Of a DNA stretch of 64,000 nucleotides, positions 1 through 64,000 are shown in pieces. This DNA is from an uncultured Aquitalea sp. (GTDB taxonomy: Bacteria; Pseudomonadota; Gammaproteobacteria; Burkholderiales; Chromobacteriaceae), in contig NZ_CAMFLA010000008.1 in NCBI RefSeq assembly GCF_945957525.1, forward strand, positions 62,001 through 126,000, in the 5' to 3' direction. Every line of letters starts with the position of its first letter. The first letter of the stretch is position 1. The notes under the pieces were generated by a model. That model worked only from the letters and a program-made list of their open reading frames with translations. It made no database searches and had not been told where the DNA came from. A program made the position numbers and the translations under genes.

Positions 1-651
1 CGCTTTCTGGCGGAAGACAATCTGTTCGACATTCTGGACGCGTCGGGCAAGCTGCCGCTGCCGCCTTATATAGAGAGAAGCGCGGCCGAGGACGACGACG
101 AGCGCTATCAGACAGTCTATGCCCGTGAGAAGGGCGCCGTGGCCGCGCCCACCGCCGGCCTGCATTTCACCGACGCCATGCTGGAAGCGCTGCGCGTCCG
201 GGGCGTGGAGCTGGCCTATGTCACCCTGCACGTGGGCGCCGGCACCTTCCAGCCGGTGCGGGTGGAAAACATCGCCGAGCACAAGATGCACAGCGAAATC
301 TATGAAGTGCCGGAGCGCACGCTGCAACTGATCACCGCCGCCAGGGGGCAAGGCCGCAAGGTGATGGCGGTGGGCACCACCAGCATGCGCGCGCTGGAAT
401 CCGCCGCGCGAGGCGGCGTCTTGTGCGCCGGCCGCGGCGAAACCGATATCTTCATCACGCCGGGCTACCGCTTCAATGTGGTGGATAGGCTGCTGACCAA
501 TTTCCATCTGCCCAAATCTACGCTGATGATGCTGGTGTCGGCTTTTGCCGGCTACGAGGAAATTTTCGACGCCTACCGCCACGCGGTTGAGCAGCAATAC
601 CGCTTCTTCAGCTATGGCGACGCCATGTTGCTGGAACGCAAGGACGCTTGA
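1..651 (+). CDS. queA: QueA, tRNA preQ1(34) S-adenosylmethionine ribosyltransferase-isomerase (3' part)
   Basis: This is the C-terminal 216 codons of QueA; the gene enters from the left edge in frame at base 1. QueA transfers and isomerises the ribosyl group of S-adenosylmethionine onto preQ1 at the wobble base of certain tRNAs, giving epoxyqueuosine, in the cytoplasm. Visible family blocks, in order, are [40 protein letters not shown] and [12 protein letters not shown]. The end is intact, with a TGA stop. The next gene starts 7 bases later on the same strand, so co-transcription with the DUF971 gene and ubiE is likely. The identification is firm; only the start is missing. Confidence 0.97.
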
Positions 652-658
652 GGATCTC

Positions 659-1018
659 ATGACCGGCACTGCCTCCCCCCAAGACATCGTATTGCACGCC
701 TTGTCGCGCACGCTGGAAATCGCCTTCGACGATGGCGCGCGATTTTCCCTGCCCGCGGAGTTCCTGCGGGTGTATTCCCCGTCGGCCGAAGTGCGCGGTC
801 ACGGCGCCGGACAGGAGGTGCTGCAGGTGGGCAAGCGCAGCGTCGGCATCACGGCACTGGAGCCGGTGGGGCATTACGCGCTGAAGATTACCTTCGACGA
901 TGGCCACGACAGTGGCCTTTACAGCTGGTCGTACCTGTATGAACTGGGCGCGAACCAGGAACATCATTGGCAGGATTATCTGAATCGGCTCGCCGCCGCC
1001 GGCGCGAGCAGGGAGTAA
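659..1018 (+). CDS. DUF971 (GBBH-like N-terminal) domain protein
   Basis: A 119-aa protein made almost entirely of one DUF971 domain, the small fold also found at the N-terminus of gamma-butyrobetaine hydroxylase. The family pattern is visible: a short beta-rich start ([19 protein letters not shown]), then [10 protein letters not shown], and a C-terminal [10 protein letters not shown] block. No catalytic residues can be assigned. I start it at 659 because upstream codons in this frame overlap queA and lack family similarity. It ends two bases before ubiE. This DUF971-ubiE pairing is common in betaproteobacteria, but the function is not established. Confidence 0.9.
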
Positions 1019-1020
1019 GC

Positions 1021-1755
1021 ATGGACAAGACCACTCATTTCGGTTTCAAGACTGTCGGCGAGAGCGAAAAAGCCGGCAAAGTGGCCGAGGTATTCCACTC
1101 CGTGGCCAACAAGTACGATGTGATGAACGACCTGATGTCGGGAGGTCTGCATCGCGTCTGGAAGCATTTCACCCTCACCACCTCCGGCGTGAAAGCCGGC
1201 GACAAGGTGCTGGATATCGCCGGCGGCACCGGCGACCTGGCGCGCGGTTGGGCCAAGCGGGTGGGAAAGAGCGGCGAAGTGTGGCTGACCGACATCAACA
1301 GCTCCATGCTTACCGTGGGCCGTGATCGTCTGCTGGACGAAGGCGTCATCCTGCCGGTGTCATTGGCCGATGCGGAAAAGCTGCCCTTCCCGGACAACTA
1401 CTTCGACGCGGTGTCGGTGGCTTTCGGTCTGCGCAACATGACCCACAAGGACGCGGCGCTCAAAGAGATGAACCGCGTGCTCAAACCGGGCGGCAAACTG
1501 ATGGTGCTGGAGTTTTCCAAAGTGTGGAAACCGCTGTCGCCTTTTTACGATTTTTACTCTTTCAAGGCCTTGCCGGTGATGGGCAAGCTGGTGGCGGGCG
1601 ATCCGGAGAGCTATCAGTATCTGGCTGAGTCCATCCGCATGCACCCGGATCAGGAAACCCTCAAAGCCATGATGAAGGAAGCCGGCTTCGGCAAGGTGGA
1701 TTACCACAACATGACTGGCGGTGTGGTGGCCTTACACAAGGGCTACAAGGTCTGA
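1021..1755 (+). CDS. ubiE: UbiE, bifunctional demethylmenaquinone/2-methoxy-6-polyprenyl-1,4-benzoquinol methylase
   Basis: A 244-aa class I SAM methyltransferase that C-methylates the benzoquinol ring in ubiquinone synthesis and, in organisms that make it, demethylmenaquinone. The N-terminal block HFGFKTV and [15 protein letters not shown] is typical of UbiE. The SAM-binding motif is [15 protein letters not shown], about residues 62-76. Further motifs are [13 protein letters not shown] and LEFSK. Length matches the E. coli enzyme (251 aa). The start at 1021 gives the usual N-terminus; an in-frame ATG at 967 lies within the upstream gene. It is two bases from both its neighbours, so it sits in a tight operon. 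Confidence 0.97.
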
Positions 1756-1757
1756 TC

Positions 1758-2396
1758 ATGGGCGCGCTCGACGGCATCACCAATCTGTGGGCCTTCGTTG
1801 CCGCCGGGGCGCTGCTGAATCTCACCCCCGGCCCGGACACCTTTTTCATTCTGGGGCGCAGCACAGCGCAAGGGCGGCGCGCCGGCATGCTGTCGGCCTT
1901 GGGCATTGCCCTGGGCAGCGTGGGGCACACCGTGCTGGCCGCTTTTGGCTTGTCCGCCGTGTTGGCCACCTCCGCCATGGCCTTCATGGTGGTGAAGCTG
2001 ATGGGCGCGGCTTATCTGATGTGGTTGGGCGTGCGCATGCTGCGGGCCTCGGGCGCGAGCGTAGCAGCCGGCGTCGCAACGCCGGCCAGGGCCGCGCCGG
2101 GCAAAGTACTGCGCGAGGCTTTCTTCACCAATCTGTTCAATCCCAAAGTGGCGCTGTTTTTCCTCGCCTTCTTGCCGCAGTTCGTGAGGCCGGGCGCGGG
2201 CGCGGCGTCCTTTCTGCTGCTGGGTTTTTGTTTTGTCGCCACGGGCCTTGTCTGGTGTCTGATACTGGCGGTGATGGCGGCCCGGCTTGGCCAATGGCTG
2301 AAGCGCGGCGGGGTGACCCGTCGGCTGGATCAGCTGTGCGGCGCGTTGTTTGTCTTGCTGGGCGTGAATTTGCTGTTTGCCCGGCTGCGCCACTGA
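1758..2396 (+). CDS. LysE/RhtB-family amino-acid exporter
   Basis: A 212-aa integral membrane protein of the LysE/RhtB family, which exports amino acids such as threonine, homoserine or lysine. The signature near the N-terminus, LNLTPGPDTFFILGRS, and the later FFTNLFNPKVALFFLAFLPQFV segment are characteristic. About six hydrophobic helices are visible. The substrate cannot be read from sequence. It begins two bases after ubiE and precedes ubiJ, so an exporter has been inserted into a ubiquinone operon. I infer shared transcription, not a shared function. Confidence 0.9.
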   Translation: MGALDGITNLWAFVAAGALLNLTPGPDTFFILGRSTAQGRRAGMLSALGIALGSVGHTVLAAFGLSAVLATSAMAFMVVKLMGAAYLMWLGVRMLRASGASVAAGVATPARAAPGKVLREAFFTNLFNPKVALFFLAFLPQFVRPGAGAASFLLLGFCFVATGLVWCLILAVMAARLGQWLKRGGVTRRLDQLCGALFVLLGVNLLFARLRH

Positions 2397-2422
2397 GCGC
2401 GGGAAATCAGGAGCCTGTATTC

Positions 2423-3001
2423 ATGCGAGTGCGCATCGCAGTATTCAATCATCTGCTGGGGCAGCAGCCTGCGCTGCGCGCTGAGCTGGCTCGCCATGCC
2501 GGCAGGCGCGTCGGTATCGTGCTGCCGCCGGCCGCGCTGACCGGCGTGGTGACGGACCAAGGCTGGCTGGCCGCTTGTGAAGGCCAGCCGGAGGCTGTTA
2601 TCCGCCTGCGCCATGGCGCGGCGCTGTCCGCCTTGCAAGGCAAGGAAGCTGCGCTGGGCGATGTGACGATAGAAGGCGATGCCGAGCTGGGCATGGCGGT
2701 GGGACGGCTGCTGGCCCGTTTGCAATGGGATGCGGTGGAGGATTTGTCCCGCGTGGTGGGCGATGTGGCCGCCAATCGTCTGCAGAGCATGGCGCGCGGC
2801 CTGCTCGGCATCAAGGGTGAGATCGGCTGGAGGTTGGCCGAAAGCTGGATTGAGCATCTGCGCGAAGAAGCGCCCATGCTGGCTGGTCGTCATCAGGTAG
2901 AAAGCTTCATCAAGAACGTCGATGCGCTGCGCGATGACGCTGCGCGGCTGGACAAGCGTCTGGCGCGGCTGGAAGCCGCGCTGGCCGGCAACAAGGAATA
3001 A
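2423..3001 (+). CDS. ubiJ: UbiJ, SCP2-domain ubiquinone biosynthesis accessory factor
   Basis: A 192-aa protein with an N-terminal SCP2 (sterol-carrier-like) lipid-binding domain (about residues 10-110) and a C-terminal helical region ending in a coiled-coil-like stretch (DALRDDAARLDKRLARLEA). UbiJ binds the hydrophobic ubiquinone intermediates within the Ubi complex and helps UbiB and the hydroxylases. The position between ubiE and ubiB supports the call. ATG 2423 is preceded by AGGAG-like sequence (atcaggagcc). The word GTTGGCCGAA occurs at 2833-2842 in this gene, where it encodes Leu-Ala-Glu. Confidence 0.9.
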   Translation: MRVRIAVFNHLLGQQPALRAELARHAGRRVGIVLPPAALTGVVTDQGWLAACEGQPEAVIRLRHGAALSALQGKEAALGDVTIEGDAELGMAVGRLLARLQWDAVEDLSRVVGDVAANRLQSMARGLLGIKGEIGWRLAESWIEHLREEAPMLAGRHQVESFIKNVDALRDDAARLDKRLARLEAALAGNKE

Positions 3002-3019
3002 GGGCACAGCCTCCTCATC

Positions 3020-4546
3020 ATGCGGATTTCCCGTTTCAGCAAAATCGTTTCCACCTTTTATCGCTATGGCCTGGACGAATTCTTCGCCGGCCATTCCCGG
3101 CTGGGTTTCGTGCACAAGCTGTTTGGCTGGTGCCCGCTGCGCCGTGATCTGAGCCAGCCGCTGCCGGCGCGGGTGCGCATGGCGCTGGAAAGCCTGGGCC
3201 CCATCTTCGTCAAATTCGGCCAGGTGCTGTCCACCCGCCGCGATCTGCTGCCGCCTGACTACGCCAATGAGCTGGCCCGTTTGCAAGACCGGGTGCCGCC
3301 TTTTGATGGTTTGCTGGCGCGGCAGGTAATCGAACAAAGCTTGGGCAAGCCTGTTGACGCGCTGTATCTCGATTTCGACAACACCCCGGTGGCCAGCGCC
3401 AGCGTGGCGCAGGTGCATAAAGCTTGGCTGCGCGGCCCCGATGGCGGCAAGGGGCGCGAGGTGGCGGTCAAAGTGCTGCGTCCTGGCATCCAGCCGGTGA
3501 TCGAGCAGGATCTGGCCCTGATGGCGACGCTGGCGGGCTGGGTGGAGAAGTTCTTCATCGACGGCAAGCGCCTCAAGCCGCGCGAAGTGGTGGCCGAGTT
3601 CGACAAATACCTGCACGACGAGCTGGACATGATGCATGAGGCGGCCAATGCCAGTCAGCTGCGGCGCAACTTCACCGGCTCGGACATGCTGATCGTGCCG
3701 GAAGTGTTTTACGACTACACCTCGCGGCAAGTGCTGACGCTGGAGTGGATGCACGGTACGCCGGTAGGGCAAGTGGACCGCCTGCGCGAACAGGGCGTGG
3801 ACATGGCGAAGCTGTCGCGTTTTGGCGTGGAGATTTTCTTCACCCAGGTGTTCCGCCACGGCTTTTTCCATGCCGACATGCATCCGGGCAATATTTTCGT
3901 GGCCGAAGATGGCCGCTATATCGCACTGGATTTCGGCATCGTCGGTAGCCTGACCGAGTCGGACAAGCACTATCTGGCGGTGAACTTTCTCGCTTTCTTC
4001 AATCGCGACTACCATCGCGTGGCGACGGCGCATATCGAATCCGGCTGGGTGCCCAAGGATACCCGAGCCGAAGAGCTGGAATCGGCCGTGCGCACCGTGT
4101 GCGAACCCATTTTCGAGAAGCCGTTGTCGGAGATTTCTTTCGGCATGGTGCTGCTGCGCTTGTTTGAAACCAGCCGTCGTTTCAATGTGGAGATCCAGCC
4201 GCAACTGGTATTGCTGCAAAAGACGCTGCTCAATATTGAAGGCCTCGGACGCCAGTTGGACCCCAACCTCGACCTGTGGGCCACGGCCAAGCCCTTCCTT
4301 ACCAAGTGGATGAACGAGCAGATCGGTTGGCGCGGCATGTTGCGCACCCTGAAGAACGAAGCGCCGCAATGGGCCACCACCTTGCCCACTCTGCCGCGCA
4401 AGCTCAACGAGGCCCTGTCTTCGGCCAACAGCGATCTCTTGGTGCAAGGTTATATACAGCTGATGCGCGAGCAGAAACGACAAAACTTCCTGCTGATGCT
4501 GATCGCCCTGCTGTTGCTGGCCTTGCTGGGCAAAAGCCTGCTGTAA
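3020..4546 (+). CDS. ubiB: UbiB, protein kinase-like ubiquinone biosynthesis ATPase
   Basis: A 508-aa member of the UbiB/ABC1/ADCK family, an atypical protein-kinase-like ATPase needed for ubiquinone synthesis and associated with the inner membrane. The diagnostic KxGQ motif ([16 protein letters not shown]) lies near residue 57. Also seen are the A-rich nucleotide loop region ([12 protein letters not shown]), the ion-pair lysine in [19 protein letters not shown] and DFGIVG. The C-terminus carries a hydrophobic membrane segment ([14 protein letters not shown]). Length is close to E. coli UbiB (546 aa). It is the last gene of the ubi block and is followed by a clear terminator. Confidence 0.96.
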
Positions 4547-4573
4547 GCTGACTGTTTCTCTGGCTGACAAAAC

Positions 4574-4604
4574 GCCGCCACGGTTTGCCCGGGCGGCTTT
4601 TTTT
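4574..4604 (+). terminator. Rho-independent terminator after ubiB
   Basis: Stem GCCGCC (4574-4579) pairs with GGCGGC (4592-4597) and is followed by seven T residues. It closes the ubi operon. Confidence 0.85.
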
Positions 4605-4624
4605 GTGAGAGCGCAGGCGCTGCG

Positions 4625-4653
4625 TTGACACAATATATAAAAATATATAATAT
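4625..4653 (+). promoter_or_regulatory. sigma-70-like promoter for the AhpD-like gene
   Basis: A perfect -35 box TTGACA (4625-4630) is followed by an unusually AT-rich stretch holding TATAAT at 4646-4651 (15-bp spacing) and TAATAT at 4648-4653 (17-bp spacing). Either could be the -10 box. The downstream gene starts at 4683 with a GAGGAG ribosome site. Confidence 0.6.
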
Positions 4654-4682
4654 AAAATCAGATTTTAACTGAGGAGCTGGAC

Positions 4683-5036
4683 ATGAGTCACGACTACAAG
4701 CAACTGGCTGCGGATCTTGGCGCTACCCTCGCGGACTTCCGCAAGGAAATCCCGGAAACCATGAAGGGCTTCGGCCAGATGAGCCGCGCCGCGCACGCCG
4801 ACGCCGCGCTCAGCAACAAGACCAAAGAGCTGATCGCCATGGCCATCGGCATCGCCAACCGCTGTCAGGGCTGCCTGGCCTTTCACGCCAAGGCGCTGGT
4901 GGATCTGGGTTGCAGCCGCGCCGAATTCATGGAAATGCTGCAAGTGGCGGTGTACATGGGCGGCGGTCCATCCTTGATGACGGCGGCGGAAGCCCTGCAA
5001 GCTTACGAGCAGTTTGGCGGCGAAACCGCCGCCTGA
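4683..5036 (+). CDS. Carboxymuconolactone decarboxylase / AhpD-like protein
   Basis: A 117-aa alpha-helical protein of the CMD/AhpD family. The active-site pattern is visible as RCQGCLAFHAKALVDLG, giving the C-x-x-C-x-x-x-H motif of alkylhydroperoxidase-like members, so a thiol redox role is more likely than decarboxylation. It stands alone between two terminators with its own promoter. The start at 4683 is fixed by GAGGAG seven bases upstream. The physiological substrate cannot be told from sequence. Confidence 0.92.
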   Translation: MSHDYKQLAADLGATLADFRKEIPETMKGFGQMSRAAHADAALSNKTKELIAMAIGIANRCQGCLAFHAKALVDLGCSRAEFMEMLQVAVYMGGGPSLMTAAEALQAYEQFGGETAA

Positions 5037-5080
5037 GCGCGCCCTGCGCGGCCTTCGGCCAACCTGGCTCTGGGCGCGCT
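5036..5080 (+). terminator. Long hairpin with a copy of the GTTKGCCGAA word in its loop
   Basis: AGCGCGCCC (5036-5044) pairs perfectly with GGGCGCGCT (5072-5080), followed by TTTACA. The 27-base loop holds TTCGGCCAAC (5054-5063) and a small internal GGCC/GGCC hairpin. It sits right at the stop codon of the AhpD-like gene and could end or stabilise its transcript. Confidence 0.5.
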
Positions 5081-5094
5081 TTACACTCGAAAAA

Positions 5095-5134
5095 CAAAAA
5101 CGCCGTTCACGCGACAAGCTGAACGGCGTTTTGC
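5095..5134. terminator. Bidirectional Rho-independent terminator
   Basis: Stem AACGCCGTTC (5099-5108) pairs with GAACGGCGTT (5121-5130), with A residues before and T residues after. It can serve the AhpD-like gene on the plus strand and the Mth938-like gene on the minus strand, which converge here. Confidence 0.85.
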
Positions 5135-5168
5135 ATGATGCATCGCACGAGTGATTTGGGGCAGGGGT

Positions 5169-5537
5169 CTAGAGGGCCAGCAAGGCCGCCACCACCCGGC
5201 GGTCTTCCGCCATCAAGATATTGAAAGTGCGGCAAGCGGCTTGCGTATCCATGACATCCACACCGATACCGGCATTGGTCAGCGCGGCGTAGAGGCGCGG
5301 ATGCACGAAGCGCAGGCTGGCGCCCGAGCCAAACAGCACCACCTCCGGCTGCAGCGCCAGAATGGCGCTGAAGTGGCGTTCTTCCAGCGTGTCGAAACCA
5401 TCGGTGTCCCAGGCAGTCACGCTGTCCGGCGCCACCAGCAGGTGGCCGTCGTGCTGTTCGCCGTTGATCAAGACATGGCCTGTACCGTAGCCGGTGAACA
5501 GGTTCTTTCCCAAGCCCAGGGCCTGATGCATTTTCAT
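5169..5537 (-). CDS. Mth938-like (DUF498) domain protein
   Basis: A 122-aa single-domain protein of the Mth938/NDUFAF3-like (DUF498) family. The family core VVLFGSGASLRFVHP, about residues 65-80, followed by a GIGVDVMDTQAACRTFNIL segment, is clear. Eukaryotic relatives assist complex I assembly; the bacterial role is unknown. Two in-frame ATGs (5537 and 5530) could start it; I give the first. It is divergent from alaA and ends at the shared bidirectional terminator. Confidence 0.88.
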   Translation of the reverse strand: MKMHQALGLGKNLFTGYGTGHVLINGEQHDGHLLVAPDSVTAWDTDGFDTLEERHFSAILALQPEVVLFGSGASLRFVHPRLYAALTNAGIGVDVMDTQAACRTFNILMAEDRRVVAALLAL

Positions 5538-5916
5538 GGTGTGGGTGTCCTTGCCAGAGGGTGTCTGCCGGCGGCGCGACTGCGGCTGAAGATCATCATG
5601 CAGTGCACCACGGATTTGGGATAGGATTATAACCTGACCTAATTAGTTGAGGGGCGGGGCTGTCCGCTCACGACCGGGACAGACAAAGAACCGGTTTCAA
5701 ATCTGCCGCGCAAAGGTGACGAAGCAGAGAGGCCCTCCCTGAAAATGCGCATGCTTTGCAGGCGCAGTGCTTTCACGGAGGTTTTCGTTCCGCCTACCGC
5801 TGAATTGCAAGGCCTTGAGCCGGTTCCCAGGGACAACCATGAAAGACAACAAACCGCGCCGCCGGAAAAACGCCACCCCATCGGGCGGGCGGCCAGCCAT
5901 GGAAAAACAGGCCACC
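5538..5916. other. Intergenic region between the Mth938-like gene and alaA
   Basis: This 379-base stretch separates two divergent genes. A patch around 5625-5655 (ggattataacc, taattag) could hold -10 elements in both directions. From 5839 an open frame runs into alaA and may be a 26-residue N-terminal extension. I see no RNA gene and no repeat here. Confidence 0.5.
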
Positions 5917-7146
5917 ATGCAGCCAGTACACAAATCGCAGAAACTCGCCAACGTCTGCTACGACATTCGCGGCCCGGTGCTTGAGCACGCCAAGCGCATG
6001 GAAGACGAAGGCCATCGCATCATCAAGCTGAACATCGGCAACCCGGCCCCGTTCGGCTTTTTCGCGCCCGATGAAATCATCGAGGACGTGATCAGCAACC
6101 TGTCGGCCGCCTCCGGCTATTCCGATTCCAAGGGCCTGTTCGCAGCGCGCAAGGCCATCATGCATTACGCGCAGGAAAAGCATCTGCCCAATGTGTCCAT
6201 GGACGACATCATCATCGGCAACGGCGTTTCCGAGCTGATCGTGATGTCCATGCAGGCCCTGCTGGACAACGGCGACGAAGTGCTGGTGCCCGCGCCGGAC
6301 TACCCACTGTGGACCGCCGCGGTGAGTCTGGCCGGCGGCAAGGCTGTGCACTACCTGTGCGATGAAGAGCAGGGCTGGTTTCCCAGCATCGAAGACATCC
6401 GCGCCAAGATCACCCCGTCCACCCGCGCCATCGTGGTCATCAACCCCAACAACCCCACCGGCGCGGTCTACCCGCCGGCGCTGTTGCAGCAGATCATCGA
6501 GGTAGCCCGCCAGCACCAGTTGATCGTGTTTGCCGATGAAATCTACGACAAGGTGCTGTACGACGAGGTGAAGCACACCTCGCTGGCATCGCTGGCGCCG
6601 GACCTGTTTGTCGCCACGTTCAACGGTTTGTCCAAGAACTACCGCGCCTGTGGTTATCGTGCGGGCTGGATGATCCTGTCCGGCGAGAAAAAGCACGCAC
6701 GCGACTACATCGAAGGCCTGAACATGCTGGCCTCCATGCGTCTGTGTGCCAACGTGCCGGCGCAGTTCGCCATCCAGACGGCGCTGGGCGGCTATCAGAG
6801 CATTGATGATCTGGTGATGGCCGGCGGCCGTCTCGCCCGCCAGCGCGACCTTGCCCACAAGCTGCTGACCGACATCCCCGGCGTCACATGCGTCAAGCCG
6901 CAGGGCGCGCTCTATCTCTTCCCGCGACTGGACCCCAAGCTATACCCGATTGCGGACGACCAGCAGTTCATCCTTGAACTCCTGCAAGAAGAGAAAGTGT
7001 TGCTGGTGCAAGGCACAGGGTTCAACTGGATTGCGCCGGATCACTTCCGCGTGGTATTCCTTCCTAACTCTGACGACCTGATCGAGGCCATCGGGCGCGT
7101 TGCCCGTTTCCTCGAACGCTATCGCCAGCGTCACGGCACCGCTTGA
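5917..7146 (+). CDS. alaA: AlaA-type pyridoxal-phosphate alanine aminotransferase
   Basis: A fold-type I aminotransferase closely resembling E. coli AlaA along its length: KLANVCYDIRGPVL at the N-terminus, KLNIGNPAPFGFFAPDEI, VPAPDYPLWTAAVSLAGGK, NPNNPTGAVYPP, FADEIYDKVLYD, and the PLP-lysine region FNGLSKNYRACGYR. It makes alanine from pyruvate and glutamate. Start 5917 gives 409 aa, matching the family length (about 405). The in-frame ATG at 5839 has a better ribosome site (AGGGA) and would add 26 mostly basic residues; 5899 is a third option. A terminator follows. Confidence 0.93.
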   Translation: MQPVHKSQKLANVCYDIRGPVLEHAKRMEDEGHRIIKLNIGNPAPFGFFAPDEIIEDVISNLSAASGYSDSKGLFAARKAIMHYAQEKHLPNVSMDDIIIGNGVSELIVMSMQALLDNGDEVLVPAPDYPLWTAAVSLAGGKAVHYLCDEEQGWFPSIEDIRAKITPSTRAIVVINPNNPTGAVYPPALLQQIIEVARQHQLIVFADEIYDKVLYDEVKHTSLASLAPDLFVATFNGLSKNYRACGYRAGWMILSGEKKHARDYIEGLNMLASMRLCANVPAQFAIQTALGGYQSIDDLVMAGGRLARQRDLAHKLLTDIPGVTCVKPQGALYLFPRLDPKLYPIADDQQFILELLQEEKVLLVQGTGFNWIAPDHFRVVFLPNSDDLIEAIGRVARFLERYRQRHGTA

Positions 7147-7159
7147 ACTTGACTGTACG

Positions 7160-7186
7160 GGGGCAGGCTGCGAGCCTGCCCCTTTT
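7160..7186 (+). terminator. Rho-independent terminator after alaA
   Basis: GGGGCAGGCT (7160-7169) pairs with AGCCTGCCCC (7173-7182) across a three-base loop and is followed by TTTT. Confidence 0.9.
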
Positions 7187-7278
7187 GCCCGACGACACCC
7201 CTGAAAGCGGATTCGGGTCCGTTTTCAAGGAGGCCGTAGGCCCGGGACATAAATAATAGAGATTCACAGGAGATTGAC

Positions 7279-8589
7279 ATGAAGCCGATCAATATTGGCC
7301 TGATGGGCGTGGGGACTGTCGGTGGCGGTACCGCCACCGTATTGAAGCGCAACGCGGAAGAAATCAGCCGCCGCGCCGGTCGCCCGATTCGCGTGCTGAT
7401 GGCCGCCAACCGCGATGTGGCTCGCGCCCAGGAGGTGGTGGGCCCGGACGTCGTCGTGGTGGACGACGCCCTGCAAGTGGTGAACAACCCTGACGTGGAC
7501 ATCGTGGTGGAGCTGATCGGTGGTGACACCATCGCCAAGGACCTGGTGCTCAAAGCCATCGAAAACGGCAAGCACGTCGTTACCGCCAACAAGAAATTGC
7601 TGGCCGTGCACGGCAATGAAATCTTCGCCAAGGCGCAGGAGCGCGGCGTGATGGTGGCCTTCGAAGCGGCCGTTGCCGGCGGCATCCCCATCATCAAGGC
7701 CCTGCGCGAAGGCCTGTCGGCCAACCGCATCGAGTGGATTGCCGGCATCATCAACGGCACCTCCAACTTCATCCTGACCGAGATGCGCGAGAAGGGCGCC
7801 AGCTTCGCTGAAGTGTTGGCCGAAGCCCAGCGTCTGGGTTATGCCGAAGCGGACCCCACCTTCGATATCGAAGGCCACGACGCCGGCCACAAGCTCACCA
7901 TCATGGCGGCGCTGGCGTTCGGCATTCCTATGCAGTTCGACAAGTGTTATCTGGAAGGCATCAGCAAGCTGGATGGTCGCGACATCAAGTATGCCGAAGA
8001 GCTCGGCTACCGCGTCAAGCTGCTGGGCCTGACCCGTCGCACCGACGCGGGCGTGGAGCTGCGCGTGCATCCGACGCTGATTCCGGAAAGCCAGCTGATC
8101 GCCAACGTCAACGGCGTCATGAACGCCGTGCTGGCCAAGGGCGACGCCGTTGGTCAGACCCTGCACTACGGCCCGGGCGCGGGCGCGCTGCCCACTGCCT
8201 CGGCCGTGGTGGCCGACATTGTCGACGTTACCCGTCTGCTGACAGCCGACCCGGAGCATCGCGTGCCGCATCTGGCCTTCCAGCCGGATCAATTGCAAGA
8301 TCTGCGCATTCTGCCGATCGAAGACGTGGTCAGCTCCTACTATCTGCGCATTGGCGCGGCCGATCGTGCCGGCGTGCTGGCCAACATCACCCGTCTGCTG
8401 GCCGAAAGCGGCATTTCCATCGAGGCTGTCATCCAGAAGGGTTCGCTGTCGGAAGGCAACGCCGAAGTGGTGATCCTGACCCATCGGGTGCAGGAACAGG
8501 CCATCAATCAGGCCATCGCCGCCATCGAAGCGCTGGAAAGCGTCGAAGGCAAGGTAGTGCGCCTGCGCATGGAAGAACTGAGCAACTAA
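7279..8589 (+). CDS. hom: Homoserine dehydrogenase
   Basis: A 436-aa monofunctional homoserine dehydrogenase, which reduces aspartate semialdehyde to homoserine for threonine and methionine synthesis. The NAD(P)-binding glycine loop is at the start (GLMGVGTVGGGTA), the lysine of VTANKKLLAVHG is present, and the catalytic region includes GIINGTSNFIL and EADPTFDIEGHDAGHKL. The last 80 residues form an ACT domain (RAGVLANITRLLAESGISI), the usual site of threonine feedback control. The ribosome site is AGGAG before 7279. It heads a probable hom-(small protein)-thrC operon. Aspartokinase (lysC), the earlier step, lies separately at 47.4 kb. Confidence 0.97.
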   Translation: MKPINIGLMGVGTVGGGTATVLKRNAEEISRRAGRPIRVLMAANRDVARAQEVVGPDVVVVDDALQVVNNPDVDIVVELIGGDTIAKDLVLKAIENGKHVVTANKKLLAVHGNEIFAKAQERGVMVAFEAAVAGGIPIIKALREGLSANRIEWIAGIINGTSNFILTEMREKGASFAEVLAEAQRLGYAEADPTFDIEGHDAGHKLTIMAALAFGIPMQFDKCYLEGISKLDGRDIKYAEELGYRVKLLGLTRRTDAGVELRVHPTLIPESQLIANVNGVMNAVLAKGDAVGQTLHYGPGAGALPTASAVVADIVDVTRLLTADPEHRVPHLAFQPDQLQDLRILPIEDVVSSYYLRIGAADRAGVLANITRLLAESGISIEAVIQKGSLSEGNAEVVILTHRVQEQAINQAIAAIEALESVEGKVVRLRMEELSN

Positions 8590-8632
8590 CTCAAGCGAGG
8601 ACGGGCCGCCGCGCGCGGTCCGGCGACAGGGA

Positions 8633-8980
8633 ATGAGCAAGTACTGGTTTGGCAGCCTCGGTCTGGCCTGCGCCATGGCGACACAATCGCTGAGCGCCAC
8701 GCCGCTGACGCCCGGGCAGCATAATCTGCTGCAGGGTTTCTTGCTGCGCAGCTGCATCAAGCGCACGCCGTTGCCCGATGCTTCCGGCGATCACGCCGAA
8801 GCGCAGGTGCAGAAATACTGTCAGTGCGCCAGCGAGCACCTGGCCAACACCTTCAGCTCGGAAGAGGTGATGGCGGTGCTCAGCGGCCAGATCAAGAAAG
8901 ATGATCCGCGCGGCAAGAAGCGCTTGGCCGAAGCCTCGGCCGCCTGTGCGGAGTACCTGCAGCCGGACAACGCCGAATAA
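8633..8980 (+). CDS. Small exported cysteine-containing protein between hom and thrC
   Basis: A 115-aa protein I do not recognise. Residues 1-22 form a likely Sec signal peptide ending in SLSA. The mature part has four cysteines: one in LRSCIKRT, two in YCQCASEHL, and one in SAACAEY. This spacing suggests disulfides or metal binding in the periplasm. It lies 43 bases after hom and 37 bases before thrC on the same strand, so it is probably co-transcribed with them. An exported protein is not expected in a threonine pathway. ATG 8633 follows a GACAGGG ribosome site. Confidence 0.75.
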   Translation: MSKYWFGSLGLACAMATQSLSATPLTPGQHNLLQGFLLRSCIKRTPLPDASGDHAEAQVQKYCQCASEHLANTFSSEEVMAVLSGQIKKDDPRGKKRLAEASAACAEYLQPDNAE

Positions 8981-9017
8981 GCGCCCGACGTCCTTGCACC
9001 AACAGGTTGAACCCACC

Positions 9018-10430
9018 ATGAAGTACATCAGCACTCGCGGCGGCATGGCCCCGCAATCCTTCAGCGACATCCTGCTCATGGGCCTTGCGCCGGATGGCGG
9101 CCTGGCGCTGCCGGAAAGCTACCCGCAAATCAGCCGCGCCCAGCTGGACGCCTGGCGCGGCTTGTCTTACGCCGAGCTGGCGTTCGAGATCATCCGCCTG
9201 TTTGCCACCGACATTCCGGAAGGCGACTTGCGCGACATCGTGCAACGCACCTATACCCGCGCCGCCTTCGGCACCGACGACATCACGCCGGTCAAAACCC
9301 TGCAGGACGGCATCGCCATTCTCGAACTCTCCAACGGCCCGACGCTGGCGTTCAAAGACATGGCCATGCAGTTGTTGGGCAATCTGTTTGAGTACGTGCT
9401 GGCGCGCAAGGGCCGCCAGCTCAATATCCTGGGCGCTACTTCCGGCGATACCGGCAGCGCGGCGGAATACGCCATGCGCGGCAAGCGGGGCATCCAGGTG
9501 TTCATGCTGAGTCCGGATGGCCTGATGAGCCCCTTCCAGCGGGCGCAAATGTACAGCCTGCAGGACGCTAATATTCACAACATCGCCATTCGCGGCATGT
9601 TCGACGACTGTCAGGACATCGTGAAGGCGGTACAGAACGATCACGCCTTCAAGGCCAAGTACGACATCGGCACCGTCAACTCCATCAATTGGGCGCGTGT
9701 GGTGGCGCAAGTGGTGTACTACTTCAAAGGCTATTTCAACGCCACGGAAAACAATGATCAGCAGGTGAGCTTCTGCGTGCCTTCGGGCAACTTCGGCAAT
9801 GTCTGCGCCGGCCATATCGCCCGCCAGATGGGCTTGCCGGTGGCGCGCCTGATTGTTGCCACCAACGAAAACGACGTGCTGGACGAATTTTTCCGCACCG
9901 GCGCTTATCGTCCGCGCGGCACCGCCAACACCTACGTTACCTCCAGCCCGTCCATGGATATTTCCAAGGCCTCCAATTTCGAGCGCTTCGTGTTCGATCT
10001 GGTGGGCCGCGACGGCGATGCCGTCAAGGCGTTGTGGCGCAAGGTGGAGTCCGGCGAAGGTTTCGACCTGTCCGACAAGTTGGCCGAAGCCCGCGACGCC
10101 TTCGGCTTCGTCTCCGGCAAGAGCAGTCATGCCGACCGTCTGGCCACCATCCGCACCGTGGACGCAGAAGACGGCGTGGTGGTGGATACCCATACCGCCG
10201 ACGGCATCAAGGTGGCGCGTGAAGCGCGTCTGCCGGGCGAAATCGTGGTCTGCCTGGAAACCGCTTTGCCGGCCAAATTCGCCGATACCATCCGTGAAGC
10301 GCTGGACCGAGATCCGCCGCGTCCGGACGGTTTCGACGGTATTGAAGCGCTGCCGCAAAAAGTGGTGGTGTTTGACGCGGATGCGCCGCGCGTAAAGGCC
10401 TTCATCGAGGAGACGCTGGCCGCAGTCTGA
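9018..10430 (+). CDS. thrC: Threonine synthase
   Basis: A 470-aa PLP-dependent threonine synthase that converts O-phosphohomoserine to threonine. Family marks are YISTRGGMAPQSFSDILLMGLAPDGGL at the N-terminus (quoted here in part as GLAPDGGLALPE), the PLP lysine in LAFKDMAMQLLGNL, GATSGDTGSAAEYA and VPSGNFGNVCAG. It is of the longer class II type seen in Neisseria and fungi-like lineages rather than the short E. coli form. I start it at ATG 9018; longer in-frame codons overlap the small exported protein gene. It ends the hom operon at a strong terminator. Confidence 0.96.
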   Translation: MKYISTRGGMAPQSFSDILLMGLAPDGGLALPESYPQISRAQLDAWRGLSYAELAFEIIRLFATDIPEGDLRDIVQRTYTRAAFGTDDITPVKTLQDGIAILELSNGPTLAFKDMAMQLLGNLFEYVLARKGRQLNILGATSGDTGSAAEYAMRGKRGIQVFMLSPDGLMSPFQRAQMYSLQDANIHNIAIRGMFDDCQDIVKAVQNDHAFKAKYDIGTVNSINWARVVAQVVYYFKGYFNATENNDQQVSFCVPSGNFGNVCAGHIARQMGLPVARLIVATNENDVLDEFFRTGAYRPRGTANTYVTSSPSMDISKASNFERFVFDLVGRDGDAVKALWRKVESGEGFDLSDKLAEARDAFGFVSGKSSHADRLATIRTVDAEDGVVVDTHTADGIKVAREARLPGEIVVCLETALPAKFADTIREALDRDPPRPDGFDGIEALPQKVVVFDADAPRVKAFIEETLAAV

Positions 10431-10460
10431 GCGCGCTACGGCTGGGGCGATGGGTTTCTC

Positions 10461-10470
10461 TTCGGCCAAC
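10461..10470 (-). repeat. Intergenic copy of the GTTGGCCGAA word
   Basis: TTCGGCCAAC lies between the thrC stop codon and the terminator, outside any gene. It is one of 31 copies of GTTKGCCGAA in the window. Confidence 0.8.
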
Positions 10471-10474
10471 CATG

Positions 10475-10507
10475 AAAAACAGGCTCCTTGCGGAGCCTGT
10501 TTTGTTT
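10475..10507. terminator. Bidirectional terminator between thrC and the esterase gene
   Basis: AACAGGCTCC (10478-10487) pairs with GGAGCCTGTT (10492-10501), with A residues before and TTTGTTTT after. It serves the convergent thrC and autotransporter genes. Confidence 0.9.
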
Positions 10508-10520
10508 TGGCGATTGCCGC

Positions 10521-12569
10521 TCAGAATGCCAGGGCCAGACCCACGTTGCCCGAGGTCTGATTGCCGCCCTTGTTGCCAGAGGTGGCGGTCAGTTGGGCCC
10601 AGGCGGAGAGGTTCTTGCCGAAGTTGGCATTCACGCCCATGGTCCATTCCATCCAGTTGCTAGCCGGTTTGCCCAGATTCACCGTCCAGTCACCGGTTGT
10701 GGTGCTCAGGCCGGTAGTGATGGTGCGGTCGCTCTGGTCGAACTGGTGCGCGTAAGCCACCTTCGCGTAGGGGCTGTACTCGCCGATAGTGGTGTCCAGC
10801 TGCCAGCCGACGCGGCCGATGGTAGAGCTGAAGTTCTGGTCGCTGTAATGCAAGCCGTTGCTGGTGACGCCGCCATCGGTAAAGTTGGAAAGCTTGATGC
10901 TTTCATGCTCAAGGCCCGCGATAGGGCCTGTGTGGAAATTACCCAGCGGGAACTGGTAGCCGCCCTGTGCGCGGATGCCAAACTGGCGCTGGCTGGCGTT
11001 GCCGCCAACCCCCAGCGTGGTGGAGCCCAGCGTCACGTTGCGCGTGGTGTCCAGTTCGCCGCTGCCGATGTGCAGATCGGAATCCAGCCACCAGTTGCCG
11101 CCGTTGTAACTGGCCAGCAGGGTCACTAGCGTGGTGCGATCGTCCACCGAGCCGCCGGCCCCGGTACTGGCGATGTCGGTCTTGCCCAACTGGTGAGACA
11201 TGGCGAAGCCGAAACTGGCGTTCTCGGTAGCCTGGAAGTCCAGGCCGACGGTATACAGCTGGCCCTTGGGTTTGGCGGAGTAACTGTCATTGCCGGACTT
11301 GTCGCTGCTGAAGGCGCCATCGACAAAGGCGCTGACGCTGCCCACATCACGTTTCTTGGCGCGCAGGGCCTGGTAGCGGCCATCCAGCGTCTGGCCGAGC
11401 TGACGGGCATTGGCCATGCCGCTTTCGGCAACCGCTCCGGCAAAGTAGGGCGCTTGCAGCAGGCTGTAGACGTAGTCGCCCACAATCTGATGCGCCGCAG
11501 GCGTCGGGTGCAGACCATCCGTGAAAATATAAGACTGCGCATAGGTGGCGGACGGGCACACCAGCGCGTCAAGACAAGCCGAACCCGCCACATTGGTGAA
11601 ACCGTATTTGCCAGGGTTGGCCGAAATCTCCTGAATCAGCAGCGCCATATTGGCGCGAACCACGCCGTGAGGATTTACCGCATTGATGTCGTTATCCACC
11701 AGCAGGTTGTAGTTGCTGCTCAGTTGCGCCAGGCTACTGGAGACCGTGCTGTAGGTGGACTGCAGGGCGCTCAGGCCGGCAGCCGAACCACCCAGCTGGT
11801 TATTGGCGGCCACCAGTGCCTGCTGAATCAAGGCATCGCGGTTGGCGCTGCTGGACGGTACGCTGCTCATTACGGCCCAGGCCGCGCCAATGGCGTTGTT
11901 GCGCTGGGTTGTCGATGCGCCCGCGCTGTCGGCAAAGGCCTTGATGGCGCCATAGACAGAGGAGGGGGTTGTGGAAATGTCGGGCAGATTGGGCACGACG
12001 ATGATCTTCGCCCCAGCCTGTTGCAGCGCGGCGACGTAAGTCACCGTTTGCGTCGCCGCATTGGTGATGACGGTAGCCGCCTGGGTGGTGCTGCCGGTGC
12101 CGATGGCGGCGTTAACGTCATTGCCGCCGATCCAGACGGTATACACCGCGTTCGGATCGGCCTTGCCGCCGGTTTGTTGCAGATAGTGGGTGACCTGATC
12201 AGACAATTCCTGGATGGTCAAACCGCCCGGCCCCACCGTTTCCGCCTTGACGCCCGATTGTGCTTGGGCCCCGCCCTGCGCATAGTTGTTGCCCGTGCTG
12301 CTGGTGGTAGTGTTCAGCGGATTGTTGGCAACCGATTTGAAACCATAGTGCCCAGCCAGCACGTCAGTCCAGTTATTGCCGTAACCCATTGTCCAGCGTG
12401 CGTTGGCGGGCAGGGTGATTACCGTGCCGCCCACGGGATAGAGCTGTCCGCCGAAGGCGCCGACATCGCTCAGGCTATCGCCAAAGAAATAGATATTGCT
12501 GTATGCCTGGCTGGCGCCGGCGGCGAGCGCAAGCGCTGCCGCAGCGGCGAGTTTCATCGCTGTTTTCAT
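10521..12569 (-). CDS. GDSL-family esterase/lipase autotransporter
   Basis: A 682-aa secreted enzyme. After a signal peptide (about residues 1-22, ending SQA) comes a GDSL hydrolase domain starting FFGDSLSDVG, which holds the nucleophile serine, with WIGGNDVNAA as a further block and DGLHPTPAAHQ as the catalytic Asp/His block. From about residue 400 to the end is an autotransporter beta-barrel, ending in Phe (GLALAF), as expected for an outer-membrane protein. The architecture matches Pseudomonas EstA-type surface esterases. I start at 12569 because the MKTAMK start gives a proper signal peptide. It is divergent from flgA. Confidence 0.93.
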   Translation of the reverse strand: MKTAMKLAAAAALALAAGASQAYSNIYFFGDSLSDVGAFGGQLYPVGGTVITLPANARWTMGYGNNWTDVLAGHYGFKSVANNPLNTTTSSTGNNYAQGGAQAQSGVKAETVGPGGLTIQELSDQVTHYLQQTGGKADPNAVYTVWIGGNDVNAAIGTGSTTQAATVITNAATQTVTYVAALQQAGAKIIVVPNLPDISTTPSSVYGAIKAFADSAGASTTQRNNAIGAAWAVMSSVPSSSANRDALIQQALVAANNQLGGSAAGLSALQSTYSTVSSSLAQLSSNYNLLVDNDINAVNPHGVVRANMALLIQEISANPGKYGFTNVAGSACLDALVCPSATYAQSYIFTDGLHPTPAAHQIVGDYVYSLLQAPYFAGAVAESGMANARQLGQTLDGRYQALRAKKRDVGSVSAFVDGAFSSDKSGNDSYSAKPKGQLYTVGLDFQATENASFGFAMSHQLGKTDIASTGAGGSVDDRTTLVTLLASYNGGNWWLDSDLHIGSGELDTTRNVTLGSTTLGVGGNASQRQFGIRAQGGYQFPLGNFHTGPIAGLEHESIKLSNFTDGGVTSNGLHYSDQNFSSTIGRVGWQLDTTIGEYSPYAKVAYAHQFDQSDRTITTGLSTTTGDWTVNLGKPASNWMEWTMGVNANFGKNLSAWAQLTATSGNKGGNQTSGNVGLALAF

Positions 12570-12719
12570 GTGTTGTCTGCCTCGACAAGGTTGACCTGCT
12601 TCTGGTGAGTATTGTTTTTTTGATAGAGCATGGACTCTATTCAAACGATTATTTGAAGAGCATGCGCTTCTGTCAATCACCAAATGCAGGCAGGGGGGCA
12701 TGTCGGTTACAATGCCGCC

Positions 12720-13394
12720 ATGAAATCACCTGTTTTTTTGATGTTGGCGCTGCTGTGGCCGAGCCTGGCGATGGCTGCCGGCCAGGACATGGCGCAACTG
12801 GAAAAACTGGCGGACAAGTTTGTCCAGCAAGAGCTGGCGCAGCGCCCGGCCAGCTATAAGCTGGGGCAGCTCGATCGCCGCCTGGCCCTGCCTGTCTGCG
12901 CCAGACCCACGGTTGCCTGGGCTGACCCGGCTGTTGCCTCAGGCAATACGGCGGTAGTGATCCAGTGCGCCGCAGCAGGCTGGACCTTGCGCCTGCCGGT
13001 GACGATAAGCGAGAAAAAAATGGGACTGGTCCTGACTCGCAGCGTGACGGCTGGCGAAGTGTTGCAGGAAAGCGATATCAAGCTGGTTGAGCTGCCCAAT
13101 CCGTCGCTGGGGCGCAATGTGCTGGGCGAAGCGGCGCTGGTGGTGGGGCAGACCATGCGCAGCGGCGCTCCTGCCGGTGCCTGGCTGCGCAACTTCATGG
13201 TGAGAGCACCGTTTGTCGTGCGCGCCAATCAGCCGGTCAAGGTACTGGCGGGCGGAGACGATTTTTCTGTCGTGGCGGAGGGTATTGCCGCAGGCAACGC
13301 CGCGGCCGGGGAAGCGGTATCGGTACGCATGCAGTCAGGCAGGGTGGTAAGAGGCATGGTCCAGCCCGATGGCAGCGTTCGTGTTGTTTATTAA
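12720..13394 (+). CDS. flgA: FlgA, flagellar P-ring assembly chaperone
   Basis: A 224-aa periplasmic protein with a signal peptide (MKSPVFLMLALLWPSLAMAA). It assists assembly of the flagellar P ring around the rod. The C-terminal SAF domain is clear: LTRSVTAGEVLQESDIKLVE and later VRANQPVKVLAGG, with a short beta-rich end. Length is typical for FlgA (219 aa in E. coli). Genes flgM and flgN follow, the standard order. The 150 bases upstream are shared with the divergent esterase gene. Confidence 0.94.
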   Translation: MKSPVFLMLALLWPSLAMAAGQDMAQLEKLADKFVQQELAQRPASYKLGQLDRRLALPVCARPTVAWADPAVASGNTAVVIQCAAAGWTLRLPVTISEKKMGLVLTRSVTAGEVLQESDIKLVELPNPSLGRNVLGEAALVVGQTMRSGAPAGAWLRNFMVRAPFVVRANQPVKVLAGGDDFSVVAEGIAAGNAAAGEAVSVRMQSGRVVRGMVQPDGSVRVVY

Positions 13395-13406
13395 AAATAA
13401 AATAGT

Positions 13407-13433
13407 TCAAGAGTCGGCGTTTTCGACCGATAA
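13407..13433 (+). promoter_or_regulatory. sigma-28 (FliA)-like promoter for flgM
   Basis: TCAAGAGT (13407-13414), 11 bases, then ACCGATAA (13426-13433). The FliA consensus is TAAAGTTT-N11-GCCGATAA. The -10 part matches in seven of eight positions and the -35 part in five of eight, with exact spacing, right before flgM. Confidence 0.65.
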
Positions 13434-13475
13434 TAACGGTAATCCACCCCCAATTTCATTTTGGAAGGCCCTTCC

Positions 13476-13772
13476 ATGAAGATCGACAACTCGGGCAGCG
13501 CCATCAGCGCCTACGCGGGCCAGAACAAGCTGGCCAAGCGGGACGCTGCTTCCAAGACCTCTACGGCCGCAACTGCTCCGACCGACAGCGTAGAGATCAA
13601 TCCGTTTGCCAGCAGCCTGAGCGCCGTCGCCCAGCAGTCGGGCGAGAGCTCGTTCGATGCTGCCAAGGTGGCTTCCATCAAGTCCGCCATCGCATCTGGC
13701 AATTTCTCAGTCAACCCGGAAAAGATTGCCGACAGCCTGATCGCCTCCGCGCGGGAACTGTTGGGCCAGTAA
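13476..13772 (+). CDS. flgM: FlgM, anti-sigma-28 factor
   Basis: A 98-aa FlgM protein, which binds and holds FliA (sigma-28) inactive until it is exported through the finished hook-basal body. The N-terminal half is disordered and rich in Ser, Thr and Ala, as expected. The C-terminal sigma-binding helices are seen in FDAAKVASIKSAIASGNF and PEKIADSLIASARELLGQ. The start is ATG 13476 after a GGAAGG ribosome site. Its own sigma-28-like promoter upstream would give the known feedback loop. Confidence 0.93.
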   Translation: MKIDNSGSAISAYAGQNKLAKRDAASKTSTAATAPTDSVEINPFASSLSAVAQQSGESSFDAAKVASIKSAIASGNFSVNPEKIADSLIASARELLGQ

Positions 13773-13793
13773 CGCATTCCGGTAGCCTTCAAG

Positions 13794-14267
13794 ATGCCCG
13801 CCGAACGCCTAGAACAGCAGTTTGTCCTCCTGTGCCAGCAGGAAGCCGATCACGTCAGCCTGCTGGTGCAAGTCTTGCAGCAAGAGCAACAGGCCATGAT
13901 CAATGGCAGTACGGAGTTGCTTGAGCCGCTGGCCGACAGCAAGAGCCGCTTGCTTGACGAGTTGGCGGGACAGTCCCAGCAGCGCGGTTTGCTGATGAAA
14001 GAGTTGGGCCTCTCTGATAGCGACACGGTTTATATCTGGCTGGCGGACAAGCCAGCCGCCCGCGACGCCTGGGTGGCGTTGGAGGACGGTGTGCATCGCG
14101 CGCAAAGCATCAACGAGTTGAATGGTCGCTATATTGCCGACCGTCTCAGTCATGTGGAGGATGCGCTTTGCGTTTTGCGGCAAGCGGCTTCCGCCACACT
14201 CAGCTACGGCAAGGATGGCGTGCAGCCTGCTGGTATCAGCGGGCAGCGTTTCCTCGGTTCCGCCTGA
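13794..14267 (+). CDS. flgN: FlgN-family flagellar export chaperone
   Basis: A 157-aa, strongly helical protein of the FlgN family, a cytoplasmic chaperone for the hook-filament junction proteins FlgK and FlgL. It shows long heptad-like helices (LVQVLQQEQQAMINGSTELL, then SKSRLLDELAGQSQQRGLL) and no membrane segment. Position right after flgM, 21 bases away, is the main support, since FlgN sequences diverge quickly. No strong ribosome site is visible, so translation may be coupled to flgM. Confidence 0.85.
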   Translation: MPAERLEQQFVLLCQQEADHVSLLVQVLQQEQQAMINGSTELLEPLADSKSRLLDELAGQSQQRGLLMKELGLSDSDTVYIWLADKPAARDAWVALEDGVHRAQSINELNGRYIADRLSHVEDALCVLRQAASATLSYGKDGVQPAGISGQRFLGSA

Positions 14268-14385
14268 TTTTCTTACCGCCCCTTCCCTGTCTCTCCTGCG
14301 TTTGCTTCCCCGATAAGGTGGGCGATGCGGCTTTGATTGTGGTATCTTCGCCACTGGGCCTGAGAAAACCACCATCCAGAATCCG

Positions 14386-15303
14386 ATGACCCTGATTTCC
14401 TTGATTTTCGCACTGGCGCTCGAACAGCTCCGCCCGCTTGGCAACCGCAATCGCGTGTGGCATGCGTTCACCCGTTACGCCAATCATCTCGAACGCAATC
14501 TCAATGCCGGCTCCAACCGGCATGGTGTATTGGCGTGGATGGTGGCCGTATTGCCGCCGGTCTTGATCAGCTTGCTGGTGTATTACGCGCTGCATGCCGC
14601 TCACCCCCTGCTGGGCCTGGCCTGGAATGTGGTCGTGCTGTATCTCACCATGGGGTTTCGCCATTTCTCCAGCGCGTTTTCAGAGATTTCCCTGGCGTTG
14701 AACCAGGGACAGGATCTTGATGCTCGTCGAGCCTTGTCGGGCTGGACCGGGCAGGCGACCTCCGAACTGACGGTCAGCGAAATCTCGCGCCTCTCCATCG
14801 AGCAGGGCGTGCTGGACAGCTACCGCCATGTATTCGGTACGATGTTCTGGTTTGTTGTGTTGCCTGGGCCTGCCGGGGCGGTGTTGTACCGCGTGGCGGT
14901 GATGCTGGGCCAGAAGTGGGGCGCGCGCAATGTGCAGGAGGACCGTTTCGGTCGCTTTGCCGCCAGCGCAAGCGCTTGGCTGGACTGGCTGCCGGTGCGA
15001 CTGACCGCTGCCAGCTTTGCCGTGATGGGTGATTTTGAAGACGCCATTTACTGTTGGCGCTCCCAGGCCAGAACCTGGGGCAATTACGCTAACGGCATCT
15101 TGCTGGCATCTGCCGCCGGCGCATTGGGCGTAAGGCTGGGCGACCCGTTGCGACAGGACTACACGGTCAAGTTCCGCCCCGAATTGGGGCTGGGCGACGA
15201 AGCGGACCCGGGCTTCCTCAAAAGCGCCGTGGGCCTGGTGTGGCGCTCTGCGCTGCTATGGCTGTTCGTGATCTTGTTGATCAGCGTCGCCAATCACATG
15301 TAA
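14386..15303 (+). CDS. CobD/CbiB-like family membrane protein
   Basis: A 305-aa integral membrane protein of the CobD/CbiB-like family that is widespread in betaproteobacteria. Family blocks include TLISLIFALALEQLRPLG at the N-terminus, the membrane segment around residues 45-75, a TMFWFVVLPGPAGAVLYRV block and a C-terminal helix (LLWLFVILLISV). True CbiB makes adenosylcobinamide in cobalamin synthesis, but no other cobalamin gene is nearby and these stand-alone paralogues are not proven to have that activity. AmpE-like relatives are an alternative. It follows flgN by 118 bases. Confidence 0.8.
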   Translation: MTLISLIFALALEQLRPLGNRNRVWHAFTRYANHLERNLNAGSNRHGVLAWMVAVLPPVLISLLVYYALHAAHPLLGLAWNVVVLYLTMGFRHFSSAFSEISLALNQGQDLDARRALSGWTGQATSELTVSEISRLSIEQGVLDSYRHVFGTMFWFVVLPGPAGAVLYRVAVMLGQKWGARNVQEDRFGRFAASASAWLDWLPVRLTAASFAVMGDFEDAIYCWRSQARTWGNYANGILLASAAGALGVRLGDPLRQDYTVKFRPELGLGDEADPGFLKSAVGLVWRSALLWLFVILLISVANHM

Positions 15304-15426
15304 GCGCTCCGCAGCCGCCGCCCATCATAGGGCGGCGTTGCCGTTTGTGGAGCGGCATGTTTATGAATACCGGGCGTGACGATGGCTGGGGCCAACGCAA
15401 CGTCCAACCGATTGCAGGAGTATCAC

Positions 15427-16806
15427 ATGCTGTTTTCCGAACTCGGGTTGTCTCCCGAGATTCTGCGGGCCATTGAAGAGCAGGGCTATAGCGAGCCCAC
15501 GCCCATCCAGGCCAAGGCCATCCCGCTGGTGCTGAGCGGCCGAGATCTGCTTGCCGCCGCCCAAACCGGCACCGGCAAGACTGCCGCCTTCATGCTGCCC
15601 ATCCTGGAACGCCTGAAAAAATTCGCCAATACCAGCGTTTCTCCGGCCATGCACCCGGTGCGCGCGCTGGTGTTGTCGCCGACGCGCGAGCTGGCCGACC
15701 AGATCGGCGTCAATGTGCGCACCTACACCAAGTATCTGCCCCTGCGAGCCACCACCGTGTTTGGCGGCATGAATATGGACCCGCAAGTGCAGGAGCTGCG
15801 CCGTGGCGTGGAAATCCTCATCGCCACGCCGGGCCGCCTGCTGGATCATATCCAGCAGAAAACGGTGCAATTGAACAAAGTGGACGTGCTGGTGCTGGAC
15901 GAGGCCGACCGCATGCTGGATATGGGCTTCATCCAGGACATCCGCAAGATCATGGGCATGCTGCCCAAGGAGCGCCAAACGCTGTTGTTCTCCGCGACCT
16001 TCGCGCCGGAGATCAAGCGTCTGGCTGCCGACTTCATGAAGGACCCGCAAACGGTCGAAGTCGCTCGCCAGAACGCCACCAACGAGCAAGTGGAGCAAGT
16101 GGTGTACTCGGTGGATGGCTTCCGCAAGCGCCATTTGTTGAGCCATCTCATCCGTCAGCGCGACATGAGCCAGGTGATCGTGTTTTGCAAGACCAAGCTC
16201 AGCGCCGACCAGCTGGCGCGTGATCTGAAACGCGACGGTCTGTCCGTGGAGGCCATCCACGGCGACAAAGCTCAGGGGGCGCGTCTGGAAACCCTGTCCG
16301 CCTTCAAGGAAGGCAGTCTGCGCGTACTGGTGGCTACCGATGTGGCCGCGCGGGGCTTGGATATTTCGGAGTTGCCGTTCGTCGTCAATTTCGAGCTGCC
16401 CAATTCGCCGGAAGACTATGTGCACCGCATTGGCCGGACCGGTCGCGCCGGCGCCAGCGGGGTGGCCATTTCCCTGATGGCGGCGGATGAAACCCGTCAG
16501 TTGGAAGCGATCGAAAAACTGACGCGCCAGACGTTGAAACCCCAACTGGTGGAAGGCTTCTGGCCCGCCGCCATGCGTCCTGCCGCACCGTCCCCCGCGC
16601 CGACGCCGTCCCCCTCCCATCGTCAGAACAGCGGCGAGGGGCGCGGCAAGCCGGCTTCCGCCATGATCATGACGCCGCCCAAAGAAAAGGACGGTGAAGG
16701 CCTGAAAAAGGTGGATCAGACCGGCTCGCGTCGCAGCCGCAAACAGAAGCGCGAGGTTCCGGCCTTGTTGCTGCCGCCGCGCTATAAGGTAGAGTCGGCG
16801 CGTTAA
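15427..16806 (+). CDS. rhlE: RhlE-type DEAD-box RNA helicase
   Basis: A 459-aa ATP-dependent RNA helicase. Motifs in order: Q motif (GYSEPTPIQAKAIP), Walker A AAQTGTGKTAA, PTRELADQI, TPGRLLDHI, DEAD (VLDEADRMLDMGF), SAT (LLFSATF), then in the second RecA domain VIVFCKTK, TDVAARGLDI and HRIGRTGRAG. The C-terminal tail from about residue 385 is rich in Pro, Lys and Arg (SRRSRKQKREVP), a likely RNA-binding tail. RhlE helicases act in ribosome assembly and mRNA turnover. Start 15427 follows CAGGAG and gives the normal N-terminus. Confidence 0.94.
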   Translation: MLFSELGLSPEILRAIEEQGYSEPTPIQAKAIPLVLSGRDLLAAAQTGTGKTAAFMLPILERLKKFANTSVSPAMHPVRALVLSPTRELADQIGVNVRTYTKYLPLRATTVFGGMNMDPQVQELRRGVEILIATPGRLLDHIQQKTVQLNKVDVLVLDEADRMLDMGFIQDIRKIMGMLPKERQTLLFSATFAPEIKRLAADFMKDPQTVEVARQNATNEQVEQVVYSVDGFRKRHLLSHLIRQRDMSQVIVFCKTKLSADQLARDLKRDGLSVEAIHGDKAQGARLETLSAFKEGSLRVLVATDVAARGLDISELPFVVNFELPNSPEDYVHRIGRTGRAGASGVAISLMAADETRQLEAIEKLTRQTLKPQLVEGFWPAAMRPAAPSPAPTPSPSHRQNSGEGRGKPASAMIMTPPKEKDGEGLKKVDQTGSRRSRKQKREVPALLLPPRYKVESAR

Positions 16807-16841
16807 ATCCGGCCCAAGGCTGGCGGGGTGATATCAACAAG

Positions 16842-16851
16842 GTTTGCCGAA
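16842..16851 (+). repeat. GTTTGCCGAA word overlapping a ribosome-binding site
   Basis: GTTTGCCGAA runs directly into GGAG, so its last bases form part of the AAGGAG ribosome site of the small gene starting at 16861. It is an intergenic copy of GTTKGCCGAA. Confidence 0.75.
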
Positions 16852-16860
16852 GGAGTGATC

Positions 16861-17127
16861 ATGTCGTGTTTTCGTCGTGGTTCCGCATTGATGGCCTTGC
16901 CCTTGTTGGGTAGCGGTGCGCTGTTGGCTCCCCTCACGGCCCAAGCCGGGGCGGGTGTCGAGGGCAGTGTGGTGGTGCGATCCGCGGCAGCTCCCGGTAT
17001 TGGTGCCGTCACGCAGGATGATCAGGCTCGCAGCGCCCGCATTCATGCCCTGTTGCAAAAGTACGGCATGGGCTGCGGGGATCCGTCTTGCCCCTTTTGC
17101 AATGCCAGACCAGTCGAAACGCCTTGA
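16861..17127 (+). CDS. Small exported protein with a C-terminal cysteine cluster
   Basis: An 88-aa protein I do not recognise. Residues 1-29 form a signal peptide ending in AQAG, and the mature part is only about 60 residues. Near the C-terminus is MGCGDPSCPFCNARP, three cysteines spaced C-x4-C-x2-C, which could bind a metal or form a disulfide; CPFC resembles a redox CxxC. The start is well supported by AAGGAG at the right distance. It has its own terminator, and no neighbour suggests a role. Confidence 0.65.
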   Translation: MSCFRRGSALMALPLLGSGALLAPLTAQAGAGVEGSVVVRSAAAPGIGAVTQDDQARSARIHALLQKYGMGCGDPSCPFCNARPVETP

Positions 17128-17147
17128 GTGTATTCGCCGCGCCAGAT

Positions 17148-17172
17148 AAAACCCGCAATCCGCGGGTTTTTG
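17148..17172 (+). terminator. Rho-independent terminator
   Basis: AACCCGC (17150-17156) pairs with GCGGGTT (17162-17168), flanked by A residues and TTTTTG. It ends the small exported protein gene. Confidence 0.85.
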
Positions 17173-17235
17173 TTTGCCTTGCCGATGCGCGTTGCGCCAT
17201 CAGGTTTTGGTCCTGGGCGTCTGGCGGGGCCCAGA

Positions 17236-17263
17236 CAAAAAAACAGCCCCTTGCGGGGCTGGG
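17236..17263 (-). terminator. Rho-independent terminator of lutABC
   Basis: CAGCCCC (17244-17250) pairs with GGGGCTG (17255-17261). On the minus strand it is followed by a run of eight T residues. It lies 44 bases beyond lutC. Confidence 0.88.
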
Positions 17264-17306
17264 AAGCGATGAATGCCAGTCGCTGACACTCTCCATGCAG
17301 CAGGTT

Positions 17307-17873
17307 TCACACAAAAATCACCAAGGCGGCCATGGCGCCGTGCGCGCCCATCACCAGGCTCTGTTCGATGTCCGCGGTGCGGGACGAGCCAGCGATGAAG
17401 CTGCCAAAGCCGTGTTCGGTGATGCGAACGCGCGCGTAGGCGTCGCGCATGGTGTCGACGATATTCGCCTTGGGCACCACCATCACCAGTTTCTGGGTGA
17501 GAAAATACAATGAGCGGAAGCGGTTATCGGGGTGGCTGACCCATACCGCGGCGTTTTCCGCCACCGCCAGATCGCCCGGCACGATGGCGATATCCACATC
17601 CTGCCAGTCATGCGGGGTCGCAGCTTCTTCATGATCCGCCCCGGTAATGTCCACCGTGCGGCCGGCCTTCGGCCAACGTTCCGCCACCAGCTCGCGCACG
17701 CTCTGCCCCTCGGCCAGCTCCACCGCATCGCCGCCCAATTGGCGGATCAGCGCGGCAAAGGCTGCTAGCGGTTGTTCGAAACGGATAAAAGACACTGCGT
17801 GGATGTCCGGTAGGTCCGGCCCTTGCGGGCGATGGCGGCGGATGCGCTCCAGAATGGCGTCGCGGCTGCTCAT
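17307..17873 (-). CDS. lutC: LutC, LUD-domain lactate utilisation protein
   Basis: A 188-aa LUD-domain (DUF162) protein, the third subunit of the LutABC iron-sulfur system that oxidises L-lactate to pyruvate. The ending VISGADHEEAATPHDW to GSSRTADIEQSLVMGAHG region is characteristic. Start MSSRDAILERIRRH at 17873 shares one base with the lutB stop (TGATG), so translation is coupled. The word GTTGGCCGAA at 17668-17677 reads as Trp-Pro-Lys here. Confidence 0.93.
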   Translation of the reverse strand: MSSRDAILERIRRHRPQGPDLPDIHAVSFIRFEQPLAAFAALIRQLGGDAVELAEGQSVRELVAERWPKAGRTVDITGADHEEAATPHDWQDVDIAIVPGDLAVAENAAVWVSHPDNRFRSLYFLTQKLVMVVPKANIVDTMRDAYARVRITEHGFGSFIAGSSRTADIEQSLVMGAHGAMAALVIFV

Positions 17874-19252
17874 CAGTTTTTCTCCTCTCGGCGGCGGTAC
17901 ATTTCCTTGAAGCTCTGTTCCGGCATTTCCGGCAAGTCGCGCCCGGCGCGACTCCAAGCGCTCTGGCGGGTGAGGCCTTCCGGCAGGATGGGCACCACTT
18001 TGCGCATCACCTTGCCGGACAAATCAAACAGCGCCGGGTGGCGGGTAAGAAAGCGCATGGCCATCAGGCCCATTTTCTTGCCGGTCGGCACCGCGCCTGC
18101 GTCCCAGGCGCGCTTGCGGTGCAGTACCAGCTGTTCGTGCAGGTTGATTTTTACCGGGCAGACATTGGAGCAAGAGCCGCAGGTGCTGCAGGCGAACGCC
18201 ATGCTGGCGTGCTTGCGGATGTCGCGACTGGGCCCCAGCGTGGAGCCGATGGGGCCGGGGATGATGTAGCTATAGCTGAAACCGCTGCTGCGCCGGTATA
18301 CCGGACAGGTGTTCATGCAGGCGCCGCAACGGATGCAGCGCAGGCTCTGGAAGAAATCGTCGCTGCCGAGAATCTCGCTCCGGCCGTTGTCGACGATGAC
18401 GATATGCATTTCACCGCCCGGTCGGGCTTGATGAAAATGCGAGGTATAGGTGGTGACCGGCGAGCCGATGGCGGAACGCGCCAGCAAACGGGTAAACACG
18501 CCCAGATGCTCCAGCTTTGGGATCAGTTTTTCCAGACCCATGCTGGCAATGTGAATGGGCGGCAGGCTGGTGCCGAGATCGGCATTGCCTTCATTGGTGC
18601 ACACCACCACGCCGCCGGTTTCGGCAATGCCGAAATTGACGCCGGTGAGCCCGGCGTCGGCGGTCAGAAAGTGTTCTCGCAAGTTGGCGCGGGCCGCATG
18701 GGTGAGGTAGGTCGGGTCGTTGTTGCCGGCCTCGGTGCCCAGCTCCTGATGGAACAGCTCAGAGATCTGCTCTTTCTTCAGGTGGATGGCGGGCATGACG
18801 ATATGACTGGGCGGTTCGTGACGCAATTGCACGATGCGTTCGCCAAGGTCGGTATCAATCACCTCAATGCCGCGCTGCTCAAGGTAGGGGTTCAGCCCGC
18901 ACTCTTCGGTAAGCATGGACTTGGATTTCACCAGCTTTTTTACCTGACGGGCAGCCAGGATGCCGTGCACGATGCGGTTGTGCTCTTCGGCATCCGCGGC
19001 CCAGTGTACGGTAACCCCGTTGGCGGCGGCTTTTTCCTCAAACTGTCGCAGGTAGTCGTCCAGCCGGGACAGAGTGTGCGCCTTGATGGTGCGCGCCAGT
19101 TCGCGCAGGGCTTCCCACTCAGGCAGTTGCGACGCTTGCGCGTCGCGCTTCTGTCTTACCCACCAGATGGCGCTGTCGTGCCAGCGCGCTTGCTCGCGAT
19201 CAGCCAGAAAGGCTGCCGCGGCTTCCGGGTGGCGAATGCTGTCGTCCTTCAT
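17873..19252 (-). CDS. lutB: LutB, iron-sulfur lactate utilisation protein
   Basis: A 459-aa protein with an N-terminal LUD domain (about residues 60-290) and a C-terminal pair of 4Fe-4S motifs, CIRCGACMNTCPVYRR and CSTCGSCSNVCPVKI. LutB is the electron-transfer and catalytic core of the lactate oxidation complex. It overlaps lutA by four bases and lutC by one. The C-terminal tail KEMYRRREEKN is typical. Regulation is not visible; no GntR-type regulator lies next to the operon. Confidence 0.95.
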   Translation of the reverse strand: MKDDSIRHPEAAAAFLADREQARWHDSAIWWVRQKRDAQASQLPEWEALRELARTIKAHTLSRLDDYLRQFEEKAAANGVTVHWAADAEEHNRIVHGILAARQVKKLVKSKSMLTEECGLNPYLEQRGIEVIDTDLGERIVQLRHEPPSHIVMPAIHLKKEQISELFHQELGTEAGNNDPTYLTHAARANLREHFLTADAGLTGVNFGIAETGGVVVCTNEGNADLGTSLPPIHIASMGLEKLIPKLEHLGVFTRLLARSAIGSPVTTYTSHFHQARPGGEMHIVIVDNGRSEILGSDDFFQSLRCIRCGACMNTCPVYRRSSGFSYSYIIPGPIGSTLGPSRDIRKHASMAFACSTCGSCSNVCPVKINLHEQLVLHRKRAWDAGAVPTGKKMGLMAMRFLTRHPALFDLSGKVMRKVVPILPEGLTRQSAWSRAGRDLPEMPEQSFKEMYRRREEKN

Positions 19253-20001
19253 GTCGCCCCCCTCCCTGTGAGGATTTCCACGATGTGCAGCGGACGGATA
19301 TTCCTGCCCTTGTGACGGATGATGCCGCCCATGTGCATCAGGCAGGATGGGTCGGCGCCGACGATGAACTCCGCGCCGGTGGCCTCGTGCTGGGCGATGC
19401 GATCCTCGCCCATGGCGGTGGACAGTTCCGGTTCATCCACGCAGAAGGTGCCGCCAAAACCGCAGCACTCATCGCGGCGTTCCGGCTTGAGCACGGTGAT
19501 GCCGTCCACCAGCGCCAGAATACGCTCCAGCCGGGAGTGGAAAGGAATCATCAGCTCGGACGGCGCTGCGTGATGCAGTTCGCGCAGGCCATGGCAGCTT
19601 TGATGGATGGATACCTTGTGTGGGAAATACACCGGCTTCGGCAAACCTTCCACCTTCAGCACGTCCTGCAGGAATTCGATGATCTCGAACACCTTGGGCT
19701 TGAGCGACTGGTAGTCGCTGTCGCCGGCCAGATACCAGTCGAAATGGTGGGTGACGTGCGCCACGCAACTGCCCGAGGGCGCTACCACATAGTCAAAGTC
19801 GCGGAAGATGCTGGTGAAGCGCTGCGCGGCGGCGCAAGCGCCTTTGCTGTCGCCATTATTGGCCATGGGCTGGCCGCAGCAGGACTGTTCCATCGGAAAC
19901 ACCACTTCGCAGCCGTAGCTCTCCAGCAGCTCCAGTGTGGCCATGCCGACATGGGGGAACAGTTCGTTGACGTAACAGGGGATGAAAAGGCCGACTCTCA
20001 T
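19249..20001 (-). CDS. lutA: LutA, CCG-motif lactate utilisation protein
   Basis: A 250-aa protein with two cysteine-rich CCG domains of the kind found in heterodisulfide reductase and glycolate oxidase subunits: SCCGQPMANNGD near residue 45 and ECCGFGGTFCVDEP near residue 180. It is the first gene of lutABC. I start it at 20001 (MRVGLFIPCYVNE), the usual N-terminus; an upstream ATG at 20046 would add 15 unconserved residues. The word GTTTGCCGAA at 19637-19646 encodes Gly-Leu-Pro-Lys here. Confidence 0.95.
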   Translation of the reverse strand: MRVGLFIPCYVNELFPHVGMATLELLESYGCEVVFPMEQSCCGQPMANNGDSKGACAAAQRFTSIFRDFDYVVAPSGSCVAHVTHHFDWYLAGDSDYQSLKPKVFEIIEFLQDVLKVEGLPKPVYFPHKVSIHQSCHGLRELHHAAPSELMIPFHSRLERILALVDGITVLKPERRDECCGFGGTFCVDEPELSTAMGEDRIAQHEATGAEFIVGADPSCLMHMGGIIRHKGRNIRPLHIVEILTGRGAT

Positions 20002-20080
20002 GGCTGCAGGGTCTCCGTCAGCGGAGTGTTGTGAAACTGCCTGCATTAAAGCCGCCGGCGGGGCGCTTGGCTATGCGGAA

Positions 20081-20374
20081 TTACCCTCGCGCCGGTTTGC
20101 CAAGCCGGTAGATGATCCAGGCCAGAGTGAGAAGAAAGCCGCCGGACAATACGGCGGGCACCGGGCCGTGCGGCAAGGCTGCCCATACCCACTCCACCAG
20201 CCCGGGAGAGTTGCCCAGCCTGTTGTCGCCCACCACCAGCGCACGAGAGGACTTTTCCCAGACCGGGCCGACGTTTTCGCCCAACACCCAGATGGACAGA
20301 CCCTTGGCCAGACTGATAAAGCCGCAGAAGGCGGAGAGGGCGCTCAAAAGCATGACAAAGAAGCGTTGCAGCAC
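20081..20374 (-). CDS. Small membrane protein, unknown function
   Basis: A 97-aa open frame with two membrane segments, one at the N-terminus (FVMLLSALSAFCGFISLAKG) and one at the C-terminus (AVLSGGFLLTLAWIIYRL). The start shown is a GTG; an ATG eight codons on (20353) is an alternative. A competing frame overlaps it on the same strand, but only this one has a plausible protein composition. It lies between zntB and lutA on their strand. I do not recognise it. Confidence 0.55.
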   Translation of the reverse strand: MLQRFFVMLLSALSAFCGFISLAKGLSIWVLGENVGPVWEKSSRALVVGDNRLGNSPGLVEWVWAALPHGPVPAVLSGGFLLTLAWIIYRLGKPARG

Positions 20375-20447
20375 GATAACGGTCGCAGTCAGGACAAAGT
20401 CGTATGGTATGACTAGTTGTCCGCAAGATAAAGCATGCTATGCGTCC

Positions 20448-21461
20448 TCAGCCTTGCTGTCGGCGAAACGCCCACCAGCCGGCAAGGCCAGTGAAACTGG
20501 CCACCAGCAGCACCAGTATCCAGAAGCCGTGCGGATGGTTGGAAAGCGGGACACCCCCTACATTCATGCCAAAGAAGCCGGCGACGATGTTGATGGGCAG
20601 AGCCAGCACCGTGACGATGGTGAGGGTGAATAGCGTGCGGTTGGTCTGCTCGTTGAGTTTGGCGGCCAGTTCTTCCTGCAGCAGCTTGATTCGTTCTACC
20701 AGGCCCGCCAGATCATTCAGCACCAGTGCAAATTCTTCCGTTGACTCCCGCAGGTCTTGCAGGTCGCTTTCCCGTACCCAGCGCGGTGGCTTGTTCAACA
20801 GACGGAACAGCGCTGCGGGCTCAGGGGCCAGCAAGCGTTGGAAGCGCACCAGCACTCGTCGCAGATTGGCCAGTTCGGCGCGGTGATCCTGCAGACGATG
20901 CGCCAGCAGGTGATCCTCCACAGCGTCTACCTTGACGCTGGTTTGCCGAACCACCCGCGTCAGTACATCGGCCTGGTCCTGCAGCAGATGCACCAGCAGA
21001 TTGATCGTAGAGTCGAAAGCCTCGCCGTACTTCACTGCGGCGCGGAGCTGATCCGCCGAGTGCAAAGGCTTGATGCGGGTCGTTACCAGCACGCGTTCAT
21101 CCACATGTACCCAGAGCGTGGCGATATCTGACGAAGTCAGATCAAAGCTGAAGGCAACATCGTTGATGACGGCCAGCAGCTGCCCGTCAGTCTGCTCAAT
21201 GCGGGTGGAGCGCGAACCGCCGCGATGGGCTTCATAGAAGGCCTCCGGCAATGTCAGATGCGTCCGCATCCAGCGCTCGGCCGCCACATTGGCAAGATTG
21301 AAATGCAACCAGATGAACTCGCCGTGAACAGGCTGCCGCAGCCAGAGTGCGGCCTGCTCAGAGTCCAGCGGCTCGCCGGGCCGACCTTCGCTAAAGGCAT
21401 AGCCGGCGATGAGACCGGCCAGATCGGAACCATATTGCGCGGGCGGGGCGGTGTGGCTCAT
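20448..21461 (-). CDS. zntB: ZntB-type zinc transporter (CorA family)
   Basis: A 337-aa CorA-family divalent metal transporter most like ZntB. A large acidic cytoplasmic domain fills residues 1-270, with a coiled-coil stretch (LLQEELAAKLNEQTNRTLF) leading into the first membrane helix. The GMN pore motif is present as FFGMNVGGVPL, followed by the second helix and a short basic tail. ZntB variants move zinc by proton coupling. Its start at 21461 lies at the border of the AT-rich scar, which begins right behind it. Confidence 0.9.
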   Translation of the reverse strand: MSHTAPPAQYGSDLAGLIAGYAFSEGRPGEPLDSEQAALWLRQPVHGEFIWLHFNLANVAAERWMRTHLTLPEAFYEAHRGGSRSTRIEQTDGQLLAVINDVAFSFDLTSSDIATLWVHVDERVLVTTRIKPLHSADQLRAAVKYGEAFDSTINLLVHLLQDQADVLTRVVRQTSVKVDAVEDHLLAHRLQDHRAELANLRRVLVRFQRLLAPEPAALFRLLNKPPRWVRESDLQDLRESTEEFALVLNDLAGLVERIKLLQEELAAKLNEQTNRTLFTLTIVTVLALPINIVAGFFGMNVGGVPLSNHPHGFWILVLLVASFTGLAGWWAFRRQQG

Positions 21462-21584
21462 GGATGAAGTCCACGTTATTGAGGTCAGAAAATTCTATCT
21501 TGCCAGCCAAGTGTTGCGGTATGGCGGACAGTCAGAGCGTTATCCGCTTGGCTTGCCCAGTCACTTGGTGCAGGTGGCGGGGTG

Positions 21585-21781
21585 TTCGGACTGGGTTCGA
21601 CGCATTTCTCCGACTGGGCATCATCCCGCAGAACTCGGGTGGCTTTGGCGACATCGGCAAGGCGAGGGAGGTGTTCTACCATAACGAAATCCGCCCGCTG
21701 CAGATCAGGTTCATGGAGGTCAACGAGTGGCTGGGTGATGAGGTGATCCAGTTCAACGATTACCAGCCCACCGGGCAGTAG
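21585..21781 (+). pseudogene. Phage portal protein fragment (C-terminal end)
   Basis: The reading GFDAFLRLGIIPQNSGGFG followed by AREVFYHNEIRPLQ and VNEWLGDEVIQF resembles the C-terminal end of PBSX/P2-type phage portal proteins, which thread DNA through the capsid vertex. Only about 60 residues remain, no start is available, and no other packaging gene is nearby. It is a remnant. It shows that a prophage or phage-derived island once stood between zntB and selC. The family call rests on pattern memory and should be checked by search. Confidence 0.6.
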
Positions 21782-21799
21782 TACGGTAGGAAAAGCGAG

Positions 21800-21822
21800 A
21801 ACGCCGGATAGGGCGTTTTTTT
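21800..21822 (+). terminator. Terminator-like hairpin after the portal fragment
   Basis: AACGCC (21800-21805) pairs with GGCGTT (21812-21817), followed by a run of T residues. Confidence 0.6.
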
Positions 21823-22121
21823 ATTGCGACTCGGTCTGCTGCGGCATTCTGCAATATGATGGTGTGACAGGTGGGAACCCAGCTATCGGTTATGGTGTAG
21901 GACTTACCGTGGGCTATAGCGCAAATAAAGCGATTTCCGGTTATGCGAATGATGATGGGATGTATCACGGCGATCCACAGTACTCTTCAGGTGGTGTAAG
22001 TTAAGTTGGACGAAGCGTAAGTGATCATAACGGTTCGAGCACAGGTGCCGCTAGCGAGTACGCTAATAGTGCCGATGGTGCGCGAGATGCAGGTCGCGAT
22101 GCTGATGGGCATGAGTATTAA
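21822..22121 (+). pseudogene. Broken gene remnant with an internal in-frame stop
   Basis: One frame reads Gly- and Ser-rich protein (QYDGVTGGNPAIGYGVG, then SANKAISGYANDDGMY) up to TAA at 22002-22004. It continues in the same frame as VGRSVSDHNGSSTGAASEYA and ends at TAA 22119-22121 after GRDADGHEY. The two parts have the same composition, so the internal stop looks like a mutation in a longer gene. There is no start codon, so the 5' part is lost too. The family is unknown to me; the style recalls C-terminal parts of polymorphic-toxin or phage tail-associated proteins, but this is only an impression. Confidence 0.5.
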
Positions 22122-22271
22122 TAGTGCATCAAGAAAAATCTATAGCAGCCATGTAATTATTGCCCAGCCACTTAATTGTTAATGGATGCGGTTTGCGGCT
22201 GGGTGCTGCACCCTCTGTTTGAGGGGGGTATATCCCCACCGGTTTTTCATATTTAATAGAAAGAGGCTTGA

Positions 22272-22520
22272 GTGAAAATTAATGTTGGAGAGGTATTGAA
22301 GGATATTGCCGTTGGGATTTCAATATCCACAGCAATGCTTGCATTGATATACTTCGCGTTCCATGGAAGTACGTGGAAGGAGGATTTTTTAACGACAAAC
22401 AATGCAGTGATGATTATTGGCTTGACGATCACTATCGTTGTCGGTCGAATTGGCAGGTATGGCAAAAAGCAGGGTGAAAATATGGGTGATTTTTTGCCAG
22501 CACTGGATTGTTATCGATAA
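22272..22520 (+). CDS. Small membrane protein in the AT-rich region
   Basis: An 82-aa open frame starting with GTG after AGAGG. It has two likely membrane helices, IAVGISISTAMLALIYFAF and NAVMIIGLTITIVVG, and a basic end. Codon use is AT-rich, unlike the flanking chromosome, which fits acquired DNA. It overlaps the end of a frameshifted gene on the other strand by 89 bases. I do not recognise a family. Confidence 0.5.
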   Translation: MKINVGEVLKDIAVGISISTAMLALIYFAFHGSTWKEDFLTTNNAVMIIGLTITIVVGRIGRYGKKQGENMGDFLPALDCYR

Positions 22521-22840
22521 TCATCATTGCGACCTTAAGAGTAGGCGCGAGAGAGAAGATTAAAGCACCAATTGGTTTGAATTTTTTGGTTTGGATTGCC
22601 TCTGCAGTTCCTATCAAATAACATGAACCTCTATATAGGCACAGCAACCCGATGGATGTCAAAAATAAAGCCCCCCCCTCCAAATGCAATGCTATTTGCC
22701 AAGCCAGACTTTCCCCACATATCAAAGTCGGCCATCACAAACAAGTAGCCTATAATAAATATTAATAAACCAACTACCAGAAAGATACTGCCAGCTATAG
22801 TATCTTTTTGTGGGCCTAATTTATTTTCATCGGGTAGCAT
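22432..22840 (-). pseudogene. Frameshifted membrane protein gene with a G8 tract
   Basis: From 22840 one frame reads MLPDENKLGPQKDT, then a membrane helix, and NSIAFGGGG up to 22631. The -1 neighbouring frame reads on with a hydrophobic segment (TSIGLLCLYRGSCYLIG) and FKPIGALIFS to 22432. They meet at a run of eight G residues on the coding strand (plus-strand C at 22671-22678). Removing one G joins them into one 135-aa protein with two or three helices. It is either a frameshifted pseudogene, a phase-variable gene or a sequencing error. The family is unknown. Confidence 0.6.
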
Positions 22841-22934
22841 GCGTCCCTCATTTGATTTCTAGCGGCTGATTGATTCGAGTGTTTTCTGTAGCCCAGATAG
22901 CGTCTGCTCTTGGCCGGAAGCGGACGACGGGCGA

Positions 22935-23837
22935 TTATGCTATTCTCGCGGCTTCTCTTTCCTTAGCTTTCAGTTCGAATCCTGATAGAAACGCACGACG
23001 CAATTCTGATTCTTTCATTACGGCGAGCTGCAATGCAGCATAGAGAGCCCAGCAATCATCTTCAATACTATTAGAATTAATTAACCGCCCTTCTTTAAAA
23101 AGATCGCAACGCAACTTGAAAAGGCGATGTACCTCGGCATTGGCAATATCTGAGCCGAGTTCACCTCTAAAATATGCCTCACGCTTTTGCCCGTTTCTTC
23201 CATTGGCAATAACTGCATTAATAATTGTTTCAAACGCCAACCACATCAATATAAATCGTTCGCCAGGATAAGCTTGACCAAATGCCTTATCCAAAAGAAA
23301 GGCCGCTTCTTCTGGAAGGTGAATCAGTGCCGCGTCTTCAATAGCGGGATCGTTGAAAAGGTTAATTTCTTGTGTGTCGAAAACTGACGCGAATCCCTCA
23401 TCAGACTGAGTCGTAGGCTCTTCATTTTCACCAAACAAAGTGATTTGTATGAGTTCTCGCGCGACGGGGACGCCAAAAACCAATCGAAGTGCATTAGCAA
23501 CGACGATCATCTTCGGCCGGCTGCTTTCTCGCGTGTCTTTATCCGGATACCCAAAGGTTAGCTTTAAGTGGTTGCTATTTTTGAGAATCGGAACTTGAAC
23601 CATTGCTGAGACACATTGACCGTCGGCCAGATAGTGAGTTGCCCAACGCATGCGAAACGCGGAGTCATCCATTGGCGAGAAAAGCGTAACATCGACCGCC
23701 TCAAATCCATTTGTTGCGAGAAGTTTTCTGACCCGTGGTAAATCAACTCTTTGTAAAGAGGAACTCCATACTGTCTCTCTGAAGAATTTCATCCCCTGCT
23801 GACTAAGTTCTTCTGCAATTCTCTGGCGAAAGGTCAT
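22935..23837 (-). CDS. Orphan 300-aa protein, possible HEPN-like C-terminus
   Basis: A complete 300-aa soluble protein I cannot place. The N-terminal 150 residues look alpha/beta. The C-terminal part is helical, with FILMWLAFETIINAVIANG, then EVHRLFKLRCDLFKEGRL. That layout resembles HEPN-type domains of defence proteins such as ApeA-like ones, where a helix ends in an Rx4-6H motif. Here the His position would be Lys (RCDLFK), so RNase activity is doubtful. Codons are AT-richer than the chromosome average. It sits alone in the scar beside selC, so horizontal origin is likely. Confidence 0.7.
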   Translation of the reverse strand: MTFRQRIAEELSQQGMKFFRETVWSSSLQRVDLPRVRKLLATNGFEAVDVTLFSPMDDSAFRMRWATHYLADGQCVSAMVQVPILKNSNHLKLTFGYPDKDTRESSRPKMIVVANALRLVFGVPVARELIQITLFGENEEPTTQSDEGFASVFDTQEINLFNDPAIEDAALIHLPEEAAFLLDKAFGQAYPGERFILMWLAFETIINAVIANGRNGQKREAYFRGELGSDIANAEVHRLFKLRCDLFKEGRLINSNSIEDDCWALYAALQLAVMKESELRRAFLSGFELKAKEREAARIA

Positions 23838-24462
23838 CCCATCCTCACGTCTTAAATTGATATCTAGAAAATTTCATTTTTCGTTATTTCTCTATCTAAA
23901 ACCAAGCAGATAGTCGATGTCTGCATTTGGCCGATAGCGGGCATTAAAATGGTTGAGTTGTATGACTAGCTATTTAATGTTTTTATTATGAAAAGAAATA
24001 GTATAAATAGTGCTAGTTGAAAAATAAGGCTATTACCCCTGACTGGATTCCCAGTTTGGAAAGAATGTTTTTTATGAATCCGCCAGTTAGTATGTCGAAG
24101 ATAAAAACAAGAAAATTCACTTAAGACTCTTTTTGAAAGTGTTATTTGTTTTCTCTTGTGCTGTATGTGTAAATATGTGGTTTCAAATAAGGTCTGCAAC
24201 CTATATGAAACTACTGCACGCACAAGAGGAAAGAAATCCGTAGCCAGGAAGTCAGCTCCGGTGGTGGTAGCTGTTAAGTTACTACATTGTCATTGAGTGG
24301 GGTAGGGCGTGGAGCAATGTGCGCAGATTTGTGCGAAATATGTGCGAATTTTGACGCCGCGCGAAGCCGCAGGAAGCCTAATCGCTACCTGATTGGATTG
24401 GCTGAAAACGTTTCTGTAGCTTGGCTTTGGCTGGTTTTATGTGGCTTTGTTCGGCTTGCTGA
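23838..24462. other. AT-rich intergenic region beside selC
   Basis: These 625 bases hold no convincing gene. An 85-codon frame at 23966-24223 on the minus strand has unlikely composition. The left two-thirds is AT-rich and unlike the chromosome. The last 150 bases contain three head-to-tail GTGCG repeats and then the 3' flank of selC. The position, at the 3' end of a tRNA gene, is the usual place for the outer arm of an integrated element. Confidence 0.6.
24319..24352 (+). repeat. Three tandem 11-12 bp repeats (GTGCGnAnATtT) next to selC
   Basis: GTGCGCAGATTT (24319-24330), GTGCGAAATAT (24331-24341) and GTGCGAATTTT (24342-24352) lie end to end, about 110 bases from the 3' end of tRNA-Sec. 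Repeats of one helical turn beside a tRNA fit arm-type sites of a tyrosine integrase. No integrase gene remains here. Confidence 0.6.
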
Positions 24463-24557
24463 TGGCGGAAGAGAATGGGAGTCGAACCCACCCGGGACCG
24501 CTGGCGGCCCCATCCGGTTTTGAAGACCGGCCGCCCCACCGGGGGCGAGTCTCTTCC
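24463..24557 (-). tRNA. selC: tRNA-Sec (UCA)
   Basis: A 95-nt selenocysteine tRNA with encoded CCA. Reading on the minus strand it starts GGAAGAG and ends CTCTTCCGCCA. The anticodon loop is CTTCAAA with anticodon UCA. The 8-bp acceptor stem, long variable arm (GGGGCCGCCAGCGGTCCC) and T loop GGTTCGACTCC match E. coli selC closely. It reads UGA as selenocysteine when delivered by SelB. It lies 45 bases after selB on the same strand, so co-transcription is possible. Confidence 0.97.
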
Positions 24558-24602
24558 TTTGGGAAGCCGGCAGTATACCGCGTCGCCGACCTCCGCCAAA
24601 GC

Positions 24603-26492
24603 TCAGGGTGCGGCTTGTTCCTGTTGGCCGAAGAGCAAGGCTTCCCGCAGGAAGTGCCGGTCGCCGGCTCGGCGGGTGAAGCCGCTGCGGTCAAAAAACT
24701 CCAGAATCTGGATGGCCAGTTTGCGTCCTGTGCCGATCTGGTTGCGGAAGCCGGCAGCATCCGCGTAACCGTGGCTTTGCGCCAGCTGACGGACGATGCT
24801 GGCCATGTGTGCCACGGCGGCGGAGTGCAGGTAGCGATCCGGCACAATGGCGCTGACATGCCCCAAGCGCGCGGCTTTTGTCAGCAGCGTTCTGGTTTCC
24901 TGCTCGTCCAGCGCAAGCGCGCTGGCTATATCCCTCACCCACAAGGCATCCTGCTGGCCTGCGAAGCAGGTTTCAACAGCCTGCCAGCGTGTCGATTCTT
25001 CCGTGGTGAAGCTGACGGAATGCTCCGGCAGATGCAGCCAGCCCCGGGTTTGTTTGAGCCGGCCTTCGGCCAACATGTCGTCAACCAGCCGGTTGAGGGT
25101 AGCGTCGGTTTCTTGCGGCAAGGCAAGACGGCGCAAGCGGCCGCGACTGGCGCCAAGTTGATCCGGCTGGTGCTGGTGCAATACGGCCAGTTTTTCCAGC
25201 AAGCGGTCTTGCATGGCGCGCCAGCGTGTCTGCTCGAAGAGCTGTTTGCCGGCCTGGATGAGGCCGGCTTCGTTTAGTTGCTGTTTCAGCTGCGGGTCGG
25301 TCAGTTGCAGCGCCCAGCCCAAGGTGTCGCATTCCAGGGTGTGGTCGGCGCTTTGTAGGCGCAAACGGGCGGCAGCGCCGCTGGCTGCGGCAAGCTGGCG
25401 CAGATAGTCGAGCCGTTCTGGCCGGCGCTTGCCGCGCACAGGCGGGTGCAGCTCTTGCACGGTGGCCGCGCCCAGCGTGTGCCGTGCGCTGGCGTCGCGC
25501 AGAATAATGCGGTCGCCTTCGGCCAACATCAATGGTTGCTCCAGCGCCAGTTCGGCCAGTACGGTTTGGTTGGGAGCAGCGTCTGACGATTCCAGCAGTG
25601 CGATGCGGCCGACGACATGACCTGCGGCGTGATGGACGTGCGCGCTTTGCCAGTGCGACAGGGTGCTCAATGTTTCCAGTTCGACGGTGAGCCGTAGCGA
25701 CGGCGTGGGCGCCGTCTGTGAGAGCAAGCAATCGCCGCGTCTGATAGCGCTTTTTTCCACATCGCCGCTGATGTTAATCGCAAGCCGTTGTCCGGCGCGA
25801 CCTTCGGCGGCGGCGGCATTTTGCGCATGCAGGCCCCGCACCCGCACTGGCCGGTTGTCCGGCGACAGAAAAAGCGTATCGCCAACTGCAACCTTGCCGG
25901 AGAGCGCCGTGCCGGTGACTACCAAGCCGGCGCCGCTGAGGGTAAAGGCGCGGTCGACGGCAAGGCGGAATCGTCCGCCGCGCTGTTCTTGATCATCGCT
26001 CAGCGCCGCCAGATGTTGCCGTAGCCCATCGATGCCGCTCCCCGACAGGCTGTCCACCACAAAACACGGCGCGTCTTGGTGGCGACTGCCTGTCAGCAGG
26101 GCGCGCAGGGCTACCTGCACCTGTTCAAGCTGATCCTGTCCGGCCCGGTCGGCTTTGGTGATGATCAGTGTCAGGCCGGGGATGCCCAGCAGGCGGATGA
26201 TGTCCAGATGCTCGCGGGTTTGCGGCATGGGGCCGTCGTCGGCGGCCACTACCAGCAGGGCATGACGGATGCCGCCCATGCCAGCGAGCATGTTGCCGAG
26301 GAATTTTTCGTGCCCGGGCACGTCGATAAAACCCAGCGTGCGTCCATCGGGCAAGGGCAGGTAGGCATAGCCGAGGTCTATGGTCATGCCGCGCTTTTTT
26401 TCTTCCGGCAGCCGGTCGGCGTTTTGTCCGGTCAGCGCGTGCAGCAGGGTGGTTTTGCCGTGGTCTACATGGCCGGCGGTGGCGAAAATCAT
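24603..26492 (-). CDS. selB: SelB, selenocysteine-specific translation elongation factor
   Basis: A 629-aa GTPase that carries Sec-tRNA to the ribosome at UGA codons marked by a SECIS hairpin. The GTPase starts at once: MIFATAGHVDHGKTTLLHALTG (P loop GHVDHGKT), then DVPGHEKFLGNM (DxPG) and ITKADR (TKAD, in place of NKxD). The C-terminal third holds the winged-helix repeats that bind SECIS RNA. I start at 26492, where the GTPase begins; the ATG at 26528 would overlap the upstream CDF gene. It carries two copies of GTTGGCCGAA (25065, 25518), both read as Leu-Ala-Glu. Confidence 0.97.
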   Translation of the reverse strand: MIFATAGHVDHGKTTLLHALTGQNADRLPEEKKRGMTIDLGYAYLPLPDGRTLGFIDVPGHEKFLGNMLAGMGGIRHALLVVAADDGPMPQTREHLDIIRLLGIPGLTLIITKADRAGQDQLEQVQVALRALLTGSRHQDAPCFVVDSLSGSGIDGLRQHLAALSDDQEQRGGRFRLAVDRAFTLSGAGLVVTGTALSGKVAVGDTLFLSPDNRPVRVRGLHAQNAAAAEGRAGQRLAINISGDVEKSAIRRGDCLLSQTAPTPSLRLTVELETLSTLSHWQSAHVHHAAGHVVGRIALLESSDAAPNQTVLAELALEQPLMLAEGDRIILRDASARHTLGAATVQELHPPVRGKRRPERLDYLRQLAAASGAAARLRLQSADHTLECDTLGWALQLTDPQLKQQLNEAGLIQAGKQLFEQTRWRAMQDRLLEKLAVLHQHQPDQLGASRGRLRRLALPQETDATLNRLVDDMLAEGRLKQTRGWLHLPEHSVSFTTEESTRWQAVETCFAGQQDALWVRDIASALALDEQETRTLLTKAARLGHVSAIVPDRYLHSAAVAHMASIVRQLAQSHGYADAAGFRNQIGTGRKLAIQILEFFDRSGFTRRAGDRHFLREALLFGQQEQAAP

Positions 26493-26496
26493 GGCG

Positions 26497-27420
26497 TCAG
26501 CGCGGCTCTTCCAGACCCACCGGGTCAATGTGGGTCATGACGTCCAGCACGTGGTGGCTGTCCATCACTCGCTTGCGAGCCGCCTCGGCAATATCGTGCG
26601 CCGCAAAGACATTAATGGAACCGTCCACTTCCAGATGCACGTCCACTTGAATGAGGTCGCCCATCTTGCGGGTGCGCAGATCGTGCAGGGAGGCGACACC
26701 GGGCGTGCCCAGCAAGGTTTGCCGAATGGCTTCGCTTTCTTCTTCGTCTGCCGCGCGGTCCATCAGGTCGTGCAGCGAATTCCAGGTAAAGCTCCAGCCC
26801 ATCTTGGTGACCAGCAAACCGACAATCAGCGCGGCAATGGGGTCAAGAATGGGGTAACCCATCAGGTTGCCCACGATGCCGATGGCCACCACCAGCGAGG
26901 AGGCGGCATCGGAACGGGCATGCCATGCGTTGGCCACCAGCATGCTAGAGCGCACGCGCTCGGCGACGGCCAGCATGAAGCGGAATAGACCTTCCTTGGC
27001 CACCAGCGCGCCCAATGCAACCCACAGCGCGATACTGTGCACGGTGGGGATGGAGGCGGGGTCGTGGAATTTCACTGCCGCTGACCACAGCATGCCCACC
27101 CCGACAACCAGCAGCAGCATGCCCAGCACCAGCGAGGCGGCGTTTTCGTAGCGTTGATGGCCGTATTGATGATCGGCGTCGGGCGCTTTGCGGCTTTGAT
27201 AGCCGGCCAGCAGCACGACGAAATCCGCTACCAGGTCCGACAGGGTGTGAATACCGTCGGCGATCAAGGCCTGGGATTTGGCGAAGACGCCGATGACCAC
27301 TTGGGCAATGGACAGCAGCAGATTGACCCAGATGCTGACGATGATGCTGCGGCGCGCGGCTTTGTCCCGCGAGGCGGCATCGACGGTTTCTCGGTGGGCG
27401 GGGTGAGTGTGTGCAGTCAT
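26497..27420 (-). CDS. Cation diffusion facilitator (CDF) metal transporter
   Basis: A 307-aa CDF transporter with six membrane helices and a C-terminal ferredoxin-like metal domain (about residues 215-300, with HDLRTRKMGDLIQVDVHLEVDG). The metal-site residues are His and Asp in helix 2 (ADGIHTLSD) and His and Asp in helix 5 (WHARSDAAS). This HD-HD pattern is usual for zinc-type CDFs; E. coli FieF has DD-HD. It ends four bases before selB, so the two are probably translated from one message. A link to selenium use is not known. I start it at the second ATG, 27420. Confidence 0.92.
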   Translation of the reverse strand: MTAHTHPAHRETVDAASRDKAARRSIIVSIWVNLLLSIAQVVIGVFAKSQALIADGIHTLSDLVADFVVLLAGYQSRKAPDADHQYGHQRYENAASLVLGMLLLVVGVGMLWSAAVKFHDPASIPTVHSIALWVALGALVAKEGLFRFMLAVAERVRSSMLVANAWHARSDAASSLVVAIGIVGNLMGYPILDPIAALIVGLLVTKMGWSFTWNSLHDLMDRAADEEESEAIRQTLLGTPGVASLHDLRTRKMGDLIQVDVHLEVDGSINVFAAHDIAEAARKRVMDSHHVLDVMTHIDPVGLEEPR

Positions 27421-27797
27421 GTTTTTAATTATCGGCAATACGGGTTGATGGCGCAGTATGCCATAGCTGGCTTAAGTTTTTATTAATTGATGGTATTTTT
27501 TTGGTAAATAAAAACAATAACAAGAATGATCCGCAATCAGGGCTAGAAAGGCAGGGGGGGAGACAGGGGGGAGGCATGAAAAACGCCCGGCGAAAATGCC
27601 GGGCGGAAAGGGGCAGGTACACTTGAAAACATCGCCAGCGTCAGATTTCAGAGGCATCGAAATCCGAGCGCGCGCTGTCGAAAACAGCATAAACCCAAGC
27701 CCTGTCAGCGGATGTCAAGAAAGGTAAAACTGTGTTGGCAGCATGCCTTACTCGGTGGATTGGGCTGTGCCACAATGCGCTTTTTCCTGCGGAGCCC
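27421..27797. other. Intergenic region between the CDF gene and glpM
   Basis: A 377-base gap between divergent genes. It contains a strong minus-strand terminator (27579-27605) with no gene upstream of it, a possible minus-strand promoter (TTGACA at 27713-27718) and an AT-rich stretch (27470-27530) that probably holds the CDF promoter. A small RNA between 27718 and 27579 is possible. Confidence 0.5.
27579..27605 (-). terminator. Orphan Rho-independent terminator (minus strand)
   Basis: CGCCCGGC (27584-27591) pairs with GCCGGGCG (27598-27605). On the minus strand it is followed by TTTTT. No minus-strand gene lies upstream for it to end, which suggests an untranslated RNA or a regulated leader. 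Confidence 0.75.
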
Positions 27798-28139
27798 ATG
27801 GTGGCGTTGTTTCTCAAGTCCCTGCTCGGCGCGCTGGCGGTGCTGCTCATCAGTGTGCTGTCCCGCAGCCGCAATTACTATATTGCCGGCCTGGTGCCCC
27901 TGTTTCCCACCTTTGCCCTGATCGCACACTGGATTGTCGGCAGCGAACGTTCGGCGCACGAGTTGAAAACCACCGTGCTGTTCGGCATGTGGTCGTTGAT
28001 ACCGTATTTTCTGTATTTGTTTACCGTGTACTGGCTGGCGGAGCGTCTGCCTTTGCCGCTAACGCTGGGCGCGGCCACGCTGGTGTGGGCGCTGGCGGCC
28101 CTGTGCCTGATTTTTGCCTGGGGACGGTGGCACGGCTAG
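27798..28139 (+). CDS. glpM: GlpM-family membrane protein
   Basis: A 113-aa inner-membrane protein very like E. coli GlpM: LKSLLGALAVLLISVLSRS, NYYIAGLVPLFPTFALIAH, and SMWSLIPYFLYL-type segments (here FGMWSLIPYFLYLF). It has four membrane helices. The biochemical role is unknown; in Pseudomonas glpM is linked to glycerol metabolism and alginate production. Start 27798 follows GGAG and gives the GlpM N-terminus. It lies alone on the plus strand between two minus-strand sel genes. Confidence 0.9.
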   Translation: MVALFLKSLLGALAVLLISVLSRSRNYYIAGLVPLFPTFALIAHWIVGSERSAHELKTTVLFGMWSLIPYFLYLFTVYWLAERLPLPLTLGAATLVWALAALCLIFAWGRWHG

Positions 28140-28222
28140 GGTCGGGCGGTTGAGCTCTGGGCCTGCGGTGCCCGCGGATGCGCAGCCCGCTTGCGGCGGG
28201 CTGTCATGCAGGATCGGCTAAG

Positions 28223-29620
28223 CTAGTCGGTATCGCGCAGATTGCGCAGCAGCCCGTCTTCGTCTTCCATGCAACGCATGTCCAGCCACAGTTTGCCGTC
28301 GTTCAGGCGGCCGATGACCGGGCTAGGCCGCCGGCGCAATCTTTCGGCCAGCTTTTCCAGCGTGCCGCCGCGTCCATCCAGCGGCGCAATGGCGATCCCC
28401 CAGCTTGGCAGCCGGTCCACCGGTAAGGAGCCGCTGCCGATTTGCGACAGGCAGGGCGCGCTTTCCAGCTGGTATTCCGCCCCGGCGAAGGCTGCCAGCG
28501 CGGGGAGCAGACGTTCCGCCGTGGCGCGAATGGCGTCTTGCGCGCGGGTCAGGCGGCGCAACGTGGGCAAGTCTTCGGCCAACCTGTCCGGTTGCAGGTA
28601 GAGCCGCAAGGTGGCTTCCAGCGCGGCCAGCGTCATCTTGTCGCAGCGCAGGGCGCGTTTGAGCGGGTGCTTCTGAATTTTGTCTATCCACGCTTTGCGG
28701 CCGATGATGAGGCCGGCTTGCGGGCCGCCCAGCAGCTTGTCGCCGGAGAAGGTGATGAGGTCGATGCCGTCGGCGATCATCTTTTGCGGCATGGGTTCGG
28801 CCGGCAGGCCCCAGGCCGCCAGGTCGGTCAGCGCGCCGGAACCCAGATCGGTGGCGACCGGCAGTCCGCGCGCCCGCGCCAGCGTTGCCAGTTCGTTCTC
28901 GCTCACGCTGTGAGTGAAGCCCTCGATGCTGTAGTTGCTGGTGTGCACTTTCATCAGCAGGGCGGTGTCATCGGTAATGGCTTGCTCGTAGTCGCGCAGG
29001 TGGGTGCGGTTGGTGGCGCCCACTTCCACCAGTTTGCAGCCGGCCTGACGCATTACGTCCGGCATGCGGAAGGCGCCGCCGATTTCCACCAGCTCACCGC
29101 GGGAGACGATCACCTCGCGGCCGGCGGCCACGGTTGACAGTAGAATCAGCACCGCAGCAGCGTTGTTGTTGACCACGCAGGCGGCTTCCGCGCCGGTGAT
29201 CTCGCGCAAGAGTTCGCTGACGGCGTTGTCGCGATGGCCGCGACCGGCATCGTCCACATCGTATTCCAGCGTCACGGCTTCGCGCATTGCCGCTTCCACG
29301 GCGGCAATGGCCTGTTCTGCCATGGGGGCGCGGCCCAGATTGGTGTGCAGTACGGTGCCGGTAAGGTTGTAGACCGGCCGCATTTTCAGGTGCTGGCGCG
29401 CACTGACTTTCTTGCTGGCCAGCCGTATCAGTTGTTCATCGTCCGCCCATGCCGGCAGGGCTTGGTGGTCGCGGATGTGGCGGCGGGCTTCGTCAAGGGT
29501 CTGGCGCACGGCTTCGGTAAGCGCCGCGCTGCCGTGGCGGTCGATGATGCGTTCGACAAGAGGATGGGCAAGCAGCCTGTCCACGGAGGGCAGGCGGCTG
29601 TACAGGGATCTGAGCGGCAT
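28223..29620 (-). CDS. selA: SelA, L-seryl-tRNA(Sec) selenium transferase
   Basis: A 465-aa PLP enzyme that converts Ser-tRNA(Sec) to Sec-tRNA(Sec) using selenophosphate. Family blocks are seen in order: [52 protein letters not shown], and the PLP-lysine motif [13 protein letters not shown]. Length equals that of E. coli SelA (463). Start 29620 ([13 protein letters not shown]) is the family N-terminus. The GTTGGCCGAA word at 28574 encodes Leu-Ala-Glu. selD, for selenophosphate synthesis, is not in the window. Confidence 0.97.
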
Positions 29621-29627
29621 GGAATGT

Positions 29628-29861
29628 TCAGTAGCGAGAGTATCGGTACAGCAGGTATAGCAAAGCCACAAGGAAGGCATTGCCCAGCAGCCAGCTTATC
29701 ACATGACGTAAAAAGCCCAAGCGATTGGCCGGCAAGGGGCAGGGACGGCGGTGCAAGGCGCGATTGAGGCAGGACCAGCCGTCCACGGTGGAGTTGGCGA
29801 TCTGTTCGGGCAAGGCCAGCAGCGGGGCGGAGCCGGTCTTCTCTTCAGGGCGAATCGACAT
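29628..29861 (-). CDS. Small membrane protein upstream of selA
   Basis: A 77-aa protein with one C-terminal membrane helix ([19 protein letters not shown]) and a soluble N-terminus. The ribosome site AAAGGAGG is very strong and well placed, which argues for real expression. It ends seven bases before selA, so the two are likely co-transcribed. I do not recognise a family. A role in selenium metabolism is only a guess from position. Confidence 0.7.
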
Positions 29862-30010
29862 TGTGAGCCTCCTTTCTGTGGCGGGGGACGCCGGGCGGCG
29901 ACGCCTTTTTCAATATGATGCCGTAAAAATTTTTAACATATATTAATCATATGCTAGACGAGAATAGTGGGAAAAGGGATCGCGGCGAGCACAAATCGTA
30001 TAATGCCGGC

Positions 30011-31003
30011 ATGACAGAAAACCTGACGCCCCCCTTTGCCGGCCTGACGCCGGATACCCTGCTGGACGCGGTGGAATCCACCGGCTTGTGCGCTTCTGGC
30101 AGCCTGCTTGCGCTCAACAGTTACGAGAACCGTGTTTACCAGGTGGGCATGGAGGAAGGTCCGCCCATCGTGGCCAAGTTTTATCGGCCGGCGCGCTGGA
30201 GCGACACGCAAATCCTGGAAGAGCACGCTTTCAGTTTGCAGTTGGCCGAAAGGGAGATCCCGGTGGTGCCGCCGCTGACGCTGAATGGGGCCACGCTGCA
30301 TCACAGCGGCGGCTATCGTTTCGCCTTGTTTCCCCGGCGCGGCGGCAGGGTGCCGGAGCTGGGCGACCCGGCCACGCTGGAGTGGATAGGACGCTTTCTG
30401 GGTCGCATTCATGCCCTGGGCGATACGGCGGCGTATGTGGCGCGGCCCACGCTGGATATCGCCAGTTTTGGCGAGGAGCCGCTGGCGTTCCTGATGTCCA
30501 CCGCCACCTTGCCGCCCGAACTGAAAGAGGTGTACCGGGGAGTGGCGCAACAGGCGCTGGATGGCGTGCACCGCTGTTATGACCGCGCCGGCGCGCTGCG
30601 CATGCGTCGTCTGCATGGCGATTGTCATGTGGGCAACATGCTGTGGACGGATGATGGCCCACACTTTGTCGATTTTGACGATAGCCGCATGGGGCCGGCG
30701 GTACAGGATTTATGGATGCTGTTGTCGGGCGAGCGCGAGGAACGCGCCGGCCAGCTGGCGGATGTGCTGGCCGGCTACGAGGACTTCTGCGAGTTTGATC
30801 TGCGTGAGTTGCATCTGGTGGAGGCCTTGCGCACTTTGCGGCTGATCCACTACGGCGCCTGGCTGGCGCGTCGCTGGCATGACCCGGCCTTTCCGGCGGC
30901 GTTTCCCTGGTTTGCCGGCGGCCGCTTCTGGGAAGAGCAAATTCTGTCTTTGCGCGAGCAGATCGCACTGATGGATGAGCCACCGTTATGGCGCTTGCCC
31001 TGA
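30011..31003 (+). CDS. srkA: SrkA (YihE/RdoA), stress-response Ser/Thr protein kinase
   Basis: A 330-aa eukaryotic-like kinase, close in length to E. coli SrkA (328), which protects cells against envelope and redox stress. The ATP-binding start SYENRVYQVG, the lysine of VAKFYRP, and the catalytic region RLHGDCHVGNMLW with its Mg site DFDDSRMGPAVQDLWML are all clear. I start it at 30011, at the MTENLTPPF N-terminus; an in-frame ATG at 29951 would add 20 residues and overlap the likely promoter region. GTTGGCCGAA at 30241 encodes Leu-Ala-Glu. Confidence 0.93.
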   Translation: MTENLTPPFAGLTPDTLLDAVESTGLCASGSLLALNSYENRVYQVGMEEGPPIVAKFYRPARWSDTQILEEHAFSLQLAEREIPVVPPLTLNGATLHHSGGYRFALFPRRGGRVPELGDPATLEWIGRFLGRIHALGDTAAYVARPTLDIASFGEEPLAFLMSTATLPPELKEVYRGVAQQALDGVHRCYDRAGALRMRRLHGDCHVGNMLWTDDGPHFVDFDDSRMGPAVQDLWMLLSGEREERAGQLADVLAGYEDFCEFDLRELHLVEALRTLRLIHYGAWLARRWHDPAFPAAFPWFAGGRFWEEQILSLREQIALMDEPPLWRLP

Positions 31004-31091
31004 GCCAAGACTCAGGCTTTGCGAGCGGGGCATGCCGGCTCGAAAAGGCGGCGGAAAGGCCCGCTTATCGGCAGACCTTTCTGAGCGGGGC

Positions 31092-32327
31092 TTAACTGCC
31101 TGAGGGCTCTTCCGTGCCTGAGGCGGGTGCGGTCGGTTCATGACGTTGCTGCATTCGTTCTTTCACCCAGCCGGTGAAATTGTCGGCCGGCATCGGTTTG
31201 GCAATGTAGTACCCCTGGCCCATCAGGCAGCCGCGGTGATGCATGAAATCGAGGTCGGTGGTGGTTTCGATGCCCTCGGCTACCGTGGTGAGCTGCATGC
31301 GGCTGGCCAATTCAATCACGCTGTTGAGAATGGCCTCCAGATGCGGTTTGTCGGCCACCGAGGTAACCAGCGACTGGTCGATCTTGAGCTCGGTGAAGGG
31401 GAAGCGCGTCAGCTGCTGCAAGGTAGCGAAGCCGGTGCCGAAGTCATCGATGGACAAGCCCATGCCGCCCAGCCGCAGCCGCGCGGCGATGCCGATGGCC
31501 TCCGCCAGATTTTCCGCAATGGCGGTTTCCGTGATTTCAAAAATGATGAAGCGCGGCGGCACATGGCTTTTGCGCAAGCGGCCTTCGATCTCGGAAATCA
31601 GGGTATTGCCCTTCAGCGATACCGCCGACAGGTTGATGGATAGCGGCAGGCGCAGCCCGCGCCGCGCCCAGTCCTGCCACTGCGCCAGACCGTGCTCCAG
31701 CATCTTCAGCGTCAGCTCCGTGGTCCAGCCATTGCTTTCGATCACCGGAATGAAGCGTGCTGGCGGGATGATGCCCTGTTCTGGATGCTTCCAGCGCGCC
31801 AGCATTTCAGCGCCTTTCAACAAGCCGCCGTGCAGACTGACCTTGGGCTGGTAGTAGGGGATGATGTGGCCTTCGTCCAGCGCTACGCGGATATCGGTTT
31901 CTTCGCACAGATCCAGCTCTTTCTCCTGCGCGCCGCTGATGGCGTAAAGCCGTTGCAGCAGGTCTTGCAGTTCAGCTGTTTTGAGTGGCTTTTTCAGCCC
32001 GCCAAGCACTGGCAGGCCCAGGCTGCGGCCCATCAGCTCGACAGTGGAAATCAGCAGGTAGTCCTTGCCTGAGGTGACGATGATGTGCGGCTGCAGGTTT
32101 TCCGCCGCCAGCTGCTGCATCACCTGTACACCGTCCACCTTGGGCATTTCCAGATCCAGCAACACCAGATGGGGCATTTGCTGACGGATCATGGATAGGC
32201 CTTCGTCGCCATTGGCGGCATGGCGGATGCTTTTGAATCCGATGTCGGCGCAGATATCGGCGGCCACCTGTCGGTGCAGGGCGCTGTCGTCGATGATCAG
32301 CACATCCTGTAGGTCGGCGAACTGCAT
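31092..32327 (-). CDS. Response regulator with EAL c-di-GMP phosphodiesterase domain
   Basis: A 411-aa protein with an N-terminal REC domain (VLIIDDSALHRQ, phospho-Asp in LVLLDLEMPKVDG, Lys in GLKKPLKTA) and a C-terminal EAL domain from about residue 150. The EAL signature is GAEMLARWKHPE, so EML replaces EAL. The other catalytic residues are present: Asn in SINLSAVS, Glu in FEITETA, DDFGTG, Lys in ELKIDQSLV, Glu in VAEGIET and Gln in QGYYIAKPM. It should break down c-di-GMP under phosphorylation control. It is the last gene of the chemotaxis operon, 21 bases after cheB, linking taxis with c-di-GMP. Confidence 0.93.
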   Translation of the reverse strand: MQFADLQDVLIIDDSALHRQVAADICADIGFKSIRHAANGDEGLSMIRQQMPHLVLLDLEMPKVDGVQVMQQLAAENLQPHIIVTSGKDYLLISTVELMGRSLGLPVLGGLKKPLKTAELQDLLQRLYAISGAQEKELDLCEETDIRVALDEGHIIPYYQPKVSLHGGLLKGAEMLARWKHPEQGIIPPARFIPVIESNGWTTELTLKMLEHGLAQWQDWARRGLRLPLSINLSAVSLKGNTLISEIEGRLRKSHVPPRFIIFEITETAIAENLAEAIGIAARLRLGGMGLSIDDFGTGFATLQQLTRFPFTELKIDQSLVTSVADKPHLEAILNSVIELASRMQLTTVAEGIETTTDLDFMHHRGCLMGQGYYIAKPMPADNFTGWVKERMQQRHEPTAPASGTEEPSGS

Positions 32328-32348
32328 AAAGTGCTCCTTGGTTTCCGG

Positions 32349-33410
32349 TCAGCGGCAGATGGCCTTGGTGATCATGTCCAGCGGCATCACTTCGTCGGCC
32401 GCGCCCAGCTTGATGGCTTCTTTCGGCATGCCAAACACCACGCAGCTGTCCTCATCCTGGGCGATGGTGTGTGCGCCCGCGTCGTGCATTTCCTTCAGGC
32501 CCTTGGCGCCGTCGTCGCCCATGCCGGTCATGATGACGCCGGTGGCGTTCTTGCCGGCGAACTTGGCGGCGGAGCGAAACAGCACGTCCACCGAGGGTTT
32601 GTGGCGGCTCACCAGCGGGCCGTCCACCACTTCCACCTGATAGAAAGCGCCGCTGCGTTTGATCATCATGTGCTTGCCGCCAGGAGCGATCAGCGCGCGG
32701 CCGGGCAGGATGCGGTCGCCGGTGGCGGCTTCTTTCACCTCGATCTCCGACAGCCGGTTGAGACGGTCGGCGAAGGAGGCGGTGAACTTCTCCGGCATGT
32801 GCTGCACGATGGCGAGGCCGGGGCAGGTGCGGGGCAATTTGGTGAGAATGGTTTCCAGCGCTTGCGTGCCGCCGGTGGAGGTGCCGATGGCGACGATGCG
32901 TTCGGTGGTCTGGAACATTTGTTGCCCGGTAGGCGCGGTCAGGATGGCGTCGGCCGACAGTTTGGGGCGGGTCTCGATCGGGGTGGCCGGCAGGCTGCGC
33001 ACGCGCGACATGCGGGCGGCGGCCGCGCCGCGCACGGCTTGCACCAACAGGTTGTTGCTTTCTTGCAGGAACTGTTTCACCCCCGAAGTGGGCTTGGCGA
33101 TCACTTCCACCGCGCCGGCGGCCAGCGCCTGCATGCTGATGTCGGTGCCTTTCTGGGTGAGCGATGAGCAGATGACTACCGGTGTGGGGTGGCTGCTCAT
33201 CAATTGCTTGAGAAAGGTGATGCCGTCCATGCGCGGCATTTCCACGTCCAGCACGATAACGTCGGGCCAGCGCTGTTTCATCTTGTCCATGGCCACGATC
33301 GGGTCCATCGCCACGTCGCTTACCTGAATGTCGGAAGTGGCGCTGAAGACTTCCGTCAGTACTTGCCGCACCACGGCGGAATCATCGACGATCATTACCT
33401 TGATGGTCAT
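32349..33410 (-). CDS. cheB: CheB, protein-glutamate methylesterase/deamidase
   Basis: A 353-aa chemotaxis methylesterase that removes methyl groups from receptors when phosphorylated. The N-terminal REC domain has DDSAVVRQ, phospho-Asp in [13 protein letters not shown] and Lys in VIAKPTSG. The C-terminal esterase has the catalytic [10 protein letters not shown] serine, the [13 protein letters not shown] histidine and the late Asp in [14 protein letters not shown]. It overlaps cheD by four bases (ATGA). Confidence 0.97.
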
Positions 33411-33937
33411 GTTTTTTTCCTTGTTGTTTTCGAGGGCGCGGCTTCGGCCAACTCGCTCTCCTGCGATTGTTTGACCCAGACATCGCCCGACTCCACATCA
33501 AACAGCACCACGCGCGGGCTATTGCCGCCCAGGTCCTCCGCCTGTACCGACAAGCCCAACTGTTGCGCCAGAGAGCGCGCCATGTCGATGTTGCGCGCCG
33601 GCACGTCGTGGGCCGGCAGGTCGCGTTCTATGCTGGACAACACTGCTGCGCCGCCGATCAGCTTGGCCTTGAACTCCTTCAACGGGCGGCCGGTGGCCAG
33701 CACTTCGCGCAGCATCAGCAGCATGGCCTCGTCGCCGTAGCGGCCGGAAAACCGCGTTTCCTGCCGGTCGTTGCGGCGAGCCAGCAAGTAGTGGCACATG
33801 CCGCCCACCAGCAAACGCGGGTGCCACAGCGTGATGGATACGCAAGAGCCCAGCAGGGTGCGGATCACGGTTTCCCGCCCGCCGAAGTGCCAGTCTCCCG
33901 GATGCAGAAACACTTCCTGTCGTGTTGTCGTGTTCAT
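33407..33937 (-). CDS. cheD: CheD, chemoreceptor glutamine deamidase
   Basis: A 176-aa CheD protein, which deamidates specific glutamines in chemoreceptors. The catalytic Cys/His/Thr region is visible: [14 protein letters not shown] with GMCHYLLA close behind. A further block is [13 protein letters not shown] with VPARNIDMA. The start at 33937 overlaps the cheR stop. The tail ([16 protein letters not shown]) is short and basic. GTTGGCCGAA at 33443 falls in this tail as Leu-Ala-Glu. Confidence 0.95.
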
Positions 33938-34749
33938 CACGGTTTCCGGTAAACGCCGGGAGCCACCAGCTTCAGCTCCTCTTGCAGTCCGTAAAGGCTT
34001 TCCGAGTGGCTTACCACCAGAAAACCGCCGGAGGCTAACTGGGCAGTCGCCTGTCTCACCACCTTGTTCTTGGTGGCCGGGTCGAAATAAATCAGCACAT
34101 TGCGCATGAAAATCACGCGGAAAGGCCCGATGGGCGGCAGCGGCTGATCTAGATTGATACAGCGGAACAACACGCGCTGCCGCAATGCCTTGCCGATCAG
34201 CATGCTGCCGGCCTGCTTCTCCACTCCCTTGAGGCAGTGGCGGCGCAAGCGCTCCTGTCCAATGCCGCCGCAACGCTCCAGGGCGTAGTGCCCGCGACGG
34301 GCCTGTTCCAGGCAGGCGAGGCTGACATCGCTGGCCAATACCTGCCAGGCGGTTTGGCCCGACAGGTTGTCAGCCAGCGTCATCGCCAGGCTCCATACTT
34401 CCTCGCCGGTGGATGCCGCCGCGCACCAGAGCGACAGCGGCGTGCCGGCGGGCCAGTCTTGCAGCAGGCTTTCCAGCCAGGCAAAGTGCGCGGGCTCCCG
34501 GAAAAACGATGTTTCGTGCGTGGTCAGCAGGTCGACTGCGATCTGCCGTTCCTGTTCTTCTTCCTGCTGGCGCAACACCTCGAAATAGTCTTCGTAACTG
34601 TCCAGGCTTCTTGCCCGCAGGCGCTTGCCCAGTCTTTGCATCAGCAGCGGCTTCTTGCTGGGCGGCAGATGGACGCCGGTGCGTTCGCGCATCCACAGGC
34701 TGAAGCGGGAGAAGGTGTCGTCGGTCAGCAGCACGGCGGCCAGTTCCAA
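33937..34749 (-). CDS. cheR: CheR, chemotaxis protein methyltransferase
   Basis: A 270-aa SAM-dependent methyltransferase that methylates glutamates in chemoreceptors. The N-terminal helical domain (DTFSRFSLWMRERTGVHLP, then KPLLMQRLGKRLRA) precedes the catalytic domain with TTHETSFFREP, LSLWCAAASTGEEVWSLAM and FRVIFMRNVLIYFDP. All are standard CheR motifs. It starts two bases after the upstream cheW and overlaps cheD. Confidence 0.97.
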   Translation of the reverse strand: MELAAVLLTDDTFSRFSLWMRERTGVHLPPSKKPLLMQRLGKRLRARSLDSYEDYFEVLRQQEEEQERQIAVDLLTTHETSFFREPAHFAWLESLLQDWPAGTPLSLWCAAASTGEEVWSLAMTLADNLSGQTAWQVLASDVSLACLEQARRGHYALERCGGIGQERLRRHCLKGVEKQAGSMLIGKALRQRVLFRCINLDQPLPPIGPFRVIFMRNVLIYFDPATKNKVVRQATAQLASGGFLVVSHSESLYGLQEELKLVAPGVYRKP

Positions 34750-34751
34750 AT

Positions 34752-35285
34752 CTAGTCCATCATGCCCAGGCTGTCCGCCGGTTCTCGGCCGGCCTGTTGC
34801 GACAGCAGGGCCATTTCGTCTATCGACAAGGCCTTGTCGATATCCAGTACCACCACAAAGCCCTTGGCCGTGCGGGCCATGTGTTTGATGAAATCGGCTC
34901 GCAGGCGACTGCCAAAGGCCGGTGCGGGCAGCATGTCCACATCGGCGATGCCCAGCACCTCATGCACCACATCCACCAGCACCCCGATGTATTGGATCTG
35001 TTCTTCCGAGCGCACTTCGACGATGACGATGCAGCTGCGCCGGCCGGGCTGGGTGGGCGCGCGGGCCAGACGCTGCGCGAGGTCGATCACCGGCACGACC
35101 GTGCCGCGCAGGTTCATCACGCCACAGACGAAGGCGGGCATTTGCGGCACCGTGGTCAGGCGCGCGTATTCGAGGATCTCCTTGATGGAGAGGATGCCGA
35201 TGGCAAAGCTTTCGCCTGCGGCCTGAAAGGTGAGGTACTGGCCGATGTCTGGCAGCAGGGCGTCAGAGGAAATCGACGGGCTCAT
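34752..35285 (-). CDS. cheW: CheW coupling protein (second copy)
   Basis: A 177-aa CheW that bridges chemoreceptors to CheA. The domain starts at about residue 14 with QYLTFQAAGESFAIGILSIKEI, of which FAIGILSIKEIL is diagnostic, and continues with GVMNLRGTVVPVIDL and GVLVDVVHEVL. The upstream gene overlaps its start by 23 bases. It is clearly related to that other CheW (similar core blocks), a tandem duplication that has diverged widely. Confidence 0.95.
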   Translation of the reverse strand: MSPSISSDALLPDIGQYLTFQAAGESFAIGILSIKEILEYARLTTVPQMPAFVCGVMNLRGTVVPVIDLAQRLARAPTQPGRRSCIVIVEVRSEEQIQYIGVLVDVVHEVLGIADVDMLPAPAFGSRLRADFIKHMARTAKGFVVVLDIDKALSIDEMALLSQQAGREPADSLGMMD

Positions 35286-35838
35286 GCGTCTCTCCTTGCT
35301 CGTGGTTTGCCGGATCAAGGCCGGCAAACAGGCTGTGCATGTCGTCCAGCGACAGCGCCCGCTCCACGCGCAACAGCACGGTAAAACCTTGCTCGCGCCG
35401 CGCCATGCCGGCGATGAAGTCTGCCGGCACATGACGCCCCAGCAGCGGGGCGGGTTCGATGGCGTCCTCGGCCACATCAATCACGGCATGCACTTCATCC
35501 ACCAGTACGCCGATATCGCGGTTCTGCCCGGGCAGGGGCGCGTCGACAATCACAATGCAAGTGCGCCGCCGCACATCGGTGGCGCTCTGACCAAAGCACA
35601 GGGCCAGGTCGATGACCGGCACCACCGCGCCGCGCAGATTCAGCACCCCGCGCAGATAGGGGGGCATGCGCGGCACGGGGGTCAGGGGCTGGTATTCCAG
35701 AATTTCGCGCACGGCAAGAATGCTGATGCCGAAAGCGTCCTCGCCCAAGCGGAAGGTCAGGTACTGGCCTATCCTTTCGGCGGGGCCGGCGGCAGGTTGC
35801 GCTGCGGCCTGCTTGCGCCAGTAGTTGAGTGCGCCCAT
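35263..35838 (-). CDS. cheW: CheW coupling protein (first copy)
   Basis: A 191-aa CheW. Core blocks are YLTFRLGEDAFGISILAVREI, of which AFGISILAVREIL is diagnostic, plus GVLNLRGAVVPVIDLAL and GVLVDEVHAVIDV. It has a short N-terminal extension (MGALNYWRKQAAA). It lies between the MCP gene and a second cheW. Two CheW proteins in one operon could set different receptor arrays or strengthen array assembly. GTG or other alternative starts are not needed. Confidence 0.95.
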   Translation of the reverse strand: MGALNYWRKQAAAQPAAGPAERIGQYLTFRLGEDAFGISILAVREILEYQPLTPVPRMPPYLRGVLNLRGAVVPVIDLALCFGQSATDVRRRTCIVIVDAPLPGQNRDIGVLVDEVHAVIDVAEDAIEPAPLLGRHVPADFIAGMARREQGFTVLLRVERALSLDDMHSLFAGLDPANHEQGETHEPVDFL

Positions 35839-35849
35839 GGCTAGCCGTC

Positions 35850-37514
35850 CTAGAAGCGGATGAAGTCCGACTCGTCCAGCCCGCTCTGGCCCTGACTGTC
35901 CGGCACAAAGCGATGAGCGGCGTGCGAGGCGTGCATGCCGCCGTGACTGCCATGGCCGTGATGCGAGACGGGCGAGTAGCGGCGTTGGTCGCCCACGCGG
36001 AAGAAGGTCATCAGATCTTGCAGGTTTTCCGCCTGGCTGCTCATTTCTTCCGCCGTGGAGGCCAGTTCTTCGCTGGCGGAGGCGTTTTGCTGCGTGGTGT
36101 TGTTCAATTGCTGGATGGCGGCGTTGATCTGGCTGACGCCGCTGGCCTGCTCGTTGGAGGCGGCGGCGATTTCCTGCACCAGATCGGCGGTGCGCGAGCT
36201 GGAGCGCACCATTTCCTCCAGCAACCGGCCGGCCCGTTCGGCCAACCCTACGCTACCGCCGGCCACTGCGCTGATTTCCTGGGCGGCTATCTGGCTGCGT
36301 TCAGCCAGCTTGCGCACTTCCGCCGCGACAACGGCGAAGCCCTTGCCGTGTTCGCCGGCACGGGCGGCTTCGATGGCGGCGTTGAGCGCCAGCAGATTGG
36401 TCTGATAGGCAATATCGTCGACGATGCCGATCTTGTCGGCGATCTGGCGCATGGCCGATACGGTTTGCCGAACGGCTTCGCCGCCTTCTTCGGCTTCGCG
36501 CGCGGCTTTCAGGGCAATGCCTTCGGTGACGCGAGCGTTATCGTTGGTCTGGTTGATGGAGGAGGACATCTCCTCAATGGAGGAGGTGGTTTCCTCGATG
36601 CCGGCGGCGGATTCGCTGGCCGATTGCGACAGGGATTGCGAGGTGGCGTTGAGTTGTTGGGCGGCGGAGGAGAGGTTGTCCGCGCCGCTTTTCACCTCGC
36701 TCATGATGTTGCGCAGTTTTTCCACCATCTGCGCCACCGAGCTCATCATGCTGTCGCTGTCGCCATGCTTGAGCTGCAGCTGCAGCATCAGGTTGCCGGC
36801 AGCAATCTCATGCATGACTTCCGCCACATAGTGTGGTTCGCCCCCCAGCGTGCGCACCAGTCGGCGCGTGATCAGCACAGCAAGCGCAATGCCCAGCGCG
36901 ATGGCTATGGCTGACAGGGCGATCATCACCAGCCGGGCCTGCTGGTAGGTGCGCATGGCGTCCTGCCGCGCTTGTTCGTTCATGCGCAGCTTGACGTCGT
37001 GCAGCGTATTGAGCAGGTCCACCAACCGGTTCATGGGCGCGATGACCTCGTTTTTCATCACCGTGGTGGCTTCCTCATTGTGGTTGGCCACGCCCAGCTT
37101 CTCTGCCTTGTCCATCACGGCGAAAGCACCCGGGCGCTGATTCAGCACCTGGCTCATCAGTTCGCGCTCGCGAGGCGAGGTTTTGGCCTCGTTCTGTATG
37201 CGGTAACTGAGCTCTTTCTCCGCATCCAGATAGCGCCGTTTGGCGTCGTTGTATTTCTCGTCGGCGCTGGCGATATCCTGGTTGTCCAGGAAAATGATCA
37301 CGTTGCGATAGGCGATGCGCAGCTCCTGCGTGGTGGAGACCAGCGTGGCGGCCAAGCGCGCCTCCTCGTCGTTCACTTTCATGTCTTGCAGACCTTCGTC
37401 CACCAGACTGAAGCTGTAGGCAGCTGTCAGCACGCAGGCCAGCAGCAGGGCAATCAGGCTGGCGAAGCCCAGCCCGAGGCGGGCGGCCACGCCCATGGGT
37501 TTTCCGTTGCTCAT
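35850..37514 (-). CDS. Methyl-accepting chemotaxis protein
   Basis: A 554-aa chemoreceptor. The first membrane helix is near residues 10-32 ([20 protein letters not shown]). A periplasmic four-helix-bundle sensor follows to about residue 190, then the second helix ([20 protein letters not shown]), a HAMP linker and a long signalling domain. The conserved hairpin tip is present: [20 protein letters not shown], followed by [17 protein letters not shown]. The ligand is unknown. No NWETF-type tail for CheR binding is seen. It overlaps cheA by four bases, so it is likely the receptor dedicated to this cluster. GTTGGCCGAA (36237) and GTTTGCCGAA (36463) both occur in it. Confidence 0.95.
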
Positions 37515-39739
37515 GAGAGATTCCCCGATTGGCTGTCTTGTGTTGTTGTCGGTAGCGCCGGCGATGCGCGATGCGCTTGTTGTGTCAGCTCGCGATTGAG
37601 CGAGTAGTGCTCGGCTTCTTGCTGGGCGGCATGCTGGATCAGTGCCGGCACGTCCAGAATCAATGCCACGTCGCCGGTGCCCAGAATGGTGGAACCGCTG
37701 ATGGCTTTGAGATGGCGGAACAGACTGCCCAGCGGTTTGATGACGGTCTGGAATTCGCCCTGCAGCGCATCCACCACCAGCCCCGCCTTGGCGTCGCCGC
37801 TTTTTACCACGACGATATTGCGTCGGCGGCCGGGCTCGCCCGGCAAATCGAGGAAGCGGCGCAGGTGCAAGAGCGGCAGCGCTTCGCCGCGCAGATCCAG
37901 ACAATTCTTGCCGGCATCGGCGGCCAGCTCGGCCGGCAGCTCCATGCACTCGATAACGGTTTCCAGCGGGATGACGAAGGTGGAGCGACCGATTTCCACC
38001 AGAAAGCCATCGATGATGGCCAGCGTCAGCGGCAGACGCAGGCGGAAGGTGGTGCCCAGCCCGGCTTCGGTATCGATCTCCAGACTGCCGCGTAGCTGCT
38101 CGATGCTCTTTTTCACGACGTCTAGCCCGACGCCTCGCCCGGAAAGGTTGGTGACGATGGGGGCGGTGGAGAAACCCGGCTCAAAGATCAGCCGGTAGAT
38201 GTCCTGTTCGGCCAACATGGCGTCCGGGCTTACCACGCCGCGTTCCACCGCCTTGGCCAGAATGCGCTCGCGCGAGAGCCCACCGCCGTCATCGGCCACT
38301 TCAATCACCACGCTGCCGGACTCATGGTAGGCGTTGAGCCATACGCGGCCTTCATCCGGTTTGCCGTTGGCGCGACGGGTTTCCAGCGATTCGATGCCGT
38401 GATCGATGGCGTTGCGCACGATGTGCATCAGCGGATCGCCCAGTTTTTCCACCATGGATTTGTCCAGCTCGGTTTCCGCCCCGGAAATCACCAGCTTGAT
38501 CTGCTTGTTGAGTTCTTTCGATACATCGCGTACCACGCGCGGGAAGCGGCTGAAGATCTCGCCGATCTGCACCATGCGCATCGACAGTGTCTCGGCGCGG
38601 ATCTGCTCGATGAGGTTGGCGATCACCATGGTGGATTCCACCAGCGGACTCTGCCCGGAGCGCCTGGCCATCAGGTTGGCGGCAGCGCCGGCGATCACTA
38701 GCTCGCCAATGAGGTTGATCAGGTTGTCGAGCTTGCCGGCTTCCACCTTGATAAACTTGTTGTCCATCGGTTTGGCGATGCCGCTGCGGGGCTCCGCTTG
38801 CGGTTTGGCGGTTTCCACGGGTTCGCCTGACGGGGTGTCTTGCGTCGCGGCGACCGGCGCGGTTTCCGTGGCGGCTAGCGCGGCTGGGGGCGGATCGCAG
38901 AGGATATCCGCCGATACGGGCAGCCCCCAGCCGCGCCACACTGCGATGATCTCGCGCCGTCCGGCGTCATCAAGGCCTTGCAGCGCTTTGTCGCAGCCCT
39001 CGGCCAGCTTGTCTGCCGGGGTGAGAAAAATGGCGCTGTCTTCGCGGGCGAATTCGAATACTTCGGATAGTTGCACTTCATCCACCGCAGTGGTGAACAA
39101 GGCTTCCAGCCACAAGTAGTTGGTTTCCGGGTCGTAGCTGCCGTCTTGCGGCAAACCCGGCATGAGCGCGGCGATTTGCGCCACGCTTCCCAGGGTGGCG
39201 AGATAGCGGATGAAGGATGCCGGATCCATGCCGTTGCGCAGCATGTCGGGGCCAAAACGCAAAGACAGCAACCATTGGCGCGGCTCCCCGGTTTCGGCGG
39301 CAGGCGGCTCATGTTCTTGGGCAAAGACGGTGTCGCCAACGGATGTCGGCGCGTGGTGTCGCGCCAGATAGTCGGCAATTTCGCTCAGCAGCTCGGCGCT
39401 GTTCTCACTTCCTTGCGGCGGCTGTCCGGCAATGACAGCAAGCTGCGCCTTGACGTGGTCGTGACAGCGCAGCAGCAGGCCGCTCAGTTCGTCGTTGAGG
39501 CTGATTTCATGGCTGCGCAGCAGATCCAGCAGGTTTTCCGCCTGATGGGTGAAGGCCACCATGTCATCCAGGCCGAACAGTCCGGCCGAGCCCTTGATGG
39601 TGTGCATGGCGCGAAACAGCGCGCCCAGCTGCTCGTCGTCGATGGTGTCCGCTTCGGCATCCAGCAGAATCCGCTCCATGTCATCCAGCAACTCGGCGGA
39701 CTCTTGCAGGAAAATCTGCATGGCTTGTTCAAGATTCAT
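37511..39739 (-). CDS. cheA: CheA, chemotaxis histidine kinase
   Basis: A 742-aa kinase. The Hpt domain with the phospho-His is at the N-terminus ([15 protein letters not shown], His near residue 47). A middle region, about residues 150-310, has [15 protein letters not shown]. Then come the dimerisation segment, the ATPase ([32 protein letters not shown]) and the C-terminal CheW-like domain. It phosphorylates CheY and CheB. Its start overlaps the STAS gene by 11 bases and its stop overlaps the MCP gene. GTTGGCCGAA at 38207 encodes Leu-Ala-Glu. Confidence 0.97.
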
Positions 39740-40019
39740 GCGCGGCCTCCAGTTGCGGCAGCAAGCGGCCGAGTCCCATCAGCGCGACGAACTGACTGAC
39801 GCCGGGGCTGGGCGCGGACATGCGCACGGTTTTGCCCCGCCGTTGCGCTTCTTGGGTCAGCCATACCAGCACCTGGGCGCAGGCGGTATCGAATTCGCCC
39901 ACCTGCGACAGATCGAGCGTCAGGTCGTCGGTGGCGGCCAGCGCTTCGGCCAACCTCTGGCGCAACTGGCTAGCCGTGTAGATGTTGAGGTCGCCTTCCA
40001 GCGGCAGCGTGGTGGTCAT
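39729..40019 (-). CDS. STAS-domain protein in the chemotaxis operon
   Basis: A 96-aa stand-alone STAS domain, the fold of anti-sigma factor antagonists such as SpoIIAA. Visible blocks are LPLEGDLNIYTASQLRQRL and LDLSQVGEFDTACAQVLVW. The usual phospho-acceptor serine of the DSxG motif (DSAG) is replaced: here it reads DTACAQ, with Thr at the site. Such proteins sit next to cheY in some chemotaxis clusters, with an unsettled role. It lies between cheY and cheA with tight spacing. GTTGGCCGAA at 39945 encodes Leu-Ala-Glu. Confidence 0.9.
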   Translation of the reverse strand: MTTTLPLEGDLNIYTASQLRQRLAEALAATDDLTLDLSQVGEFDTACAQVLVWLTQEAQRRGKTVRMSAPSPGVSQFVALMGLGRLLPQLEAAHES

Positions 40020-40027
40020 GGCGCGTC

Positions 40028-40396
40028 TCAGGGCAGGATGAGTTTGCCGATGGTGGTCAGCAGCTGCGGCGGCTCGAAAGGCTTCACCAGCCAACCGCGC
40101 GCGCCGGCCTGCTGGCCGCGCTGCTTCATGTCCTGGCTGGCCTCGGTGGTCAGCATGATGACAGGGGTGAACTTGTAGTCGGGGTGTTGCTTGATGTGGC
40201 CAAGCAGGGTCAGTCCGTCCATCACTGGCATATTGACGTCAGACAGGATGAGATGGATCTTGCGGCCATCCAGCATGTCCAGCGCCTGCTGTCCGTCGGC
40301 GGCGGCAATCACTTCGTAGCCGGCTCCCTCCAGCGTCATTTTGACGACCAGCCGCAGGCTGTAGGAATCGTCGACGATGAGGATGGTTTTGGCCAT
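40028..40396 (-). CDS. cheY: CheY-type response regulator
   Basis: A 122-aa single REC domain. Conserved residues are all there: the acidic pair in ILIVDDSYSLR, the phospho-Asp in LILSDVNMPVMDG, the Thr in VIMLTTEAS and the Lys in GWLVKPFEP. It would carry the CheA signal to the flagellar motor or act as a phosphate sink. As first gene of the operon it sits behind the 318-base intergenic region that must hold the promoter. Confidence 0.95.
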   Translation of the reverse strand: MAKTILIVDDSYSLRLVVKMTLEGAGYEVIAAADGQQALDMLDGRKIHLILSDVNMPVMDGLTLLGHIKQHPDYKFTPVIMLTTEASQDMKQRGQQAGARGWLVKPFEPPQLLTTIGKLILP

Positions 40397-40714
40397 GGAC
40401 ACTCTCCCGGTATTCGCTGTTTGCCAGAGACGACGCATGCGCGGCGCCGGGAGGTGGATGCCGGCAGTGCTGTCTTGCCTGCCGGTCGGTTACGTCAATG
40501 CCATTTGTAGGCAATTGCTTGGCAATAGTCTGAAATTTCACAACCCCCCGTCTTGTTTGTAGTTGCTCGTCATTGAGGATGCAAATAAGCGGGGGTGAAA
40601 GAGTTGGCTTTATTTATTACAACTGTTGTCAGGTTGATAAACGGTTCATTCAAAAAGACAGCGGCAGACATGAAAAAAGCCGGCGAAGGCCGGCTTGGAC
40701 AGAAGCGGGATCAT
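40397..40714. other. Intergenic region between the chemotaxis and formate dehydrogenase operons
   Basis: A 318-base region. It holds the terminator of the fdn operon (40673-40696) and, further left, the promoter region of the cheY operon, which is AT-rich between about 40500 and 40660. I looked for a sigma-28-type promoter on the minus strand and found none that fits. No gene is seen. Confidence 0.6.
40673..40696 (-). terminator. Rho-independent terminator of the fdn operon
   Basis: AAGCCGGC (40677-40684) pairs with GCCGGCTT (40689-40696) across a four-base loop. On the minus strand TTTTTT follows. It lies 19 bases past fdhE. Confidence 0.9.
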
Positions 40715-41638
40715 TCAGCCTGGGAACAGCAAGGGGTTGAGTCCGCTGCGGAAGAAACCTTCCTCCTCGATGCGGGCATCCAGCGGCAGACTAGCCAGAT
40801 CATCCGCCACCGGGTCGGCCTCGCGGTCCTTGTCCAGGTAGATGATCTTCAGATAACCATGGCAATCACCGCAGGTTTCCGCCCTGACAGCGGCTTCCTT
40901 GTCGTCCAGCGTCCAGTAACCGAGGTCTTTCGACGACTCGCAATTGCTGCAGGTGGAGCGCACCAGATGCCAGTCGCTTTCGCACAGGCTGCAATGCAAG
41001 TAACGCAAACCGCTTTCCGCGCCCTGGCGCACCACGCTGGCTACTGGCGAGCTGCCGCACACCGGGCACAGGTGACGGGCGCTGTCGGGTTCCGCAACCG
41101 CGTGGATGTGCAATTGGCTGGCCAACTGGCTGAAGTACACCGACAAGGCGGCCCAGATGAAGGGCGCGCGATCGGCGCCCACCGCGGCCCACTCGCCGTT
41201 CAGCAGTTGCTGCGCCTGGCGCTCCAGCATCTCGGCGGGCTCTTCGGCCAACAGGTGCGCCACGATGGCGGCTGGGCCTTGCATGCTTTGCCCAAGCTGG
41301 TCGCACAGGTCGCGCAGCATGTGTTGCCAGACCGGGTCGCGCGGCCAGGCCTGCGCGCCCAGCGGCGGCAAGCCATGTTCGGCGCATTGGCGGAAGTAGT
41401 CGTCGCGAGCAGGCAGGGCAACAGTGTGACGCGTTGCCACATCGGCTTGCGCTGTCACCAGCGCTGCGGCAAAACGCAGGAAGGCCTCCATCGGATGGCC
41501 AACCGCCAACGCGCCAAGACGGGCGGCGCGCTGGCGATACAGGCCGCCGGAGGCCGGCAGCAGCAAGGGCGCAATGTCCAGGCTGCTGGCCTGCCGCGTG
41601 TCGCCGAGACTGTCGGCGGGCACGATACGGATGCTCAT
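40715..41638 (-). CDS. fdhE: FdhE, formate dehydrogenase accessory protein
   Basis: A 307-aa cytoplasmic protein needed for the activity of respiratory formate dehydrogenase. It is of the FdhE rubredoxin-like type with zinc/iron CxxC pairs: LCPVCGSSPVAS, YLHCSLCESDWHL, STCSNCESS and ETCGDCHGYL. These four pairs are diagnostic. It overlaps the end of fdnI by four bases. GTTGGCCGAA at 41243 encodes Leu-Ala-Glu. Confidence 0.95.
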   Translation of the reverse strand: MSIRIVPADSLGDTRQASSLDIAPLLLPASGGLYRQRAARLGALAVGHPMEAFLRFAAALVTAQADVATRHTVALPARDDYFRQCAEHGLPPLGAQAWPRDPVWQHMLRDLCDQLGQSMQGPAAIVAHLLAEEPAEMLERQAQQLLNGEWAAVGADRAPFIWAALSVYFSQLASQLHIHAVAEPDSARHLCPVCGSSPVASVVRQGAESGLRYLHCSLCESDWHLVRSTCSNCESSKDLGYWTLDDKEAAVRAETCGDCHGYLKIIYLDKDREADPVADDLASLPLDARIEEEGFFRSGLNPLLFPG

Positions 41639-42264
41639 GGCTTGTTCTTGCCCTCCGTCATTTCACGATACCAACGCGGATGATGCTTCTTTGCCCAGGC
41701 ATGCGTGACCACGCCTTCCACCATCGCGCGAATGGTGCCGCGCACCCACAGGGCCGCATACACGTGCACGATGATGCCGGCGATCAGCGCCAGCGCGCTC
41801 CAGGCATGCAGCAGCAAGGCGACGCGGATCAGCGGGATGGGGAAGTAATAGGCAAAGTAGGGCCGCCAGATGACGATGCCGGTGCAGATGAGCACCAGCA
41901 AGCAGCCGGTCATCATCCAGAACATCGCCTTCTGCCCGCCGTTGTACTTGCCGATATCGCCCACCTCATGACCAGCCAGCACCGTCTTCACGGACTTCAT
42001 CCACTTGATGTCTTCCTTGTCGATGAAGTTGTGATGCCAGTAGCGCAGGAACTGGCGGGCAAAGCCGAGGAACATCAGCACGCCCACGAAGGGATGTACG
42101 ATGCGTGCCAGCTGCGGTGTGCCGAACACGCCCGTCAGCCAGAAGAAGGCCGGGTAGAAGAAGGCCAGGCCGGAAATGGCCAGCAACACGAAACACACAG
42201 CCACAATCCAGTGGTTGATGCGTTCCGCGGCGCTATAGCGCTTTATCAGCTTTTCCTTGCTCAT
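41635..42264 (-). CDS. fdnI: FdnI/FdoI, formate dehydrogenase cytochrome b556 subunit
   Basis: A 209-aa membrane subunit that carries two b-type hemes and passes electrons from the Fe-S subunit to quinone. Four membrane helices are seen; haem-ligand histidines are in [28 protein letters not shown] and [24 protein letters not shown] and FDH-O cannot be told apart from this subunit alone. Both ends overlap the neighbouring genes by four bases. Confidence 0.95.
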
Positions 42265-43133
42265 GCCTTTTCCTCCTCGTCTTCTTCAGCCTTGTTGGGG
42301 CCGACGCCGATGTAGTGGAAGAAGCCGAATAGCACCGATGCGGCCAGACCGATGGTGGAGAGCGGCTTGAGGATGCCTTTCCACAGGTTGACCACCGGGC
42401 TGATTTCCGGGTCCTTCTTCAGCCCGTGATACAGCTCGGGCTGATCGGCGTGGTGCAGCACGTACATCACGTGCGTACCGCCCACCCCAGCCGGATCGTA
42501 CAGACCGGCCTGGTCGAAACCGCGGGTTTTCAGCTCGCCCACGCGCTCGGCGGCGTACTCCTTCATCGCTTCCTTGCTACCGAAGCGGATGGCGCCGGTG
42601 GGGCAGGTTTTCACGCAGGCCGGTTCCTGTCCCACGCTCACTCGGTCGGAACACAAAGTGCACTTGTAGGCCTTGTTGTCCTTGGCGTTGATGCGCGGAA
42701 CATTGAACGGACAGCCCGAGATGCAGTAGCCGCAGCCGATGCAGTGCTCTGACTGGAAGTCCACGATGCCGTTGGCGTACTGGATGATGGCGCCCGGCGA
42801 CGGACAGGCCTTCAGGCAGCCGGGGTCGGCGCAGTGCATGCAGCCGTCCTTGCGGATCAACCATTCCAGCTTGCCGTTCTGCTCCACTTCGCTGTAGCGC
42901 ATCACGGTCCAGCTTTCGGCGGTCAGGTCCGCAGGGTTGTCGTAGACGCCGACATTGCTGCCGATCTCGTCCCGCAGGTCGTTCCATTCCGAACACGCCA
43001 CCTGGCAGGCCTTGCAGCCGATGCAGGTGGTGACGTCGATCAGCTTGGCCACTTCCTCCTTGTGCTCGCGCGCAATGGGAGGCTGGGTGGGGCTGGCGGA
43101 GCGACGCAGGATATCTTGCGATTGCAGTGACAT
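42261..43133 (-). CDS. fdnH: FdnH/FdoH, formate dehydrogenase iron-sulfur subunit
   Basis: A 290-aa electron-transfer subunit with four 4Fe-4S clusters: [45 protein letters not shown], and [21 protein letters not shown] (quoted here in part). A single C-terminal membrane helix ([15 protein letters not shown]) anchors it on the periplasmic side. It is nine bases from fdnG and overlaps fdnI. Confidence 0.96.
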
Positions 43134-43142
43134 GGCCGCTCC

Positions 43143-46100
43143 TTAGGCTTTCTCAACGTTGACAAGGAAGGACTTGAATTCCGGCGTCTGGGTGTTGGCG
43201 TCGCCGACGAACGGCGTCAGCGTATTGGCGATAAAGCCTTTCTTGGCCACGCCCTCATAGCCCCAGTGAATCGGAATGCCCACGTGATGCACTTTCTTGC
43301 CGTTGATGTTGAGCGCCTTGATGCGCTTGGTCACCACGGCCTTGGCCTTGATGTAGCCCCGTTTGGAGGACACCTTGACCATGTCGCCGTGCGCAATGCC
43401 TTTCTCCTGCGCCAACTCCTCGCCGATTTCCACGAACTGTTCCGGCTGCATGATGGCGTTGAGGCGTGCATGCTTGGTCCAGTAGTGGAAGTGCTCGGTC
43501 AGGCGGTAGGTGGTGGCCGCGTACGGGAAGTCCTCGTGCTTGCCCATTTGCTCCTTGTCGCCCTTGAACAGACGGGCGGCCGGATTCGATACCACTTTGG
43601 GATGCAGCGGGTTGGTGCCCAGCGGCGTCTCGAAGGGTTCGTAATGCTCGGGGAAGGGGCCTTCGGCCATCTTGTCCAACGCAAACAGACGCCCCAGACC
43701 TTCAGGCTGCATGATGAACGGCGCCATGGCGGTGCCCGGCGGTTCGTCGGCCTTGAAGTCCGGCACGTCCACGCCGCCCCACTTCTCGCCGTTCCACTTG
43801 ATCAGCGTGCGGGCTTTGTCCCATGGCGTGCCGTCCGGTTTGCAGGAAGCGCGGTTGTACAGGATGCGGCGGTTGGCCGGCCACGCCCAGGCCCAGCCCA
43901 GCGTATTGCCCAGGCCGGAGGGGTCGCTGTTGTCGCGGCGAGCCATCTGGTTGCCGGCCTGCGTCCAGCTGCCGGCGAAGATCCAGCAACCAGAGGCCGT
44001 TGAGCCGTCGGCCTGCAGCAAGGCGAATCCGGGCAGCAGTTCGCCTTTCTTCGCCAAGAACTGGCCGGGGTTTTTCGGATCGGGCAGATCTGCCAGCGCC
44101 TTGCCGTTGAGCTCCTTGGCCAGTTCTTCCGGCTTGGGTTCGTGCGGTTCGCCATAAGCCCAAGACAGGCTGTTGATGGCGTCCGGAAACTTGCCGCCGT
44201 CCTTGGCGTACAGCGCCTTGAGTTTGAGGAAGATGCCGGCGAGGATTTGCGGGTCGGTAATGGCCTGGCCCGGCGGTTCCGCGCCCTTCCAGTGCCATTG
44301 CAGCCAGCGGCCGGAGTTGACGATGGCGCCGTCTTCTTCGGCGAAGCAGGTGGTGGGTAGACGGAAGACTTCGGTCTTGATGTCGGCCGTCTTGACGTCG
44401 TTTTGCTCGCCGTGATTTTTCCAGAAGGTGGAGGTTTCCGTTGCCAGCGGGTCCATGATCACCAGGAATTTCAGCTTGGAGAGCGACTCCACTACCTTGT
44501 TCTTGTTGGGGAAGGAGGCAACCGGATTGAAGCCCTGGCAGAAATAGCCGTTCACCTTGCCCTGGTGCATCAACTCGAAGTACTGCAGGACGTCATAGCC
44601 TTTGTCCCACTTCGGTAGCAGGTCGTAGCCCCAGTTGTTGTCGGCCGTGGCTTTGTCGCCCCACATGGCCTTCATCATCGAGACGAAGAACTTGGGGTAA
44701 TTCTGCCAATAGTTCATCTGGCCTTCGGCCAACGGCTTGCTGGTGTATTTGTCCAGATAGGCCTGCAGCGTCGGCTCTTTTTCCGAGGGCATGGTCATAT
44801 AGCCCGGCAGGCTGGTGGACAGCAGGCCGAGGTCGGTGAGCCCCTGGATGTTGGAGTGTCCGCGCAGGGCGTTGATGCCGCCGCCGGCCATGCCCATATT
44901 GCCCAGTAGCAGCTGGATCATGGCCATGGTGCGGATGTTCTGCGCGCCGATGGAGTGCTGGGTCCAGCCCAGTGCGTACAGGAAAGACGTGGTTTTGTCC
45001 GGCGCGCTGGTTTCCGCTAGGTGCTCGCAGATGGCCTTGAATGCGTCCTTGGGTGTACCGCAGATGGTTTCCACCATTTCCGGCGTATAGCGCGCCACAT
45101 GGGCTTTCAGCAGGTTGATCACACAGCGGGGATCGCTGAGAGTGTCGTCGCGCTTGGCGATGCCCTTTTCATCCAGCTGGTAGGTCCAGGTGGATTTGTC
45201 GTAACTGCGTTTTTCTGCGTTGTAACCGCTAAACAAGCCGTCGTCGAACTTGAAGTCCGGATTCACCAGCAGCGCGGCGTTGGTGTAGGCGAGCGTGTAT
45301 TCCTTGTTGTACTTGCCGGTTTCCAGCAAATAGCGGATCACGCCGGACAGCAAAGTGATGTCCGTGCCGGTGCGAATGGGCGCGTAAAAGTCCGCCACAG
45401 AGGCGGTGCGGGTAAAGCGAGGGTCGATGACCAGCAGCTTGGCTTTATTGCGGGTCTTGGCCTCAATGGCCCAGCGGAACCCTACCGGGTGCGCTTCCGC
45501 CGCGTTGCCGCCCATCACGATGATGAGATTGGCGTTCTTGATGTCGACCCAATGGTTTGTCATGGCACCGCGACCAAATGTTGGGGCAAGACTTGCCACC
45601 GTTGGTCCGTGTCATACACGCGCCTGATTGTCCACAGCCAGCATGCCCAGGCTGCGGGTGAATTTGTGGGTCAGCCAGCCTGCTTCGTTGCTGGAGGCCG
45701 AGGCCGCGAGAAAACCGGTGCTGAGCCAGCGGTTGACGGTAACACCGTCCGCGTTTTTCTCGATGAAGTTGGCGTCGCGGTCTGTTTTGACGTGACGGGC
45801 GATACGATCGAAGGCCTCATCCCAGCTGATGCGTTTCCATTCATTGGAACCGGCTTCGCGCACTTCCGGGTATTTGAGGCGATTGGGACTGTGGATGAAA
45901 TCCACCAGGCCTGCGCCTTTCGGACAGAGCGCGCCGCGGTTTACCGGGTGGTCCGGATCGCCTTCGATGTGGAAAATGTCGGACTTGGCGTTTTTCGCGC
46001 CGTCCCCCAGGCTGTACATCAAAATGCCACAGCCGACCGAACAGTACGGACAGGTATTGCGGGTTTCACTGGCGCGCATCAGCTTGTAGCTGCGCACGTC

Positions 46101-46199
46101 TGCCAGCGCCTTTTCAGGCAGAAAACCCAGAGTCGCAATAGTGGAACCTGCCATACCGCCGGCGCAGAGCTTGAAGAACTGCCGCCGATTGACCTGCAT
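43143..46199 (-). CDS. fdnG: FdnG/FdoG, selenocysteine formate dehydrogenase alpha subunit
   Basis: A 1018-codon molybdopterin enzyme that oxidises formate in the periplasm. The twin-arginine signal is MQVNRRQFFKLCAGG. A 4Fe-4S motif (TCPYCSVGCGILMY) follows. An in-frame TGA at 45612-45614 is codon 196, in the context ARV-U-HGPTVASLAPTFG, the same place as selenocysteine in E. coli FdnG. A SECIS-like hairpin follows at once. Standard gene callers would split it into 43143-45599 and 45612-46199. The sel genes are 16-21 kb away. The subunit is the catalytic core of an FdnGHI complex, with FdhE and FdhD as maturation factors. GTTGGCCGAA at 44724 encodes Leu-Ala-Glu. Confidence 0.97.
45572..45614 (-). 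promoter_or_regulatory. UGA selenocysteine codon and SECIS element
   Basis: Read on the minus strand after the UGA, an outer stem GACCAA/UUGGUC (45607-45602 with 45577-45572) encloses GG, a bulged U, stem GGCA/UGCC with loop AGUCU, then CC. The bulged U, the GG/CC below it and the GU in the loop match the features SelB needs in the E. coli fdhF/fdnG SECIS. Confidence 0.9.
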
Positions 46200-46297
46200 G
46201 GTGTCTCCTGCGTTATGGGGATGAAACTGATGAGAAAGCCGCCCGGTGCCACGACTCGGCCTTGGCGGCCGGCAATGGCGGGGCGGAATCCTTGCGG

Positions 46298-46358
46298 GCT
46301 ATTATCTTGTCTCCCTCACTGGCTATTATTGCCAAGCAAGCAAGCTATTACCAATAGC
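46298..46358. promoter_or_regulatory. Triple GCTATTA repeat and palindrome between fdnG and fdhD
   Basis: GCTATTA occurs at 46298, 46322 and 46344, spaced 24 and 22 bases (about two helical turns). The last copy lies in the perfect inverted repeat GCTATTACCAATAGC (46344-46358). The place, between two divergent formate dehydrogenase genes, suggests an operator for a shared regulator. The protein is unknown. Confidence 0.5.
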
Positions 46359-46392
46359 TTCTGACAAAGCCACTTGTTTAAAAAAGCAATTG

Positions 46393-47211
46393 ATGACCGA
46401 ACCTGATAAGACATGCTGGCCCGTGGCGAGTTCCGCCTCTCTGCAGCACTGGCGACAAGACACTGCTGTTGCCGCTGCGCAAGACCTGCTAGCCTGCGAA
46501 ACCGGCGTAGCGCTGGTGTACAACGGCATCGCTCATGTGGTGATGATGGCCACGCCGGCTGATTTGGAAGATTTCGCGCTGGGTTTCACCTTGGCCGAAG
46601 GCATTGCCAGGCAGCCGGGGGATATTTTCGATATCGAAATCCGGCCGGTGGCCAGCGGCATCGAGGTGCATGTCGAGTTGGCATCTTCCTGTTTCAGCGC
46701 TTTGAAAGAAAGAAGGCGTCAACTGGCAGGGCGGACGGGCTGTGGTTTGTGCGGCGTCGAGCAACTGGCGGAAGTGTTTCGTCCGCTGCCGGCATTGCCG
46801 TTTACCGCCAGCATCGACATGCGCGCCATCAGCCAGGCGCTGAGCGACCTGCCGCTTCGGCAAACCCTGGCGGAGCAGACCGGTTGCACCCACGCCGCTG
46901 CGTGGCTGACCGCGGGCGGCGAGCTGGCCACCGTGCGCGAGGATGTCGGCCGTCACGTGGCGCTGGACAAGCTGATTGGTTGGCGCAGCAAGGCTGATGC
47001 CGGCGCCGGAGCCGCGCTGGTGACCAGCCGCGCCAGCTATGAAATGGTGCAAAAGGCCGTGGCCGCCGGCATAGAAATACTGGCTGCGGTTTCCGCGCCC
47101 ACGGCGCTGGCGGTGGAGATGGCCGAGCGTTACGGGTTGACGCTGATCGGTTTTGCCCGCCCCGGCCGCGCCAATATTTATACCTGTCCTGAGCGTATTG
47201 ACTTGGGTTGA
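46393..47211 (+). CDS. fdhD: FdhD, formate dehydrogenase sulfurtransferase
   Basis: A 272-aa protein that transfers sulfur to the molybdenum cofactor of formate dehydrogenase, an essential maturation step. Typical blocks are [32 protein letters not shown] with the CxxC pair (C-G-L-C), [26 protein letters not shown] and [14 protein letters not shown] start it at 46393, giving the FdhD family length; the open frame upstream to 46246 overlaps the repeat-rich promoter region. It is divergent from fdnG. Confidence 0.95.
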
Positions 47212-47257
47212 CTTGTTTGGGCGCGCTTGTTTGTGTGCTTGCAAAGACTGGTTGATG

Positions 47258-47339
47258 TTGGCAATGACTTGCCAAAGAAGGGGAGTCGAGCGCGGGGATG
47301 CTGCATTGCGTCAGCGACTCAGGTCATTGTCGAACAATG
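47258..47339 (+). promoter_or_regulatory. Inverted repeats in the lysC leader
   Basis: Three inverted repeats lie between fdhD and lysC: TTGGCAA-TGAC-TTGCCAA (47258-47275), GAGTCG with CGACTC (47283-47288 with 47315-47320), and CATTGT-CGA-ACAATG (47325-47339). The first may end fdhD or be an operator. None has a T tail. Confidence 0.4.
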
Positions 47340-47412
47340 GTCTTGCATTCCGAACACGTATCGGGTCAGAATCGAAGTCCGACATATTAACCTTTCTATA
47401 TAAGAAGCAAGC

Positions 47413-48639
47413 ATGGCACTCATCGTACAGAAGTACGGCGGTACCTCGATGGGCTCCCCGGAGCGCATCAAGAATGTTGCCCGCCGTGTCGCCAAATGGA
47501 AAGCGCAGGGACATGATGTCGTGGTGGTGGTCTCCGCCATGAGTGGAGAAACCAACCGACTGATCGCGCTGGCCAAAGAGATTCAGGATTATCCGGACCC
47601 GAGAGAACTCGACGTCATCATTTCTACCGGCGAACAAGTCACCATCGGCCTCTTGGCCATGGCGCTGAAGGAAATTGGCGTTGAGGCGAAGAGCTACTGT
47701 GGCTGGCAGGTTCGGGTCACCACCGATGATGCCCACAACAAGGCCCGTATCCAGTCCATCGACGAAGAGGCCATGCGCGGCGATCTGGCGCAAGGTTCCG
47801 TCGTAGTTGTCGCCGGTTTCCAAGGCATTGACGAGAACGGCAACATCACGACGCTGGGTCGCGGCGGTTCAGACACTTCCGCCGTGGCGCTTGCCGCCGC
47901 GCTGAAGGCTGACGAATGCCAGATTTACACCGACGTTGACGGGGTTTACACCACCGATCCGCGCGTGGTGCCTGAAGCGCGCCGCCTGAAGACCATCACT
48001 TTCGAAGAGATGATCGAGATGGCTTCGCTGGGCAGCAAGGTGCTGCAGATCCGTTCGGTGGAATTCGCCGGCAAGTACAAAGTACGACTGCGTGTGCTCT
48101 CCAGTTTCGAGGATGAAGGCGAGGGCACGCTGATCACGTTCGAGGAAGATGAAAACATGGAAAAGGCTGTAGTCGCAGGCATCGCATTTGACCGCAATGA
48201 AGCACGCATCAACGTCAAGGGCGTGCCGGACAAGCCGGGCATCGCTTACCAGATTCTGGGCCCCATCGCCGATGCCAACATCGAAGTGGACATGATCATC
48301 CAGAACGTGGGCGAGAACGGCACCACCGACTTCTCCTTCACTGTGCCGCGCGGCGAGTTCCAGCGCACCCTGTCGATTCTGCGTGAAGTGCAGACCCATA
48401 TCGGTGCCGCAAAGATCGATGCGGACGATAAGGTCGCCAAGATCTCCATCGTGGGTGTGGGCATGCGCTCGCACTGTGGCGTGGCTTCCACCATGTTCCG
48501 TACGCTGGCTGAGGAAGGCATCAACATCCAGATGATTTCTACCTCGGAAATCAAGGTTTCCGTACTGGTGGATGAGAAGTATCTGGAGCTGGGCGTACGC
48601 GTTCTGCACAAGGTTTTCGGCCTGGATCAGCCTGCCTGA
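47413..48639 (+). CDS. lysC: Aspartate kinase
   Basis: A 408-aa monofunctional aspartokinase, first step to lysine, threonine and methionine. The kinase starts IVQKYGGTSMGSPERI and has VVVVSAMSGETNRLI, GRGGSDTSAVALAAAL and CQIYTDVDGVYTTDPR. The last 150 residues hold two ACT domains (VKGVPDKPGIAYQILG and VGVGMRSHCGVASTMF) for amino-acid feedback. The ribosome site is weak (AAGAAG). It supplies hom and thrC at 7-10 kb. The downstream tRNA cluster has its own promoter. Confidence 0.97.
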   Translation: MALIVQKYGGTSMGSPERIKNVARRVAKWKAQGHDVVVVVSAMSGETNRLIALAKEIQDYPDPRELDVIISTGEQVTIGLLAMALKEIGVEAKSYCGWQVRVTTDDAHNKARIQSIDEEAMRGDLAQGSVVVVAGFQGIDENGNITTLGRGGSDTSAVALAAALKADECQIYTDVDGVYTTDPRVVPEARRLKTITFEEMIEMASLGSKVLQIRSVEFAGKYKVRLRVLSSFEDEGEGTLITFEEDENMEKAVVAGIAFDRNEARINVKGVPDKPGIAYQILGPIADANIEVDMIIQNVGENGTTDFSFTVPRGEFQRTLSILREVQTHIGAAKIDADDKVAKISIVGVGMRSHCGVASTMFRTLAEEGINIQMISTSEIKVSVLVDEKYLELGVRVLHKVFGLDQPA

Positions 48640-48657
48640 AAATAATAGGGCAAACGC

Positions 48658-48686
48658 TTGACAGGGGTCGCTGCCTTGCTTAATAT
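48658..48686 (+). promoter_or_regulatory. sigma-70 promoter of the tRNA cluster
   Basis: TTGACA (48658-48663), 17 bases, then TAATAT (48681-48686). Both boxes and spacing are near ideal. A start near 48693 would lie just before tRNA-Ser. Confidence 0.8.
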
Positions 48687-48700
48687 GGCGGCCTCTGAAC

Positions 48701-48794
48701 GGAGAAATGGCCGAGTGGTCGAAGGCACTTCCCTGCTAAGGAAGCATACGGGCTTAAACCTGTATCGAGGGTTCGAATCCCTCTTTCTCCGCCA
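48701..48794 (+). tRNA. tRNA-Ser (GCU)
   Basis: A 94-nt type II tRNA with a long variable arm and encoded CCA. The acceptor stem is GGAGAAA/TTTCTCC and the anticodon loop CTGCTAA gives anticodon GCU. It is first of three tRNAs in the cluster. Confidence 0.97.
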
Positions 48795-48800
48795 GACAAC

Positions 48801-48877
48801 GCACCCGTAGCTCAGTTGGATAGAGTATTTGGCTACGAACCAAAGGGTCGGGCGTTCGAATCGCTCCGGGTGCGCCA
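48801..48877 (+). tRNA. tRNA-Arg (ACG)
   Basis: A 77-nt tRNA with encoded CCA. The acceptor stem is GCACCCG/CGGGTGC and the anticodon loop CTACGAA gives anticodon ACG, whose A is normally deaminated to inosine by TadA. Six bases separate it from tRNA-Ser. Confidence 0.97.
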
Positions 48878-48880
48878 GCT

Positions 48881-48955
48881 GTCCCTATAGTTTAGCGGTT
48901 AGAACACCGCCCTTTCACGGCGGTAGCCGGGGTTCGATTCCCCGTGGGGACGCCA
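48881..48955 (+). tRNA. tRNA-Glu (UUC)
   Basis: A 75-nt tRNA with encoded CCA. The acceptor stem is GTCCCTA/TGGGGAC and the anticodon loop CTTTCAC gives anticodon UUC. Only three bases separate it from tRNA-Arg, so all three come from one transcript. Confidence 0.97.
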
Positions 48956-48964
48956 GGATTAAAG

Positions 48965-48996
48965 AAAAAAGGCACTGCTTTTGCGGTGCCTTTTTT
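48965..48996 (+). terminator. Rho-independent terminator of the tRNA cluster
   Basis: AAAAAAGGCAC pairs with GTGCCTTTTTT (stem core 48971-48975 with 48986-48990), with a long T run. It lies 10 bases after tRNA-Glu. Confidence 0.9.
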
Positions 48997-49276
48997 CTTT
49001 TTACGCTTGCCATGCCGCAGCCATGTCATTGTGTGTAGTTTCACTCGCTGGTGTTCTGTTCAAACCCCGTTCTTGTTGCTCCCGTCTTCAATACTGTTTT
49101 TTCATTCTTGCCCACGGCCAAGCCGTAAGACCCGCTGCGGCGCACGCTCGCTTGTAATGATTTGTTGTCGCGGAAACGCCGAATATTAAGGCTTAAAGCC
49201 ACATTAGGCTTTTCCCTAGCTTGACGTTGCTTTGAATTACGTTCATTTTGTGGGAAATTTTCCCTCAAAAGGAATC

Positions 49277-49993
49277 ATGGAAAAAATTGCTGCGTTGCTG
49301 CGTCTGGGCAAAAGAGGCGACAAGCTCACCGCCGATATGCGGAGGGATATCGATCAGGCCTTGCAAGGAGTGATGGAGCGGACATTCCTCATGCGGGGAA
49401 TCAGCCTGATAGGGCGCTGTGCTGATTATGCCTTGGTGGGAACCCGGGTCTTGCGTGCGATCACTGGCGAGCCCTATCAGGCCCGAGCGGGTGGTGGCGT
49501 GCTGGATTGCGGGGAAGGGCGCTACTTGCTGATTACCCCGTCGCGTTCGGCGCTAAGAAAAGCGATGGATTTGCAGGATCTGGACGAATATCACTGCTGG
49601 ATAGAATGCCGGCATCCCAGGCCGCACGGACCCTGGCGCACAGAGCATATCGATTTCACCCTCCGCTACGACGAGGCGGTGGCGCAGCTGTTCGGCCAGC
49701 CGTTCGTGACGGAAGGCCGGGAGGCATTTTATTGGGGCTTTGAGGATGAGCGCCCGCCGCTCCCATTGCAGCTTCGCAATCACTCGCTGTTTCAGGGCAG
49801 GAGGGGAGGCTGGCTATGGTCGATGCCGGATTGCCAACGTTTGCTCAACAAGTATGCAGCGCGTCATGCTGCATTGTTTGACAAGCTGGCCACCGAAGTC
49901 TTGCTGGACCTGGCGATTCTCCGATCAGACCAGAACCCCACACCCGCCAGAACGAAAGACGGCAGTGAGGATCAGGAAGCCCGCATGCGTTGA
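49277..49993 (+). CDS. Conserved-looking protein of unknown function
   Basis: A 238-aa soluble protein I do not recognise. It has no signal peptide, membrane helix or catalytic motif. Aromatic residues are frequent (EYHCWIECRHPRPHGPW, then EAFYWGFEDE), which suggests a folded alpha/beta domain. The N-terminus is basic (KIAALLRLGKRGDKL). Start 49277 follows AAAAGGA. It is preceded by a 320-base gap from the tRNA terminator and overlaps the DUF1615 gene by 22 bases at the 3' end, tail to tail. Confidence 0.75.
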   Translation: MEKIAALLRLGKRGDKLTADMRRDIDQALQGVMERTFLMRGISLIGRCADYALVGTRVLRAITGEPYQARAGGGVLDCGEGRYLLITPSRSALRKAMDLQDLDEYHCWIECRHPRPHGPWRTEHIDFTLRYDEAVAQLFGQPFVTEGREAFYWGFEDERPPLPLQLRNHSLFQGRRGGWLWSMPDCQRLLNKYAARHAALFDKLATEVLLDLAILRSDQNPTPARTKDGSEDQEARMR

Positions 49994-51180
49994 AGGCAAG
50001 CCTGATAGCGGCCCTCCACCCGTTTGGCGAACCATTCTGTGGTGAGCTTGCGGGTGATTTTGGGGCTGACCAGATCAATTTGCGGCAGGCGTTCTCTTGG
50101 CTGTTGGCCGAAGCGTTGGTCTGCAAGGACAAATGCCTTGCGATACAGCTCGCTCTGACCAAAGCTGGCGGCTTTTTCCTGTTTCAGGTCTCGCAAGATG
50201 TCGGCATCGCGCATGTTCAACTGCGTCGCCAGCTTGCGGGCGGCGCGGTAGGTGCTACTGTCCGCCTTGCCGCCGGTGTAGTCCATCAAGTCACCGTCCA
50301 GTGCCAGTTTGCCGCCGCCCAGGCGGGTCAATGCTTGCTGGAAGGCTGCGTTGCGACTGCTGTAGCGGCCGGCGTTGAAGTCAGCAAAACGGTACAGCAT
50401 GTTGGAATAGGGCGCCGGGTATTGCAGCAGGATGGCGCTGCCGAAATACACGCCGCCCTGACGGGTAAAGACATCGTTGCGAATGCTCTGTCCGGTGCGG
50501 TAGGGATAGGGCCAGACTTTTACATGAGCTTCGGCAAACTCAACGCTCACTTGCATGGGACCGCCGGTGCGGATGGGGTTTTTCATGTTCATCGGCAGGC
50601 CCAGCTTGCTGGCTTCCGCGGCCATGTCCTCAAACAGCAGGTTCATTTCGCGTTCGGTGCGCAAGTTGTCGATGCGGCTTTTGTAGCTTTGGCCGTTGGG
50701 AGAGGTCTTGAGCAGCGCCGCTTTTACTACCGGCAGTGGCACGAGGTATTTATGCGCCCGTTCGCCGATTTTCTCCCAAACGATGGCGGGCAGATTGGGC
50801 ACGCTGGGGTCGCTTTGCCAGCTGGACTCCTGTTCGATCACCGCGCCGACGGCGCACAGGTTATCCGCGGTGAACGGCAGCTTCAGATAGGTGAAGGCAT
50901 TGTAGATATCTTCCGTCCAACCCTTGCGGTCGGCGATCTTGGCCGGCAGCATCCGCTCCACCATGGCGCGGGGTGGAACCTCCTGCACGGTGGGCCGTGT
51001 CGGAGTCGTTGCTTGCACGGGCACGGGGGGGATGGCTGGTGGGGGCGTGTCTGGCTGTGGTGGCGCTACCGGCACGGGTTCGGGTCTGCTGGATGTGTCG
51101 ATCGGCGGCGGTGTTGGCGCAGTAGCGCAGGCGGTCAGCAACAGCGAAACCAACAGCAGTGGAGTATGGCGAAGGTTCAT
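49972..51180 (-). CDS. DUF1615 family lipoprotein
   Basis: A 402-aa lipoprotein. The lipobox is LLLTACATAP (Cys near residue 18). A Pro-rich linker of about 55 residues follows, rich in PVAPPQPDTPPP. The rest is a DUF1615 domain with AVGAVIEQESSWQSDP, which resembles the ES motif of lytic transglycosylase-like folds, and GGPMQVSVEFAEAH. A cell-wall role at the outer membrane is an inference. I start at 51180, since the lipobox then lies at the right distance. It carries GTTGGCCGAA (50103, antisense) and GTTTGCCGAA (50530). Confidence 0.88.
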   Translation of the reverse strand: MNLRHTPLLLVSLLLTACATAPTPPPIDTSSRPEPVPVAPPQPDTPPPAIPPVPVQATTPTRPTVQEVPPRAMVERMLPAKIADRKGWTEDIYNAFTYLKLPFTADNLCAVGAVIEQESSWQSDPSVPNLPAIVWEKIGERAHKYLVPLPVVKAALLKTSPNGQSYKSRIDNLRTEREMNLLFEDMAAEASKLGLPMNMKNPIRTGGPMQVSVEFAEAHVKVWPYPYRTGQSIRNDVFTRQGGVYFGSAILLQYPAPYSNMLYRFADFNAGRYSSRNAAFQQALTRLGGGKLALDGDLMDYTGGKADSSTYRAARKLATQLNMRDADILRDLKQEKAASFGQSELYRKAFVLADQRFGQQPRERLPQIDLVSPKITRKLTTEWFAKRVEGRYQACLQRMRAS

Positions 51181-51251
51181 GGTCCATCCGGCAACGCGAA
51201 AGCCGCATGGTGGTCCAAAAGCCCTGCCGCTGGCAAGGGGCCGGCTGTACT

Positions 51252-52043
51252 TCAACGGGGTGGTGCCTGTGTTTCCATGGGCGAGTTGCTTTCGCTTTGC
51301 AGGCGGAAGCGACGGGTCAGTTTCTGATATACGCCATTGCGCTGAATGGCTTGCAGACCCTGATTAAATTCATTGCGCAGCCGGTCGTTCTTGAAAGCGA
51401 TGCGATAGGGGATGCGGACAAACAGGTGGTATTCCTTAACCAGTGCCGGTGATTCCAGATAGGTTTGCCGAAGCTTCTGATCCATGCCGGCGAAAATATT
51501 GCGATCAGCCACAACAACATCAATGGCGCCGCGATAGAGCAAACGGTTTTGGTCTATTTGATTGGCGGCTTCCGCGTAACGGGGGTTGGCGTTGGCCATG
51601 GCGGCGAATTCCGGCCCGAGATACTGGCGAGCCATGGGAAACGCCAGCACCCGGTAACGGGCAAGGTCCGCAATGCTGTCCAGCCGGATGTGGCTGTCGG
51701 CCAGCACAATGGCGACATCTTCATAGTGAATGTAAACATCAGAGAAGGCCGCCTTCGGATAGGACTCGGGTAGTACGGTGGCGACGCCGTCGACATCGGT
51801 CTGCAGCAAGGCCTTGCCTAGGCGAGGCTGGGATACGGTCAGCGGCTTGAGAAACAGCCCGCGTTCGCTCAGTGCGGCACGGATGATGTCCACCTCCAGA
51901 CCGGATTGCCCGTCATGGTTGATATAGGGTTCCAGCGATTCGCCAAAGGCGATCCGCACCGTGGTGTCCGCGGCACGGGCGGGGGCCGTGAGCAGTATCA
52001 GCGGCAGCAGCGGAAACAGAAGCAGGGTAGGCAGTATGCGCAT
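51252..52043 (-). CDS. Family-3 periplasmic solute-binding protein
   Basis: A 263-aa exported protein with a signal peptide (RILPTLLLFPLLPLILLTA, cleaved after ARA) and a family-3 solute-binding fold: VRIAFGESLEPYINHDG at the start, LEVDIIRAALSERGL, and IDVVVADRNIF. Such proteins bind polar amino acids. No ABC permease or ATPase gene is near, so it may be an orphan binding protein or a sensor partner. I start it at 52043; the ATG at 52064 adds 7 residues. GTTTGCCGAA at 51463 is antisense here. Confidence 0.85.
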   Translation of the reverse strand: MRILPTLLLFPLLPLILLTAPARAADTTVRIAFGESLEPYINHDGQSGLEVDIIRAALSERGLFLKPLTVSQPRLGKALLQTDVDGVATVLPESYPKAAFSDVYIHYEDVAIVLADSHIRLDSIADLARYRVLAFPMARQYLGPEFAAMANANPRYAEAANQIDQNRLLYRGAIDVVVADRNIFAGMDQKLRQTYLESPALVKEYHLFVRIPYRIAFKNDRLRNEFNQGLQAIQRNGVYQKLTRRFRLQSESNSPMETQAPPR

Positions 52044-52188
52044 GAGGAACCTGCGAGCGAGCATGGACAGGACGTGCTTAATCGTCCGACACTATGACAC
52101 TGAATTCAAGCCGTTCGCGTTGTAACGGATTTGCTCATGATCAAGCCGGGCCGTTTTCAGGCGGCTCCGGCGGCAGGAAGGATTCCCC

Positions 52189-53112
52189 ATGTTGTATCTC
52201 TATGCGCCGCAAGAGGCGGACGTCTACCAGGCTTTGCTGTCCCGCGCCATGCCGGGCAGGGAAGTGCGCGTATGGCCGGAGCCTGTGGATGCGGCCTCGG
52301 TGCGCTATGCAGTAGTGTGGGGGCCTCCGCCGGGTTTTTTCGCCGGCATGCGCAGGCTGGAGGCCGTATTCGTGCTGGGCGCCGGAGTGGACAAGCTGAT
52401 GGCCCGCGACGATCTGCCATCGTCTGTCGCCGTGGTACGGCTGACGGATGCCGGCATGGCGCAGCAGATGCTGGAGTATGCCTTGTACGGGGTGCTGCAT
52501 GCGCAACGGCGCATGGGCGAGTACCAGCATCAGCAGTCTGCGGCCCAGTGGCGGCCATTGCCGGCACGCCTTGCGTCGCAAACCCGCATCGGGGTGCTGG
52601 GTCTGGGTGAGATCGGCGGCAAGGTGGCGATGGGGCTGGCCACGCTGGGTTATCGGGTGCGGGGGTGGAGTCGCAGCGGCAAGCCCCTGGAGGGCGTTGC
52701 GGCCTGTAAGGGGGAAACCGGCCTGGAGGATCTGCTGGCCGATAGCGACATCCTGCTGAATATCCTGCCGGCAACGGCCGATACGCGTGGTTTGCTGAAT
52801 GAACGCCGACTGCAAGGTTTGCCGAAGGGGGCCTTCATCATCAATGCCGGCCGGGGCGAGCAGCTGGATCAGAATGCCGTGCTGGGCTTGCTGGAACGCG
52901 GCCACCTGGCAGGCGCCCTGCTGGATGTGTTCAGTGAGGAACCGCTGCCCGTCTCTCATCCGCTCTGGCGGCACCCGGCCGTGCTGGTGACGCCGCATAT
53001 CGCCGCCATGACATTGCCGGAGGAGGCGGTCTCTCAAATCACCGCCAATCTGGCGGCGCTGGTGCGTGGAGAAAAGCCCGCCGGGCTGGTGGAGCGGGCC
53101 CGGGGTTATTGA
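52189..53112 (+). CDS. ghrA: Glyoxylate/hydroxypyruvate reductase (GhrA type)
   Basis: A 307-aa D-2-hydroxyacid dehydrogenase that reduces glyoxylate or hydroxypyruvate with NADPH. The nucleotide loop is GVLGLGEIGGKVA, followed by WSRSGKPLEG (the SR position favours NADPH). The catalytic Arg is in INAGRGEQLD, the Glu in DVFSEEPLP and the His in VTPHIAAMT. Length equals that of E. coli GhrA (312). The ribosome site AGGAAGG is good. GTTTGCCGAA at 52817 encodes Gly-Leu-Pro-Lys. It overlaps the next gene's end by seven bases, tail to tail. Confidence 0.92.
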   Translation: MLYLYAPQEADVYQALLSRAMPGREVRVWPEPVDAASVRYAVVWGPPPGFFAGMRRLEAVFVLGAGVDKLMARDDLPSSVAVVRLTDAGMAQQMLEYALYGVLHAQRRMGEYQHQQSAAQWRPLPARLASQTRIGVLGLGEIGGKVAMGLATLGYRVRGWSRSGKPLEGVAACKGETGLEDLLADSDILLNILPATADTRGLLNERRLQGLPKGAFIINAGRGEQLDQNAVLGLLERGHLAGALLDVFSEEPLPVSHPLWRHPAVLVTPHIAAMTLPEEAVSQITANLAALVRGEKPAGLVERARGY

Positions 53113-53801
53113 GCCGGCAGATAGGGCAGCGGGTCGATGGCCTGGCCCTGGTGCCGCAGCTCGAAGTGCAACTGGTCGCGGGTGGCGCCGGTGCGGCCGA
53201 GGGTGGCGATGGTGTCGCCGGCCTTGACGCTTTGGCCCTCCTTCACCAGCAGATTCTGATTATGGGCGTAGGCGGTGAGGTAATCGTTGTTGTGCTTGAT
53301 GATCAGCAGGTTGCCGTAGGCGCGTATGCCTTTGCCCGCGTAGGCCACCTTGCCGTCGGCGGCTGCCTTGACCGGGCTGCCGGCGGCGCCGCCGATGTCT
53401 ATCCCCTTGCTGCGGCTGCCGTCGTAGCGCGACAGCAGTTTGCCTTGCGCCGGCCATTGCAGCGAAATGGCGACCGGTGGTTTGCGGCTGGGTGCGGGCG
53501 TTGGTGCTTCCTTGCGCGGTGCGGGGGGCTGTTTGCCGCTGCTGGCCGAGGCCGTTGCGGCTGGTGGCCGGATGCGCAACAGTTGTCCCGCTTCGATGCT
53601 GGACGCGTCTTTCAGCCCGTTCCAGCGCGTCAGATTGCCGACGCTTTGTTTATTGTTGAGCGCGATGCGGTAGAGCGTGTCGCCCGGTTGCACGCGATAG
53701 AAACCATCGGGTGCGGGCGGATAGGAGGGCGCGCTGCTGCAAGCGGCAAGGCCGCAAAGCAGCATGGCGGACAAAAAGCGGCGCAAAGTCATGCGGGTCA
53801 T
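53106..53801 (-). CDS. NlpD-like LysM/M23 lipoprotein
   Basis: A 231-aa lipoprotein. The lipobox is LCGLAACSS (Cys near residue 21). A LysM peptidoglycan-binding domain follows (YRVQPGDTLYRIALNN). After a Pro/Ala-rich linker comes an M23 domain: SRSKGIDIGGAAGSPV and KVAYAGKGIRAYGN. Of the zinc and catalytic histidines of active M23 enzymes, the HxxxD-type first ligand is replaced (KGIDIGG has Gly where His is usual), so it is probably a non-enzymatic activator of amidases, like NlpD. Start 53801 or 53792 are both possible. Confidence 0.9.
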   Translation of the reverse strand: MTRMTLRRFLSAMLLCGLAACSSAPSYPPAPDGFYRVQPGDTLYRIALNNKQSVGNLTRWNGLKDASSIEAGQLLRIRPPAATASASSGKQPPAPRKEAPTPAPSRKPPVAISLQWPAQGKLLSRYDGSRSKGIDIGGAAGSPVKAAADGKVAYAGKGIRAYGNLLIIKHNNDYLTAYAHNQNLLVKEGQSVKAGDTIATLGRTGATRDQLHFELRHQGQAIDPLPYLPAQ

Positions 53802-53863
53802 TCTAGCATTGACCGGGCAAGGCTTCCGAGCCAGGACGGAGACAATCGGTTTGGAAGAGTGCC

Positions 53864-53873
53864 TTCGGCCAAC
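53864..53873 (-). repeat. Intergenic copy of GTTGGCCGAA upstream of the CDGSH gene
   Basis: TTCGGCCAAC lies between two genes, 38 bases before the CDGSH start. A second copy in the same direction is just past its stop codon. Confidence 0.8.
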
Positions 53874-53910
53874 TAAGCTGAAACCTCCCCCACCGCATCA
53901 GGAGTCCGTC

Positions 53911-54156
53911 ATGTCAGACAAACCCTTCGCGCCGCAATACTTTCCCTACGCCGTTGAGGTCAAGGCGGGGCAGGACTACTGGTGGTGTGCCTGTGGCCAG
54001 AGCAACAGCCAGCCGTTTTGCGACGGTTCGCACAAAGGGTCGGATTTTTCGCCGGTAAAGTACACGGCGGAGCAGAGCGGCACGGTCTATTTCTGTGGTT
54101 GCAAACGCACGGCAGGCCAGCCCTTATGCGATGGTACTCACAGTCAGGACGAGTGA
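53911..54156 (+). CDS. Dual CDGSH iron-sulfur domain protein
   Basis: An 81-aa protein consisting of two CDGSH-type 2Fe-2S motifs: WCACGQSNSQPFCDGSH and FCGCKRTAGQPLCDGTH. Each has the C-x-C-x(10)-C-x2-H (3 Cys, 1 His) ligand pattern of mitoNEET-like proteins, and two motifs in one chain are usual for bacterial members. The role is probably electron or cluster transfer; it is not proven. ATG 53911 follows AGGAG. It is flanked by two direct copies of GTTGGCCGAA, 297 bases apart, and followed by a terminator. Confidence 0.93.
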   Translation: MSDKPFAPQYFPYAVEVKAGQDYWWCACGQSNSQPFCDGSHKGSDFSPVKYTAEQSGTVYFCGCKRTAGQPLCDGTHSQDE

Positions 54157-54160
54157 GCCC

Positions 54161-54170
54161 TTCGGCCAAC
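54161..54170 (-). repeat. Intergenic copy of GTTGGCCGAA downstream of the CDGSH gene
   Basis: TTCGGCCAAC begins four bases after the CDGSH stop codon and lies before its terminator. Confidence 0.8.
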
Positions 54171-54191
54171 CTTGGGCCTTGAAACAAAAAT

Positions 54192-54217
54192 AAAACCCCG
54201 GCCACGCCGGGGTTTTG
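54192..54217. terminator. Bidirectional terminator between the CDGSH gene and ettA
   Basis: AAAACCCCGGC pairs with GCCGGGGTTTT (stem 54196-54202 with 54206-54212), with A and T runs on both sides. It can serve the converging CDGSH gene and ettA. Confidence 0.9.
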
Positions 54218-54249
54218 TTTTGCTGCGGCAGCGGCGGATCAGCGGCGGA

Positions 54250-55917
<1,668 letters not shown>

Positions 55918-55980
55918 GACTTATCCATTGCATTCGTTAACCGGCTGATTCTACCAAAAGCGGCAGTCGGGGGCAGCCTG

Positions 55981-56460
55981 CTACCAGACCAGCGCGAAGA
56001 TGGCGGTGGCCAGCATGGCAAAAGCGCAGCCGATTTTGGCGACGGTGCCGATCAGAAAACCGATCAGTGTGCCCAATCCCACTTTGCCGGCCTGAAAGGC
56101 ATCGCGGCGGGCGAGAAACTCGCCGATCATCGCGCCCAGCAAGGGGCCGATGATGACGCCGACAAGACCCATGAAAATACCCGCCAGACTACCGATGAAG
56201 GCGCCCCATAGGGCTTGTCGGCTGGCGCCGGTCAGTTTGGCGCCGAGCAGTCCGGCAATAAAGTCCACGGCCATGCCCAGGCAGGTGATGAGCGCCAGAA
56301 TGGTGAGTGAAAGGCTGCCCAGATGCTGGAAGTTGTCCAGCCAGCCCAAGAGCAGGAAGCCGCCCATCATCAGCGGCAGGCCGGGCAGGGCGGGGAAAAG
56401 CGTGCCGGCAAGGCCGATCAGCAGCATCAACCCGGCAAGGGCATATCCAAGAGCTTCCAT
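55981..56460 (-). CDS. DUF456 family membrane protein
   Basis: A 159-aa membrane protein of the DUF456 family with four or five helices. Gly-rich segments such as GTLFPALPGLPLMMGGFLLLGW, DFIAGLLGAKLTGASRQALWG and GPLLGAMIGEFLARRD are typical of the family (the first quoted only in part here: FPALPGLPLMMGG). The function is unknown. It lies 63 bases upstream of ettA on the same strand. Confidence 0.9.
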   Translation of the reverse strand: MEALGYALAGLMLLIGLAGTLFPALPGLPLMMGGFLLLGWLDNFQHLGSLSLTILALITCLGMAVDFIAGLLGAKLTGASRQALWGAFIGSLAGIFMGLVGVIIGPLLGAMIGEFLARRDAFQAGKVGLGTLIGFLIGTVAKIGCAFAMLATAIFALVW

Positions 56461-56735
56461 AGGTCTATTCCTGAATGAAGATCCGCTAACAACACCCCTG
56501 CTCCTGCGTTGCGTCGCCTTGTCGTGCTGCCTGCATCGGCGCGTCGTGGCTCAGGGTTTCTGCGAGGTGTAGTCAGCGACTATTAAGAAGACGAGAACCT
56601 GTTCGCAAGTGGAGGCATGGCGGCCAGGTCGCGCGAACAGGCTGCAGCCTCATAAGAAAGCGGCCATCCGAGGAGAGTTCCATCGGATGGCCGCCAGGCT
56701 TGAGTCAGAGCTTGGCCGAAGGCCGGATGCCGCTG
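56461..56735. other. Intergenic region between ppk and the DUF456 gene
   Basis: This 275-base stretch has the ppk terminator (56655-56694) and a near copy of the repeat word, CTTGGCCGAA (56711-56720). The segment 56461-56640 shows nothing I can assign except the probable promoter of the DUF456 gene. Confidence 0.5.
56655..56694 (-). terminator. Terminator of ppk
   Basis: GCGGCCATCCGA (56660-56671) pairs perfectly with TCGGATGGCCGC (56683-56694) around an 11-base loop. On the minus strand TTTCTTATG follows. It lies 42 bases after the ppk stop. Confidence 0.8.
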
Positions 56736-58793
56736 TCAGCGGGCGTACTCTTCCAGTAAGATCATCTGCGCGCACTGGTCCTTGCCGCGGCTGCTATGGC
56801 GTTTGTAGCTGCCGTCCGCCTGCATGTCCCAAGCATTGACGTTGTCCTCCAGATACAGCTTAAGCGCTTCCTTGATCACGCGGCGCTTGATTTTGGGATC
56901 AAGGATGGGCACGCAGGTTTCGATACGGCGGAACAGATTGCGCCCCATCCAGTCCGCGCTGGCGATGAAGACGTTTTCTTCACCATCGTTGCGGAAGTAA
57001 TAGACGCGGGGGTGTTCCAGAAAGCGACCCACCACCGAGCGCACGGTGATGTTGTCAGACAGGCCCTGCACGCCGGGGCGCAAGGCGCAGACGCCCCGCA
57101 CGATCAGCTGGATTTTTACGCCGGCCTGGCTGGCGCGGTAGAGCGCGTGGATCACTTGCGGCTCCAGCAGCGCGTTCATCTTGCCGATGATCTGCGCCGG
57201 CTTGCCCTGCTGGGCGTGCTCCACTTCGCGCTCGATGGCTTCCAGCAGCATGCTGTGCAGCGAGAACGGGCTTTGGAACAGCTGTTTGAGCTGGCTGGCG
57301 CGCCCAAGGCCGGTGAGTTGCACGAAGATGTCGTTGACGTCGCTGGCGATTTCTTCGTTGCAGGTCAGCAGGCCGAAGTCTGTATAGAAGCGGGCTGTGC
57401 GCGGGTGATAGTTGCCGGTGCCCAGGTGCACATAGTGGCGCAAGCCGTGTTCTTCGCGGCGGATCACCATTAGCATCTTGGCATGCACCTTGTAGCCGAA
57501 CACGCCGTACACCACGTGGGCGCCTGCGTCTTCCAGCCGGCTGGCCCAGCTGATGTTGGCTTCTTCGTCGAAGCGCGCCATCAGCTCCAGTACCACGGTT
57601 ACCTGCTTGCCGGCGCGGGCGGCGGCAATGAGCGATTCCATCAGCACAGAGTCGGTGCCGGTGCGATAGACGGTCATCTTGATGGCCACCACCTGCGGGT
57701 CGGTAGCCGCCAGGTTCAGCATGTCGATGACGGGCTGAAAGCTCTGGAAGGGGTGGTGCAAAAGGATGTCGCTCTTGCGGATGGCGTCGAACAGGGGGAG
57801 TTTCTTGTTCAGCGCATCCGGCAGCGAAGGCAGGAAGGGCAGGAATTTCAGATCCGGACGATCCACCAGATCCGGCACCTGCATCAGGCGTACCAGATTC
57901 ACCGGGCCGTTGACGCGGTAAACGTCCTTCTTTTGCAGGTTGAACTGGGTGAGCAGAAATTCTTCCATGTGCGCCGGGCAGGTGTCGGCGATTTCCAGCC
58001 GCACCGCGTCGCCGAACTGGCGCTGTCGCAATTCGCCCTGCAGGGCGGTGCGCAGGTTTTTCAGGTCTTCGTCTTCCACTGTCAGTTCGCTGTCGCGGGT
58101 GACGCGGAACTGGTAGCAGCCCTTCACTGTCATGCCGAGGAACAGCTCATGCACATGCGAGTGCAGGATGGAGGAGAGGAATACGAAGGTGTGCGGATGG
58201 CCGCCGCATACTTCCGGCGGTACCTTGATCACGCGCGGCAGGATGCGAGGCGCCTGCACGATGGCGATGCCGGACTGTCGGCCGAAGGCGTCGCGTCCAT
58301 CCAGCTCCACCGCGAAGTTGAGCGACTTGTTCAACACCTTGGGGAAGGGGTGCGACGGGTCCAGACCGATGGGGGTCAGGATGGGCTTGAGTTCGTTGGC
58401 GAAGAAGTTTTTCACCCACTCTTGCTGCTGCTCGGTCCATTCGTTGCGGCGCAGGAAGACGATGCCTTCTTGGCGCAGCGCCGGGAACAGCACATCGCTC
58501 ATGATGGCGTACTGGCGGCGCACCAGCTCATGACTGGCGGTGGATACTTGATCCAGTACATGCAAAGGCGTGGCGCCATCGGCCAGGATGCGGTCCGGTG
58601 TCAGCTGGGCGGTTTCCTTCAGCCAGGCGATGCGCACCTCGAAGAACTCATCCAGATTCGACGATACGATGCACAGATACTTGAGGCGCTCCAGCAGCGG
58701 CAGGCTGGCGTCTTCGGCCTGGGCCAGTACGCGCTTGTTGAATTCGATCTGGCCCAGTTCGCGGTTCAGCAGCAACTCGTGGGTTTGTGACAT
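56736..58793 (-). CDS. ppk: Polyphosphate kinase 1
   Basis: A 685-aa PPK1 that makes polyphosphate from ATP. N-terminal domain start: LLNRELGQIEFNKRVLAQA, LERLKYLCIVSSNLDEFFEVR (quoted in part: CIVSSNLDEFFEVR). The catalytic histidine region is GYKVHAKMLMVIRRE, and GTGNYHPRTARFYTDFGL carries the second conserved histidine. VVAIKMTVYRTGTDS and a late RSVVGRFLEHPRVYYF are also typical. Length equals that of E. coli Ppk (688). I start at 58793 (MSQTHELLLNREL). Confidence 0.97.
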   Translation of the reverse strand: MSQTHELLLNRELGQIEFNKRVLAQAEDASLPLLERLKYLCIVSSNLDEFFEVRIAWLKETAQLTPDRILADGATPLHVLDQVSTASHELVRRQYAIMSDVLFPALRQEGIVFLRRNEWTEQQQEWVKNFFANELKPILTPIGLDPSHPFPKVLNKSLNFAVELDGRDAFGRQSGIAIVQAPRILPRVIKVPPEVCGGHPHTFVFLSSILHSHVHELFLGMTVKGCYQFRVTRDSELTVEDEDLKNLRTALQGELRQRQFGDAVRLEIADTCPAHMEEFLLTQFNLQKKDVYRVNGPVNLVRLMQVPDLVDRPDLKFLPFLPSLPDALNKKLPLFDAIRKSDILLHHPFQSFQPVIDMLNLAATDPQVVAIKMTVYRTGTDSVLMESLIAAARAGKQVTVVLELMARFDEEANISWASRLEDAGAHVVYGVFGYKVHAKMLMVIRREEHGLRHYVHLGTGNYHPRTARFYTDFGLLTCNEEIASDVNDIFVQLTGLGRASQLKQLFQSPFSLHSMLLEAIEREVEHAQQGKPAQIIGKMNALLEPQVIHALYRASQAGVKIQLIVRGVCALRPGVQGLSDNITVRSVVGRFLEHPRVYYFRNDGEENVFIASADWMGRNLFRRIETCVPILDPKIKRRVIKEALKLYLEDNVNAWDMQADGSYKRHSSRGKDQCAQMILLEEYAR

Positions 58794-58824
58794 ACGTTGA
58801 TCTTGCCCAAAAACGGATTGCGAT

Positions 58825-58849
58825 AAAAAAGCCCTCGCAAGGAGGGCTT
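58825..58849 (-). terminator. Rho-independent terminator of yggX
   Basis: AAGCCCTC (58829-58836) pairs with GAGGGCTT (58842-58849). On the minus strand TTTT follows. It separates yggX from ppk. Confidence 0.88.
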
Positions 58850-58860
58850 GGTTCGATGAA

Positions 58861-59133
58861 TCAGGCTTGCGGCGGCGTGTAGCCCGCCGGCGCTTCGGCG
58901 CCTTGGCCGAAGAAGTACGCTTCCATTTGCGACGCCAGATATTGGCGGGCGCGGGCATCGGCAAGGCTGAGACGGTTTTCATTGATCAGCATGGTCTGAT
59001 AACGCAGCCAGCCTTGCCATGCTTCTTTGGAGACGTTTTCGAATACGCGCTTGCCGAGTTCGCCCGGCAGCGGCGGGAAGTCGAGGCCCTCCGCCTCGCG
59101 ACCCAATTTCACGCAATTGACAGTTCTTGTCAT
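58861..59133 (-). CDS. yggX: YggX, probable Fe(2+)-trafficking protein
   Basis: A 90-aa cytoplasmic protein of the YggX family (91 aa in E. coli), linked to iron handling and resistance of iron-sulfur clusters to oxidants. The N-terminal conserved Cys is in [18 protein letters not shown], and [27 protein letters not shown] and AGYTPPQ at the C-terminus follow the family. Start MTRTVNC at 59133 is the family N-terminus; ATGs at 59139 and 59148 add a few residues. Confidence 0.95.
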
Positions 59134-59230
59134 TGCCATTCCTTGCAAAATGGTGGACTGAATTTACTTCAGTATTGTGTCACAGTCATGACAGCCTTCC
59201 AACCTTGGCGGCGGCGTGGAAAAGCGCGGC

Positions 59231-60538
59231 TCACAGCGGCTTGACGAAGATTTTCGAGCGCCGCTGGTGGTTGTAGAAGGCCTGTTTCGCCATGGGCAGT
59301 GTGGCCCGGTCCGCTTCGGCAAACCCACGTTCGATGAACCAGTGGGCAGTTTGCGTAGTGAGTACAAACAAGGCTTTCAGGCCTTGGGTGCGCGCCTTGT
59401 ATTCCACATGGTGCAGCAGAGACTCGCCAAAGCCGTGCTCGCGTTTTTCCGACGACACCGCCAGGCAGGCCAGTTCGGCCATGCCGGCTTCTGGAAAGGG
59501 ATGCATGGCGACGCAGCCGTAGATCTTGCCATCGTGCTCCAGTACGGAGTAGCGGGCGATGTCCATTTCCAGGTGCTCGCGGCTGCGTCTGACCAGAATG
59601 CCTTTTTCTTCCAGCGGGCGGACAATGTTGAGAATCGAGCCGATGTCGTCGATGGTGGCGGTGCGCACTTTTACCAGCGCGTCGCGCGCGATCATGGTGC
59701 CGGTGCCGCCACTGGTGAAGAGCTCGCTCAGCAGCGAACCGTCTTCATGATGGCTGACCAGATGCGCGCGGGGAATGCCGTCGCGGGTGGCCTTGACGGC
59801 GTAGGGCAGGTAGGCGGTGACATCGCGCTGCAAATGGCCGGCCTTGAGCAGGTTTTCCGCTTGCTGGGCGGTGAGCGTGCTGACGAACTCGCCTTCCGGA
59901 TTGACCACGCCACGACCTTCGATGACGAAAATCAGTTTTTCGGCCTTCAATGCGGAAGCCAGCTGTGCCGCCATTTCTTCCATGGTGAGGTTGAAGGCTT
60001 CGCCGGTCAGCGAGAATCCCACCGGGGAGAGCAGCACCAGTTCGCCGGCTTCCAGCCGGGTTCGAATGGCTTCTGTGTCGATGCGGCGCACTTGACCCGT
60101 GTATTGCATGTCCACGCCGTCCAGCACGCCCAGCGGCTGGGCCGTGATGAAGTTGCCGCCCGCCACGCGCAGATGCGCGCCGTGCATCGGCGAGTTGTGC
60201 ATGCCCATGGACAGCTGCGCTTCAATTTCGTAGCGGGTGGCGCCGGCCGCCTGCTTGACGATGTCCATGGTGTTGGCGTCGGTCACTCGTCGGTCGCTGT
60301 GGAACATTCTGGCGATGCCGAAGCGTTTGAGCAGCGCTTCGATCTGCGGCCGTATGCCGTGCACCAGCACCACGCGCACCCCCAGGCTGACCAGCAGGTT
60401 GATATCCTGCGACAGCTTGCTGAAGCCGCCTTCCATCACAGCCTCGCCGCTGACGGCGAGGACAAAGGTTTTGCCACGGAAGGCATTAATGTAAGGGGCG
60501 GCTTCCCGGAATGAGAGGACGAACTCCCGGTTCAACAT
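59231..60538 (-). CDS. argA: N-acetylglutamate synthase
   Basis: A 435-aa enzyme that acetylates glutamate at the start of arginine synthesis. The N-terminal amino-acid-kinase-like domain binds arginine for feedback (FVLAVSGEAVMEGG, VRVVLVHGIRPQIE, LLSPVGFSLTGEAFNL). The C-terminal GNAT domain starts near residue 290 and has HDGKIYGCVAMHPFPEAGMAELACLAVSSEKREHGFGE, quoted here only as IYGCVAMHPF and REHGFGE. Length matches E. coli ArgA (443). GTTTGCCGAA at 59315 encodes Phe-Ala-Glu. Confidence 0.96.
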   Translation of the reverse strand: MLNREFVLSFREAAPYINAFRGKTFVLAVSGEAVMEGGFSKLSQDINLLVSLGVRVVLVHGIRPQIEALLKRFGIARMFHSDRRVTDANTMDIVKQAAGATRYEIEAQLSMGMHNSPMHGAHLRVAGGNFITAQPLGVLDGVDMQYTGQVRRIDTEAIRTRLEAGELVLLSPVGFSLTGEAFNLTMEEMAAQLASALKAEKLIFVIEGRGVVNPEGEFVSTLTAQQAENLLKAGHLQRDVTAYLPYAVKATRDGIPRAHLVSHHEDGSLLSELFTSGGTGTMIARDALVKVRTATIDDIGSILNIVRPLEEKGILVRRSREHLEMDIARYSVLEHDGKIYGCVAMHPFPEAGMAELACLAVSSEKREHGFGESLLHHVEYKARTQGLKALFVLTTQTAHWFIERGFAEADRATLPMAKQAFYNHQRRSKIFVKPL

Positions 60539-60635
60539 CTTGCGGTGAACTCCTGCGAGAAGGAATAAGGAAAACCAAGCGTCAAGCCTAGCAGGAATGA
60601 CGCCAGAATGGCAGAAAAACCGGGTTGGGCCGAAT

Positions 60636-60672
60636 GAGAAAGCCCGTCCTGGCAGGGCGGGGACGGGCTTGG
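60636..60672 (-). terminator. Rho-independent terminator of ctpA
   Basis: AAGCCCGTCC (60640-60649) pairs with GGACGGGCTT (60661-60670). On the minus strand TCTCATT follows. It ends the gpmI-envC-ctpA unit. Confidence 0.8.
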
Positions 60673-60684
60673 GCAGCGTTCGAC

Positions 60685-62124
60685 TCAGTTGGCTGGCTTG
60701 GTGATGATTTGCTGAACCTTGAGGATGTTCAACGCCTGGGACAGCTGGTAGTCGTTTTTCGGGTTGGGTTCGCGCGGATTGTCCGGTTTGGCGTTCTTGT
60801 CCTCCGGCTTGGGCGACGCCGGGGCCGCAGGCGGAACCACCGCCGGGGCTGCCGGTTTCACCGCTGCGGGCTTGGCGGCCTTGGCCGGGCTTTCATCGCC
60901 GTTGGGATTGGACAAGTGGTTTTCCAGATCAACTTCGCGCACGCGCAAGGCCTGCTCCGCCGCTGTCAGGGTGGCGTCTTCCACCACCACGTCGGGCACA
61001 ATGCCCTTGGCCTGGATGGAGCGACCGCTCGGGGTGAAGTAACGCGCGGTGGTCAGCTTGATGCCGCCGGCGTTGCCCAGCGGCAGGATGGACTGTACCG
61101 AGCCTTTGCCGAAGGTTTGCGTACCCACCAGCACAGCGCGTTTGTGATCCTGTAGCGCGCCGGCCACGATTTCGGAAGCGGAGGCCGAGCCACCGTTGAC
61201 CAGCACTACCAGCGGCACCTGATGGGTGGCATCAGGCAGCTTGGCCAGCGGGTCGGCAACGCCGGGGCGATTGTAGTTTTGCAGATTCGCGGTAAGGCGC
61301 ATCTTGGCGTCGGCGGTGCGGCCCTCGGTGTACACCACCAGCGCATCCTTGGGCAGGAAGGCGGCGGAGACGCCCACGGCGCTGGTCAGCAGACCGCCCG
61401 GATCGTCGCGCAGGTCAAGCACCAGGCCTTTGAGCGGGGCTTTGTTTTCCTTGTACATCGCGGCTACGCCATCGGCGAGATTCTCGATGGTGTGTTCCTG
61501 GAACTGGGTAATGCGCACATAGCCGTAGCCCGGTTCCAGCAGCTTGTATTTGACGCTCTTGGTCTTGATGACGGCGCGGGTGATGGGGATTACCAGCGGC
61601 TTGGTCTCGGTCTTGCGAGCGATGGTCAGCGTCACCTTGGTGCCCGGCTTGCCGCGCATGCGCTTGACGGCGTCGGTGAGGCTAAGGCCGCGCACCGGCG
61701 TGTCGTCGATCTTGACGATCAGGTCGCCGCTCTTCACGCCGGCCTTCTGCGCCGGCGTGTCTTCGATGGGCGCCACCACCTTCACCAGGCCGTCTTCTGC
61801 GCCGATCTCGATGCCGAGTCCGCCGAATTCGCCCTGCGTGCCTTCCTTCAGCTCCTTGAAGGCCTCAGCGTCCATGTAGTCCGAGTGCGGGTCGAGGCCA
61901 GTCAGCATGCCTTTGATGGCTTCGTTGATCAGCTTCTTGTCGTCGACCGGCTCGACATAGTCCTGCTTGATGCGGCCGAACACTTCGGCGAACGTGCGCA
62001 GTTCGTTCAGTGGCAGAACGGTGGGTTCTTTGTCGGCGAAGGCCTGTACGCTCAGGGTGAGCGCCGCGCCGGCAAAAGCGCCGGCGCACAGCCAGGCCAG
62101 TTTCTTCATGCGTTGACTAGTCAT
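60685..62124 (-). CDS. ctpA: C-terminal processing peptidase (S41, CtpA/Prc type)
   Basis: A 479-aa periplasmic serine protease. The signal or anchor is WLCAGAFAGAALTLSVQAFA. A PDZ domain covers about residues 95-175 (GLGIEIGAEDGLVKVVAP, GVKSGDLIVKIDD). The S41 core has VLDLRDDPGGLL, the catalytic Ser in NGGSASASEIVAGAL and the Lys in GTQTFGKGSVQSI. The tail is rich in Pro, Ala and Lys. It trims C-termini of envelope proteins and often acts on cell-wall hydrolases. It follows envC by 27 bases, the common gpmI-envC-ctpA order. Confidence 0.95.
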   Translation of the reverse strand: MTSQRMKKLAWLCAGAFAGAALTLSVQAFADKEPTVLPLNELRTFAEVFGRIKQDYVEPVDDKKLINEAIKGMLTGLDPHSDYMDAEAFKELKEGTQGEFGGLGIEIGAEDGLVKVVAPIEDTPAQKAGVKSGDLIVKIDDTPVRGLSLTDAVKRMRGKPGTKVTLTIARKTETKPLVIPITRAVIKTKSVKYKLLEPGYGYVRITQFQEHTIENLADGVAAMYKENKAPLKGLVLDLRDDPGGLLTSAVGVSAAFLPKDALVVYTEGRTADAKMRLTANLQNYNRPGVADPLAKLPDATHQVPLVVLVNGGSASASEIVAGALQDHKRAVLVGTQTFGKGSVQSILPLGNAGGIKLTTARYFTPSGRSIQAKGIVPDVVVEDATLTAAEQALRVREVDLENHLSNPNGDESPAKAAKPAAVKPAAPAVVPPAAPASPKPEDKNAKPDNPREPNPKNDYQLSQALNILKVQQIITKPAN

Positions 62125-62151
62125 GTTGAATGTTGGTCTCCGGGGCCTGTG

Positions 62152-63471
62152 TTAGCGTACCCAGGCTTGCGGGTTGAGAGGTCGTCCCATGTGTCGGATT
62201 TCAAAGTACAGGCCGGCTTCGCCGCTGTCCAGTGCTCCCGTGCTGCCGATGCTGTCGCCGGCCTTGACGCTGCTGCCGTTGGCGCGGCCGATAGCCGACA
62301 ATCCGGTATACACGGTCATGTAGTTGCCGCCGTGGTCAATGATGACAGCGTTGCCGAATCCGCGCAGCGCATCGGCGTAAACCACGGTGCCGTCCGCCAC
62401 GGCGCGCACGGGTTGGCCGGCGGCGGTGCGGATGAAGACGCCCTTCCAGGAGGTGCCTTCGCTGCGCGCTGCGCCAAAGCGACCGGCCAGCTGGCCGGCC
62501 ACCGGCATTTTCATGCGGCCTTGCAGGCTGGCGAACGCTTTACCGGCCGCGCTGGTGTCCGCCACATCGTCAACGGTTTTGTCTTCCGGCACCGGTACTT
62601 GCTTTTTGGCTACTTCAGGCACCGGTTTGCCTTGTTTCTTGGCGCTTTCGGCCAACTTGCGGCGACGCTCGTTTTCCTTGCGGGCGGCCAGTTGTTTGGC
62701 TTTGCGCTCTTCCGCCGCCTTGCGTTCGGCTTCCTTGCGGCGGCGTTCGATTTCCTTGTTGATCTGGGCGATCAGGCTGGTAAGGCGTTTCTCGTCTTCC
62801 TGCAGTTTGGTAAGCCGGCTCTGGCCAGCCTGGATGTCGGAGGTCAGTTTGCTGACTTGCTGCTGCTGGGCGCTTTTGCTTTGCACCAGCGCGTTCTTCT
62901 CTTTGCTTTTGTTGTTGGACAGTTTGTCCAGGCGGGACAGTTCTTGCTCCAGCTGGAAAGACAAGGCTTCCAGTTCGTGCTGGTGGGTGATCAGTTGCGC
63001 CACCAGTTGTTGCTGGGCTTGCGCGATATGCTGGTAGTACACCAGATCGCGCGAGGTTTGATTGGGGTCGTCGTGGTTGAGCATGAGCTTCATCGCGTCA
63101 TGCTCGCCGTTCTTGTATTGACGCGCCAGCATCTGGCCGACCCGCTGACGGGTTTCTGCCAGTTTGTGCTGGGTGGCCTGCACCTGCGCTTTGAGCTCGG
63201 CAAGTTGCTGGGCGGAGGCGCTCTGCTTGTTTTCCAGCGTGGCCAGCGCGGCATTGGTGCGGGCGATGGCCTGTTCCGATTCCTTGATGGCCGACTTGGC
63301 TTCCTGCTGCACCGCTTGTTTCTGCGCGAGGTCTTTTTTCAGGCTGTCGATTTCCTTGCGCACCGATTGCAGGTTCTGCTGTTGCGGCGCAGTAGACAGT
63401 GCGGTGGATGCGGAAGGCGTGGCCGCCTGGGCCAGGCCGGAAACAAGGGCGATCAACAAATACGGTTTCAT
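62152..63471 (-). CDS. envC: EnvC-like murein hydrolase activator
   Basis: A 439-aa exported protein with a signal peptide (MKPYLLIALVSGLAQAA). A long coiled coil fills about residues 35-290 (for example KKDLAQKQAVQQEAKSAIKE, then KEIERRRKEAERKAAEERK). The C-terminal M23 domain has GRFGAARSEGTSWKGVFI where active enzymes have the first His, and YFEIRHMGRPLNPQAWV at the end. The missing zinc ligand indicates an activator of AmiA/AmiB-type amidases at the division site, as for EnvC. GTTGGCCGAA at 62647 encodes Leu-Ala-Glu. Start 63471 gives the proper signal. Confidence 0.94.
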   Translation of the reverse strand: MKPYLLIALVSGLAQAATPSASTALSTAPQQQNLQSVRKEIDSLKKDLAQKQAVQQEAKSAIKESEQAIARTNAALATLENKQSASAQQLAELKAQVQATQHKLAETRQRVGQMLARQYKNGEHDAMKLMLNHDDPNQTSRDLVYYQHIAQAQQQLVAQLITHQHELEALSFQLEQELSRLDKLSNNKSKEKNALVQSKSAQQQQVSKLTSDIQAGQSRLTKLQEDEKRLTSLIAQINKEIERRRKEAERKAAEERKAKQLAARKENERRRKLAESAKKQGKPVPEVAKKQVPVPEDKTVDDVADTSAAGKAFASLQGRMKMPVAGQLAGRFGAARSEGTSWKGVFIRTAAGQPVRAVADGTVVYADALRGFGNAVIIDHGGNYMTVYTGLSAIGRANGSSVKAGDSIGSTGALDSGEAGLYFEIRHMGRPLNPQAWVR

Positions 63472-63545
63472 GCCATTCCCGGGCAAAAGGGTGAAACGAT
63501 GGAAGGGCAGGACGGGCCTGCCCTTTATGCATGCCGACTGCCGTA

Positions 63546-64000
63546 TCAGGCGAAGCGGATCAAGGAGCGACCCGTCATTTCCGCCGGTTGCGGCAAGCCC
63601 ATCATGGCCAGCAGCGAAGGCGCGATGTCGCGCAATGCGCCGCCTTCTTCTATGGTCGCCTTTCGGCCAACGTAGAGGAAAGGCACTTTGTCCAGCGTAT
63701 GCTGGGTGTGGGGCTGGTGGTGCACAGAGTCGTACATTTGCTCGCAGTTCCCGTGGTCGGCTGTGATGATGACTTCGCCGCCGGCGGCGCGCATGGCTTG
63801 CACGCAACGATCCACGCAGTGATCCAGTGCTTCCACCGCCTTGACGGCCGCCGCGAAGTTGCCGGTGTGGCCCACCATGTCGCCGTTGGCGTAGTTGCAG
63901 ATGATGGCGTGGTATTTGCCGGAACCGATGGCTTCGACGATATGGTCGGTAACCTGCTCCGCGCTCATTTCCGGCTGCAGGTCGTAGGTGGCCACCTTGG
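63546..64000 (-). CDS. gpmI: 2,3-bisphosphoglycerate-independent phosphoglycerate mutase (3' part)
   Basis: The C-terminal 151 codons of GpmI, running off the right edge. It interconverts 2- and 3-phosphoglycerate with two Mn ions. Recognisable blocks are [29 protein letters not shown] (metal-binding Asp and His), [11 protein letters not shown] (metal-binding Asp and His) and a final GRSLIRFA. It heads the gpmI-envC-ctpA group. GTTGGCCGAA at 63662 reads here as Val-Gly-Arg, a different frame from most copies. Confidence 0.96.

Follow-up and report, generated by a model that had tools for sequence, protein, structure and literature searches.

A TGA codon inside a formate dehydrogenase gene of an Aquitalea genome is almost certainly read as selenocysteine (Sec), as in the E. 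coli enzymes, to judge from its sequence context. The gene lies within the window, i.e., the whole stretch of 64,000 nucleotides analysed here. There is, in our opinion, hardly any doubt that it is a single selenoprotein gene, which would encode the alpha subunit of a periplasmic, membrane-bound formate dehydrogenase and whose UGA codon 196 would be decoded as Sec through SelB and a SECIS hairpin. The observations behind this reading concern the genes, the reading frame, the SECIS and the co-occurrence of such genes with SelB. It should be noted that the biology is already known: this is textbook UGA recoding, without novelty. For the fdnGHI operon, a UGA read as selenocysteine was already described in 1991 (Berg et al., cited in PMC13188914), and fdoG was predicted in 2011 to be the only selenoprotein of Laribacter hongkongensis, which has selABCD (PMC3125206). 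No meaningful difference from the window gene was seen in the L. hongkongensis gene or in the genes of Aquitalea, Chromobacterium and Crenobacter, the latter being 85-94% identical to the window gene and having the same TGA. The practical value of the case is that naive ORF callers split selenoprotein genes of this kind.

The mechanical ORF finder returns two minus-strand ORFs in the same frame, 46199-45612 (195 aa, ending at the TGA) and 45599-43143 (818 aa), with the TGA as their separator. Translation of this codon as selenocysteine yields a single 1018-residue protein that has U at position 196 and is free of further stops. The read-through protein matches TIGR01553, the model of the formate dehydrogenase-N/O alpha subunit, over its full length (residues 2-1017 on profile positions 1-1009) at 1568.9 bits, the curated cut-off being 814.2 bits; as to membership in this family, adjacent beta and gamma subunit genes are present, with TIGR01582 and TIGR01583 matches over their cut-offs. 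The alignment with E. coli FdnG (formate dehydrogenase N; 1kqf_A) runs from end to end and places the TGA-coded residue opposite Sec196 of the structure, and the peptide NQARV-U-HGPTVASLAPTFGRGAMTNHW is a local match to the same protein. The initial annotation had proposed that the TGA joins two open frames into one selenoprotein gene and that the residues around it equal those of E. coli FdnG. The length of the read-through product, its full profile match, the SECIS and the selABCD set bear out the former proposal; as to the latter, both the peptide and the codon number were correct.

Features of the formate dehydrogenase and selenium loci, in window coordinates
Feature	Position	Strand	Evidence
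selC, tRNA-Sec, anticodon UCA	24463..24557	-	ARAGORN; RF01852, 83.3 bits
selB, selenocysteine-specific elongation factor with winged-helix domains	24603..26528	-	TIGR00475, 587.2 bits; Pfam SelB winged-helix domains
selA, selenocysteine synthase	28223..29680	-	TIGR00474, 618.5 bits
fdhE, formate dehydrogenase accessory protein	40715..41638	-	TIGR01562, 314.2 bits
fdoI/fdnI, cytochrome b556 gamma subunit	41635..42264	-	TIGR01583, 215.8 bits, above cut-off
fdoH/fdnH, iron-sulfur beta subunit	42261..43133	-	TIGR01582, 468.6 bits, above cut-off
fdoG/fdnG-type gene, predicted selenocysteine-containing formate dehydrogenase alpha subunit, 1018 aa, twin-arginine (RRQFFK) start	43143..46199	-	translation; TIGR01553; 1kqf_A alignment
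SECIS_3 element for SelB (UGA and downstream hairpin)	45559..45617	-	RF01989; conserved pairs and loop; codon bias; synonymous conservation
UGA codon 196, almost certainly read as selenocysteine	45612..45614	-	translation; Sec position of 1kqf_A; TGA in 109/111 related loci
fdhD, accessory sulfurtransferase, divergent	46393..47211	+	TIGR00129, 256.8 bits; ATG start assumed, longest ORF starts at GTG 46246

The strong evidence for the SECIS is the profile match, the codon bias and the conservation. The Rfam model SECIS_3 (RF01989) matches at 82.5 bits (E 5.1e-18 over the window; gathering score 63), the UGA lying in register, and this is the only match to the model in the whole genome. The hairpin has GG/CC pairs, a bulged U, an inner stem and a G-U-C loop. 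Among 20 distinct SECIS sequences of related genes, the bulged U, the GG/CC pairs and the GU loop are invariant and the apical hairpin pairs are intact in every one, with a single pair that swaps between G-C (in 12) and A-U (in 8). Two positions of the lower stem are non-standard (A-C and A-G), and the same two occur in E. coli, whose FdoG has Sec at the same codon and a SECIS that differs at few bases. The SECIS codons GGA, CCA and CTT are rare, amounting to 1-2% of their kind in the gene, and when 400,000 synonymous recodings were generated from the codon usage of the gene itself, 0.4% formed the strict hairpin. In the stretch from codon +1 to +13, 11 of 13 sites (85%) agree synonymously with E. 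coli fdoG, compared with 53-54% in the rest of the gene. The initial annotation had already described the bulged U, GG/CC clamp and GU loop, and inspection of the hairpin together with the SECIS_3 match upholds that description. RNA folding of the region, which had been suggested there as a check, agrees with these features, but the energy obtained is much like that of shuffled sequences (z -0.76 and -1.44). Because these z-scores are unexceptional and lie within the shuffle range, folding energy is weak evidence for the SECIS, and was discarded as proof of it.

Might the TGA be a lesion? A recent nonsense mutation or a sequencing error would turn the gene into a pseudogene, and the break made by the mechanical ORF finder at the TGA speaks for this. 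A scan of 111 related loci from several families nevertheless found the same TGA at the codon 196 position in 109 of them (Cys occupies the position in the remaining two), and the SECIS stands in register with it; these two facts refute the pseudogene reading. Further against it are the absence of any other lesion across 1018 codons and the complete set of sel genes in the genome, and we regard it as extremely improbable. An equally slight chance is left to a true stop at the UGA with separate translation of the 818-codon downstream ORF, giving a two-chain enzyme. A GTG codon is indeed available a few codons past the UGA; a start there, however, would fall inside the SECIS and would leave the position of the active-site residue in neither chain. 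Moreover, split homologues were not seen among the relatives examined, and related genomes that lack SelB have an uninterrupted gene with Cys at the codon 196 position. The split-enzyme reading was rejected on the position of the GTG, the lost active-site position and the uninterrupted Cys homologues.

The selenoprotein gene is accompanied by a full set of selA, selB, selC and selD in the genome. The presence of selA, selB and selC in the same window, pointed out in the initial annotation, is confirmed by the searches listed in the table. The selD gene, whose absence from the genome had been named there as grounds for refutation, was found by a genome search outside the window, on another contig (G000:C6:12456-13385, 432 bits). 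SelD itself has Cys (GGGCGCK) and no Sec. The mnmH gene (tRNA 2-selenouridine synthase) adjoins selD divergently (L001, 2766-3812 and 2493-1402); selD therefore has a second likely use, and the genome has, by its gene content, the selenouridine trait as well as the Sec trait. On the minus strand, a 300-aa ORF that lies downstream of selC (window 22935-23837) gave no Pfam matches.

The gene would encode the catalytic alpha subunit of an enzyme of the FdnGHI/FdoGHI type, periplasmic and membrane-bound; what follows on decoding, on the metal ligand, on export and on formate oxidation is extrapolated from E. coli. SelD and SelA would make Sec-tRNA, and SelB carrying Sec-tRNA(Sec) would bind the hairpin just 3' of UGA 196, leading to insertion of selenocysteine. 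In the active site, Sec196 would then be a ligand of Mo or W; maturation of the enzyme would presumably fall to FdhE and FdhD, and its export to the twin-arginine signal. The enzyme is predicted to oxidise formate and to pass the electrons into the quinone pool.

The co-occurrence of the TGA-type gene with SelB was examined in 120 relatives. SelB scores above cut-off in 32 of the 33 genomes with a full-length TGA-type FdnG, the Aquitalea genome included, and in none of the 19 genomes among these relatives with a full-length uninterrupted gene. The 33rd genome, G036, seemed an exception at first, with a TGA-type FdnG and SECIS but SelB missed. It is a 310-contig assembly with tRNA-Sec present, selA truncated on another contig, and SelB in pieces split by contig ends, its C-terminal half being found on the tRNA-Sec contig; the gap thus looks like an assembly break. 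This strict pairing is a clean confirmation of a known rule.

In the 12 uninterrupted genes read, from among the 19 genomes, the codon is TGC or TGT, and the SECIS scores in them are below the gathering score. All 12 Cys rows form a separate clade in the tree (support 100/100). Given this clade of their own, the Cys genes did not simply arise by conversion from the Sec gene of close relatives, and an in-place Sec-to-Cys change was rejected for the family's Cys-type FdnG. In this family, several genomes (L038, L121-L129) have a Cys-type FdnG of the separate clade and no SelB, and the Sec type is found in other genomes of the same genus as Cys-type carriers. There is about an even chance that the family's FdnG falls into separate Sec and Cys lineages, the former accompanied by SelB and the latter lacking it, so that lineages of the family may have replaced one complete enzyme by the other instead of changing Sec to Cys by mutation. 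If true, it would say something modest about the evolutionary gain or loss of selenium dependence.

The name fdnG, given in the initial annotation, needs correcting. In the tree, the enteric fdnG and fdoG types group together, apart from the lineage of the window gene, which is therefore co-orthologous to both E. coli genes. Nevertheless, fdoG is the nearer name because of locus order and identity. The window locus, with divergent fdhD followed by G-H-I-fdhE, has the same order as the E. coli fdoG locus (fdhD / fdoGHI-fdhE), and the gene of the E. coli record that best matches the window gene adjoins fdhD, fdoH and fdoI, i.e., the fdo locus. Unlike the window locus, the enteric fdnG-type loci examined have neither fdhD nor fdhE within 3 kb. 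Protein identity is 76% to E. coli FdoG and the enteric FdoG type, versus about 72% to the enteric FdnG type. The gamma subunit is nearer the FdoI-type model, scoring 323.4 with PRK10639 (cytochrome b556 subunit) versus 266.2 with PRK10179 (FDH-N gamma), both below the respective curated cut-offs. The forecast that automatic annotation would likely split the gene or mark it as broken is outdated for the RefSeq pipeline: the TIGR01553 model of NCBI spans the whole read-through protein, and the E. coli homologue stands in RefSeq as a single CDS (labelled fdnG there), so the forecast does not apply generally. A second formate dehydrogenase-like alpha subunit, of the soluble type and uninterrupted by an in-frame stop, is encoded elsewhere in the genome (L007; G000:C12, ~117798-119216), beside a NuoF-like frame.
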